Below, piece after piece: positions 1 to 34,726 of a stretch of DNA of 34,726 nucleotides. The notes below the pieces were generated by a model. That model was not told the origin of the DNA. It saw only the letters and a list, made by a program, of their open reading frames with translations, and did no database searches. Positions within the stretch are counted from its first letter, which is position 1; each line of letters opens with the position of its first letter. The translations under genes and the position numbers were made by a program. The stretch is from a virus. The stretch spans positions 1 through 34,726 of IMG/VR virus record IMGVR_UViG_3300042874_000020. The stretch is one strand, 5' to 3'.

Positions 1-2688
1 GGAGCGAACTGGCTAGCAGGTGAGGCCTGCATCTACCCGAGCTTCTACGGTGTCGTCAGCCCGACGCACGATGACGTTCGATACACTTGTTTAGATCCGT
101 CCTCATTAGTTTTGACGCAGTGTAATGGGTGGCTTAGGATTGATCAAGTAGCCCCCGGTGATCTCGTGATTACCCGTCAAGGCCCCAAGCGTGTCGTGAA
201 GGCGGGACAGACGGGTGTTCGACGTGTGATGGAGATCCATTACACCGGGGGGTCGTTGAAGTTGACGCCAGAGCACCCTGTATGGAGCGAAACAAGAAAG
301 CAGTTCCTTCCCGCATCCAAACTTCGGTTGGGCGAAATCTTGCACCGGTCGAACTTATCGTGTTCAACGGCCGAAAGTACTGTCGATACCCGGAATCAAA
401 GTATCGACAGTTCCAGCACTATTTCTACGCAACGGCAAAGCCTCGTACGTTGCTTCATCGCGATGTTTGGGAGTACCACAACGGCCCTATTCCAGAAAGC
501 CACGACGTACATCACACGAAAAGTTGGCGTCACAACCAGATCGAACATCTGGGACTTCTTACTCAAGCAGAGCACTCAGAACTGCATGACAGTCGCAGGA
601 AATGGCTACGGTCTCCCGCAGGGCAGCAACACCTCCATCAAATTAGAAAACCAGAAAAGTTCATCGAGTGGATTCACTCCCTTGCCGGGCGTCGACACAG
701 CAAACAAAGCATGGCGCGGATTCACGAGAAAGTACTGCGACCTACTAAAACCGTCTGTGCTACCTGCGGGTCTACGTTCACTGCTCAGAGGACCTACGGC
801 GCTAAATTCTGTCCCAAGTGTAAGTCGGTTAAAACAAAGCCCACCACACCTGTGGGGGGGAGCACGAACGAATGTCGGTGTACGATCTGTCAGCACATCT
901 TCTATGCGGCCAACCCAACAGCCAAATACTGCTCGGACGGTTGTTATCGAACGAATCAGCGGCGTAAACAGAGACGCCATACCCGTCTACAACCTAGAAG
1001 TTGAGGGCTGCCCAGAATATTTTGCTAACGGAATTCTTGTACACAACTGCTTCGAGGGACCGACTGGTCTGTTGTCGGTGATCCCACCGAAGCTCGTGGT
1101 CGATCGCAACCAAGCACTGCCGTCGATCACGTTGTGGAACGGATCCATCCTCCGAGGCTTTGCAGGCGACACGCCCGAGCGGCTTCGCGGTCCGCAGCAC
1201 GCCTGCATTGCTGGGGGGATGCTAGTGCGCATGGCGGATGGGGCGGACAAGCCGATAGATCAAGTTAAGGTTGGGGATTTCGTCTTAACCCGTGGCGGAG
1301 CCCGGAGAGTTCTCGATGCCCGGTGCACACGGCGGGGGGCTCCAACTTGGACGTTGCGGTCCTCAACGTCGGTGTTGCGTGGCACGATGGAGCACGTTAT
1401 TCGTACCCCCGAAGGCGACATACCACTGTGTCAGCTAAGAAGAAATCAAAGGCTGTACGCTGCGGGCGAAAATACCGCAGTAGAACGGCGCACCGGCCCT
1501 ATCGAAAAGATTACGTTCGTCGAGAACGTAGAGCCATCCGGGATCTTTGAGGACGTCTATGATCTGACGGTTGAAGGGGACCACGAGTTTTTTGTCAACG
1601 GAGTATTAGTTCACAACTGTGTGTGGTGCGACGAGATCGCTAGCTGGAAGTACCCGCAGGAGGCCTGGGACAACATCGCTTTCGGTTTGCGGCTCGGTCA
1701 TCGCCCACGCATCTGCGTCACGGGTACACCGAAGCCGACACCGTTCATTCGCAAGCTGCAGCTCGACAAGCGGACCGTCGACGTCGTTGGGGCGACGTAT
1801 GAAAACCGCGAGAACCTGACCCAGTACTTCTTCGAGTCGATCGCGAAGTACGAAGGCACACGCGTTGGTCGCCAAGAGATTCACGGCGAGGTGCTCGATC
1901 CGGAAGAAGAGGGGTTCGTGCAGCGCAGCCAATGGCGCGTCTGGCCGCACGACAAACCACTGCCGAAGTTCAGCTACATCGTGCTGTCGCTTGACCCTGC
2001 GTTCACTGCAAAGAACTACGACAAGCGCAAGCAGGAAAACGATCCGTCAGCAGTGAGCGTGTGGGGCGTGTTCATGCAGCCACGGCAGAACAAGCCACCA
2101 TTGCCGCACGTGATGCTGCTCGACGCCTGGGAAGATTGGCTCGGCTTCCCTGATCTGATTACACGGATCAAGAAGGAGAAGGAATACACCTACGGTGATG
2201 CCGACGAGCCGGTTCTGAAGCCGAAGATCATCCCGAAGGATCAGCGTGCGAAGCACCAAGGTCGCAAACCAGACATCATCCTGATCGAAGAGAAAGCGTC
2301 GGGGATCTCGCTGCGGCAACAGCTCGCGGACGAGAACATCTTGACGCACGGCTACAATCCGGGTAATGACGACAAGCTAACGCGACTACACTACGTGTCG
2401 CCTATGTTCCCTGCCGGTCGAGTGTGGGCTGTTGAATCGAACATCAACCCAGGCAACTTCAAATCCTGGGCCGATCCACTCATCACTCAAGTTTGCTCGT
2501 ACGTGGGCCCCGGCTCGATCGAACGCGACGATCTCCTCGACAGCGCTACTCAAGGACTGCGGCTGATCATGGATCGCTTCTTTGGCCCACTTACCCTCGT
2601 CGACAATGTCGAAGAACGTGAACGTGCACGTGCGCGAGAGATCGCGGAACGACGCGTGAAAAAGAACCGCAACCCGTACGACAATTGA
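1..2688 (+). CDS. terL: Terminase large subunit (DNA-packaging ATPase/nuclease), 5'-partial, containing two inteins
   Basis: This is the motor that pumps phage DNA into the prohead and cuts it. The frame is open from base 1, so the start and probably the Walker A loop lie just upstream; the first residues (GANWLAGEA) resemble what normally follows GKT in this family. Removing the inteins leaves three extein pieces: 1-87, 1048-1203 and 1618-2685, about 437 residues. The Walker B acidic pair is D-E at 1630-1635, a TGTP coupling motif lies near 1720, and the RuvC-like nuclease carboxylates are D at 1993 (LSLDPAF), E at 2287/2290 (LIEEKASG) and D at 2530/2539 (RDDLLDSATQG). The conserved stretch LRGPQHA|CVWCDE is split by the second intein. 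An ATG-only reading would start wrongly inside the intein. Family assignment is firm; activity depends on splicing, which is inferred. Confidence 0.95.
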   Translation, partial: GANWLAGEACIYPSFYGVVSPTHDDVRYTCLDPSSLVLTQCNGWLRIDQVAPGDLVITRQGPKRVVKAGQTGVRRVMEIHYTGGSLKLTPEHPVWSETRKQFLPASKLRLGEILHRSNLSCSTAESTVDTRNQSIDSSSTISTQRQSLVRCFIAMFGSTTTALFQKATTYITRKVGVTTRSNIWDFLLKQSTQNCMTVAGNGYGLPQGSNTSIKLENQKSSSSGFTPLPGVDTANKAWRGFTRKYCDLLKPSVLPAGLRSLLRGPTALNSVPSVSRLKQSPPHLWGGARTNVGVRSVSTSSMRPTQQPNTARTVVIERISGVNRDAIPVYNLEVEGCPEYFANGILVHNCFEGPTGLLSVIPPKLVVDRNQALPSITLWNGSILRGFAGDTPERLRGPQHACIAGGMLVRMADGADKPIDQVKVGDFVLTRGGARRVLDARCTRRGAPTWTLRSSTSVLRGTMEHVIRTPEGDIPLCQLRRNQRLYAAGENTAVERRTGPIEKITFVENVEPSGIFEDVYDLTVEGDHEFFVNGVLVHNCVWCDEIASWKYPQEAWDNIAFGLRLGHRPRICVTGTPKPTPFIRKLQLDKRTVDVVGATYENRENLTQYFFESIAKYEGTRVGRQEIHGEVLDPEEEGFVQRSQWRVWPHDKPLPKFSYIVLSLDPAFTAKNYDKRKQENDPSAVSVWGVFMQPRQNKPPLPHVMLLDAWEDWLGFPDLITRIKKEKEYTYGDADEPVLKPKIIPKDQRAKHQGRKPDIILIEEKASGISLRQQLADENILTHGYNPGNDDKLTRLHYVSPMFPAGRVWAVESNINPGNFKSWADPLITQVCSYVGPGSIERDDLLDSATQGLRLIMDRFFGPLTLVDNVEERERARAREIAERRVKKNRNPYDN
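88..1047 (+). other. Intein 1 in terminase (320 residues, class 1 type)
   Basis: This is a self-splicing protein insert in the terminase frame. It starts at Cys codon 88 (CLDPSSLVL) and ends at His-Asn (VHN, Asn codon 1045-1047), followed by Cys+1 at 1048. Block A runs through WLRIDQVAPGDLVITRQG. Block B is LKLTPEHPVWS with the T-x-x-H pair. The C-terminal blocks are VYNLEVEG and YFANGILVHN. The usual block F histidine position (compare EGDHEFF in intein 2) reads CPEYF here, so that His looks replaced by Pro. Between roughly 350 and 930 the intein frame encodes a Ser/Thr-rich stretch with no recognisable domain; the same DNA encodes an HNH endonuclease in another frame. Boundaries are well supported by the Hint motifs and by terminase sequence on both sides. 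Splicing itself is inferred. Confidence 0.92.
282..1004 (+). CDS. HNH homing endonuclease nested in intein 1 in an alternative reading frame
   Basis: The 240-residue protein lies wholly inside intein 1 but in a frame offset from the terminase/intein frame. Its HNH nuclease core reads LHRDVWEYHNG, then IPESHDVHH (His77-His78), RHNQIEHL (Asn85) and LLTQAEHSELH. Two Cys4 zinc-finger-like units follow: C159/C162...C177/C180 and C200/C203...C217/C221, ending in a basic tail. Such proteins cut intein-free or intron-free alleles so that the element is copied in. The frame is open from 162; the only ATG is 282, with just a weak GAG about 8 bases upstream, so the start is uncertain and a non-ATG start or frameshift entry is possible. 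The last 70 or so bases overlap the code for the intein's C-terminal splicing blocks. The 601-660 stretch is 48% GC by hand count versus 60% at 2281-2340, consistent with later arrival. Confidence 0.85.
   Translation: MERNKKAVPSRIQTSVGRNLAPVELIVFNGRKYCRYPESKYRQFQHYFYATAKPRTLLHRDVWEYHNGPIPESHDVHHTKSWRHNQIEHLGLLTQAEHSELHDSRRKWLRSPAGQQHLHQIRKPEKFIEWIHSLAGRRHSKQSMARIHEKVLRPTKTVCATCGSTFTAQRTYGAKFCPKCKSVKTKPTTPVGGSTNECRCTICQHIFYAANPTAKYCSDGCYRTNQRRKQRRHTRLQPRS
1204..1617 (+). other. Intein 2 in terminase (138-residue mini-intein)
   Basis: This second self-splicing insert starts at Cys codon 1204 (CIAGGMLVRMADG) and ends at VLVHN (Asn codon 1615-1617) before Cys+1 at 1618. Block A includes IDQVKVGDFVLTRGG, block B is LRGTMEHVIRT with T-x-x-H, and the C-terminal blocks are VYDLTVEGDHEFF and VNGVLVHN with the block F histidine present. 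At 138 residues it is close to the minimum for a splicing domain and has no room for an endonuclease. It sits four residues before the Walker B D-E pair, a highly conserved spot of the kind inteins favour. It differs enough from intein 1 that a recent tandem copy is unlikely. Confidence 0.93.
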
Positions 2689-2699
2689 GGGACCCCTCG

Positions 2700-3041
2700 T
2701 TGAACAAGCTCGAAGTTGACATCACCTCTGGGAACCCTGCAGTCGGACCTCGGATGCTCAAGTGGTGCCCGGGCCACTGGGCTGAATTGATGTTCGCGTT
2801 GAAGGATCGCGGTTTAGGTGACAAGATCGCGCCCGACGCTGCGGGGCTCAACCAGAAGTTTCTCCGGGGGGAGAGTGACCCGTGCTGGGAAGCGTGCAAC
2901 TCAATCACCATGGGGGCGCTCGAACTCTTCGGGCCTGATCGAATCATCGACGAGCACAAAGGTTGTCCCGTGTGTGCATTCACACAGATCGTCAGCTTCG
3001 TAGCTGATGGGATGATCTCGCGCTTCGGGAGCACACACTGA
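2700..3041 (+). CDS. Small Cys/His-containing phage protein of unknown function
   Basis: The product is about 113 residues if translation starts at TTG 2700, which has a GAGGG Shine-Dalgarno sequence at 2687-2691 with 8-base spacing; the in-frame TTG at 2685 has no such site. The gene follows the terminase stop almost directly, and its stop overlaps the portal ATG (TGATG at 3039-3043), so it is probably co-translated with both. Cys and His residues are clustered: WCPGHW, DPCWEAC and GCPVCAF, which could bind a metal ion. Otherwise it is soluble and has no membrane segment. I do not recognise the family. Its place between terminase and portal fits a packaging or virion-assembly accessory role, but that is context only. 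Confidence 0.75.
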   Translation: MNKLEVDITSGNPAVGPRMLKWCPGHWAELMFALKDRGLGDKIAPDAAGLNQKFLRGESDPCWEACNSITMGALELFGPDRIIDEHKGCPVCAFTQIVSFVADGMISRFGSTH

Positions 3042-5644
3042 TGGCAGAGTCGGTCGTCGAAGAAGAGGGAACGGTCGAGGAGTTCGTTGCCCCTACGGCT
3101 GACGTCGTCGACACCGACGATGGTGGGGCAATCATCAAGATCGGCGAGGACGACGACAGGCCGATCAATCGCGAGTGGTACGAGAACATCCGCGATGACT
3201 TCGATGAACCCACCCTGAACGAGCTGTACACACGTCTCGAACAGGACATCGATCGAGACCGCAAATCGCGTGAGAAGCGCGATAAGGATTACGAAGAGGC
3301 GATCAAACGCACGGGCCTGGGCAAGGAGACGCCTGGGGGTGCTGACTTCGAAGGTGCCAGCAAGGCAGTGCACCCGATGCTCACCGAAGCCACGATCGAT
3401 TTTGCCTCACGTGCAATCAAAGAGCTGATGCCTCCTAACGGCCCCGTTAAGGTGTTCGTGCCGGGTAAAAATCCGGAGACCTATCGGTTCCAAAAAGGCG
3501 AGCGCGTCAAGAACTACATGAACTGGCAGTTCTTGAAACAGATGCCCGACTTTCGCAGCGAGCTGGAGCAACTGCTGACGCAGCTACCCCTCGGTGGCTC
3601 GCAGTACATGCGACTCGTGTATGACAGTCAGAAGAAACGCCCAGTGCCCACGTACTGGCCCAGCGACGACGTTTACCTCCCCTACGCAGCCTCCAACTTC
3701 TACACCGCAGAACGCGTGACCTTCGTGGAACACATCACGGAGCACGAGTTCAAGATGCGCGTGAAAGGCGGCATGTACAGCGACGTTGGGGCGGCAGTGC
3801 CTACATCGCAGCCGATCGATCAGACGCGAGCTGAGAAAGCCACGGATGCCGTCGAAGGCAAGACCCAGATCCAGCCGTACAACGAAGACGGACTGCGTAA
3901 CGAATACGAGGTGATGTGCTGGTGCGAGCTGGAAGACAAACACGAGTACGCGCCGTATCGCATCACGATCGACGGTGCGCATCGCAAGGTCGTCGCAGTC
4001 AATCGCAACTGGGAAGAGGAAGACGAGACCAAGCAACCGCTGTACTGGTCCGTCGAGTTCCCGTTCATCCCGTGGCGTGGAGCTTACACGATCGGCCTTG
4101 GACAAATGATTGGGTCGTTGTCTGGCGCAGCGACGGGCGCATTGCGTGCGTTGCTCGACTCCGCGCACATGAACAATCTGCCCACGCTACTGAAGCTCAA
4201 AGGCGCGAATTTCAGCGGGCAATCGAAAGAGCTGAACGTTGCAGAGGTCACCGAGATCGAGGGTGGCATCGCTGGGGATGACATCCGCAAGCTGATCATG
4301 GCAGTGCCGTACAACCCACCATCACAGACGCTGGTTGAACTGCTCGGCGTTGTCTCTCAGCTCGGCAAGGGCATGGTGCAGACGACGTTCGAGAAGCTTG
4401 CTGATCAGAGCACACAGATGCCCGTGGGCACGACGCTCGCTTTGATTGAAGAGGGCATGACGGTCTTCAGCGCGATCCACCTGCGCTTATTCCAGGCAAT
4501 GAATTACGTGCTGAACATCCTTAATCGGATCAACCGCATGTACCTGGACGACGAAGACGTGAAGGACGACGTCGGTGAAGTCCTGGCAAAACGCGCGGAT
4601 TTCGATCCGCCGTTCGACGTCATCCCTGTCGCTGATCCGAATATCTTCTCCGACGTCCAGCGCATGGCTCAGTTGCAGGTCATTGCTGACCGCGCTGCAG
4701 CGATGCCTGAGGTGTACAACCAGAAAGAGGTTGAGCGACGCATCCTTGAACGCACGAAGATTCCGAACCCTGATGAGCTGTTGCTCCCTGACGACACTCC
4801 TAAGGAGCAGAACGCTGTCAATGAAAACGCAGCGATGTCGTTAGGCAGACCAGTTGCAGCCTTCCCGGATCAAGATCACCTAGCACATTTGCAGGTGCAC
4901 CTCGACTACATGCAGTCACCTGTGTTCGGTAAGTTCCCGTTGATCGCGCCAACGTTTCTGCCACTGGTGCTGCAACACATCGTTGAGCACATGACACTCT
5001 ACTACGTGCAGTACAACGTGGAGTTGCTGCAGGCATCAACTGGCATGGAGGACGATGAGCTTGCGCAGATGATGAAGCTGCAAGATCCAACGGTACGCAA
5101 AGCGATCGACAAGAATTTGGCAGTGCAGTCGCAGCAGGTTGTGCCCGCAGTTGGTAACGTGTTGTCCGGCATCATGCCAGTGGTGCAGCAAGCTCAGCAG
5201 CGGCTGCAGTCGATGAAGCCACCACCACCTGCGCCGCCATCGGATCCAAACGCCATGGCGGCGATCGAGCAGGAGTCGCAGTCGGATCAGATGCGCGATG
5301 CGCGCGAGCGTGAGAAGGCGCAGTTGACGTTGGTCGAGAAACGCGAAGCTCGTGACCACCAACGTGAAATGAAGTTTATGGAGCTTGACGCGGCAGAGAA
5401 GACGAAGGCTTTAGAGTTGGCACGTGAAGACTCTCGACTAGCGACTGAGTACGTTGCTCGGCTTGAGGAGCTGCGAGAGAAAGCAAGTGCGGACAACGAG
5501 CGCACTGTCATCGAAACCGAATCCAGCGAGCTGATGAACACGCAAGATAACCTCACAGCGTTAAGGATCGCTGGCGTTGAGGCAGCTACCAAACGGGCTA
5601 CGAGGGTCACGACTGGAACAGGGAAAACCAACCCCAGTCCATAG
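3041..5644 (+). CDS. Portal protein
   Basis: The 867-residue product is large for a portal, as seen in several podovirus lineages. It would form the dodecameric ring at the capsid vertex through which DNA enters and leaves. After an acidic N-terminus (residues 1-40) comes a charged helical stretch and the segment FEGASKAVHPMLTEATIDFA (about 104-123), typical of large podoviral portals, then the wing/stem region (YMRLVYDS, RVTFVEHITEHEF). Residues roughly 730-850 are Gln/Glu/Arg/Lys-rich and predicted to be long coiled helix, probably the barrel. It directly follows the terminase block and precedes the co-chaperonin, scaffold and capsid genes, the normal order. The ATG overlaps the upstream stop. 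Identification rests on size, motifs and position. Confidence 0.88.
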   Translation: MAESVVEEEGTVEEFVAPTADVVDTDDGGAIIKIGEDDDRPINREWYENIRDDFDEPTLNELYTRLEQDIDRDRKSREKRDKDYEEAIKRTGLGKETPGGADFEGASKAVHPMLTEATIDFASRAIKELMPPNGPVKVFVPGKNPETYRFQKGERVKNYMNWQFLKQMPDFRSELEQLLTQLPLGGSQYMRLVYDSQKKRPVPTYWPSDDVYLPYAASNFYTAERVTFVEHITEHEFKMRVKGGMYSDVGAAVPTSQPIDQTRAEKATDAVEGKTQIQPYNEDGLRNEYEVMCWCELEDKHEYAPYRITIDGAHRKVVAVNRNWEEEDETKQPLYWSVEFPFIPWRGAYTIGLGQMIGSLSGAATGALRALLDSAHMNNLPTLLKLKGANFSGQSKELNVAEVTEIEGGIAGDDIRKLIMAVPYNPPSQTLVELLGVVSQLGKGMVQTTFEKLADQSTQMPVGTTLALIEEGMTVFSAIHLRLFQAMNYVLNILNRINRMYLDDEDVKDDVGEVLAKRADFDPPFDVIPVADPNIFSDVQRMAQLQVIADRAAAMPEVYNQKEVERRILERTKIPNPDELLLPDDTPKEQNAVNENAAMSLGRPVAAFPDQDHLAHLQVHLDYMQSPVFGKFPLIAPTFLPLVLQHIVEHMTLYYVQYNVELLQASTGMEDDELAQMMKLQDPTVRKAIDKNLAVQSQQVVPAVGNVLSGIMPVVQQAQQRLQSMKPPPPAPPSDPNAMAAIEQESQSDQMRDAREREKAQLTLVEKREARDHQREMKFMELDAAEKTKALELAREDSRLATEYVARLEELREKASADNERTVIETESSELMNTQDNLTALRIAGVEAATKRATRVTTGTGKTNPSP

Positions 5645-5737
5645 CATGAGGAGTTGAAAAACACTGGCCTCAAGAAGCTGATCCGACGTATACCGTAGGT
5701 TGTTCCGAAAGGACTCCATAATTCGAAGGAGATGATG

Positions 5738-5944
5738 ATGAGCAAAATGAAGTACCCGGCAGGTCCGATTCGCCAACACAAGTCGCTTGCCACAGGAGCG
5801 TCGCTGGTGAAACCGAACAAGAGCGACAAGGGCGGCGGCTTCAGCAAAGAGAGACAAGCCGTGGATCAGAAATCGTACTCGTCGAGCGGCAACACAGGTG
5901 GTCCGGTGGGGAACTCCCCCGCCAGCAACATGACACCTGCGTAG
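5738..5944 (+). CDS. Small basic phage protein, unknown function
   Basis: The 68-residue product is Lys/Ser/Gly-rich and has no predicted fold. Three overlapping ATG triplets occur (5732, 5735 in another phase, 5738); ATG 5738 is chosen because AAGGAG at 5726-5731 then has 6-base spacing. The 93-base gap upstream (5645-5737) contains no ORF; it holds a CATAAT hexamer at 5717-5722 that resembles a -10 box but has no convincing -35 partner, so I do not call a promoter. The protein may be a minor virion or assembly factor given its place between portal and scaffold. No family recognised. Confidence 0.7.
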   Translation: MSKMKYPAGPIRQHKSLATGASLVKPNKSDKGGGFSKERQAVDQKSYSSSGNTGGPVGNSPASNMTPA

Positions 5945-5957
5945 TTTCGGGTCTATC

Positions 5958-6155
5958 ATGCCCGCCGACGAACCTATCGTGAAAAAGTTTCTTCAGGTTC
6001 TGAAGGGGGAGCAGGCCGGATGCATCGCGTTGCTGGCGACACCCAAAGACAAGACTGCTTTTGGGTACGGTCATGCGAGCGGCATCTATCAAGGACTGCA
6101 TCGCGCCGAGCAACTGTTTTTGGAAGTGATCGGGGAAGAGGGGGACAGGGCTTAA
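5958..6155 (+). CDS. Hypothetical protein (65 residues)
   Basis: The product is a small, probably globular alpha/beta protein (MPADEPIVKKFLQVLKGEQ...). It lacks a strong ribosome-binding site, but its TAA (6153-6155) abuts the GTG start of the GroES-like gene, and the frame fills the space between neighbours exactly, which supports it being real. No domain, membrane segment or motif is recognisable. Confidence 0.6.
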   Translation: MPADEPIVKKFLQVLKGEQAGCIALLATPKDKTAFGYGHASGIYQGLHRAEQLFLEVIGEEGDRA

Positions 6156-6614
6156 GTGGCTGAGCAACTCGCAAGAATCGGTGGTCGCTCCGAACTGCAC
6201 TACGACGATATCGATCAGGCGTTCCCAACGGTGGAACCCGGTCTCAGACCCTTCGGGTCGCTCGTGCTCGTGCAGAAACGATCACCGCGCACAGTCACGA
6301 GAGGTGGGATCTACGTTCCACAAGATACCCAGGAGACCGAGTTCTGGAACACTCAGGTCGCCAAAGTCATTTCTCTTGGACCGGCTGCATTCAAGAATCG
6401 CGATACCCTCGAACCATGGCCTGAGGGGGCGTGGTGCCGGGAAGGTGCTTACGTGCGCGTTCCGAAGTACGGTGGTGATCGCTGGCTCGTAGACCTTCCC
6501 GGTGCTGAGTCCCGTCGCATCGGTGTTGACCAAGCATGCTTCTGCATCTTCAATGACCTCGACTTGATCGGAGAGATCACATGCAACCCGCTCGAAGTCG
6601 TGGCGTTCCTGTAA
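6156..6614 (+). CDS. GroES-like co-chaperonin (Cpn10 family)
   Basis: The 152-residue product has the Cpn10 layout: RPFGSLVLVQKR (residues 31-42) as the first strand pair, a mobile-loop region RTVTRGGIYVPQDTQE (45-60) that would contact GroEL, AKVISLGPAAF (69-79), and a later YVRVPKYGGDRWLVD (99-113) matching the usual RVLFGKYAG segment. It is longer than host GroES (about 97 residues) through an N-terminal 30-residue lead and insertions. Phage co-chaperonins such as T4 gp31 help host GroEL fold the capsid protein, and its place in the head module fits that. The start is GTG 6156, directly after the upstream TAA and preceded by a G-rich Shine-Dalgarno region. No GroEL-like partner is visible in the window. 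Confidence 0.8.
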   Translation: MAEQLARIGGRSELHYDDIDQAFPTVEPGLRPFGSLVLVQKRSPRTVTRGGIYVPQDTQETEFWNTQVAKVISLGPAAFKNRDTLEPWPEGAWCREGAYVRVPKYGGDRWLVDLPGAESRRIGVDQACFCIFNDLDLIGEITCNPLEVVAFL

Positions 6615-6652
6615 TGAGAGCTACAGATACCTGAAAAAGGAGGTTATCTACC

Positions 6653-7723
6653 ATGGCCGTCGAAAAGGCTGTCGACGAAGAGAAAGACGAAGGCGAAGAG
6701 TACGTCGCCGTTGAAGAACAACCCACGTCGGGGAAGGCCCGTGAGCCTGACGACGCTGAAGAAGACGCTGAGGACGACGATCCTGATTCTGACGAGGAAG
6801 AAGAGGGGCAAGAAGCTCGTCTAGGTGGTGGCCGCGAAGACGATGACGAGGATGACGACAAGAAGAGCCGTCGTCGGGACGAGAACAAGACTCGTCGCCA
6901 GCGTCAGCGCGAAGCCAGACAGCGCACTGAACGGGAACTGAAGTTCCTGCAGAAGCGCAATGAACAGCTGGAGAGGCGCTTCAGTTCACTCGAAACCGAT
7001 CTTGATGCTCGCGTCACCGGCAACGAGGTTGCCAACGTCGAGCAAGCGATCAACAAAGCACGCGCTGACCTCACCCTGGCTAACCAAGTCATCGCGCAGG
7101 CAGCTGAAGCCAGCGACGGCAAGAATCTGGCTGAAGCGCTGGACCACCGCGATACGATCCGCGACAACTTGCGCGACCTGCAGCAGACGAAGAACTACCT
7201 GTCGCAGCAAGGCGCTCGTGGAGCCCCTGCTACGCAGACACCCCTCGACCCGCGTCACATTGCCCATGCGAACAAGTTCATGGCCGACAACGGCTGGTGG
7301 GACCCGCAGGGTGGTGACCGCGACTCGCAGCGCGTTCTCCAGATCGATCGGACGCTGATGCAAGAGGGTTACGACCCTGCCAGTGCCGACTACTGGACCG
7401 AGTTGCGCACCAGAACAGAAGACGCTGTGCCGCACCGTTTCAAAAAGGGGCGCGTAGACGTCGAGGAGAATGATGATGACGACAACCGAGGCAACCGGAA
7501 AGAAGAAGGTAACGGAAAGCCTAAGGGGCGTCAGAACAAAGGGCCACAGTTCCGAACCGGTGGGCGGGAACGGCCACTGAAGAAGAACGAGGTGTACATC
7601 AGTCCAGAGCGCAAGCAGGCAATGGAAGAAGCTGGTGTATGGGACGATCCAGTGCTCCGTAACAAGTATCTGAAGTCGTACTCCAATTGGGACCGAGATC
7701 AGAAACAAGGAACGGGAGCATAA
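6653..7723 (+). CDS. Putative capsid scaffolding protein
   Basis: The 356-residue protein begins with an extremely acidic stretch (residues about 1-75, runs of Asp/Glu), then a highly charged Arg/Glu coiled coil (about 75-125), more helix, and a basic, disordered C-terminus. This composition and the position two genes before the capsid genes are typical of phage scaffolds, which guide capsid assembly and then leave. The start has one of the strongest ribosome-binding sites in the window (AGGAGGT a short distance before ATG 6653), expected for a protein made in high copy. There is no recognisable protease domain. Assignment is by composition and context. Confidence 0.75.
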   Translation: MAVEKAVDEEKDEGEEYVAVEEQPTSGKAREPDDAEEDAEDDDPDSDEEEEGQEARLGGGREDDDEDDDKKSRRRDENKTRRQRQREARQRTERELKFLQKRNEQLERRFSSLETDLDARVTGNEVANVEQAINKARADLTLANQVIAQAAEASDGKNLAEALDHRDTIRDNLRDLQQTKNYLSQQGARGAPATQTPLDPRHIAHANKFMADNGWWDPQGGDRDSQRVLQIDRTLMQEGYDPASADYWTELRTRTEDAVPHRFKKGRVDVEENDDDDNRGNRKEEGNGKPKGRQNKGPQFRTGGRERPLKKNEVYISPERKQAMEEAGVWDDPVLRNKYLKSYSNWDRDQKQGTGA

Positions 7724-7726
7724 ATC

Positions 7727-8305
7727 ATGGTTGCAAAACGTAAGACCGACACGAGACTGAATTCCGATCAATCGAGTGTTCGCGCGAGTCGTCACATGAA
7801 GGACCGCAAGGTGACGCAGAACCGTGAACTGTCAGACGATGAAAGGGTGGCAGAGTTTCGCCAACAATTTTTCCAATCAGCATTGCCTGATATTCCGAGA
7901 ATCGAGGGTTACCACGTCTGCTGGCTGACCACGCAGAATCCGCGAGATCCGATCCATTCGAGAGTGCGACTGGGCTATGAGCCGATCAAGGTATCGGACA
8001 TCCCTGGTTGGGATCACTCATCGATCAAGACCGGTGACTGGCAGGGCTGCATCGGTGTGAATGAGATGGTGGCGTTCAAGCTGCCTTTGCCACTGTACGA
8101 ACAGTACATGCGCATCAATCACCACGAAGCCCCCCTGCAGGAAGAAGAGAAACTCAGTAGTGCGATTCGTGCGATGGAAGCCGAAATGAAACAAGCGTCG
8201 AGGGGCGCTGTGGAACTCGAACTCGAAGGTGGTACAGCTGCATTGGGCACGGCACCGGAACCTCCACCGTTTGCAGAGCAGACGGGGGAATCACCGGACT
8301 ATTAA
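7727..8305 (+). CDS. Conserved-looking hypothetical head-module protein
   Basis: The 192-residue protein starts 4 bases after the scaffold stop, with GGGAG upstream. The N-terminus is basic and disordered (to about residue 40); the middle contains a compact region with many aromatic and Asp residues (GYHVCWLTTQNPRDP, SDIPGWDHSSIKTG); the C-terminus is helical, acidic and Pro-rich. I do not recognise a family. Its place between scaffold and decoration/capsid genes suggests a head-assembly or minor capsid role. Confidence 0.7.
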   Translation: MVAKRKTDTRLNSDQSSVRASRHMKDRKVTQNRELSDDERVAEFRQQFFQSALPDIPRIEGYHVCWLTTQNPRDPIHSRVRLGYEPIKVSDIPGWDHSSIKTGDWQGCIGVNEMVAFKLPLPLYEQYMRINHHEAPLQEEEKLSSAIRAMEAEMKQASRGAVELELEGGTAALGTAPEPPPFAEQTGESPDY

Positions 8306-8326
8306 ATCGATTCGGAGTCCTAACAA

Positions 8327-8878
8327 ATGAGTTCAGTTGCTTCTCCTTTTGGTTTGAAGCCCGCATGGCACCCGTCTGGCATCATTCGCCAACGGCAGAG
8401 CCAGATTGCATCGGGCTATGCTGTCAACATCTTCCTGTACTCTCCGGTAATCATCGTCGCTACGGGCTTCATCGAAGCGGCTCCTGCGGCGGGTGATGCG
8501 GTCGGTGTCTTCCTGGGCGTCGAGTACACAGATACGAGCGGTCGTCGTGTCGTCAACAACCGCTGGCCAGCCAACACGGTGGCAACGGACATCGTCGTGT
8601 ACTACACCGAGGATCAGCAGCTCGTGTACGAGATCCAGGCCAATGCGACCTTGGCCATTTCTGCAGTAGGCCAACAGTTCGACTGGAGCGCGCTCGCGGG
8701 TAACGCCACGACAGGCCTGTCCAGCGTCTCGCTGAACGTCGCTTCGGCGGCTGCCAACGCGGGTCTCCGTGTGATCGGGTTGAATCCGGGCCCTGACAAT
8801 GTCTGGGGGGACTTGTTCCCCGTTGTTCAGGTTCAAATTTCCGAACATCAGTACGTCGCAGACGTTGCGTCGATCTGA
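8327..8878 (+). CDS. Putative capsid decoration/structural protein
   Basis: The 183-residue, beta-rich protein begins SSVASPFGLKPAWHPSG and contains GVEYTDTSGRRVVNNRWPA and YEIQANATL, a pattern I associate with small structural proteins encoded immediately before the major capsid gene in many podoviruses. It probably binds the outer capsid surface. A CGGAG at 8313-8317 precedes ATG 8327, and a similar GGAGTCC leader precedes the capsid gene, suggesting both are strongly translated. No signal peptide or membrane segment. The family feel is good but the exact role is inferred. Confidence 0.7.
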   Translation: MSSVASPFGLKPAWHPSGIIRQRQSQIASGYAVNIFLYSPVIIVATGFIEAAPAAGDAVGVFLGVEYTDTSGRRVVNNRWPANTVATDIVVYYTEDQQLVYEIQANATLAISAVGQQFDWSALAGNATTGLSSVSLNVASAAANAGLRVIGLNPGPDNVWGDLFPVVQVQISEHQYVADVASI

Positions 8879-8909
8879 TCGTTCACAACCGATTACAAGG
8901 AGTCCTTAA

Positions 8910-9839
8910 ATGGCTGTTCCGATGAGGTCTACTGACTTCCGCTCGATCGTCGAGCCCATCCTGAACGAGACGTTCGATGGGATCTACAAGCAGCGGGCTG
9001 ACGAATGGAAAGGCGTCTTCACTGATCGAAAGGGTACCCCCCGGTCGTATCACGAAGAGCCTGTACTGTTCGGTTTCAACGCAGCACCTGAAATGCCTGA
9101 CGGCACTGCGGTCACCTACGACGCAGGCGGCGTGCTGTTCATTCAGCGCTACGTCTACAAGGTCTTCGGTCTCGCATTCGCGCTGACGAAGGTCCTGGTC
9201 GAAGACGGTGATCACATTCGAATCGGTACCATCTACTCCGAGCACTTGGCTCAGTCGATGATCGAGACGAAGGAAACGCTGTGCGCGAACATCCTGAATC
9301 GTGCTTTCAACGGTGCGTTCCTCGGTGGTGATGGCGTTGCTCTGAACGTCACGACCCACCCGATCGCTCCGGGCGGCACGACGGGCGGCGTCTTCTCCAA
9401 CCTGTTGACGACAGCGGCAGCCTTGTCGCAGACGTCACTGGAGCAGATGCTCATTCAGATCCGCAACGCCGTCGACAACAACGGCAAACGGATTCGTTTG
9501 ACGCCCCTCAAGATCGTCGCTGGGCCGAGCCAAGTGTTCCAAGCAGAAGTGTTGCTGAAGAGCGTCTTGCGTGCGGGTACCGCCAACAACGACATCAACC
9601 CGATCCTCTCGATGGGCCTGCTGAGCCAAGGGCAAGCAAACCTGTCGCGTATCACCAGCACCACCGCATGGTGGGTGCAGACCGACGCTCCGCGCGGTAT
9701 GCAGCTGATGATGCGGCGTGGGTTGGAGAAGTCGATGGAAGGCGATTTCGAGACCGACTCGATGCGCTACAAGTCCACGGAACGGTACATCCCGTCGTGG
9801 ACGGACCCACGCGCACTCTACGGCACCCCGGGGCTGTAA
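8910..9839 (+). CDS. Major capsid protein
   Basis: The 309-residue protein follows scaffold and decoration genes and has a strong AAGGAG site 5' of ATG 8910. Visible features fit HK97-fold capsid proteins of this size class: an N-terminal helix (STDFRSIVEPILNETFDGIY), an E-loop-like region, a central long helix with ETKETLCANILNRAFN, the LTPLKIVAGPSQVFQAE strand-helix, and a C-terminal P-domain strand (GMQLMMRRGLEKSMEGDFET) with a basic end. There is no N-terminal propeptide signature. A stable hairpin lies just downstream of the stop (9861-9884). Assignment rests on position, length and these features. Confidence 0.85.
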   Translation: MAVPMRSTDFRSIVEPILNETFDGIYKQRADEWKGVFTDRKGTPRSYHEEPVLFGFNAAPEMPDGTAVTYDAGGVLFIQRYVYKVFGLAFALTKVLVEDGDHIRIGTIYSEHLAQSMIETKETLCANILNRAFNGAFLGGDGVALNVTTHPIAPGGTTGGVFSNLLTTAAALSQTSLEQMLIQIRNAVDNNGKRIRLTPLKIVAGPSQVFQAEVLLKSVLRAGTANNDINPILSMGLLSQGQANLSRITSTTAWWVQTDAPRGMQLMMRRGLEKSMEGDFETDSMRYKSTERYIPSWTDPRALYGTPGL

Positions 9840-9860
9840 CGGTCACGACCCACTGAGAAT

Positions 9861-9884
9861 GGGGGCTTTCTAACGAGAGTCCCC
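9861..9884 (+). other. RNA hairpin after the major capsid gene
   Basis: GGGGGCTTTC and GAGAGTCCCC can pair as a 10-base-pair stem (two G-T wobbles) around a TAAC loop, with T9860-A9885 adding one more pair. It lies in the 70-base gap between the capsid stop and the next gene. There is no T-run after it, so it is not a classical Rho-independent terminator; it could protect the 3' end of capsid mRNA or slow transcription. Confidence 0.5.
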
Positions 9885-9909
9885 AGTCTCGCACACAGGA
9901 GATTTTTCG

Positions 9910-10626
9910 ATGCCCACTGCAAACAACATCACGCGTCTTCCGATCGGGCTCAACAACCTGCCGGATAACAACGTGTTTGCGAATATCCGTCTTCCGGACG
10001 CCTCGGTGGTCCACTCGTTTCTCGAAGACTTCGATCTGTTCTTAGCGACCATGTGGACTGTCGGCGGCGTCGGCGTTCCGACTCGTGCCTTGGTAGCTGG
10101 TGACGGTGGCATTCTGGCCATCGCCAACTCAGCTGCGGACAACGACAACTCGTGGATCCAGGGATCAATCGGTTACACGATGGTCGCTGGCAAGCGGGTC
10201 TTCTTCCGTGCTCGTGCGGCGGTTGACGATGCCACTCAAGCTGAGTTCGTGTTGGGGTTGCAGATCGCTGTAGCTGCCAACAACTTTCTGACGCCAGTGA
10301 ATGGGATCTTCTTCCGCAAGGACGATGAATCCACCTCCATGACGTTTGTGAGTCGTGCAGCGAGTGTGGAAACGACCTCAGGTGCGATCGGTACGATCGT
10401 GGCGGCTCAGCAGTTCGAAGTCGCCTTTGCGTATGATGGCGGATCGAACGTTCTGGCCGTTGCCTTCCAGGCGAACACAGCGCTCGGTGCTGCGCCGATC
10501 GTGGCAACCATTACCCCGGCAGCTCTGCCGTCGGTGGCGATGGGAGTCGTGGCTGGGGTTCAGAACGGCTCAGCGGTGATTCGTACCCTGTCACTGGATC
10601 AGATCTTCGCTTCCAAAGATCGGTAA
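9910..10626 (+). CDS. Putative minor structural protein (beta-rich)
   Basis: The 238-residue product starts after CAGGAG and a T-rich spacer. It is Ala/Val/Thr-rich with alternating strand pattern (GKRVFFRARAAVDD, EFVLGLQIAV, QQFEVAFAYDGG), reminiscent of a concanavalin/jelly-roll fold, and has no membrane segment. It is flanked by strong hairpins on both sides (9861-9884 and 10632-10659), so its transcript may be a discrete unit. I do not recognise a named family; place and fold suggest a capsid-surface or head-fibre protein. Confidence 0.65.
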   Translation: MPTANNITRLPIGLNNLPDNNVFANIRLPDASVVHSFLEDFDLFLATMWTVGGVGVPTRALVAGDGGILAIANSAADNDNSWIQGSIGYTMVAGKRVFFRARAAVDDATQAEFVLGLQIAVAANNFLTPVNGIFFRKDDESTSMTFVSRAASVETTSGAIGTIVAAQQFEVAFAYDGGSNVLAVAFQANTALGAAPIVATITPAALPSVAMGVVAGVQNGSAVIRTLSLDQIFASKDR

Positions 10627-10631
10627 CGGTT

Positions 10632-10659
10632 CGGTTGGGGGGCTTCGGCTCCCCGACTG
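10632..10659 (+). other. Strong hairpin with UUCG tetraloop
   Basis: The left arm (10632-10643) and right arm (10648-10659) can form about 12 pairs, including a GGGG/CCCC core, closed by C(TTCG)G, an exceptionally stable RNA tetraloop. It sits in the 46-base gap between two structural genes. The downstream sequence (ACTGCTTAAAGG) has no T-run, so termination would be partial at best; mRNA processing or stabilisation is equally possible. Confidence 0.6.
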
Positions 10660-10672
10660 CTTAAAGGTAAGA

Positions 10673-11008
10673 ATGCGTCCAGTACGTGTTGTGGTTTCAG
10701 CAGTTGGGGTTAGCCCGGTCATCCCTATTGACCAGTACAGCTCCACCACGAACATTGGGCTGGGGATCATTGTCACTACGGGTCCTGCGGTCTATACGGT
10801 GCAGCACACCTTCGACGATGTGTTCGCTGTGACGTTCGATCCACTCACCGCAAACTGGTTCGACCACCCGACGTTGATTAACCAAACGGTCAATCGAGAC
10901 TCGAACTACGCCGCCCCTCCTCGGGGTGTGCGCCTAAACGTGACCACGCTCGCAGCGGGCAACGTCGCGTTGATGCTCATTCAGGCTGGTTCGCCTTCGA
11001 CGGGCTAG
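10673..11008 (+). CDS. Small virion-type protein, paralogue of the gene at 13502
   Basis: The 111-residue beta-rich protein starts after AAAGG. It shares a clear pattern with the product of 13502-13813: MRPVR at the start, IPIDQY, a Gly-rich strand, HTFDDVFA, W-x-x-H, P-x-G/A-VRL and a final MLIQAG. The two are therefore duplicates that have diverged. Homology to a known family is not recognised; the position among fibre-like genes suggests a small structural or fibre-chaperone component. Confidence 0.7.
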   Translation: MRPVRVVVSAVGVSPVIPIDQYSSTTNIGLGIIVTTGPAVYTVQHTFDDVFAVTFDPLTANWFDHPTLINQTVNRDSNYAAPPRGVRLNVTTLAAGNVALMLIQAGSPSTG

Positions 11009-11019
11009 GAAGAAACAGC

Positions 11020-11574
11020 ATGAGCATGGTAGCTGGAGTAACCGACAACGATCCGATGAAACTCGTTCGGATGTTGGTCAGTGACCCTGAAGGGTTGAAG
11101 CGCCAGTTGGAGCAATTCGAAAAAGCCAAGGCCTCGGCTCAGAAGGTGATTGACCTGCTGGGTCCTGCTGGCGAAATCCTGACCATGCGAAAGCAGGTAG
11201 AGGAGGCCAAATCGTTAGCTATTGACGCCGTAGTGGTCGCTCGGAAGAAAGCTGAAGACATCGTGGCTCAAGCTAACAAGAAAGCTAAGGGGATTGTCGA
11301 TCACGGTATCCAGGTTGCTAACCAGAAGCTGGATGCCGCCACTGCCAAAGAGCAGAACGCAGACGAGCTGCGAGAGAAAGCACAAGCCACCCTGGCGGCT
11401 GTGCAGCATGACAAAGCAGACTTGGAGGAAAAGCTGGCTGCGGTCGAGACTCGAATGGAAGCCCTGGACGCAGCTACGGTTGCTACGAAATTGAGACAGG
11501 ACGAGCTTGACCGACGCATAGGTCAGCTGGAGAAAGTTCGGATCGCGATGCGGTCCATCCTCGCGGTGCCGTGA
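11020..11574 (+). CDS. Coiled-coil protein of unknown function
   Basis: The 184-residue product is almost entirely alpha-helical and charged, rich in Ala/Lys/Glu/Gln with heptad-like spacing (LKRQLEQFEKAKASAQKVI, then long Ala-Lys helices to the end). No membrane segment. AGGAAG precedes ATG 11020; a second in-frame ATG follows at 11026. The stop overlaps the next start (GTGATG). It may be a structural rod or assembly scaffold for the adjacent fibre proteins; it carries no catalytic motif. Confidence 0.7.
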   Translation: MSMVAGVTDNDPMKLVRMLVSDPEGLKRQLEQFEKAKASAQKVIDLLGPAGEILTMRKQVEEAKSLAIDAVVVARKKAEDIVAQANKKAKGIVDHGIQVANQKLDAATAKEQNADELREKAQATLAAVQHDKADLEEKLAAVETRMEALDAATVATKLRQDELDRRIGQLEKVRIAMRSILAVP

Positions 11575-11981
11575 TGGCTGTTCCAAGTGGAATGGGCTAC
11601 GCGGGGATCGTTGCGGTCCCTATCCCCCCAGATGGCGCTACGGGCACCGTTCTCACCAAGCAATCCCCAGAGAACTACGACACTGACTGGGATCCTGGTG
11701 GTGGTGGCGGTGTAGCTGACGGGGACTACGGCGACGTTACTGTTTCTGGCGGTGGTCTAGTCTGGACCATCGACACCAACGTGGTGACCTACGCGAAGAT
11801 GCAGGACGTGTCTGCCGCTTCCCGACTACTTGGTAGAGGGGCGGGCGGCGGGGCAGGGGATCCACAAGAGATCATCCTCGGCACCAACCTCTCGATGAGT
11901 GGCACCACACTGAATGCTACTGGTGGCAGTGGTTCCGGGCTCACACACCCCCAGGTTTTGGCGCGGACGTTGGGAGCGTAA
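11574..11981 (+). CDS. Short tail-fibre-like protein
   Basis: The product is about 135 residues from ATG 11574, overlapping the previous stop. It begins with a short Pro-rich strand, then a Gly run, then the sequence ADGDYGDVTVSGGGLVWTID followed by VTYAKMQDVSAASRLLGR, a module common in phage tail fibres and neck-fibre proteins. The end (GTTLNATGGSGSG) is a further fibre-type motif. It is short for a fibre, so it may assemble with the following gene, which starts 4 bases later. Confidence 0.7.
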   Translation: MAVPSGMGYAGIVAVPIPPDGATGTVLTKQSPENYDTDWDPGGGGGVADGDYGDVTVSGGGLVWTIDTNVVTYAKMQDVSAASRLLGRGAGGGAGDPQEIILGTNLSMSGTTLNATGGSGSGLTHPQVLARTLGA

Positions 11982-11984
11982 CGA

Positions 11985-12794
11985 ATGCTAGTATTGGATG
12001 ACGTCACCCAGACACTGCAGGGCGTTCTCGGTGGTGCCATTGCCACGACACAGCCGGACTTCTATGCGGCGTGGCGCGACATTACGACCACGGACTACAC
12101 GCCCGGTCAGAGCGATGGTCAGCTCAACAGCACCACGGACGTAGATCTGATTGTCGCGCCGGCCGCATCGACTCAGCGTGTGATTGACTATCTTTCGGTG
12201 TTCAACAGAGACACTGCGTCCGTGACGCTGACCATCAAGACCGACTCCAGTGGGACGGAGCGCTGGTTGTGGAGTGGAACGCTTGCGACCAACGAGAAGG
12301 TTGAGTACGTCGAGGGTACTGGGTTTCGTGTTCTGGACGCGACCGGCGTCGTCAAAGGCGTTGGTGCTACTGGTGCACCCGGTGCTCCGGGTGGTGGCAC
12401 GGTACTCGGCTCGGGCACGTCGATTGTCGACTTTGGAGACTTCCCCGGTACGACTGATGCGGAACTCGATGTCACCGGTCTGACCAACATACAGGCCGGT
12501 AGCCAAGTCATGTGCTGGATCGCGCCCGTTGCAACGGCTGACCATTCAGCCGATGAACACTTGGTCGAACCGCTGTTTGTCTATGCCATCGACATCGTCG
12601 CGGGTGTGGGCTTCACGCTGCGCGTTGTCACTGGGAATCAGCGTTTCGAGGCGGCGCTGCGAAACACGTATCACCGGGGCACCGTGGCCGCTCGGCTGGG
12701 GCCGGGACAGCGGCGACCGGGTCAGGTCATTCTGGCTCTGAGGGACCCTGAGGTATGGGGCGAATGGACTATTGGTTGGCTCTACACGCAATGA
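11985..12794 (+). CDS. Fibre-like structural protein with collagen-like turn
   Basis: The 269-residue protein opens with LDDVTQTLQGVLGGA, a segment often found in phage surface proteins, followed by a beta domain (VIDYLSVFNRDTASVTLTIK) resembling small fibre or decoration domains. A short Gly-x-Pro/Ala collagen-like stretch (GATGAPGAPGG, about residues 127-137) links it to a C-terminal domain of about 130 residues ending WGEWTIGWLYTQ. The layout (anchor, collagen hinge, tip) suggests a virion surface fibre. No enzymatic motif seen. Confidence 0.65.
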   Translation: MLVLDDVTQTLQGVLGGAIATTQPDFYAAWRDITTTDYTPGQSDGQLNSTTDVDLIVAPAASTQRVIDYLSVFNRDTASVTLTIKTDSSGTERWLWSGTLATNEKVEYVEGTGFRVLDATGVVKGVGATGAPGAPGGGTVLGSGTSIVDFGDFPGTTDAELDVTGLTNIQAGSQVMCWIAPVATADHSADEHLVEPLFVYAIDIVAGVGFTLRVVTGNQRFEAALRNTYHRGTVAARLGPGQRRPGQVILALRDPEVWGEWTIGWLYTQ

Positions 12795-12806
12795 CGGAGA
12801 TTTGAG

Positions 12807-13481
12807 ATGGCTCTTACTATTCAGGGATTTTCGGGGACCGTAGCTGACGTGTGGGGCACGCTGTTTCGCGGCCAGAAGGTCCACGTCATGCCGGTGGATT
12901 CGGGAGCCTTCGGAGCGTACAGCTTCGGCGGTTTCTCTGGGATCCTCCCGGCAGCGCTGGCTGCGAACTCGGAGATCTTCCAGTTTCGCTGGGTCGATGT
13001 GTCGCGCTTTGCGATCGTGCGCAGGGTTCGAATATCGGCCAGTGTGTCGACGACGTTCTTCGCAGCTGGCGTGCCACTACAGCTCACCCTGGTCAAGGCG
13101 ACGGGTTGGACGGTGGCTGGCACGGGCGGCACGGCGATCACGCTCGCCGCGACGGTGAAGAAGCGCACCAGCATGGGCTCGTCGCTCCTCGCGGCCGGTG
13201 ATATGCGGATCGCGACCACGGCAGCACTCGGTGCTGGCACCAAGACGTTGGAGGCGAACGCCATGGGTTCGATCCTTGCCGGGGGCCCGATCACAGGGAG
13301 CTTGAACGGTACGATCATCGCGCCCGGTACGATTATGTTTGAGTGCGAGGTCGGCCATGGCGATCATCCGCTGGTGCTCGCACAAAACGAAGGCTTCTCG
13401 ATTCGATCGGTGGCGGTACCAGCCACGGGTACTTGGCAGATCGGCGTGGATGTGGACTGGGCGGAAACGGATACTTACTAG
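12807..13481 (+). CDS. Hypothetical virion protein
   Basis: The 224-residue, Ala/Gly/Thr/Val-rich beta protein starts after ACGGAG. It has no membrane segment or catalytic motif. Strands such as FAIVRRVRISASVSTTF and GTWQIGVDVDWAET suggest a beta-sandwich. It lies within the run of accessory structural genes between capsid and connector genes. I do not recognise the family. Confidence 0.65.
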   Translation: MALTIQGFSGTVADVWGTLFRGQKVHVMPVDSGAFGAYSFGGFSGILPAALAANSEIFQFRWVDVSRFAIVRRVRISASVSTTFFAAGVPLQLTLVKATGWTVAGTGGTAITLAATVKKRTSMGSSLLAAGDMRIATTAALGAGTKTLEANAMGSILAGGPITGSLNGTIIAPGTIMFECEVGHGDHPLVLAQNEGFSIRSVAVPATGTWQIGVDVDWAETDTY

Positions 13482-13501
13482 CTAAACCTGAGGAATTTGA
13501 A

Positions 13502-13813
13502 ATGAGACCAATCAGACTTTCCGTCACCGGCAGCAACACGTCGGCATCTGTTCCTCTGGACCAGTACCAGACCCCCTTCAACGTCTCGTTGAGTTTGCAG
13601 ATCGGAGCGGGAGCGATCCTGGCGACGGTATCGTATACCTTCGATGACATTTTCGATTCCACAGTAACGCCCCTGTGGACAAACCATGTGGATCTGACGG
13701 CGCAGGTTGCTGCGGCGATCGGCTCGCTCATCAGTCCTGTGCGAGCTGTTCGTCTCGTGAATGCAGACACCGGCACCGCTGTGTTGATCATCCAACAGGC
13801 TGGAGCGCAGTAG
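13502..13813 (+). CDS. Small virion-type protein, paralogue of the gene at 10673
   Basis: Start ATG 13502 is chosen because GAGGAA lies just upstream and because homology to the 10673 product begins exactly there; the open frame extends farther 5' but overlaps the preceding gene without similarity. The 103-residue product shares MRPIR, PLDQY, YTFDDIF, W-x-x-H, RAVRL and IIQQAG with its paralogue. The stop overlaps the GTG start of the next gene (TAGTG). Function unknown; the two copies each precede fibre-type genes. Confidence 0.75.
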   Translation: MRPIRLSVTGSNTSASVPLDQYQTPFNVSLSLQIGAGAILATVSYTFDDIFDSTVTPLWTNHVDLTAQVAAAIGSLISPVRAVRLVNADTGTAVLIIQQAGAQ

Positions 13814-15507
13814 TGTCCGGAGTCACCCTCGATCGGGTTATCAACGTTGACTCGACTCGACCAGTGATCAACTACCCTGCCGGTGAGAATGGCATCGAGG
13901 GGAGTGGAGTCACGGGTGGTGGGGGTGTAGTTGTACCTGAACTGGTGGGAGTGCTTACAGCACTCGCGTTGGAAAACTGGTGGAAGCTCAACGACGCTTA
14001 CGTCATTGATACAGCGGGTTCTACCCCAGACTACGGCTCGTTCAACATGGATGGCACCACCCCCGGTGCGTTGAATCGCTATGGTGACCTTATGCCGGGG
14101 CCAACGAGTGAAGCCGGTGAGGACAGCACACTCTTCTGTGATGGCTACGGTGGAATAGCCATTCTGACGGCGGCTTCACCGGGTGGGTTGGTGGGCGACA
14201 CGGTTGGCTCGTTGGGGTTTTGGATCAAGCTCGATGCGAGTTTCACTGGTGGAAACGTCTACAACTACGCCACGGACTCCGCACACCTGCGCACCTTGGA
14301 TGTCAGACTTGACGCCACAGGTAAACTCTCCTGCTTCGTGCGGAAGGGTGTTGTAGGTGCTGATCAAGGTACGTTTGAGACCAATGCCTCGGCGGTCCCA
14401 CTCGACAATACATGGCACTTCTGTCTTCTGACCTGCGACGGCACCAACAAGGTGTGGTACGTGGATGGCGCTTCAGTCGCCTCCACTTTCGTAGTGAACT
14501 CAGGGGCGGCTTTGGAGGGGGATTGGCTCTCCGCAGTCAACGTTGGGGCCTTGTGCAACTTGAGCATTGCGTATCGGCAAGCGTCGGCTGAAGCAAACAA
14601 TAACCGGTTGAAGACTGCGTGGGTATATTCGGTTTTCTACAAAGGCGTCGTCTTAACGGCTGGTGAGATTTCAGGCATCCAATCGTCGTGGTCGAGCCAC
14701 CCCAACTCTGTTGATGAGACAGACCTGACCTTCGCTCAATGGATGACGAAGCTGCACCCTGCTCATCGTTGGCGTTTGAATGAAGCTGCGATCAGTAGCA
14801 TTGCTGATACGGGTGAGTTGAATGGGATCTACACTGCGCTTAGCTACACCGCAACTGGTGGTGGTGCTCCTGTAGCTCACGCCACTGGGGGACCGTTAGG
14901 CGCAGGTCAGTCGTCTGGCTATGTAGAATTTCGCGATGGGAATACTGACTGGATCAAGCTGGGCACACTTCTTCGAACGGCAGTATGCCAATCGAACAAA
15001 GGCTCACTGTTGATGTTCACGCAAAATAACGATGCGACACCTGATTCGAACATATCACCGTTCTACTGTTGCGATGACCCAGCGGTTGACATTTGGCAAT
15101 TCTTCTCCATCTGGTCCACTCAAGAGCTATCGCAATTCTGCCGAGTAGGTGTCGCAGATGGACTGACTCTAAATACAGATAGCAACGATCCGTTGAGCAC
15201 GACCGCGTGGAACTACGTTGGTGTCACGGGGGGTGCCGATGTGGCTGGATCGACGAAATTGAAGATGTACACCAATGGAGTAGAGTTTGCGACGATTACC
15301 TCAGGTGCGACCGGGAGTGTGAACCGATGGCTTGCTTCGATGAGCGTCGACTCTATCAACGTAGCCATGAATGCGAGAAACCGTGAGGGAGGGGGTGCAG
15401 TCGCGAACATCGGGGAAGGTAACGTGTCAGAGATCTCGATGTTCGACATGATTGTCCCGACACATATTCAATTGTTGATTTACCAATCAGCTCAGGTTGG
15501 CGTTTAG
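13813..15507 (+). CDS. Large fibre/adhesin-like protein with two LamG/concanavalin-like domains
   Basis: Start GTG 13813 overlaps the preceding TAG and has GGAG about 8 bases upstream; the frame is open 5' of this but there it only shadows the previous gene. The 564-residue product has a short N-terminal part, a Gly/Val linker, then two related beta-sandwich units. The first opens LENWWKLNDA and contains GSLGFWIKLDA and TWHFCLLTCDG...VWYVDGASV; the second opens HPAHRWRLNEA and contains AWNYVGVTGG and LKMYTNGVEF. These strand patterns are typical of laminin-G/concanavalin-like carbohydrate-binding domains in phage surface proteins, so binding to a host glycan is the likely role. Confidence 0.7.
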   Translation: MSGVTLDRVINVDSTRPVINYPAGENGIEGSGVTGGGGVVVPELVGVLTALALENWWKLNDAYVIDTAGSTPDYGSFNMDGTTPGALNRYGDLMPGPTSEAGEDSTLFCDGYGGIAILTAASPGGLVGDTVGSLGFWIKLDASFTGGNVYNYATDSAHLRTLDVRLDATGKLSCFVRKGVVGADQGTFETNASAVPLDNTWHFCLLTCDGTNKVWYVDGASVASTFVVNSGAALEGDWLSAVNVGALCNLSIAYRQASAEANNNRLKTAWVYSVFYKGVVLTAGEISGIQSSWSSHPNSVDETDLTFAQWMTKLHPAHRWRLNEAAISSIADTGELNGIYTALSYTATGGGAPVAHATGGPLGAGQSSGYVEFRDGNTDWIKLGTLLRTAVCQSNKGSLLMFTQNNDATPDSNISPFYCCDDPAVDIWQFFSIWSTQELSQFCRVGVADGLTLNTDSNDPLSTTAWNYVGVTGGADVAGSTKLKMYTNGVEFATITSGATGSVNRWLASMSVDSINVAMNARNREGGGAVANIGEGNVSEISMFDMIVPTHIQLLIYQSAQVGV

Positions 15508-15528
15508 AAACTTTCGGGAGTTAAGACG

Positions 15529-16347
15529 ATGGCAATCAAGTACGTGAAAGATTTCGAGTTCCCAGCGGGTGCTGGGTTCACTGGGTCGGCAGGTAAGCAG
15601 CCGGTGAAGGGTTACATGCGTGGGGGTGTTGTGCGACGACCGGCACCGGAGGGTAAGCACGTCGGTGGCCCGAACCCCTCTGCAGAGTATCCGGCGTCGA
15701 AGGCCCATCAGTCGATGCCGCCTAACGTTCACGCTGAGGGGTCGATGCACGACAAGCTCTACACGCAGGGCAAGAAGCTCGGCTTTGCGAAAGGGGGCTA
15801 CGTTGCGAAGCCCATGGACCCCATGGACAGCGGTGTGATGCCCGCCCACAAGGGACGTACTCAGCAGGAAATCGAGGCAGGTGGTTCGAAGCGGATGAAG
15901 CCGGGGTTCGCCGATGGCGGGAAAGTCACTAAGGAACGCGCCTTGGTGAAAAAAATCGGTCAAGAAGTGAAAGCACTGGCCAAGAAACCCGTGGTGAGGA
16001 AGGCTGAGGGTGGGAGCATCCCTGAGGGTTGGAGTCGGATGACGGACGCTGAGAAGCGGGCGTGGGCTGAGAAGCAGACGCGAGCCGGTGCACCACGTTC
16101 CCAGCCGAAGGCGAAAGAACCGAAGGAGTCTAGCCTGGGTACCGGCACTGCTGCTCGTGCTCGTACGGCTTTGAAGGGGCACCACGCACGCACGAAGACG
16201 ACGATCGATGCGGCGATGGAAGAGATGTACAAGAGCATGGACGTCGCGAAGAAAGCGTACGGTGGTCCGGTTGCGATGAAGAAGGGCGGGAAGACACTTC
16301 CCTATCGAGGCCAACGCGCAGCGAAAGCCAATTCGACGAAGTGCTAG
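15529..16347 (+). CDS. Basic protein with repeated Gly-Gly motifs, unknown function
   Basis: The 272-residue product is Lys/Arg/Gly-rich and low in hydrophobic residues, so largely disordered. It repeats a short motif of the form A-x-G-G-x-V/I: RGGVV, AKGGYV, ADGGKV, AEGGSI, YGGPV. Similar motifs occur in the proteins encoded at 26409, 28113, 29572 and 33403. CGGGAG precedes ATG 15529. A nucleic-acid-binding internal protein is one possibility from the charge; nothing more specific can be said. Confidence 0.7.
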   Translation: MAIKYVKDFEFPAGAGFTGSAGKQPVKGYMRGGVVRRPAPEGKHVGGPNPSAEYPASKAHQSMPPNVHAEGSMHDKLYTQGKKLGFAKGGYVAKPMDPMDSGVMPAHKGRTQQEIEAGGSKRMKPGFADGGKVTKERALVKKIGQEVKALAKKPVVRKAEGGSIPEGWSRMTDAEKRAWAEKQTRAGAPRSQPKAKEPKESSLGTGTAARARTALKGHHARTKTTIDAAMEEMYKSMDVAKKAYGGPVAMKKGGKTLPYRGQRAAKANSTKC

Positions 16348-16362
16348 TGGTAGGAGAAACTC

Positions 16363-17418
16363 TTGGCTACTAGTGGGACTGTCGGCGCAACGGTTTTCAG
16401 GAACCAGCAGATCATTGATCACGCCTTCCGGCGCTGCAAGATGGTCGAGCAGGAGATCACGGGGGAGCATCTTCAGATCGCTCTGGAGACGCTCTGGCTG
16501 TTCTGCATGACCCTGACTAACAAGGGCATTAAGCTGTGGAACGTTGACCCGATCATCCTGCCGCTCTACGAAGCTGAGCAGACGGTGCCGCTGCCTGTCG
16601 GCACGGAGAACACCTACACGATCAACCTGCGCACGCAGCACAGGGTCACAGGCACTGCCAGCGCTTCGGAAGGTGTAGCTGACAATGCCTTCGACGGCGA
16701 TCTGCTGACTGCGTGCATCCAGACGTTGGTTCTGGGCACGATCACGATGGAGCTGGAGAGCGGCACGCAGGTGACGACGTTCGGCATCTTGCCTAACGCG
16801 AGTGGCACCTGGGCTTTCGTGATCGAGGCATCCGTCGATGGCATCACCTACGTGCCCTTGATCACTGAGACTGCACAGGTTGTCGTGATCGGTGAGTGGG
16901 TCTGGTACGACGTGCAGGGTGTCACTGCGTACTCATTCTACCGGTTGCGTGCCACTGGCGCGACGATCCTGAACGTTGCGGAGTTGGTGTACCAGAACAC
17001 ACCGCAGGAAATCACGCTCTACAAGATGAACCGGGACGACTATGCAAATCTCCCCAACAAGTTCTCGTTGGGGCGACCAACGCAGTTCTGGTACGACCGG
17101 CAGCGCACGACCCAAGAGTTGGAGATGTGGCAAGCGCCTGCAGCGGCGTTCACGTTCTCCCAGATCACCGGGTTCGTGCAGCGGAAGCTACAAGACGTTG
17201 GGGCGATGGCCGATGAGCTGGAGGTACCTGATCGCTGGTACCTCGCCATTGTGTGCAACTTGGCCGCTGAACTCGGACGTGAGATCAAGGAAGTGAAAGT
17301 CGAGTTGCTACCGCAGTTGGATGCCGACGCGGCAAAGTATCTGGCCGATGCGTGGACAGGTGAGACGGACTCGTCCCCCACGTACCTGCGCCCCAACATC
17401 GGCCCGTACACCCGCTAA
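16363..17418 (+). CDS. Connector/tail adaptor-type protein with inserted discoidin-like domain
   Basis: TTG 16363 is taken as the start because AGGAG at 16352-16356 is 6 bases upstream and the frame fits homologue-like N-terminal sequence (HAFRRCKMVEQEITGEHLQI). The N-terminal helical part (to about residue 80) and the C-terminal part (YKMNRDDYANLPNKFSLGRP...FWYDRQ, then VPDRWYLAIVCNLAAELGRE, ending NIGPYTR) look like a family of podovirus connector-region proteins. Residues about 93-215 form an insertion resembling an F5/8 type C (discoidin) domain: TASASEGVADNAFDGD, VIEASVDGITYVPL, YSFYRLRATGAT. That would add a sugar-binding surface to a structural protein. The family role is inferred. Confidence 0.7.
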   Translation: MATSGTVGATVFRNQQIIDHAFRRCKMVEQEITGEHLQIALETLWLFCMTLTNKGIKLWNVDPIILPLYEAEQTVPLPVGTENTYTINLRTQHRVTGTASASEGVADNAFDGDLLTACIQTLVLGTITMELESGTQVTTFGILPNASGTWAFVIEASVDGITYVPLITETAQVVVIGEWVWYDVQGVTAYSFYRLRATGATILNVAELVYQNTPQEITLYKMNRDDYANLPNKFSLGRPTQFWYDRQRTTQELEMWQAPAAAFTFSQITGFVQRKLQDVGAMADELEVPDRWYLAIVCNLAAELGREIKEVKVELLPQLDADAAKYLADAWTGETDSSPTYLRPNIGPYTR

Positions 17419-17433
17419 CAGGAGATCCTGACG

Positions 17434-17784
17434 ATGTCGATTTTTCTCGACACCACTGGACGATCAACCTACGGGGTTGGAATTTGCGCGAGGTGCAGCT
17501 GTAAGTTCTCGTTGGAGGACCTGTACTCGGACCCCAACTCACCAGGGTTGAAAGTGTGCCGCGATGATATAGATCAGTACGATCCGTATCGCTTGCCACC
17601 GCGTCAGCCTGACGACCTTACACTGCCGTTCTATCGACCCGACGAGCCGCTGGATGCTGGTGGTCCGATTCCAAATACAACGTCACTCTTCGGTGTGCGT
17701 GCCACGGAAGGTGGCAACTTGCGTGTGACTGCAGGTGGCAATCTGCGCGTGCTCGAAAGCGCTGACGTTACGAGGGACTGGTAA
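17434..17784 (+). CDS. Small protein with zinc-ribbon-like N-terminus
   Basis: The 116-residue protein starts after CAGGAG. The N-terminal region has ICARCSCKFSLEDLY and LKVCRDDIDQYDPY, a half zinc-ribbon-like Cys arrangement (C-x-x-C-x-C ... C), followed by a Pro/Asp-rich stretch and a C-terminal tandem ATEGGNLRV / TAGGNLRV. It follows the connector-type gene and its TAA directly abuts the next ATG. I do not recognise a named family. Confidence 0.65.
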   Translation: MSIFLDTTGRSTYGVGICARCSCKFSLEDLYSDPNSPGLKVCRDDIDQYDPYRLPPRQPDDLTLPFYRPDEPLDAGGPIPNTTSLFGVRATEGGNLRVTAGGNLRVLESADVTRDW

Positions 17785-20037
17785 ATGGCGAACGTAAAAA
17801 TATCCGAACTGCCTCCAGTCACGCTGCCGATTGTTACAGCTACCACTTTTTTCGAAGTCGAGACACTTGAGAGTGGCATCTCCGTTAGCCGAAAAATAGC
17901 TGCAATTGATCTGCCTAGTGGTGGCGTTCAGTCGGTAAGCAGTGGGACAAACGTCACTGTCGACAACACTGATCCGGCTAACCCTATCATCAACCTGAAC
18001 AACCCGGTCGTTGCTAACGTCACTGGCAACGTCAACTCGGTGACACTGACCGCTGCTGGTGGCGGTACGTTGTTCCTGGCTAATGATGGGATCTACAAAG
18101 ACACGGGTGGCGTTGATACCGTAAGCAGTGGAACGAACATCACTGTCAACAACGCGGACCCCGCTAATCCGATCATCAACCTGAATAACCCTGTTGTCGC
18201 TAACCTGACTGGCAATGTCACGGGAAACTTGTCTGGGCTCGTGAATGCTGTTGCTCTAACGGATGCGGGAGGGGGCGCTAACTTCCTCGCTGACGATGGA
18301 ACGTACAAACCTGCAGGTGGGACCTTCCCTTCGGGTAGCGTGAATGACATGTTGTATCTGGACACAGCTCCAGATATCTACTCTGCGACTAGCAACCTGA
18401 CGTTCGAACCGGCAACTCCCGTCCATACGTTCCGGGGTGGCGCTCCTCTCTTTCGAGTACAGCAATTCCAGAACAATACCTCTGGCGGCTTAATTCATCT
18501 GGACAAGAGTCGGGCTGTTGTCACTGGTGATCATACGATCGTTGTAAGTGGCGATTCGTTAGGCTCAGTTATCTTTGAAGGGTCTGACGGAACGAACTTC
18601 ATACCTGCTGCGCGGATCTTGGGTGCTGTTGACGGTACGCCCGGTGTCAACGATATGCCAGGACGGTTGGTCTTCTCGACCACGGCTGATGGCGCGTCGG
18701 GTGTCAGCGAAGCGTTCCGCATCACTGCGACGGGTGCTCTCGTCTCGTCAGGTCGAACTGCTGCCTTTGCAACTCCCGTTACGTTCAGCACGGTCATCCC
18801 GCAGATCCTGGCTCAGTCAACGACAGCAGCAGGGATCGCCAGCGTCCGTCACTCGAACGACACGGCGTCGGCGTTCATCTTCTTCGGGAAGAGTCGGAGC
18901 GGAACGTTTGGGGGTCAGACGGTTGTTATAAGCGGTGATTCACTTGGCACTCTCGATTTCCGAGGCTCTGATGGCACTGCAATGATTCAGGCAGCAGCTA
19001 TCGTCGGAGCCAGTGATGGAACCCCGGGCGCGAACGATATGCCGGGTCGGTTGAGTTTCTTCACCACACCAGATGGTGCCGCTACGGCGTTGGAACGTGT
19101 GAGAGTTCGCAGCACCGGGCAATCCGTGTTCTACCCCACCGGGGGAACTTTCAACAACCCCCCAGCTGTGGGTGGCGTCACCCCAGCCGTGACCGTCCAG
19201 GGCAGTGCAGCGAGTACGTTCCTAACCGCTGACCAGTATTTCAACGACGCAACTGGGCCAGGGCTGGCGTTCCGAAAATCACGGAGTAATACCGTCGGCA
19301 GCATGAGCATTGTTCAGGCTAACGATCCTCTAGGCTCCATCCTGTTCTATGGAAGTGATGGCAACGACTTTTTCAGAGCTGCGCAGATAATTGCGGAAGT
19401 CGACGGTACCCCAGGCTCTAACGACATGCCGGGTCGCCTAACCTTCTCTTTATCTCCAGATGGGTCGACTACACCTGTGTCGTTGATGCGCTTGCGCCAG
19501 TCGACGCTGCGGCAACCACTTGCTCTTTCGCCGGACAGTGGTACGAACTACCATGCCGTGCCGATGGTGCAGGTGATGGTCAAGACGGCGAACACTGACC
19601 GTAACACCACGACTACGCTTGCAGACGACACCGGCGCAGGTGCGTTGGTCGGCTTGATCCTGATGCCGAGTTCGACGTACATCCTCACGTCAGAGATGTC
19701 GTGGAGTGGCAACGGCGGTACGGTCGGCGACTTCCAGTGGAACTACGACTTCAACGGCCAGATCGGCAACGTCACCTTCTTCAGCGGCAGCTCGTTCAGC
19801 GGCGGCGATGCGGCTGGTACTGCCACTTCGCTATACGTCGACTCGGCACAGACCGGCGTCGGCAACATCGCTTCCGCTGGCGTGCGGGTGCTGCAGAAGA
19901 TCATGGCAGTCATCGTCACCAACTCAAGCTATACCGCTGGTACCGCGATCGACTTTCAGTGGGCGCAGCAGACCAGCGACGCGACGAACACGACGCTTGA
20001 GGCAGGCTCCTGGTACAAGCTTGAGAAGGTCGCTTGA
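17785..20037 (+). CDS. Tail fibre protein with internal repeats (fibre 1)
   Basis: The 750-residue product starts MANVKISELPPVT, a common N-terminal signature of phage fibres that dock to the virion. Two 62-residue repeats follow (17935-18320), then three repeats of about 100 residues sharing the pattern GDSLG-x-hydrophobic-F-x-GSDGT, VDGTPG-x-NDMPGRL-x-F and a DGA turn. The C-terminal 150 or so residues (from about 19579) are related to the C-terminus of the fibre at 22859-24622: both contain NTT-TTLADD, DFNGQ-GN and end FQWAQ...GSWxK. The protein probably forms a trimeric host-recognition fibre, with the shared end as tip or trimerisation domain. Confidence 0.82.
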   Translation: MANVKISELPPVTLPIVTATTFFEVETLESGISVSRKIAAIDLPSGGVQSVSSGTNVTVDNTDPANPIINLNNPVVANVTGNVNSVTLTAAGGGTLFLANDGIYKDTGGVDTVSSGTNITVNNADPANPIINLNNPVVANLTGNVTGNLSGLVNAVALTDAGGGANFLADDGTYKPAGGTFPSGSVNDMLYLDTAPDIYSATSNLTFEPATPVHTFRGGAPLFRVQQFQNNTSGGLIHLDKSRAVVTGDHTIVVSGDSLGSVIFEGSDGTNFIPAARILGAVDGTPGVNDMPGRLVFSTTADGASGVSEAFRITATGALVSSGRTAAFATPVTFSTVIPQILAQSTTAAGIASVRHSNDTASAFIFFGKSRSGTFGGQTVVISGDSLGTLDFRGSDGTAMIQAAAIVGASDGTPGANDMPGRLSFFTTPDGAATALERVRVRSTGQSVFYPTGGTFNNPPAVGGVTPAVTVQGSAASTFLTADQYFNDATGPGLAFRKSRSNTVGSMSIVQANDPLGSILFYGSDGNDFFRAAQIIAEVDGTPGSNDMPGRLTFSLSPDGSTTPVSLMRLRQSTLRQPLALSPDSGTNYHAVPMVQVMVKTANTDRNTTTTLADDTGAGALVGLILMPSSTYILTSEMSWSGNGGTVGDFQWNYDFNGQIGNVTFFSGSSFSGGDAAGTATSLYVDSAQTGVGNIASAGVRVLQKIMAVIVTNSSYTAGTAIDFQWAQQTSDATNTTLEAGSWYKLEKVA
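17935..18320 (+). repeat. Two tandem 186-base repeats in fibre 1
   Basis: The unit beginning GTAAGCAGTGGGAC at 17935 recurs as GTAAGCAGTGGAAC at 18121, a period of 186 bases (62 codons). Both copies encode SSGTN-TV-N-DPANPIINLNN, with the second slightly expanded by an extra TGNVTGN. Differences are mostly at third codon positions, so the copies have been kept under protein-level selection. Confidence 0.8.
18445..19500 (+). repeat. Three degenerate repeats of about 300-350 bases in fibre 1
   Basis: Three successive units (about 18445-18735, 18800-19120 and 19210-19500) each encode a KSR/SGG lead, a GDSLG or NDPLG turn, GSDG, D-GTPG-x-NDMPGRL and an SPDG/TADGA turn. They are clear at protein level and diverged at DNA level; boundaries are approximate. 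Such units usually form beta-rich fibre shafts. Confidence 0.75.
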
Positions 20038-20074
20038 TGACAAATTATCTAACTAGCAATTAAAGGGGATGACT

Positions 20075-20341
20075 ATGACGGATCAACAACAGCAACAAAC
20101 GTCCATCAACATCGAGCAGGTGAGGGGGGCGGCAGCTGCTGGCCTCAGACTCCTGGACGACAAGGACATGAAGGTGCCGATGGATATTGCGATCAACGGC
20201 TCACTGGGAGTTCTGCGGATGTTGCTGCTAGGTGTTGCGAACGGGCAGCTGGTTTTCACTACACCTCCGTCGCAAGACAAGCAGCCCGCCCATCCTCCGC
20301 AGGACAAGCAACTTCGGAGCGTTGATGGAAATGCTTCCTGA
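20075..20341 (+). CDS. Small hypothetical protein at head of lysis cassette
   Basis: Start ATG 20075 is preferred over ATG 20069 because GGGG at 20065-20068 is then 6 bases away. The 88-residue product has a Gln-rich start (TDQQQQQ), a central amphipathic/hydrophobic helix (GSLGVLRMLLLGVANGQLV) and a Lys/Gln/Pro-rich end. It overlaps the next start. It has no clear transmembrane segment long enough for a holin. Unknown function. Confidence 0.6.
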   Translation: MTDQQQQQTSINIEQVRGAAAAGLRLLDDKDMKVPMDIAINGSLGVLRMLLLGVANGQLVFTTPPSQDKQPAHPPQDKQLRSVDGNAS

Positions 20342-20633
20342 GGGATGGTTCAGCATTTTGATCCAACTCCCGATCACGGGGTTTGTGGTGTGGGTGATTC
20401 TCCAGCTGCTGAAGCAGTCCCGGGATGAGCGAAAGACCTTCCTGGAAGCCATGGAGAAAGCAGACGTTCTGTTTGCCACTGAACTGCGGTTGGATCGAGA
20501 AAGTTTGGAGAAAATGTCAGTCAAGACCTATGAGGCTTTGGGAAACCTGGCTCTGGCGATCATGGAATTGCGTGGGGAAGTTCGGACGAGCCAAAAGGCT
20601 GCCATGCACAACGACAGGACGCTCCAGCGGTGA
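20325..20633 (+). CDS. Single-pass membrane protein with coiled coil (spanin- or holin-like)
   Basis: From ATG 20325 (CGGAG at 20315-20319) the product is 102 residues; ATG 20331 is an alternative. Residues 8-29 (WFSILIQLPITGFVVWVILQLL) form one membrane segment, followed by a charged coiled coil to the end. That topology matches inner-membrane spanins but also some accessory holins. It overlaps the preceding gene by 17 bases and ends by overlapping the DUF5675-like gene (GTGA), so it belongs to the lysis cassette. A lipoprotein that could be its outer-membrane partner is encoded at 21449. The specific call is inference. Confidence 0.65.
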   Translation: MEMLPEGWFSILIQLPITGFVVWVILQLLKQSRDERKTFLEAMEKADVLFATELRLDRESLEKMSVKTYEALGNLALAIMELRGEVRTSQKAAMHNDRTLQR

Positions 20634-21118
20634 ACCTTACTCTGGTTCGCTTCAGCTATGCCCCCACGGAGACTGAGGGCGTTCTGTACGTGGCAAGTCA
20701 TCGACTGGCTACGATAGAGAAACCCTGGGTCCCGTTTGTCAACGTTGGGGGGAAGCCTTTCGAGTCTTGTGTTCCTGATGGAACGTATCGACTCCGCCCC
20801 TGGGTCCGCGCGACGAACAACCAGAGCTGCTTCATTCTGGAGGCTCCTACCCTTGGCGTCTATATGCGCGAGACCGATCGGCCAGCGGGGATCGGTCGGT
20901 ATCTTTGTCTAATCCATACGGGTAATTACGCTGATGACGTCGTTGGATGCATTGCCGTTGGAATGTCTCGCGGGATCATGTTGAACCCGAGAACTGGCAA
21001 GAGGGAACGCGCTGTTCTAGGAAGCACTGGAGCCATTCAACTCCTTAGGACTGAGCTCCAGGAAGGAACTCACCAATTAACAATCGCCTCAATCGGGGGC
21101 GCGCGGGGGACTGCCTGA
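20630..21118 (+). CDS. DUF5675-like protein, candidate lysis enzyme
   Basis: The 162-residue product starts at GTG 20630, overlapping the previous stop. The pattern VASHRLATIEKPWVPF, then SCVPDGTYRLRPW, then LIHTGNYADDVVGCIAVG (His96, Cys107) matches DUF5675 proteins as I know them. The His...Gly-Cys pair recalls the active site of YkuD L,D-transpeptidases, which act on peptidoglycan. No canonical lysozyme, amidase or peptidase lies in the cassette, so this gene, placed between a membrane protein and a holin-like gene, is the best endolysin candidate. There is no signal peptide. The enzymatic role is inference, not known for the family to my knowledge. Confidence 0.72.
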   Translation: MNLTLVRFSYAPTETEGVLYVASHRLATIEKPWVPFVNVGGKPFESCVPDGTYRLRPWVRATNNQSCFILEAPTLGVYMRETDRPAGIGRYLCLIHTGNYADDVVGCIAVGMSRGIMLNPRTGKRERAVLGSTGAIQLLRTELQEGTHQLTIASIGGARGTA

Positions 21119-21465
21119 TGTCTGGCATCGATGACAATAGCCTACAGAAACGCTACAACCTGACGCTGGTCAACGTTGCGCTGATTGTTCTCGGCCTTGG
21201 AGCCATCATGTTCATCATGGTGTTTCAGCCAGCCGACCACGTACTAAGCAATCAAGCAATGATCGCGCTGTTCGCTTCGGTCGTCGGCGCGCTGGTGAAC
21301 CAACACTCGAATTCGCAGCAGTGGTGGTTCGGCACCACGAAGGGGACTGCGGACACCACCGCTGTGATACGCGATATCGCAACGGGGACACCTCTCCCAC
21401 CCCATAGCACCACGACCACAATCACTTCCCAATCCACAGGTGACGCCGATGATCAGAAAGTTTGA
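21118..21465 (+). CDS. Holin-like protein with two membrane segments
   Basis: The 115-residue product has membrane segments at about residues 15-36 (LTLVNVALIVLGLGAIMFIMVF) and 45-60 (NQAMIALFASVVGALV), followed by SQQWWFGTTKG and a polar Thr/Ser-rich tail. Two hydrophobic helices and a short charged end after F-G-x-x-x-G are typical of small phage holins, which form pores in the inner membrane. The ATG overlaps the preceding TGA (TGATG) and its own end overlaps the lipoprotein start. Holin function is inferred from topology and context. Confidence 0.72.
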   Translation: MSGIDDNSLQKRYNLTLVNVALIVLGLGAIMFIMVFQPADHVLSNQAMIALFASVVGALVNQHSNSQQWWFGTTKGTADTTAVIRDIATGTPLPPHSTTTTITSQSTGDADDQKV

Positions 21466-21865
21466 TTCCAGACTCCTCCTCCTGTGCGCCTTATTCGCGT
21501 TGTTAGCTGCCGCATGTCAGACGCCGAATCCAGTGGCCGTAGCGGAAACGGCAGAGCAGAAGGCGTTCGCGATCTATGGCACCTACGTGGTGTTCTCCGA
21601 GCAGGCTGCGATCTTGGCAGCAACTCCAACGATCCCTGCGAGTGTTCGACTGGGTTTGGTTAACGCTGAGGGAGCAGCGAAGCCGTCAGCTGACGCACTC
21701 AAGGCAGCGTACGACCAAGCAGTAGCCATCGCGAAGGAGGTGGCGGTAGGCACTAGTCCACAGGAGCGCTACACGATTGCACTCACCAATCTGAATCGGT
21801 GGATCACCGATGCATCCCCCACGATCAATGCCCTCAAAGCAGCCGTAGAAGGAGCGAGAAAGTAA
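21449..21865 (+). CDS. Lipoprotein, possible outer-membrane spanin
   Basis: The frame allows GTG 21440 or ATG 21449; the latter gives a conventional signal sequence. Residues 2-8 are basic, 9-19 hydrophobic, and a lipobox-like LAAAC places the lipidated Cys at residue 23 (Leu at -4 rather than -3, so slightly atypical). The mature part (about 115 residues) is helical and Ala-rich with no membrane segment. A lipoprotein beside a holin and a membrane-anchored coiled-coil protein suggests an o-spanin-like role in disrupting the outer membrane, which would imply a Gram-negative host. It is longer and less Pro-rich than typical o-spanins. Confidence 0.65.
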   Translation: MIRKFDSRLLLLCALFALLAAACQTPNPVAVAETAEQKAFAIYGTYVVFSEQAAILAATPTIPASVRLGLVNAEGAAKPSADALKAAYDQAVAIAKEVAVGTSPQERYTIALTNLNRWITDASPTINALKAAVEGARK

Positions 21866-22210
21866 ATGGACCCAATCTCACTGATCTTGTTGACCGTTCA
21901 AAGTCTCGGCGTCGTGCTGCACAACCCTGCGTTGGGGGGTGGCAGCTCGGTGAAATTCGACCAAGCAGCGTCGATCCTTGGCATGCTTGCCTCCCTGATC
22001 ATGGCGGGGAAGGAAGGCGAGAAGGGCCTGATCGAACTGGCACACATGGTTCAATCGATGAAGGACGAAAATCGCGGTCCTACGCCGTCGGAGTGGGCCA
22101 CCCTCGTTGCACGGCAGAACGCTGCTCACGAACAGCTGCAAGCGTTGAAACCTGAACTCGAAGCGGAAGTCGAGCAGGAGAGGGCAGCGAAGAAGACCGA
22201 CCCGGAGTAA
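21866..22210 (+). CDS. Hypothetical protein
   Basis: The 114-residue protein starts directly after the lipoprotein stop, with AAGGAG about 10 bases upstream. The N-terminus (PISLILLTVQSLGVVL) and residues 35-48 (ASILGMLASLIMAG) are hydrophobic but short; the rest is a charged helix ending in Glu/Lys-rich sequence. It might be a weak membrane-associated protein linked to lysis. No family recognised. Confidence 0.62.
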   Translation: MDPISLILLTVQSLGVVLHNPALGGGSSVKFDQAASILGMLASLIMAGKEGEKGLIELAHMVQSMKDENRGPTPSEWATLVARQNAAHEQLQALKPELEAEVEQERAAKKTDPE

Positions 22211-22214
22211 GTAG

Positions 22215-22859
22215 ATGGCTGTCTCGATGACGTTCGACTCGCTGCTGAATGACCTGCGGGCCTATTTGGAACGCGGGACTGTCGTTGATGAAACGGTGTA
22301 CGACCAGCTGCCGAGTCTGATCAATCTCGCCGAGCGGGATCTCGCCAACGCTCTCAAGCTACTGGGGTTCGTCGAGGTCGTTACTGACACTATGGGGATT
22401 GGTGCGAGTGTAATCGCGAAACCCGATCGGTGGCGTGCAACAATCTCAATTAACTTTGGCGTGGGCGTTACGCAGGTACGCACCCCTCTGTTTCTTCGTT
22501 CGTATGAATACTGTCGGACGTATTGGCCCGACGAAGATCTGACCAGTCTGCCGAAGTTCTATTCGGACTACGGTTATTACAACTGGCTCATCGCGCCGAC
22601 ACCCGACGCTGCTTACCCGTTCGAGGTGAACTATTGGCAGATGCCCGCATTGCTCGATGTGGTGAACCAGACCAACTGGACTACTGACTTTGCACCAAAC
22701 GCATTGCTACACGGAGCGCTCTTGCAGGCGGCGCCGTTCTTGAAGAACGACGAACGCATCCCCGTGTGGCAAGGCCTCTATGACCGTGACGTTGCAATCC
22801 TTGAAGCGCAGGACGTTAAACGCATCATTGACCGACAGGTCACGAGGGAGAACGTCTGA
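22215..22859 (+). CDS. Head-tail adaptor protein
   Basis: The 214-residue product shows the pattern I know from podovirus connector adaptors of the gp6/gp11 type: LPSLINLAERDLANAL, an AKPDRWRATISINFG segment, LFLRSYEYCRTYWPD, YYNWLIAPTPDAAYPFEVNY and NWTTDFAPNALLHGALLQA. It would bind below the portal and form the first ring of the tail. It is followed without gap (TGATG) by the second fibre gene and the tail protein, forming a tail module. Assignment is confident at family level; its exact ring position is inferred. Confidence 0.82.
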   Translation: MAVSMTFDSLLNDLRAYLERGTVVDETVYDQLPSLINLAERDLANALKLLGFVEVVTDTMGIGASVIAKPDRWRATISINFGVGVTQVRTPLFLRSYEYCRTYWPDEDLTSLPKFYSDYGYYNWLIAPTPDAAYPFEVNYWQMPALLDVVNQTNWTTDFAPNALLHGALLQAAPFLKNDERIPVWQGLYDRDVAILEAQDVKRIIDRQVTRENV

Positions 22860-24622
22860 TGCCTTACACAAGTGTGTTCGGTGGTTCGCTGATTTTTCCG
22901 TCGCAGCTGAGCTTCATTGCGATCACGACCGCTGTTAGCGCGGTACTTCAATGGCCCACGGAACAGCAGATCACCGGGGATCTAGTAGTCGCAGATTTCA
23001 TCAACGTCAATGCGACAGCAGGGGGTCTCACTATTGACATGCCTTCTGCGTTGGTCGCAGCGACAGGCAACAAGACAACGTTCAACAACGTAGGTGCGAA
23101 CACCTTCACCGTGCGTGACGCTGCGGGGGGCACCATCCAAGCAGTGGCCCCTGGCGCTCAATGGGTCCTGGTGCTCACGAGTAACACGACGCTTGCTGGT
23201 ACATGGCTGACCTTCCAGATGGGTGCATCAGTCTCTGTCGCCTCTGCTGGGGCGTTAGCGGGTGCGGGCATCAAGGCGATCAGTACGACGCTCAATCAGA
23301 AGATAGATGCTGATGTTGAAGCTGCGACACCGTTCACCGTAGTCGATGGCGACCGTGCGAGGTGCCTGATCTATACCGCAGGCGCAGGCGTGTGCAACTT
23401 GCCCACTCCCGGCACCGTGGGTGCTGATTGGTTCTTCATGCTGCGTAACTCCGGGACCGGCACGCTGTCGGTAGTGCCGCCTTCAGGCACTATCAACAGC
23501 GCTGCAAGCATCAGCATGGATCCCGACGATTCGTGCTTCATCTTCACGGATGGCACCAACTTCTTCACCGTCGGGTTGAGCGCAGGTTCGAGCATCGCGT
23601 TCGACTTCGTTTCGATCCCTGTGGCTGGAACGGGTGACTTCACCCTGTCAGGCGCGAACCTGAATCGCATCTCGTATCGATTCACCGGTCTGCTGACGGG
23701 TAACCGACGCATCGTTGTGCCTGCTACGACGCAGCAGTACTGGGTCGACAACCAGACGACGGGTGCGTTCACGTTGACGATCTCGACGTTGGCTCAGGTT
23801 GGGCCACCTGTAGTCGTACAAGGGCAAACGGCAACTCTGTTCTGTGACGGCACAAACGTCCTGAATGCCAACAGCTCGTCTTCGGTCACGCTTCCTCTAA
23901 CAGTTGGGCAAGGGGGCACAGGAGCTACGACGGTTGGTGGGGCCCAGACCAACCTGCAAGTACCCCCTGTGGGGCGTCTGATCAACACCGCTGCGCCTCT
24001 CGGTGGGGGTGGCGATCTCAGTGCTGATCGTACGTTGGTTGTCGGCGCTGCTTCGGAAGGTGCATCGGGCGTAGCGGAGATTGCCACGCTAGTAGAGACT
24101 GCTGCGGGGACCGACGATGCTCGAATGGTCACTCCGCTGAAGTTGTCCGGCATCCTTCAGGGGATCGTCAAAGCTACAGACACCAATCGAAACACTACTA
24201 TCACGCTTGCTGACGACCCCGATCTTGCTGGAATCCCCCTGCAGCCTAGTGCGCAATACATCATCGAAGGGGTTCTGGTATTTGACGGACAAGGAGCTAC
24301 TGCCAACGGGTTTAGGTGGGCCCTCGATTTCAATGGTCAGCTTGGGAATTTGGACACCCTCAACGGCAGCCTTTTTTCTTATCAGACAGGGGGGACCACG
24401 GAATCGTTAGTAACGCCCGTAGCATCGGCAGGGTCGCAGACTAAGGCCACCTTTGATGGCGCGGCAATTGCTGAAGTCGTGGAGTTCAAAATAGGCATCA
24501 TTACGCAAGCAGATTACGTTGCTAACACCGCTGTGGACCTTCAATGGGCACAGGGGACTAGTAACGCGACAAACACGCGGCTGAACGAAGGGTCGTGGAT
24601 GAAGGTCACTCGGGTAGCGTAA
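22859..24622 (+). CDS. Tail fibre protein (fibre 2) sharing a C-terminal domain with fibre 1
   Basis: The 587-residue product has several beta-structured units built around DGTN and GQ turns (FTDGTNFFTV, TATLFCDGTNVLNAN), typical of fibre shafts, then the common fibre motifs GQGGTGATTVGGAQ and AGTDDARMVTPLKL. From about 24166 the C-terminal 150 residues are related to fibre 1 (NRNTT-TLADD, DFNGQLGN, VDLQWAQGTSNATNTRL, ending SWMKVTRVA). Its place between the adaptor and tail genes suggests it is part of the tail. The shared end could be a receptor-binding tip or a trimerisation/chaperone domain. Confidence 0.8.
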   Translation: MPYTSVFGGSLIFPSQLSFIAITTAVSAVLQWPTEQQITGDLVVADFINVNATAGGLTIDMPSALVAATGNKTTFNNVGANTFTVRDAAGGTIQAVAPGAQWVLVLTSNTTLAGTWLTFQMGASVSVASAGALAGAGIKAISTTLNQKIDADVEAATPFTVVDGDRARCLIYTAGAGVCNLPTPGTVGADWFFMLRNSGTGTLSVVPPSGTINSAASISMDPDDSCFIFTDGTNFFTVGLSAGSSIAFDFVSIPVAGTGDFTLSGANLNRISYRFTGLLTGNRRIVVPATTQQYWVDNQTTGAFTLTISTLAQVGPPVVVQGQTATLFCDGTNVLNANSSSSVTLPLTVGQGGTGATTVGGAQTNLQVPPVGRLINTAAPLGGGGDLSADRTLVVGAASEGASGVAEIATLVETAAGTDDARMVTPLKLSGILQGIVKATDTNRNTTITLADDPDLAGIPLQPSAQYIIEGVLVFDGQGATANGFRWALDFNGQLGNLDTLNGSLFSYQTGGTTESLVTPVASAGSQTKATFDGAAIAEVVEFKIGIITQADYVANTAVDLQWAQGTSNATNTRLNEGSWMKVTRVA

Positions 24623-26163
24623 TGGCTGAGCAACCCATCCTCATCGGATCGAAACCGGGCTGTAAGCGCGACGGCACTCGCTTCGAGGGCGACAACTACA
24701 TCGACGTGCAGTGGTGTCGATTCCAACGTGGCAAGCCACGGAAGATTGGTGGCTTTCAACTGGTCACTGACACGGTGCCCGAGATCGCGCGAGGCATGAC
24801 GAGCTTCTCGCAGGACAATACGCAGTACCTGCACATCGGGCATCCCAACACAGTAGGTCAGTATCAAGTTTCGGGCGGAACACTCGTCGCGTTCAGCGAC
24901 CGCACACCTGCGGCCTTTGTCACCAGCGTCGGCAACCTGTGGCAGTTCGCGATCTTCGCGGACACATCCGGTGCGGCGCAGACGTTACTCGTCGCGCACG
25001 CTGCACAGAATGTAGCCAACATCGACAACTCGATCGGAGCGAACATCTACATCGGTGTCGTCACTGCAGCGGCGGTGCTTACCGTAGTGGGTCTCAATGC
25101 AGCGTGGAACACCAACCCTGTGAGCGGTGGCATCTGCGTCAGCGGGCAATACCTGTTCACGTTCGGTAGCAATGGCGTCATTCGTCAATCGCAGATCAAT
25201 GATCTGACGCTCCTACCGGTTGAGTTCAACATAGGTACACAGAAGATCGTCGCTGGGATGGCATTGCGCGGTTCAGGCACTGGCCCTGGCGTGTTGTTCT
25301 GGGCATTGAATGCATTGATCCGTGGAACATTCCAGGCTGGGGGTCCCCCAGATTTCGCATTCGACATCATCGCGGGGGACACCTCCATTCTCAGCTCGCA
25401 AGGTGTGGTTGAGTACGACGGGATCTACTACTGGCCGGGTGTCGATCGTTGGTTGATGTTCAATGGCGTGCTGCGTGAAATCCCCAACAACATGAATCAG
25501 AACTGGTTCTTCGATAACTTGAATTTCGCGCAGCGGCAGAAGGTGTTTGGCATCAAGATCCCACGCTATGGGGAGATTTGGTGGTGCTATCCCCGTGGCA
25601 CTGCAACCGAATGCACGCATGCGATCATCTACAACGTGCGGGAGAACTCCTGGTACGACACCGAGTTGCCCGACTCTAACGGAGTCACTCCGGGGCGTAC
25701 GGCGGGTGTCTTCGCTGACGTGTACGAGCTTCCCTTCATGGTGGACAACGTCGTTACCGGGACCGGGCGTTCGCTGTGGCAACACGAAGTGGGTTACGAC
25801 AAGTCCAGCGGGGCAAGCGCTACTGCGATTCAGTCGTACTTCGAAACACACGAACTGTCGATGCTTGAGCAAGGGCAGAGTTCGAAGTCAATGCACGTGG
25901 GTCGTGTTGAGCCTGACTTCGTTCAGGCAGGTGACATGACGATGCAGGTGAGCGGTCGAGCGAATGCGAAGGCACCTGTAACCCTAGGGCCCATCAAGAC
26001 GTTTCCAGCGGTGCCCACTGACCCGACAGACGAGACGATCAAGGTGAAAGAGATCCGTCGCCTCATGAGCTTCCGGTTTGAATCAAACGTTGCAGGTGGC
26101 AACTACGAATACGGCGACACGTACGCGCACGTTGAACCTGCTGACGGGCGGATTGAGTCGTGA
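24622..26163 (+). CDS. Tail tube/nozzle-type protein (P22 gp10/T7 gp12-like)
   Basis: Start ATG 24622 overlaps the previous TAA; the open frame begins farther 5' but only shadows the fibre gene. The 513-residue product is beta-rich with repeated Trp/Tyr and Gly turns, consistent with a beta-propeller tail protein. Segments such as ARGMTSFSQDNTQYLHIGHP, VVEYDGIYYWPGVDRWLMFN and YGEIWWCYPRGTATECTHAI resemble the tail-stabilising proteins that plug podovirus heads. With the adaptor gene just upstream, a role in the lower tail channel is likely. The exact family is by pattern only. Confidence 0.72.
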   Translation: MAEQPILIGSKPGCKRDGTRFEGDNYIDVQWCRFQRGKPRKIGGFQLVTDTVPEIARGMTSFSQDNTQYLHIGHPNTVGQYQVSGGTLVAFSDRTPAAFVTSVGNLWQFAIFADTSGAAQTLLVAHAAQNVANIDNSIGANIYIGVVTAAAVLTVVGLNAAWNTNPVSGGICVSGQYLFTFGSNGVIRQSQINDLTLLPVEFNIGTQKIVAGMALRGSGTGPGVLFWALNALIRGTFQAGGPPDFAFDIIAGDTSILSSQGVVEYDGIYYWPGVDRWLMFNGVLREIPNNMNQNWFFDNLNFAQRQKVFGIKIPRYGEIWWCYPRGTATECTHAIIYNVRENSWYDTELPDSNGVTPGRTAGVFADVYELPFMVDNVVTGTGRSLWQHEVGYDKSSGASATAIQSYFETHELSMLEQGQSSKSMHVGRVEPDFVQAGDMTMQVSGRANAKAPVTLGPIKTFPAVPTDPTDETIKVKEIRRLMSFRFESNVAGGNYEYGDTYAHVEPADGRIES

Positions 26164-26405
26164 CGATCTTGCTGCCACAAGGCTTTTCCGATGTCGTCGA
26201 GTGGGCTGACCAGATGACCCCATTGCTCGAAGAGCAGACGGCAAATTTTCCTCGCTTGGACAACCCCGAGGACTGGCAGCGATGGGCTCGTGCGGTGTTT
26301 CTGCAAGCAACGCGGACAGGTGAGGTCCCACCTGATCCATACGACTATGATGATTGGCGTGATTGGGTGATGCGACTGTACTCAACAACAGAATTCTCGG
26401 GGTAG
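26160..26405 (+). CDS. Small hypothetical tail-module protein
   Basis: The 81-residue product starts at GTG 26160, overlapping the previous TGA (GTGA). It is acidic and aromatic-rich (DWQRWARAVFLQA, DYDDWRDWVMRLY), compact and soluble. It ends 3 bases before the next gene. No family recognised; translational coupling ties it to the tail protein. Confidence 0.62.
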   Translation: MTILLPQGFSDVVEWADQMTPLLEEQTANFPRLDNPEDWQRWARAVFLQATRTGEVPPDPYDYDDWRDWVMRLYSTTEFSG

Positions 26406-26408
26406 GGA

Positions 26409-28112
26409 ATGAAGACACAGGGTGGGTTGGCACAAATGCTCGCAAGTCGTGGTGCTGACGCAACCACGGTGAAAGCTGCGCAGCAGATTGAATTGGTTCC
26501 TGGTGCGCCCGAGCTGCTCTTCACGCAAGCAGCACAGCGTCTCGCGACGAACCAAGGTGCTACGAAGAAGAACGCGCAGCAGATCCGCCTGTATTGCACG
26601 GGAGGCCTAGTGCACAAAGCACGTGGCGGTGCACTCGCGGCAGCACAGACAACTCGACGTGCGGGTCGTGGCGATGACTCGATGCTGCTGCACCTTGCGC
26701 CCGATGAGTACGACGCATTGACGAAGCTGTGGGGCAAGCCCGAGATCAATCCGAAGACGGGCATCCCCGAGTATGGCTTCCTCAGCAAGGCGTGGAAGAA
26801 AGTGAAGGGAGCCGTCAAGAAGGTCTTCAGATCCCCAATCTTCCAAACCGTCGCACCGATCGCACTCTCAATTTTTGCTCCGTGGGCAGCGCCAGCGATT
26901 GGCGCAGCGCTGGGTGCCGCAGCAGGCAGCACCACCGCAGCCATCGTTGGTAACGCAGCTCTCGGTGCGGGTATGGGTGCCATCGCCGAAGGCAGAGAAG
27001 GCCTTCTTCCGGGAGCACTCTCCGGTGGCATTGCGGGGGGGTTGGGTTCAGCAGCGGGAGCGAAGCTCGGCCTCTCTGGGACGATGGGGGACGTTGTTGG
27101 TAGTTCGCTGCTGCAAGGTGCAGGCAGCTCGTTGTCGGGCGGCGACTTCGCTGAAGGTGCCCTTGAGGGTGGCCTCAACGCAGCTATCGTGCGGCCTATG
27201 CAACAGAACCTCGCGAGTGCTGGGCGTTCAGCACTCGGGTTGGATAAAGCTCCGACGGGTGGACTCGATCTCGCTGCAACCGGATTAGAAGTCCCCTCTC
27301 CGGATCTGTCAGCGGGTCCCCTACCCGGTTTGGGTGGGGCGGGATATACCCCACCTGCTGCTGGTACGGCTGGCACTGCACAGCAAGCCATCACACCGGC
27401 AGCGAAAGGAGACATGTCGCAGTACCTTCTGCCGGGTCTCATGGCAGCGGGTGTGGTGGGGGGTGCAGGCCGCAGCTACGAGGAAGGTCAACCACCGTCA
27501 ACGCCTGAGGGCTTCGATACCCCGTTGCCCCAGTACGAGTTGAACCGACAACGGATGAGTCCGTTGAGTGCAGCGGCGTATTACACGTACGGTCAGCCCG
27601 GTGCGGCACAGACAGGTCAGCGTCTGTTCCTTGGCCCCGAAGCGGTTGCACAACCTCCGGGTGGGCTGGCGGCTGCAACGGGAGCTGGCGCTGTGGGCGG
27701 TGGTTCCATCATCCTGCCGCCCGGTAACACGGGTGCGATGCAGCGACAAGCGTTGACGAAGCAGGGGTGGACGTTCAACCCCACGACTAACGAGATGATT
27801 CCGCCGCAAGCCGCACCGAAGCGAGCGGCACATGGTGCATTAGTGCAGGGACCGGGCACCGGGAGGTCCGATGATATTGATGCAAAACTATCTGACGGCG
27901 AGTACGTCGTGGACGCTGAAACTGTCGCACTGCTCGGCGATGGGTCCGGTTCTGCCGGTGCCCGAAGACTTGATGAGATGCGAAAAGCCATCCGTCAGCA
28001 CAAAGCCAAGAAGCTCGCGAAAGGGGAGTTCACGCACAAGGCGAAAGCGCCGATGAAGTACATGGGGAATGCCGCATTGCGGCGATCACGGATCGCAGCA
28101 GGGAGAGCGTAG
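26409..28112 (+). CDS. Internal virion (ejection) protein, Ala/Gly-rich
   Basis: The 567-residue product has a polar N-terminus with CTGGLVHKARGGAL, a hydrophobic Ala/Gly-rich stretch at about residues 135-290 that could insert in membranes, a Pro/Gly-rich middle, and the motif GRSDDIDAKLSDGEYVVDA followed by LLGDGSGSAGARRLDEM. I know that last motif from tape-measure-like and internal proteins of many phages. The C-terminus is basic. Podoviruses eject such proteins to build a channel through the host envelope. It is the first of a run of four similarly unusual proteins. Role inferred from composition and context. Confidence 0.7.
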   Translation: MKTQGGLAQMLASRGADATTVKAAQQIELVPGAPELLFTQAAQRLATNQGATKKNAQQIRLYCTGGLVHKARGGALAAAQTTRRAGRGDDSMLLHLAPDEYDALTKLWGKPEINPKTGIPEYGFLSKAWKKVKGAVKKVFRSPIFQTVAPIALSIFAPWAAPAIGAALGAAAGSTTAAIVGNAALGAGMGAIAEGREGLLPGALSGGIAGGLGSAAGAKLGLSGTMGDVVGSSLLQGAGSSLSGGDFAEGALEGGLNAAIVRPMQQNLASAGRSALGLDKAPTGGLDLAATGLEVPSPDLSAGPLPGLGGAGYTPPAAGTAGTAQQAITPAAKGDMSQYLLPGLMAAGVVGGAGRSYEEGQPPSTPEGFDTPLPQYELNRQRMSPLSAAAYYTYGQPGAAQTGQRLFLGPEAVAQPPGGLAAATGAGAVGGGSIILPPGNTGAMQRQALTKQGWTFNPTTNEMIPPQAAPKRAAHGALVQGPGTGRSDDIDAKLSDGEYVVDAETVALLGDGSGSAGARRLDEMRKAIRQHKAKKLAKGEFTHKAKAPMKYMGNAALRRSRIAAGRA

Positions 28113-29363
28113 ATGTCCAGCATCACTGACTTTTTGTTTGAGGGGCAACCCCCAAAGTCGGTCACAACCTACGGGCAGACAGTCGAGAACGTCCCCAAGT
28201 GGATGTCCGACTATACGCAGGGACTGATCGCACGCGCGAACGCCGCTGCAGCTGAGCCGTTCCAACCGTACGAAGGCCCGCGCATCGCAGGCTTCTCTCC
28301 GGAGCAGGAGCAGGCGTTCGGGTTAGCCGAGCAGAACGTGGGTGCGTATCAGCCGTACCTCGAAGCGGGTGCTGAGGCTACTGCTGGTGGACTAGAGCAA
28401 GCAGCGCGTGCTGGCAGGACCGACGTACGTGGCGCAGCGCAGCCATACCTCGACGATGCATCGGGTAGCTTTACTGATCCTGGCAACGTCGAAGCGTACA
28501 TGAACCCGTACGTTCAGAACGTGCTCAATCGGCAAGAGAGCCTGGCAAATCGCACGCTGTCGGAGAGGTTCCTGCCGCAGCTCCAACGGACGTTCGCAGG
28601 GGCAGGGCAGTACGGCTCACGCGGTGGCTTCGGTTCAATGGAAGACATCGGTGTCAGGGGCGTGCGTGACATCCAGGAGAACTTGGAAGAACAGCGCCTC
28701 GCCACGCTTGGTCAGGCGTATGGGCAGGCGGCAGACATCTATGGTGCTGACCGGGGACGTTCCGCAACGCTTGCACAGACGGCGGGGGGGCTCGAACAAG
28801 CGACGGGTCAGCTTGGAATCCTCGGTGCGAATGCGCAGATCCAAGGGGCCAACCAACTTGGCCAGATGGGAGAGGAGGCGTCGAAGCTCGGTGCTATCGA
28901 TGCAGCATCGCTCGAAGCCATTGGCAACGCACGGCAACAGCAGGGTCAGCGCAGTCTTGATCTCGCGTACGGAGACTTCCAGGAGCAACGCGACCTGCCC
29001 CTTAGACGAGTTGGTTTCATGTCGGACATCATTCGGGGGCTGCCCGCATCAGCGATCGGCGGCACGAAGACCACCACCGAAGTGGGTCCCGCATCGATCT
29101 ACCAGCCGTCAGGTCTATCGCAGATCGCGGGTGCATACGGCGTGTACAAAGGTCTCAAGGAAGCACGTGGTGGTGGGGTCCGTGCAGCGGAGGGTGGCTA
29201 CATCGACAACGAGACGGGCCAGTACATCGAAGATCAAACGGCACCGATGGTCGATCACCCTGCGCACTACGGCGGCATGAACGACTACGCGATCGGAGGG
29301 CTGGCGCGCTACGCCCGTGGGGGAAAGTTGCGACGTCGGATGGAGTTGATGAGTATGCGTTAG
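28113..29363 (+). CDS. Internal virion protein; possible -1 frameshift near its end
   Basis: The 416-residue product starts SSITDFLFEGQPPKSVTTYG and is mostly alpha-helical and Gln/Ala/Gly-rich (GFSPEQEQAFGLAEQNVGAY, then long helices), a pattern seen in podoviral ejection proteins. The C-terminus has AEGGYIDNE and AIGGLARYARGGKL, the same Gly-Gly motifs found in neighbouring proteins. Eleven codons before its stop lies GGGAAAG (29321-29327) in the phase G GGA AAG, and the -1 frame remains open to 29572, so a longer 486-residue form may be made. ATG 28113 has GGGAGAG upstream. Confidence 0.75.
   Translation: MSSITDFLFEGQPPKSVTTYGQTVENVPKWMSDYTQGLIARANAAAAEPFQPYEGPRIAGFSPEQEQAFGLAEQNVGAYQPYLEAGAEATAGGLEQAARAGRTDVRGAAQPYLDDASGSFTDPGNVEAYMNPYVQNVLNRQESLANRTLSERFLPQLQRTFAGAGQYGSRGGFGSMEDIGVRGVRDIQENLEEQRLATLGQAYGQAADIYGADRGRSATLAQTAGGLEQATGQLGILGANAQIQGANQLGQMGEEASKLGAIDAASLEAIGNARQQQGQRSLDLAYGDFQEQRDLPLRRVGFMSDIIRGLPASAIGGTKTTTEVGPASIYQPSGLSQIAGAYGVYKGLKEARGGGVRAAEGGYIDNETGQYIEDQTAPMVDHPAHYGGMNDYAIGGLARYARGGKLRRRMELMSMR
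29321..29327 (+). promoter_or_regulatory. Candidate -1 ribosomal slippery heptamer
   Basis: GGGAAAG is read as G GGA AAG in the frame of the 28113 gene, fitting X-XXY-YYZ. The same heptamer in the same phase drives the lambda G/GT frameshift. A GGAGGG lies at 29295-29300, about 20 bases upstream, farther than usual for a stimulatory Shine-Dalgarno. A possible GCTGCG/CGCAGC stem lies near 29380-29407, also too far for a classical stimulator. Site clear; function inferred. Confidence 0.55.
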
Positions 29364-29572
29364 GGGGTCTCGCACAAGCGCTGCGGGGGATCGGTGCTCG
29401 CGCAGCTGCAGCAGGGAAAAGTATGTTGGGGCGAGCATCGAACTGGGCACGTTCGCTGACAGGTCGGGGTCGACAGCAACCCGGACTGCGAGCTGCGGCG
29501 CGTTGGATCTATCCGCACTGTGACCTAACAACGGATGCACAGGGTGCAATCAAACTAGAGGACGAGGACTGA
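29327..29572 (+). CDS. -1-frame C-terminal extension of the 28113 gene (or separate small ORF)
   Basis: After slippage at 29321-29327 the -1 frame encodes 81 residues with no stop until TGA 29570-29572, which overlaps the next ATG (TGATG) as neighbouring genes do. The extension begins VATSDGVDEYALGGLAQALRG; DEYALGGLAQ closely echoes NDYAIGGLAR of the unshifted frame just upstream, arguing that it is real protein of the same kind. It continues with an Ala/Arg-rich helix and ends IKLEDED. It fills the only gap over 100 bases in the window. Alternatives are an ancestral gene split by a point frameshift, or a 49-residue ORF from ATG 29423, which has AGGG upstream. Confidence 0.55.
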   Translation, partial: VATSDGVDEYALGGLAQALRGIGARAAAAGKSMLGRASNWARSLTGRGRQQPGLRAAARWIYPHCDLTTDAQGAIKLEDED

Positions 29573-30966
29573 TGGCACGCAAACGGCGGTACCAAAGTGG
29601 TGGCCTCGCTGAAGTAGCAGGCATCGATCCGTACGACGAAGACGCCATGGAAGAGGCTGCGAGCACGGGTGCTCTTGAAGCAGTGGCTACCCCTGCGGAA
29701 GAGATCGTCGACAACACGGTGTCGTCGGGTAGCGTGCAAGAGTCATTGAAGGCATCGCGCGCCCTCAACAAGATGACGTACGAAAAAGCGCTCGAACGAT
29801 TGAAGGTGGGACGCGACGCGTTGATGGCAATGAATCCCCAGGACAAGTCGTCGAAGTGGCTGGCACTTGCGCAGGGTATGTTGGCTCCGACACGGACTGG
29901 TGGTTTCGGCGAGTCAGTCAGCACCACAGCCGGGTTGCTCCGTCAGCAACAGGAGCTTACGAACAAGAGTGATATGGATCGCCAGCAAGCCCTGCAGGAA
30001 ATAAACAAGCAGGAAGCCGACGCAGAAGCGGGTTATGCCGAGCGCGACATCGACCTCACTGAAAAGGAAGCGACCCAAGCAACGCAAGCACGCGCACGAA
30101 TGCTGCCGAGTTACAACGGCATCGTTAAGTCCGGGGATCAGGCTGCGAAGTTGGGGCTAGATCCCTCCAAGGATCACGTCGTTCGTGTTGATTCTGTGAT
30201 GGACCCCAGCGGCAACGTCACAACGAAGCTGAGCACTCTTGAAGGAGAAGTCCTTGACGTCGCGGTATCGACGAACCCGGAGACGGTTTCTGGAACGACA
30301 ACCGCACGTGAAGAAGCGGAAGGTGCTACCGGCACCCACCTGAGAAACATCGATGCTGCGGTGGGCGCAATGGCAGTCGCGCCGAAGATCAAAGATGCGT
30401 ACCGCATCCTGGCAAAAATCAAAGCGAACGGCGGCAAGACGAGCGGCTTGAAGACCGACCTGCTCAAGTTCACAGAGTACTTCGGCATCACGGAGGATAC
30501 GATTCCGGAAGGGGTCGACTTGCTCACACTGCAGAGCAAGGTAGGTGGCGCGATCCTGGATCAGCTGCTGAGGCTCACGGGTAGTAAGACGGACTTCGAG
30601 TACCGGAAGATCGAAGAGCAGCATTCTCGGTTGACGGCGAACGTCGACACGAACATGAAGGTCCTCGATGAGATGAGTAAGACCTACGACAATGTGATCG
30701 AGCGGGGCTACACATCGACAGGCCAACTCAAAGACCAGAACTACGGGCAGTATGCTCGTAACCAGATCGACTCCTACCGGAAGCAACAATCGGCTACCGG
30801 TGGGGGCGGGCCGAGCCGTGTGCCCCCCACTGCAGCTGTTGACATCTTCCTGGATCGCATCGGGCGGGCCCCCGACAAGGCGGCAGAACTGAAGCTGTTC
30901 CAAAAACGCTACGACATCTCAGATGACCTGAAGGTGGAGCTGCGTAAATTAGGAGTCGGAATCTGA
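29572..30966 (+). CDS. Putative internal virion protein, helical
   Basis: The 464-residue product begins ARKRRYQSGGLAEVAG, again with the Gly-Gly motif, then an acidic region and long Ala/Glu/Gln/Lys helices (LLRQQQELTNKSDMDRQQAL...). The C-terminal third has LTGSKTDFEYRKIEEQHSRL and ends in a small helical domain (AVDIFLDRIGRAPDKAAELK). No membrane segment or enzyme motif is visible. The ATG overlaps the preceding -1-frame stop, and its TGA overlaps the next ATG. Ejection-protein role is from context. Confidence 0.68.
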   Translation: MARKRRYQSGGLAEVAGIDPYDEDAMEEAASTGALEAVATPAEEIVDNTVSSGSVQESLKASRALNKMTYEKALERLKVGRDALMAMNPQDKSSKWLALAQGMLAPTRTGGFGESVSTTAGLLRQQQELTNKSDMDRQQALQEINKQEADAEAGYAERDIDLTEKEATQATQARARMLPSYNGIVKSGDQAAKLGLDPSKDHVVRVDSVMDPSGNVTTKLSTLEGEVLDVAVSTNPETVSGTTTAREEAEGATGTHLRNIDAAVGAMAVAPKIKDAYRILAKIKANGGKTSGLKTDLLKFTEYFGITEDTIPEGVDLLTLQSKVGGAILDQLLRLTGSKTDFEYRKIEEQHSRLTANVDTNMKVLDEMSKTYDNVIERGYTSTGQLKDQNYGQYARNQIDSYRKQQSATGGGGPSRVPPTAAVDIFLDRIGRAPDKAAELKLFQKRYDISDDLKVELRKLGVGI

Positions 30967-32864
30967 TGGCTGCTGAAGAGGATCCGTATGCAGAGTTCGA
31001 TGCGGACTTTGATCCGTATGCGATGTTGGATGAGCAGCCTGCGGAAGAAGAAGAGAAGACTCCCTTCCCAGAGAAGCGCGGAACGTCGCGCGCATCCATC
31101 CAACTGCCTGAGGTTGCACAGCTAGGCACCCGGAAATTTCTTCCGCCTGCCGAAGGTGTGAGAGGCGCAGCGAAGAACGCAGGCGTGACAGCTGCCATAC
31201 TGACGACGTCAGATCCCGCTGAGATTGCGAAGATGCTGGCCGCACAGAACCCGGACGTTGGTATCACGTACGCACCGGACGGAGCCCTCATTGCAACTAA
31301 CAACGCCAATGGGGCGCAAGCGGTTATCAATCGTCCAGGTGCCAGCTACATGGATATCCTGCAGACGTTGGGCCTTGCGTCAGCATTCACACCGATCGGT
31401 GGTCTCGCAGCTGGGGCTACAGCTGTGCCGCTGATGGCTGCACGCACAGCAATCACCGAGACGGCGAAGAAGAAAGCACTGAATGAAGCTACGAAAGCTG
31501 CTGTAGGGACGATGACCGTTGGGTCCGGTGTAACAGAAGGCGCGCTACAAGCGGGGCAATCACTGGCGGGTGGCGAATTCAACGCGGGAGACGTTGCCCT
31601 CAGCGCTGCTGCTGGTGCGATACCAGAGTACATCGCAAAGCCTGTTGTCGGTGCAACGACGAAGCTGCTCCCAGGTTCCTTGCAAGAAGCAAAGAATGTC
31701 CTGCCAACTTCGTTGGGGGGCAAGAGTACTCAAGAGGCTGCCAAAGAAATCGCCCCGGCGACGATCACACAAGCGTTGCAGTACGCGGAAGACACCGGCA
31801 AGAAGATCGCAACGTCGGACGCACTCTTCGAGAAGCTGACGCCACCGCTGAAAATCTTCTTCAAGATGGCTGAGCGAATCCCTCTCACCGGCTTGGGTTC
31901 AACTCGCGTGAAGCAGCAAGCGCAGCGTGCGGACACCCTGACTGAGCTAGCACACGAGTACAACATCGACGTCGATACTGACTTGGGTCAGGAGATCGCG
32001 CAGTCGTTTGTCGATCGCATGGTCAGGGCGAGGTTCTGGGGGGCGAACAAGAACCCCACAACAGATCAGTTGGGGCGCGCCTGGAAACGTGAGAGTGACA
32101 TGATCACTGATCGGGTGCTGCGCAAGCACGTAGCGAACGGTGACCTCAACGGTGACATCGTGGACAAGCTGCTTGACTCCGACAGACCTGTCCTCATGCG
32201 AGAGTTGTTCGGGAAGCTCACACCGGATGGCCGGCGAGCTGTGCGCCAACGATTCATGTCGAAAGCGTTGGAGGCGGGGAAGTGGCGACCAGACGCTGCA
32301 CCGCAATCGGTGGATCCCACCAAGTTCGCTGCGTTTATGGACACACCTGAAGCTCGCAGATCAATCAGGATCCTATTCAGCGAGCGTGATCAAGAGGTGC
32401 TAGCGGGTGCGCGTGAATACCTGAAGATCACGCAGAAGGCGCAGACGGCAGGCAAGGGTCTCGGCATGGCAGCCTCCGCTGGAGTGGCAGGTGTATCCCT
32501 CATGGCTGAGATGTTGAATGCCCTCGTCGGCACTCTTGCGGTTACCAGTGCTGTGGCACACACGGTTGAGAGTGACGTCATGCGTAACCAGTTCCTCCGA
32601 CTTGCACATGCCAAGGGCAATCCGGAAGCAACGGAAGCGATCATGAACGCGATCCGGCCAGCCATCGTGGCAGGGGCTGAGCAGTGGAGGCAGCAGCGCT
32701 ACGACCTGCCCCAGGTCGACATCCCTGAGATCACACCGGACATGTTGAAGACGGAAAGCCAAAAGAAGATGTCTGAGTTGAAGCGTCGAGCCAAGGAGAG
32801 CACCTCCGGACTCGCCGAGCTTCCGTCACGAATCATTCAAATGCTCCAAGGAGCAGCACCGTAA
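30966..32864 (+). CDS. Putative internal virion (ejection) protein with hydrophobic segments
   Basis: The 632-residue product has an acidic disordered N-terminus with repeated DPYA (residues 6-20), a hydrophobic Ala/Gly-rich segment at about 124-165 (LGLASAFTPIGGLAAGATAV), a large helical middle, and a second hydrophobic segment at about 496-535 (MAASAGVAGVSLMAEMLNAL). Such potential membrane-inserting stretches in a late virion protein fit a DNA-ejection channel component. The C-terminus is helical and basic. It overlaps its upstream neighbour (TGATG). No peptidoglycan hydrolase motif was seen. Role inferred. Confidence 0.68.
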   Translation: MAAEEDPYAEFDADFDPYAMLDEQPAEEEEKTPFPEKRGTSRASIQLPEVAQLGTRKFLPPAEGVRGAAKNAGVTAAILTTSDPAEIAKMLAAQNPDVGITYAPDGALIATNNANGAQAVINRPGASYMDILQTLGLASAFTPIGGLAAGATAVPLMAARTAITETAKKKALNEATKAAVGTMTVGSGVTEGALQAGQSLAGGEFNAGDVALSAAAGAIPEYIAKPVVGATTKLLPGSLQEAKNVLPTSLGGKSTQEAAKEIAPATITQALQYAEDTGKKIATSDALFEKLTPPLKIFFKMAERIPLTGLGSTRVKQQAQRADTLTELAHEYNIDVDTDLGQEIAQSFVDRMVRARFWGANKNPTTDQLGRAWKRESDMITDRVLRKHVANGDLNGDIVDKLLDSDRPVLMRELFGKLTPDGRRAVRQRFMSKALEAGKWRPDAAPQSVDPTKFAAFMDTPEARRSIRILFSERDQEVLAGAREYLKITQKAQTAGKGLGMAASAGVAGVSLMAEMLNALVGTLAVTSAVAHTVESDVMRNQFLRLAHAKGNPEATEAIMNAIRPAIVAGAEQWRQQRYDLPQVDIPEITPDMLKTESQKKMSELKRRAKESTSGLAELPSRIIQMLQGAAP

Positions 32865-33431
32865 ATGCCAGCAGTACGACGCCGGACCATTCGAAACAGA
32901 GCGGGGCGGTTACTCGCCGAGCGTGATCGTTTGTTCCTGCCTAACCATTTGGAGCAGGTACGCGCCATCGCGATGCGCGGCATCACCGAAGAAGAGATGT
33001 CGGAGATCTTCGACATTTCGGAGCGTGAGATCACGCGGTGGAAGAAACAGTACCCCCTGTTCAAGAAAGCCCTCGAAGAGGGTTACACCGACGCGGATCA
33101 AGCGGTGATGTCTGCGCTGTACCAGTCAGCCGTTGGCTACTCGCATGACGAAGAGAAGGTGTTCCAGTGGGACGGTGCGATCGTGCGCGCTGATACCATC
33201 AAGCACTACAAGCCTGACCTCCCGTCGATCAAGTTCTGGATGACCAACCGTGCTCGTGAGCATTGGAAGGATCGCCAGCAGATCGGCGTCAACGGCGGTA
33301 CCAACGACAACGCACCGATTGGTCTGCGCGACGAGACGAAGCTCGAAGTAATGGCGAGCATCCTCGCGTTGATCCAACCGAAACCCGACAGCGTGACCAT
33401 CGATGGCCGAACCGGGCAAGTCGAACCGTAA
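32865..33431 (+). CDS. terS: Terminase small subunit-like protein
   Basis: The 188-residue product has a helix-turn-helix at about residues 31-61 (RAIAMRGITEEEMSEIFDIS then EREITRWKKQYPLFKKAL) followed by ADQAVMSALYQSAVGYSH, a combination typical of phage small terminases that recognise viral DNA and load it onto TerL. Beyond this lies an EEK...KHYKPDLPSIKFWMTNR region that also fits the family, where it contacts other subunits. AAGGAG lies upstream of ATG 32865. It is unusually placed about 30 kb from terL within this window, though the two could be near neighbours if the genome is circularly permuted. Its 3' end overlaps the next gene by 29 bases. Confidence 0.75.
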   Translation: MPAVRRRTIRNRAGRLLAERDRLFLPNHLEQVRAIAMRGITEEEMSEIFDISEREITRWKKQYPLFKKALEEGYTDADQAVMSALYQSAVGYSHDEEKVFQWDGAIVRADTIKHYKPDLPSIKFWMTNRAREHWKDRQQIGVNGGTNDNAPIGLRDETKLEVMASILALIQPKPDSVTIDGRTGQVEP

Positions 33432-34726
33432 GGAACAGCCAACGGGTGAATGGTGGCGCGCTCTCTCTGAGCCTGCTGCCACTGTCCTCACGGGTGCTGC
33501 TGCTGCGCCTGTTGCTGGCATCGGTGGTTTGTTATCGCTGTTGGCGAAGCGAGACCCGAAGGCTGCAGCTGAGGTAGTGCAGCGCCTGCAAAGCGAGATG
33601 ACCTACGAGCCACGCACTGTGCAAGGCGAAGCGGGGATGGCTGCTTTGGGTGCTGCCACTGAACCGATAAACCGGCTCGCAGAGTTACCCGGCAAGACGC
33701 TCGGCCAAGTAGGTGCCCCTGCAACGGGTGCACTCACCACGGGTGCGCTCAGCGTCATGTTCCCAGGTCGTCGCATGACCGCGTACCACGGATCGCCGCA
33801 CACGTACGCGCAAGTTCGCGACGAGTACATCGGCACGGGCGAAGGAGCCGCAGCATTCGGGCACGGGCACTACGCCAGTGAAGAGCCCATGGTCGCCACA
33901 GAGTATCGGGACAACCTGGGTGGGCACGAACTGCATCTCAATGAGAAGCCGTTGAACAACATCCCTGGCACGGCACGTCAGTACCTGCAAAGGCACGGGG
34001 GCAGTGTCACCAACGCGCTCGATGAGATCGAGAACTACGCAATTCCGAACACGCTCAAGATCGTCGACAACACGCCAGCGCTAGATCAGCGATCAAAGTT
34101 CAACCACAAGGCACTCGACCTGTACGACGCGCGTGACTATCTGCAGAAGCTGTGGGACGAAGGCGCGGAGGTGAAGCTCAAACCGACCGGGCGGCTGTAC
34201 ACCTGGGAGATCCCGCACGAGGATCACATGCTCGATTGGGATACGCCGTTGCGTGAGCAGCCGAAAGATGTGCGCACTGCGGTCATGAAGGGGATGATCG
34301 AACACAAGTGGCCCCGAGCGAAGATCCAGGAGGTGCTGCAGACGGCCACTGGGCAACAGGCGTTACAGTACCTGATGCCATCCGGCGACAAGATCCAAGC
34401 GTCGCAGACGTTGCGCAAGCATGGTGTCCCCGGCATCAGGTACCTCGATCGCTTCAGTCGGAGTGCTGGCGAAGGTACCCGCAACTACGTCACGTTCAGT
34501 GAAGAAGACATCGACGTCAAACACATGGAATCGCAAGGCGGGCTCGTACGCTTTGCACGAGGAGGGCGAGCAGCCATGCCATCGAAGACACCGAAGCAGG
34601 CCAAGTTCATGCGCGCGGTAGCGCACGGGTGGAAGCCCAACAAACGGAAGCACCTACCCAGCGTGAAGGTAGCCCGCGAGTTCATGCGCGCTGATCAAGC
34701 GAAGAAGCACATGGCGCAGGGTGGTC
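33403..34726 (+). CDS. ADP-ribosyltransferase-like protein (ART-PolyVal type), 3'-partial
   Basis: The frame runs open from ATG 33403 (MAEPGKSNRKEQPTG) to the window edge, at least 441 residues. After a hydrophobic Ala/Gly-rich N-terminus comes YHGSPHTY (His129), then IGTGEGAAAFGHGHYASEE (Tyr157), the hallmark of the ART fold in phage polyvalent proteins; a late strand NYVTFSEEDIDV fits the family's C-terminal part. A GLVRFARGGRAAM linker with the Gly-Gly motif precedes a tail KTPKQAKFMRAVAHGWKPNK seen in other phage proteins. It would transfer ADP-ribose from NAD+ to a host target. It overlaps terS and follows the ejection genes, so it may be packaged and injected. The catalytic Glu is not assigned with certainty. 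Confidence 0.78.
   Translation, partial: MAEPGKSNRKEQPTGEWWRALSEPAATVLTGAAAAPVAGIGGLLSLLAKRDPKAAAEVVQRLQSEMTYEPRTVQGEAGMAALGAATEPINRLAELPGKTLGQVGAPATGALTTGALSVMFPGRRMTAYHGSPHTYAQVRDEYIGTGEGAAAFGHGHYASEEPMVATEYRDNLGGHELHLNEKPLNNIPGTARQYLQRHGGSVTNALDEIENYAIPNTLKIVDNTPALDQRSKFNHKALDLYDARDYLQKLWDEGAEVKLKPTGRLYTWEIPHEDHMLDWDTPLREQPKDVRTAVMKGMIEHKWPRAKIQEVLQTATGQQALQYLMPSGDKIQASQTLRKHGVPGIRYLDRFSRSAGEGTRNYVTFSEEDIDVKHMESQGGLVRFARGGRAAMPSKTPKQAKFMRAVAHGWKPNKRKHLPSVKVAREFMRADQAKKHMAQGG

What the first reader, a model, noticed from the sequence alone, without database searches (positions are those of the whole stretch)
282..1004. HNH homing endonuclease nested in an alternative frame inside a terminase intein
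The usual arrangement fuses a homing endonuclease in frame within an intein. Here the DNA between the splicing blocks of intein 1 encodes a complete HNH protein with two Cys4 fingers in another frame, while the intein/terminase frame stays free of stops for over 200 codons and reads as a Ser/Thr-rich filler. The HNH frame also overlaps the code for splicing block B and the C-terminal blocks. This would give a free nuclease whose expression is independent of splicing. I do not know of a described system like this but cannot check the literature.
Basis: partly seen in the sequence, partly recalled or inferred. Interest (0 to 1): 0.92.

Follow-up and report, generated by a model that had tools for sequence, protein, structure and literature searches.

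The report
Nuclease gene hidden inside an intein
A phage DNA-packaging gene carries a self-splicing protein insert (intein) whose middle DNA is read twice, once as a disordered linker that keeps the intein in one piece and once, in another reading frame, as a DNA-cutting enzyme, and the same two-layer design recurs in at least 47 divergent phage inteins, so it appears to be an overlooked third way of building a mobile intein.

Summary
Window 88-1047 is a class-1-type intein in terL with all splicing residues. Residues 1-90 and 281-320 form a confident HINT fold; the roughly 190 residues between are predicted disordered. The same DNA encodes an HNH_3/zinc-finger nuclease (282-1004) in the -1 frame.

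The layout recurs: about 98 intein loci carry this HNH family out of frame (47 clusters below 60% nt identity), in phage isolates, viral contigs and microbial genomes. The phase is always the same, and no member of the family was found in the intein frame. An Endonuclease VII family is nested the same way, including in mycobacteriophage Chandler TerL, whose intein was shown to splice (Kelley 2016).

Intein-frame stops in the overlap: 0 observed, 136 expected. Substitutions show that the nuclease frame is conserved and the linker drifts. Most relatives have a start with a Shine-Dalgarno-like sequence after the intein N-part. Highwayman against Acba_21 shows a homing-type co-conversion tract. 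The window's orthologue L129 has the same intein at the same site; other relatives have empty sites.

The closest precedent is the ShiLan out-of-frame HNH, which lacks an intein. Expression and cleavage remain untested here.

The parts
1..2688 (+). terL (large terminase), 5'-truncated by the contig end; open frame carrying two inteins
   Evidence: (Terminase_6N/6C, Intein_splicing); relatives 82-84% identical without inteins
88..1047 (+). intein 1 (320 aa), inserted SPTHDDVRYT^CFEGPTGLL
   Evidence: C1, T60xxH63, H319-N320, C+1; empty site in 14 relatives; same site occupied in L129
88..357 (+). intein N-terminal splicing part (residues 1-90)
   Evidence: AF2 pLDDT 92-98; Foldseek gp41-1 intein E 7.6e-7
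358..927 (+). linker/filler of the intein frame (residues 91-280), disordered; sequence dictated by the HNH frame
   Evidence: pLDDT about 40-60; conserved G128 and G195 are by-products of HNH Trp63/Trp130 codons
928..1047 (+). intein C-terminal splicing part (residues 281-320, blocks F and G)
   Evidence: pLDDT 86-98
282..1004 (+). nested HNH endonuclease gene, 240 aa, -1 frame relative to terL/intein; HNH frame open from 162, no SD at ATG282
   Evidence: Pfam HNH_3 4e-7; AF2 mean pLDDT 88; profile matches I-HmuI 1u3e, E 0.0015
450..578 (+). HNH_3 domain of the nested nuclease (residues 57-99)
756..821 (+). zinc cluster 1 (C159-C162...C177-C180)
   Evidence: invariant in the family alignment
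879..944 (+). zinc cluster 2 (C200-C203...C217-C221)
   Evidence: sequence; alignment
1204..1617 (+). intein 2, 138-aa mini-intein without endonuclease, at the Walker B motif (GPQHA^CVWCDE)
   Evidence: empty in relatives

Best explanation
Intein 1 is a cis-splicing mobile intein whose homing endonuclease gene is overprinted in another reading frame. Read in the terL frame, the DNA gives a HINT splicing domain interrupted by a long unstructured linker, and the intein excises from TerL (inferred for this window; splicing was shown by others for Chandler TerL6-f, which has the same layout). Read in the -1 frame from an internal start, the middle DNA gives a free HNH/zinc-finger nuclease. The nuclease cuts an intein-less terL allele in a co-infecting phage, and repair copies the whole element (homing; inferred, with a co-conversion tract in a relative). 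Selection acts on the linker only to keep it free of stops, and on the nuclease as a normal protein.
For: Same layout in about 98 loci, always phase -1, none in frame. Zero stops against 136 expected in the linker frame, whereas free-standing and split homologues carry about the expected number in that frame. Substitutions at HNH positions 1/2/3 are 145/97/371 in the overlap, against intein positions 47/26/154 in the N-block. C1, H63 and N320 invariant in 46 inteins. HINT fold at both ends with a disordered middle. Start-codon SD run of at least 5 nt in 52% against 12% in controls. Co-conversion tract: all 15 differences within -163..+12 of the insertion, none in the other ~2.9 kb examined. 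Orthologue at the same site plus empty sites. Endonuclease VII nested the same way, including Chandler gp6, an intein shown to splice (PMC5050341).
Against: No protein or RNA evidence for the nuclease. The window copy lacks an SD at ATG282 and has no start nearer the conserved domain except GTG360. The window and L129 share HHT/HHK in place of HHxD and His for the usual Asn89, so activity is not certain. Nested/split status was assigned by ORF structure, which partly selects for stop-free frames. Co-conversion was seen in a relative, not in the window.
Confidence: 0.86

Rival explanations
1. Paired compensating indels (assembly or sequencing error) have moved an in-frame HNH domain out of frame.
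For: The window is a single uncultivated viral contig.
Against: Same phase and layout in 47 divergent clusters and in finished isolate genomes; orthologue L129.
Confidence: 0.01
2. The nuclease is made as an intein-N/HNH fusion by -1 programmed ribosomal frameshifting, which would explain the constant -1 phase.
For: HNH is always at -1 relative to the intein (80 of 82 pairs); in the window the HNH frame is open from 162, upstream of ATG282.
Against: 59 of 66 non-redundant nested loci have an HNH-frame stop within 60 nt upstream of the HNH start, and only 5 have a canonical in-phase slippery heptamer; none in the window. SD-preceded starts are common. The -1 phase is also the one with fewer intrinsic stops in free-standing homologues, which is enough to explain it.
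Confidence: 0.06
3. The nested nuclease is not a homing enzyme but a packaging helper (as proposed for the HK97 HNH protein) that sits in terL for co-expression.
For: Free-standing members sit next to terS/terL; HNH proteins can assist terminase (PMC10448857).
Against: Sporadic presence with empty sites in close relatives and the co-conversion tract point to mobility; intein-less relatives package without it.
Confidence: 0.07
4. The insertion is removed as RNA (a group I or II intron carrying an HNH ORF) and the open terL frame is incidental.
For: Phage terL introns with neighbouring endonuclease genes are known (PMC10448857).
Against: No Rfam intron match; complete, conserved intein splicing residues and HINT fold.
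Confidence: 0.01

Closest known systems
ShiLan domain / Pacc40 hidden HNH (Arsenault, Gosselin & Gogarten 2025, PMC11855218)
   Same: An HNH in another frame inside a stop-free insertion in a phage gene, with a disjunct homing-like distribution and an unanswered question of how it is translated.
   Different: That insertion has no intein or intron splicing module and sits in a dispensable methylase. Here the host is an essential terminase and the insertion is a complete intein. Three tblastn searches with this HNH family listed no mycobacteriophage match, so the nucleases are not close kin.
Mobile inteins with an in-frame homing endonuclease (LAGLIDADG mostly; HNH_3 in cyanophage CL131 dCTP deaminase, PMC6293099; L182 here)
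   Same: HINT splicing domain with a nuclease between blocks B and F; insertion at conserved motifs; empty alleles.
   Different: The nuclease is a separate overlapping gene, not a domain of the intein; the intein frame there is disordered linker.
Split inteins with a homing endonuclease ORF between the halves ('fractured genes', Dassa et al. 2009; paper not held, known from citation and general knowledge)
   Same: Free-standing HEG placed between the intein N and C parts; 18 split loci in this HNH family (L010, L016, L105 and others).
   Different: The nested form has no stop, so the intein stays one chain and should splice in cis.
Mycobacteriophage TerL6-f intein (Chandler gp6; Kelley et al. 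2016, PMC5050341)
   Same: TerL intein, splices readily; shown here to carry a nested Endonuclease VII in the -1 frame.
   Different: Different nuclease family; I found no mention of a nested nuclease in the passages of that paper that I read.
I-HmuI-type HNH homing endonucleases (PDB 1u3e)
   Same: Best PDB match of the HNH profile and model.
   Different: Intron-encoded, different DNA-binding part; similarity is weak (E 0.0015 and 0.038).

Membership tests
Intein (class 1 HINT splicing element) | Cys1, block-B TxxH, C-terminal HN and a Cys/Ser/Thr +1 residue | tested here: met
   window residues C1, T60, H63, H319, N320, C+1; invariant C1/H63/N320 in 46 nested inteins
Intein (class 1 HINT splicing element) | HINT fold formed by the N- and C-parts | tested here: met
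   AF2 pLDDT >86 at both ends; Foldseek gp41-1, DnaB and RecA inteins
Intein (class 1 HINT splicing element) | Excision restores a continuous host protein | tested here: met
   joined exteins match intein-less TerL of relatives
Intein (class 1 HINT splicing element) | Protein splicing activity | not testable with these tools
   shown by others for Chandler gp6, same layout, different nuclease (PMC5050341)
Conventional intein-encoded homing endonuclease | Nuclease domain in the intein reading frame | tested here: not met
   HNH lies in the -1 frame
HNH_3 endonuclease family | Significant match to PF13392 with HNH-motif residues | tested here: met
   4e-7, above the curated cut-off; H77, H78, N85, H98 conserved, N89 replaced by His
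Homing endonuclease (functional) | Cuts the empty allele; element inherited with co-conversion | tested here: inconclusive
   co-conversion tract in Highwayman/Acba_21; cleavage not testable here
Split intein / fractured gene | N and C parts in separate ORFs | tested here: not met
   one open frame 1-2688; split relatives exist
ShiLan-type out-of-frame HNH insertion | Out-of-frame HNH in a stop-free insertion with no splicing module | tested here: not met
   a splicing module is present
Group I/II intron | Conserved intron RNA structure | tested here: not met
   no Rfam match at gathering thresholds

The most novel reading that the evidence does not exclude
Overprinted homing endonuclease genes are a third, widespread architecture of mobile inteins beside in-frame and split ones. 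Unrelated nucleases (HNH_3 and Endonuclease VII) have entered it separately, always in the -1 phase, because that phase needs the fewest stops removed. Free nucleases can thus colonise an intein inside an essential gene without having to fold as one of its domains.
Probability: 0.75. Interest if true: 0.92.

Novelty: new variant of a known kind. Interest (0 to 1): 0.87.

Why it matters
Large inteins whose middle looks like meaningless or degraded filler would often be recorded as having lost their endonuclease. Here that filler is a second gene, so intein censuses and gene annotation would miss mobile inteins: TJE1, Highwayman, Chandler and others are annotated only as terminase. It offers a clean natural system for studying long overlapping genes, because one frame only has to stay open while the other is a normal enzyme. 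It shows how a free homing endonuclease can exploit an essential gene through protein splicing without fusing to the intein, and it links nested and split states within one nuclease family.

Tried and rejected
Single-contig statistics: the open linker frame in the window alone is not significant (P about 0.05-0.12), so the family test is needed. Scanning IMG/VR with the window HNH alone found one locus matching only a short zinc-cluster stretch; the 12-sequence alignment worked. L112/L113 (+1 phase, weak intein matches, no Pfam hit) were set aside as probably spurious. ORF 1323-1550 in intein 2 has no Pfam match and is probably chance. Programmed frameshifting was tested and disfavoured. Rfam intron search was empty. 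Literature: 10 searches of open full texts found the ShiLan papers but no intein with a nested nuclease; Dassa 2009 is not held, and subscription journals and preprints could not be checked.

Full report
WHAT IS THERE. Window 1-2688 is one open frame encoding a 5'-truncated large terminase with two inteins. Intein 1 spans 88-1047 (320 aa) and intein 2 spans 1204-1617 (138 aa). Intein 1 has C1, a block-B T60xxH63, the C-terminal HN and a Cys at +1. The ORF 282-1004 lies in the -1 frame relative to terL and encodes a 240-aa protein with an HNH_3 domain (Pfam 4e-7) and two Cys4 clusters.

EMPTY SITES AND AN ORTHOLOGUE. Relatives whose TerL is 82-84% identical have no intein at either site (SPTHDDVRYT^CFEGPTGLL and RGPQHA^xIWCDE), which fixes the boundaries. 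In L129, with TerL 65% identical, the first site is occupied by a related intein with the same HNH nested in the same frame, starting at the equivalent Met. Over the middle of the overlap, HNH identity is 0.46 and linker identity 0.27. Over the first 21 codons, which also code the end of block B, the intein frame is the better conserved one (0.75 against 0.62).

RECURRENCE. A profile of 12 HNH relatives and scans of viral contigs and microbial genomes gave loci that I classified with HNH and intein N/C-block profiles. In the first set, 82 N-block/HNH/C-block combinations in 80 loci had both intein blocks in a single ORF with the HNH in another frame. The phase was -1 in 80; the two others, L112 and L113, are doubtful. 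The genome scan and L129 added 24 more, all -1. With a strict HNH cut-off the totals are 98 nested, 18 split, 20 with no detected intein, 7 partial and none in frame. The 78 nested loci aligned for clustering reduce to 66 non-redundant and 47 clusters below 60% nucleotide identity. They include isolate genomes sequenced independently: Tetrasphaera phage TJE1 and Acinetobacter phage Highwayman. L049 carries two such inteins in one TerL. L067 carries a conventional in-frame LAGLIDADG intein and a nested-HNH intein in the same gene.

A SECOND NUCLEASE FAMILY. The first intein of L019 (whose second intein carries the HNH) contains an Endonuclease VII (PF02945, 1.1e-20) in the -1 frame. The same holds in L155, in L202-L206, in Gordonia phages Nordenberg and Keitabear and in Mycobacterium phages Phlyer, Vincenzo and Chandler. 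Kelley et al. 2016 (PMC5050341) cloned the Chandler gp6 intein (TerL6-f) and found that it splices readily. They linked endonuclease activity to an identifiable domain only in two other TerL inteins. So a nested-nuclease intein has already been shown to splice, and I found no mention of its hidden gene in the passages read.

BOTH FRAMES ARE UNDER SELECTION, DIFFERENTLY. Shuffling synonymous codons within each HNH gene predicts 135.8 stops in the intein frame over 78 loci; none is seen. In the third frame 1194 are seen against 1270 expected. In 21 free-standing or split relatives the same frame carries 1-15 stops each, close to expectation. The nested/split assignment uses ORF structure, so part of this contrast is definitional; the AT-rich cases with both intein blocks in one ORF are still very improbable without selection. 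For the window alone P is only 0.05-0.12. In nine independent pairs, differences at HNH codon positions 1/2/3 are 145/97/371 in the overlap, the pattern of a protein-coding HNH frame. In the N-block, differences at intein positions 1/2/3 are 47/26/154. The near-invariant linker residues G128 and G195 are the second and third bases of conserved HNH Trp63 and Trp130 codons plus the next base, so they are by-products of the HNH.

STRUCTURE. AlphaFold2 of intein 1 gives pLDDT 92-98 for residues 1-90 and 86-98 for about 281-320, and about 40-60 between. Foldseek finds gp41-1 and other inteins. The HNH model has mean pLDDT 88; the family profile matches only I-HmuI in the PDB (E 0.0015; Foldseek E 0.038).

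HOW THE NUCLEASE IS MADE. In many relatives an AGGAGG-like sequence precedes an ATG just after the intein N-part. An SD match of at least 5 nt is present at 52% of nested starts, against 12% of control windows. In 59 of 66 loci a stop in the HNH frame lies within 60 nt upstream, which argues against a frameshift fusion; canonical slippery heptamers in phase occur in 5. Free-standing relatives have fewer stops in the frame corresponding to this phase than in the other (typically about 8 against 21), which may explain why the phase is constant. The window is an exception in lacking an SD and an upstream stop near its start, so its expression route is inferred from the family.

MOBILITY. Highwayman and the intein-less Acba_21 differ at 15 positions in terL, all between -163 and +12 of the insertion point. 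They do not differ in 394 bp upstream of terL, in the rest of terL or in the next 1387 bp. The tract includes a Leu to Cys change at +1, needed for splicing. This is the signature expected of a recent homing event with co-conversion, and it is the best evidence that a nested-HNH intein moves.

EVOLUTION. On an HNH tree (FastTree, many weak branches) nested, split and intein-less states are clustered but interchange: the least number of label changes is 18 for nested, of which starred branches force 5. BP10, close to Highwayman, has a free-standing relative beside terS. A plausible path, inferred only, is entry of a free nuclease gene near terL into an intein, followed by loss of stops in the intein frame, with split inteins as intermediates or derivatives.

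NOVELTY. The closest description is the ShiLan domain (PMC11855218), an out-of-frame HNH in a phage methylase insertion with no intein or intron module. In-frame HNH inteins (for example CL131 dCTP deaminase, PMC6293099; L182 here) and split inteins with a HEG between the halves are known. An intact cis intein with an overprinted endonuclease gene was not found in ten full-text searches, which do not cover subscription journals or preprints. I rate it a new variant of a known kind.

LIMITS. Splicing, translation, cleavage and homing were not tested here. The window and L129 share unusual residues in the HNH core (HHT/HHK, His for Asn89), so activity of this lineage needs direct testing.

Noticed in passing
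window 1204-1617: A second, 138-aa mini-intein without endonuclease at the Walker B motif of the same TerL; the 75-aa ORF 1323-1550 inside it has no Pfam match.
   Followed up: partly
L019 1971-3032 and 3759-4769: One TerL carries two inteins, each with an out-of-frame nuclease of a different family (Endonuclease VII and HNH_3), both in the -1 phase.
   Followed up: yes
L067 1260-4817: One TerL holds a conventional in-frame LAGLIDADG intein and a nested-HNH intein.
   Followed up: partly
L200 1721-2485 (Mycobacterium phage Chandler gp6): An intein known to splice hides a nested Endonuclease VII ORF (1867-2418).
   Followed up: yes
L010, L011, L012, L016, L034, L099, L105-L107, L111: TerL inteins split into two ORFs with an HNH ORF (in BL3 only a remnant) between or overlapping the halves; possible natural trans-splicing inteins.
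   Followed up: partly
L013 2432-3207 (Exiguobacterium phage vB_EauM-23): HNH ORF between terL and a short downstream stretch resembling a TerL C-terminus, with no intein blocks and no Rfam intron match: an unrecognised intron or a broken gene.
   Followed up: no
L182 1398-2039 (Nitrososphaerales MAG): Conventional in-frame HNH in what looks like a ribonucleotide reductase intein, a useful contrast.
   Followed up: no
L066: Split version inside a cluster of closely related nested elements: recent loss of the cis frame or a sequencing error.
   Followed up: no

Follow-up and report, generated by a model that had tools for sequence, protein, structure and literature searches.

Probable programmed −1 frameshifting near the end of a putative DNA-ejection gene in a clade of uncultured phages

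INTRODUCTION

Does a phage virion gene with a single obvious stop codon specify one protein or two? The question is raised by the window analyzed here, i.e., the whole stretch of 34,726 nt taken from positions 1 to 34,726 of the IMG/VR virus record IMGVR_UViG_3300042874_000020. Shortly before the stop codon of one frame-0 ORF lies a slippery heptamer, from which the −1 frame runs on into the start of the next gene (Table 1). Comparison with related sequences makes it very probable that a programmed −1 ribosomal frameshift occurs at this heptamer, G_GGA_AAG, and would yield two forms of a probable DNA-ejection virion protein, of 416 aa and 486 aa.

RESULTS

The gene end in the window

The initial annotation had proposed an in-phase GGGAAAG 11 codons before the stop, followed by an open −1 frame of 81 codons whose TGA overlaps the next ATG, and a GGLA pattern repeated at both C termini. 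All of this agrees with the coordinates. In frame 0 the heptamer is divided as G GGA AAG, and 11 codons separate it from the TAG. The −1 frame reads GGG AAA GTT GCG and onward, giving a predicted long product of 405 + 81 = 486 aa. The repeated pattern is present in frame 0 in NDYAIGGLARYA and in the −1 frame in DEYALGGLAQAL, and the extension contains, besides this second YALGGLA motif, a Trp-containing segment and an acidic end. Yet the window by itself is only suggestive of a frameshift, because 3.3% of 5000 synonymous shuffles of the window ORF place a shift-prone heptamer of the tested sets within the final 60 nt, and because at least 69 codons stay open at 33% of the forward positions of this GC-rich window.

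Table 1. Features of the gene end and of its two neighbors (window coordinates)
Feature	Coordinates	Strand	Basis
Upstream gene, 567 aa, probable partner virion protein; glycine-rich hydrophobic stretch, N-terminal QGGLA	26409..28112	+	
Short form, 416 aa, frame-0 ORF, probable DNA-ejection/internal virion protein	28113..29363	+	ORF, phrog_4287 match, 66 related viral contigs
DYAIGGLARY motif, frame 0, immediately 5′ of the heptamer	29283..29312	+	Translation
GGAGGG, 20 nt 5′ of the heptamer, doubtful stimulator	29295..29300	+	Also codes Gly-Gly of the GGLA motif
Slippery heptamer G_GGA_AAG, in phase	29321..29327	+	GGGAAAG at the corresponding place in L002, L004, L005, L006, L007, L044
−1 frame extension, 81 codons; TGA 29570-29572 overlaps next ATG (29572)	29328..29572	+	Reading frame, dN/dS, profile match
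DEYALGGLAQ motif in the −1 extension	29348..29377	+	LGGLA invariant in 7/7 class 1 extensions
TAG stop ending the short form	29361..29363	+	Sequence
Next gene, 464 aa, begins at the −1 stop; N-terminal GGLA motif too (YQSGGLAEV)	29572..30966	+	

Gene identity and neighborhood

The best family match of the frame-0 protein is phrog_4287, “DNA ejection protein” (residues 22-343, E 4.9e-11), which spans most of the conserved part; Pfam and NCBIfam gave no match for this protein. The ORF stands in a run of virion-type genes, preceded by the upstream gene and followed by the next gene, by a gene at 30966-32864 and then by the terminase small subunit, with the terminase large subunit, the portal and a head-protease-type protein at the opposite end of the window. 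This local gene order is common to the window and Caulobacter phage GB2A, the one named relative examined, which has the short form only. The identification as an internal virion protein, made in the initial annotation, thus finds support in one profile match and in gene order, from which we take the product to be a probable DNA-ejection protein. Structural searches added nothing to this: the AlphaFold model of one long form (L015) is poor (pLDDT 59.7) and consists of long helices, Foldseek with this poor model found no match in the PDB at E ≤ 0.001, and the best E in a profile search of PDB sequences was 0.92. Rfam gave 0 matches in the window and four loci, and a tRNA scan found none.

Some further features of the window were seen. 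Short GGLA/GGY motifs recur at the ends of adjoining virion-type proteins (26409-26440, 28113-29572 and 29572-29620), also in relatives, as if they were a shared docking motif. In the terminase large subunit ORF (112-2688, 858 aa), residues 481-503 match the NCBIfam intein C-terminal splicing region (E 5.8e-13) and terminase matches lie beyond them, so that the ORF appears to contain an intein. Another in-phase heptamer, GGGAAAC at 20540, lies 91 nt before the stop of ORF 20232-20633, with a −1 frame that continues 485 nt beyond the stop through ORF 20630-21118 (phrog_1501); this could be chance with overlapping genes. The region 6156-6614 weakly matches a phage GroES-like co-chaperonin family (E 2.3e-6).

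Relatives and their four arrangements

A scan of viral contigs gave 66 related loci, and three more scans, started from other queries, brought up mostly the same close contigs, so that the close clade looks nearly exhausted in the collection scanned. The clade consists of uncultured phages of the short-tailed type. In it and its neighbors the end of the gene is arranged in four ways. In the first, here called short-0, the short form is in frame 0 and an in-phase heptamer is followed by a −1 extension. It comprises the window and 13 other distinct viral contigs, in which both the heptamer and the −1 frame are conserved, and it falls into three classes: class 1, with GGGAAAG (window, L002, L004 to L007, L044), class 2, with GGGAAAA (L010, L013, L020, L038), and class 3, with CCCAAAA (L011, L018, L021). 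In the second, here called long-0, the extension is itself in frame 0, a heptamer occupies the corresponding place and a −1 shift would meet a stop 3-8 codons later. These are 12 relatives, with GGGAAAA (L015, L019, L032, L034, L035) or CCCAAAA (L008, L014, L017, L026, L030, L031, L033). The third arrangement has the extension in frame 0 and no heptamer near the end (L022 to L025). The fourth has no extension; it is found in L029, in L036 and in more distant relatives including GB2A. L029 and L036 branch within the extended clade; both lack the heptamer as well as the extension, and their proteins finish with ...YWEVA right at the next gene. The device is thus dispensable in some lineages, since L022 to L025 (long form only) and L029 and L036 (short form only) lack it.

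Counts below refer to 29 distinct ORFs, one from the window and 28 from other loci. They exclude exact copies (L003, L009, L012, L016, L027, L028, L037), the near-copies L024, L039 and L049, the truncated L055, L029 and L036 (no extension) and every more distant locus; L034 and L035 were both kept though nearly identical. The related C-terminal domain lies inside the frame-0 long protein in 15 of the 29. A tblastn search with the window extension against 50,697 phage records gave no match at E ≤ 1, a viral contig scan with the same query yielded 34 pattern stretches with 0 confirmed, and a genome contig scan yielded 1 distant relative among 66 stretches. The distant relatives examined have the short-form ending and no comparable extension, and their GGGCCC heptamers sit in Gly-Pro codons.

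Codon choice at the heptamers

Of the 45 Gly-Lys or Pro-Lys pairs within the last 330 nt of the 29 ORFs, 26 are slippery, and these are spread over 26 ORFs with exactly one in each; the remaining 19 are not slippery. Elsewhere in the genes the figure is 13 of 64 such pairs. An in-phase heptamer occurs in the last 330 nt in 26/29 ORFs versus an expectation of 3.84 under synonymous shuffling. Because the ORFs are related, the trials are not independent, and neither the 26/45 count nor the 26 versus 3.84 is a probability. Within the GGGAAAA class (8/8) and within the GGGAAAG class (7/7) every sequence uses the same Gly and Lys codons at the site, and CCA AAA is found in 10/10 sequences of the CCCAAAA class. 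Both G_GGA_AAG and C_CCA_AAG are called highly shift-prone in Escherichia coli in PMC5009743.

Selection on the −1 extension

Of 30 within-class pairs, 16 have unsaturated dS, and in these the −1 frame beyond the frame-0 stop has dN/dS values from 0.10 to 0.46. The window and L002, for example, differ there at 15, 10 and 33 sites in codon positions 1, 2 and 3 (dN/dS 0.096). Class 1 extensions have in common LGGLA, a Trp, a Cys and an acidic end, and their profile matches the C termini of the other classes (probability 92.8%, E 4.1e-7). By these measures the −1 extension is coding and under purifying selection. The proposal of a −1 frameshift with genuine coding finds strong support in relatives, in the conserved heptamer, the conserved −1 frame, purifying selection and class-specific stimulators. 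An early stop in the −1 frame of relatives had been named in the initial annotation as evidence against it. Such stops do occur in the 12 long-0 relatives, but there the extension sits in frame 0 and a shift would give the short form, which makes the case for a frameshift stronger.

Stimulators differ between heptamer classes

The GGGAAAA sites of class 2 are followed, after a 5-nt spacer, by a stem-loop in 4 short-0 and 4 long-0 sequences. In the two polarity sets the alifold z scores against column shuffles are −5.6 (0/200 as low) and −4.6 (1/200 as low), with 2 and 1 pairs changed on both sides; the pairing register differs between the sets, and single-sequence z scores over 40 nt run from −2.8 to −5.1. 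Four class 1 sequences, L004 to L007, have a stem-loop after a 6-nt spacer (alifold z −3.6, 2/200; 1 double change). Class 3 has the codons GCG GAG GGT GGG, a strong Shine-Dalgarno sequence 12-13 nt before the heptamer (−10 kcal/mol with the anti-Shine-Dalgarno), in 10/10 sequences (7 long-0 and 3 short-0), and at other copies of the same amino acid motif these codons were found in 0/27. In classes 2 and 3 the stimulators go with sites in both arrangements.

The window has no recognizable stimulator. No structure 3′ of its heptamer is better than shuffles (z +0.6 to +1.6), and the GGAGGG that it shares with L002 and L044 is badly spaced, 20 nt upstream, outside the roughly 10-nt spacing of dnaX. 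Some known frameshift sites work without a stimulator.

The form that needs the slip differs among relatives

A tree built from the shared N-terminal region unites the extended clade in one group (100/99), and on it the form made in frame 0 changes at least 4 times. A single clade of the seven crown short-0 sequences is rejected (p-AU 1e-5). The GGGAAAG short-0 type is basal and weakly resolved (80/81, 83/89), and this position suggests, without proving it, that the arrangement of the window is older than the others. A single base immediately 5′ of GGGAAAA distinguishes two relatives of opposite polarity, L008 (long-0) and L020 (short-0), and the stem-loop at the site has −26.1 kcal/mol in L020 versus −13.9 kcal/mol in L008. 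In L038 an N-terminal part like that of L011 is joined to a class 2 end. Because of this combination, C-terminal cassettes probably recombine at the frameshift region, and some polarity flips may be cassette swaps.

As read from the tree, the conserved trait is the making of both forms, and the form needing the slip has changed at least four times. This swap among relatives suggests that both forms are needed. Because the roles were exchanged repeatedly, we infer that the ratio of short to long form is fairly balanced, like that of dnaX tau and gamma. An efficiency of about 50%, as in a dnaX-type gene, would follow from the repeated reversal only.

DISCUSSION

The frameshift could work as follows. 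Near the end of the probable DNA-ejection gene some ribosomes would slip back by one base, giving a short and a long protein: the short form would end at the TAG, and slipped ribosomes would add the 81-codon extension to reach 486 aa. In long-0 relatives a slip at the kept heptamer, with its stimulator, would make the short form instead. Both forms would then be needed, in a ratio that is not extreme. They might be two subunit types of one virion ejection protein, both present in the ejection apparatus, and the extension, in which YAxGGLA is duplicated, might offer a second docking point to a neighbor. Such docking is proposed because GGLA is also found at the N termini of the proteins from the genes on either side. 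A wider reading, to which we give even chances, is that the ejection family keeps a fairly balanced, dnaX-like pair of C termini made by frameshifting, in which the slipping form was exchanged at least four times by single-base changes or cassette swaps, the signal was reinvented (with another heptamer, or an internal Shine-Dalgarno in place of the stem-loop) and the two forms are distinct subunits of one ejection machine.

Other explanations for the extension have to be weighed against a frameshift that serves to make two proteins. The slip could mainly bring ribosomes to the next gene by translational coupling, with only shifted ribosomes reaching ATG 29572 in the window and the extension as a by-product. 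The overlap of the −1 TGA with the next ATG in the window, L002 and L004 to L007 would fit this, since unshifted ribosomes stop 208 nt short of the next gene. However, the amino acids of the extension are conserved, with the low dN/dS given above (0.10-0.46), and match the C terminus of other relatives; long-0 relatives retain slip site and stimulator although their ribosomes get to the next gene without shifting; and GAGGACGAGGAC, just before ATG 29572 of the window, resembles a ribosome-binding site of its own. We regard coupling as an unlikely main role. It is far less likely still that the extension is a separate small protein started within the −1 frame. The window does have an ATG at 29423, which the initial annotation had named as a possible sole start, and L005 and L006 have an ATG before the GGLA of their extensions. 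Such a start is not conserved: ATG and GTG are absent from the extension in 7 of the 14 short-0 sequences (all 4 of class 2, all 3 of class 3), and in 13/14 the stretch from the preceding −1 stop to the heptamer has no −1 start, so that no start codon accounts for the extension. Internal initiation, against which also speaks the place of the related domain within the frame-0 long protein in 15/29 ORFs, was therefore rejected.

An indel or an assembly error that recently split one gene, with an incidental heptamer, could be suspected from the single base that separates L008 from L020 and from the window, which alone is only weakly unusual. The split form recurs, though, in 14 distinct sequences and three classes, each with its own heptamer, which contradicts this explanation for the clade; identical copies come from different metagenomes (L002/L003, L011/L012) and the extension remains under selection, and we hold such an accident to be extremely improbable. 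Nor do we expect slippage of the transcriptase rather than the ribosome, a reading suggested by the G5A3 at the window site. Bacterial transcriptional slippage is described, in the part of PMC5009743 that treats it, with runs of about nine A or T. The runs here are short, and the tandem-codon phase and the Shine-Dalgarno and stem-loop stimulators fit ribosomes, for which reasons we rejected transcriptional slippage as a very remote prospect. A narrower doubt concerns the long-0 relatives, whose heptamers might be leftovers or coincidences of codon choice, with no short form made there and frameshifting confined to short-0 phages. Codon choice does yield in-phase heptamers elsewhere in the gene (13/64), a nearby −1 stop is unremarkable by itself, as 11-46% of codons have one as near, and L022 to L025 have no site. 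Against this stand the Shine-Dalgarno codons specific to the site in 7/7 class 3 long-0 sequences versus 0/27 elsewhere and the covarying stem-loops of the class 2 long-0 set, and we find it rather unlikely that these heptamers are idle.

Several elements of the proposed frameshift are already known, according to the relevant passages of PMC5009743 and PMC5658483: frameshifting in virion genes (T7 gene 10 and others), role reversal in dnaX and a putative slippery sequence before a podoviral internal virion protein. Our literature search, which had most subscription papers and all preprints outside its scope, found no report of a frameshift in this ejection family and, within the same scope, none of role reversal in a virion gene. 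If true, an ejection protein joins the short list of virion genes with programmed frameshifting. The clade also provides a natural series, in which heptamer, stimulator and polarity of one two-product gene have all changed among close relatives, so that the link between slip efficiency and subunit ratio becomes directly testable. Ordinary gene calling would report the short form only in phages of the window type and the long form only in the others, hiding the homology of the ends.

Comparison with known systems

The heptamer of phage lambda G/GT is GGGAAAG, and the initial annotation had likened the locus to that device. The likeness holds for the heptamer and for a shift near the end of the upstream ORF. 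It does not extend to the setting: in the lambda type a chaperone gene stands just before the tape measure gene, whereas here a member of a DNA ejection family is followed by two virion-type genes and the terminase small subunit. The lambda gpG/gpGT pair is, in the account of PMC5009743 that concerns it, a tail assembly chaperone absent from virions and made at about 30:1; the product here is probably an ejection protein. Another comparison is with genes 39/40 of Alteromonas virus vB_AspP-H4/4, for which a passage of PMC5658483 gives a putative slippery sequence and a −1 shift at a podoviral internal virion protein. There the shift is reported to lie between an endolysin gene and an internal virion protein, and the passage deals with one genome, with no comparative test.

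The closer analogies are T7 gene 10A/10B and dnaX. In T7, and also T3, A2 and PSA, frameshifting close to the 3′ end of a virion gene yields a product with a C-terminal extension, as the corresponding section of PMC5009743 describes; gene and signals differ from ours, and that section does not mention role reversal for the T7 type. In dnaX (tau/gamma), the parts of PMC5009743 devoted to it describe a −1 shift at a heptamer with an internal Shine-Dalgarno 5′ or a stem-loop 3′, a short product that ends a few codons past the site and roles of frame 0 and frame −1 that are reversed in some species. Our case differs from dnaX in being a phage virion gene, in its G_GGA_AAR or C_CCA_AAA heptamers in place of A_AAA_AAG and in having either a Shine-Dalgarno or a stem-loop, the two never being seen together. 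As in E. coli dnaX, a −1 shift in the long-0 relatives would cut the protein short, 3-8 codons past the site. Among relatives the roles are reversed at a single site, as in a dnaX-type two-product gene, and a gene with two forms and reversible roles is a better likeness for this locus than lambda G/T.
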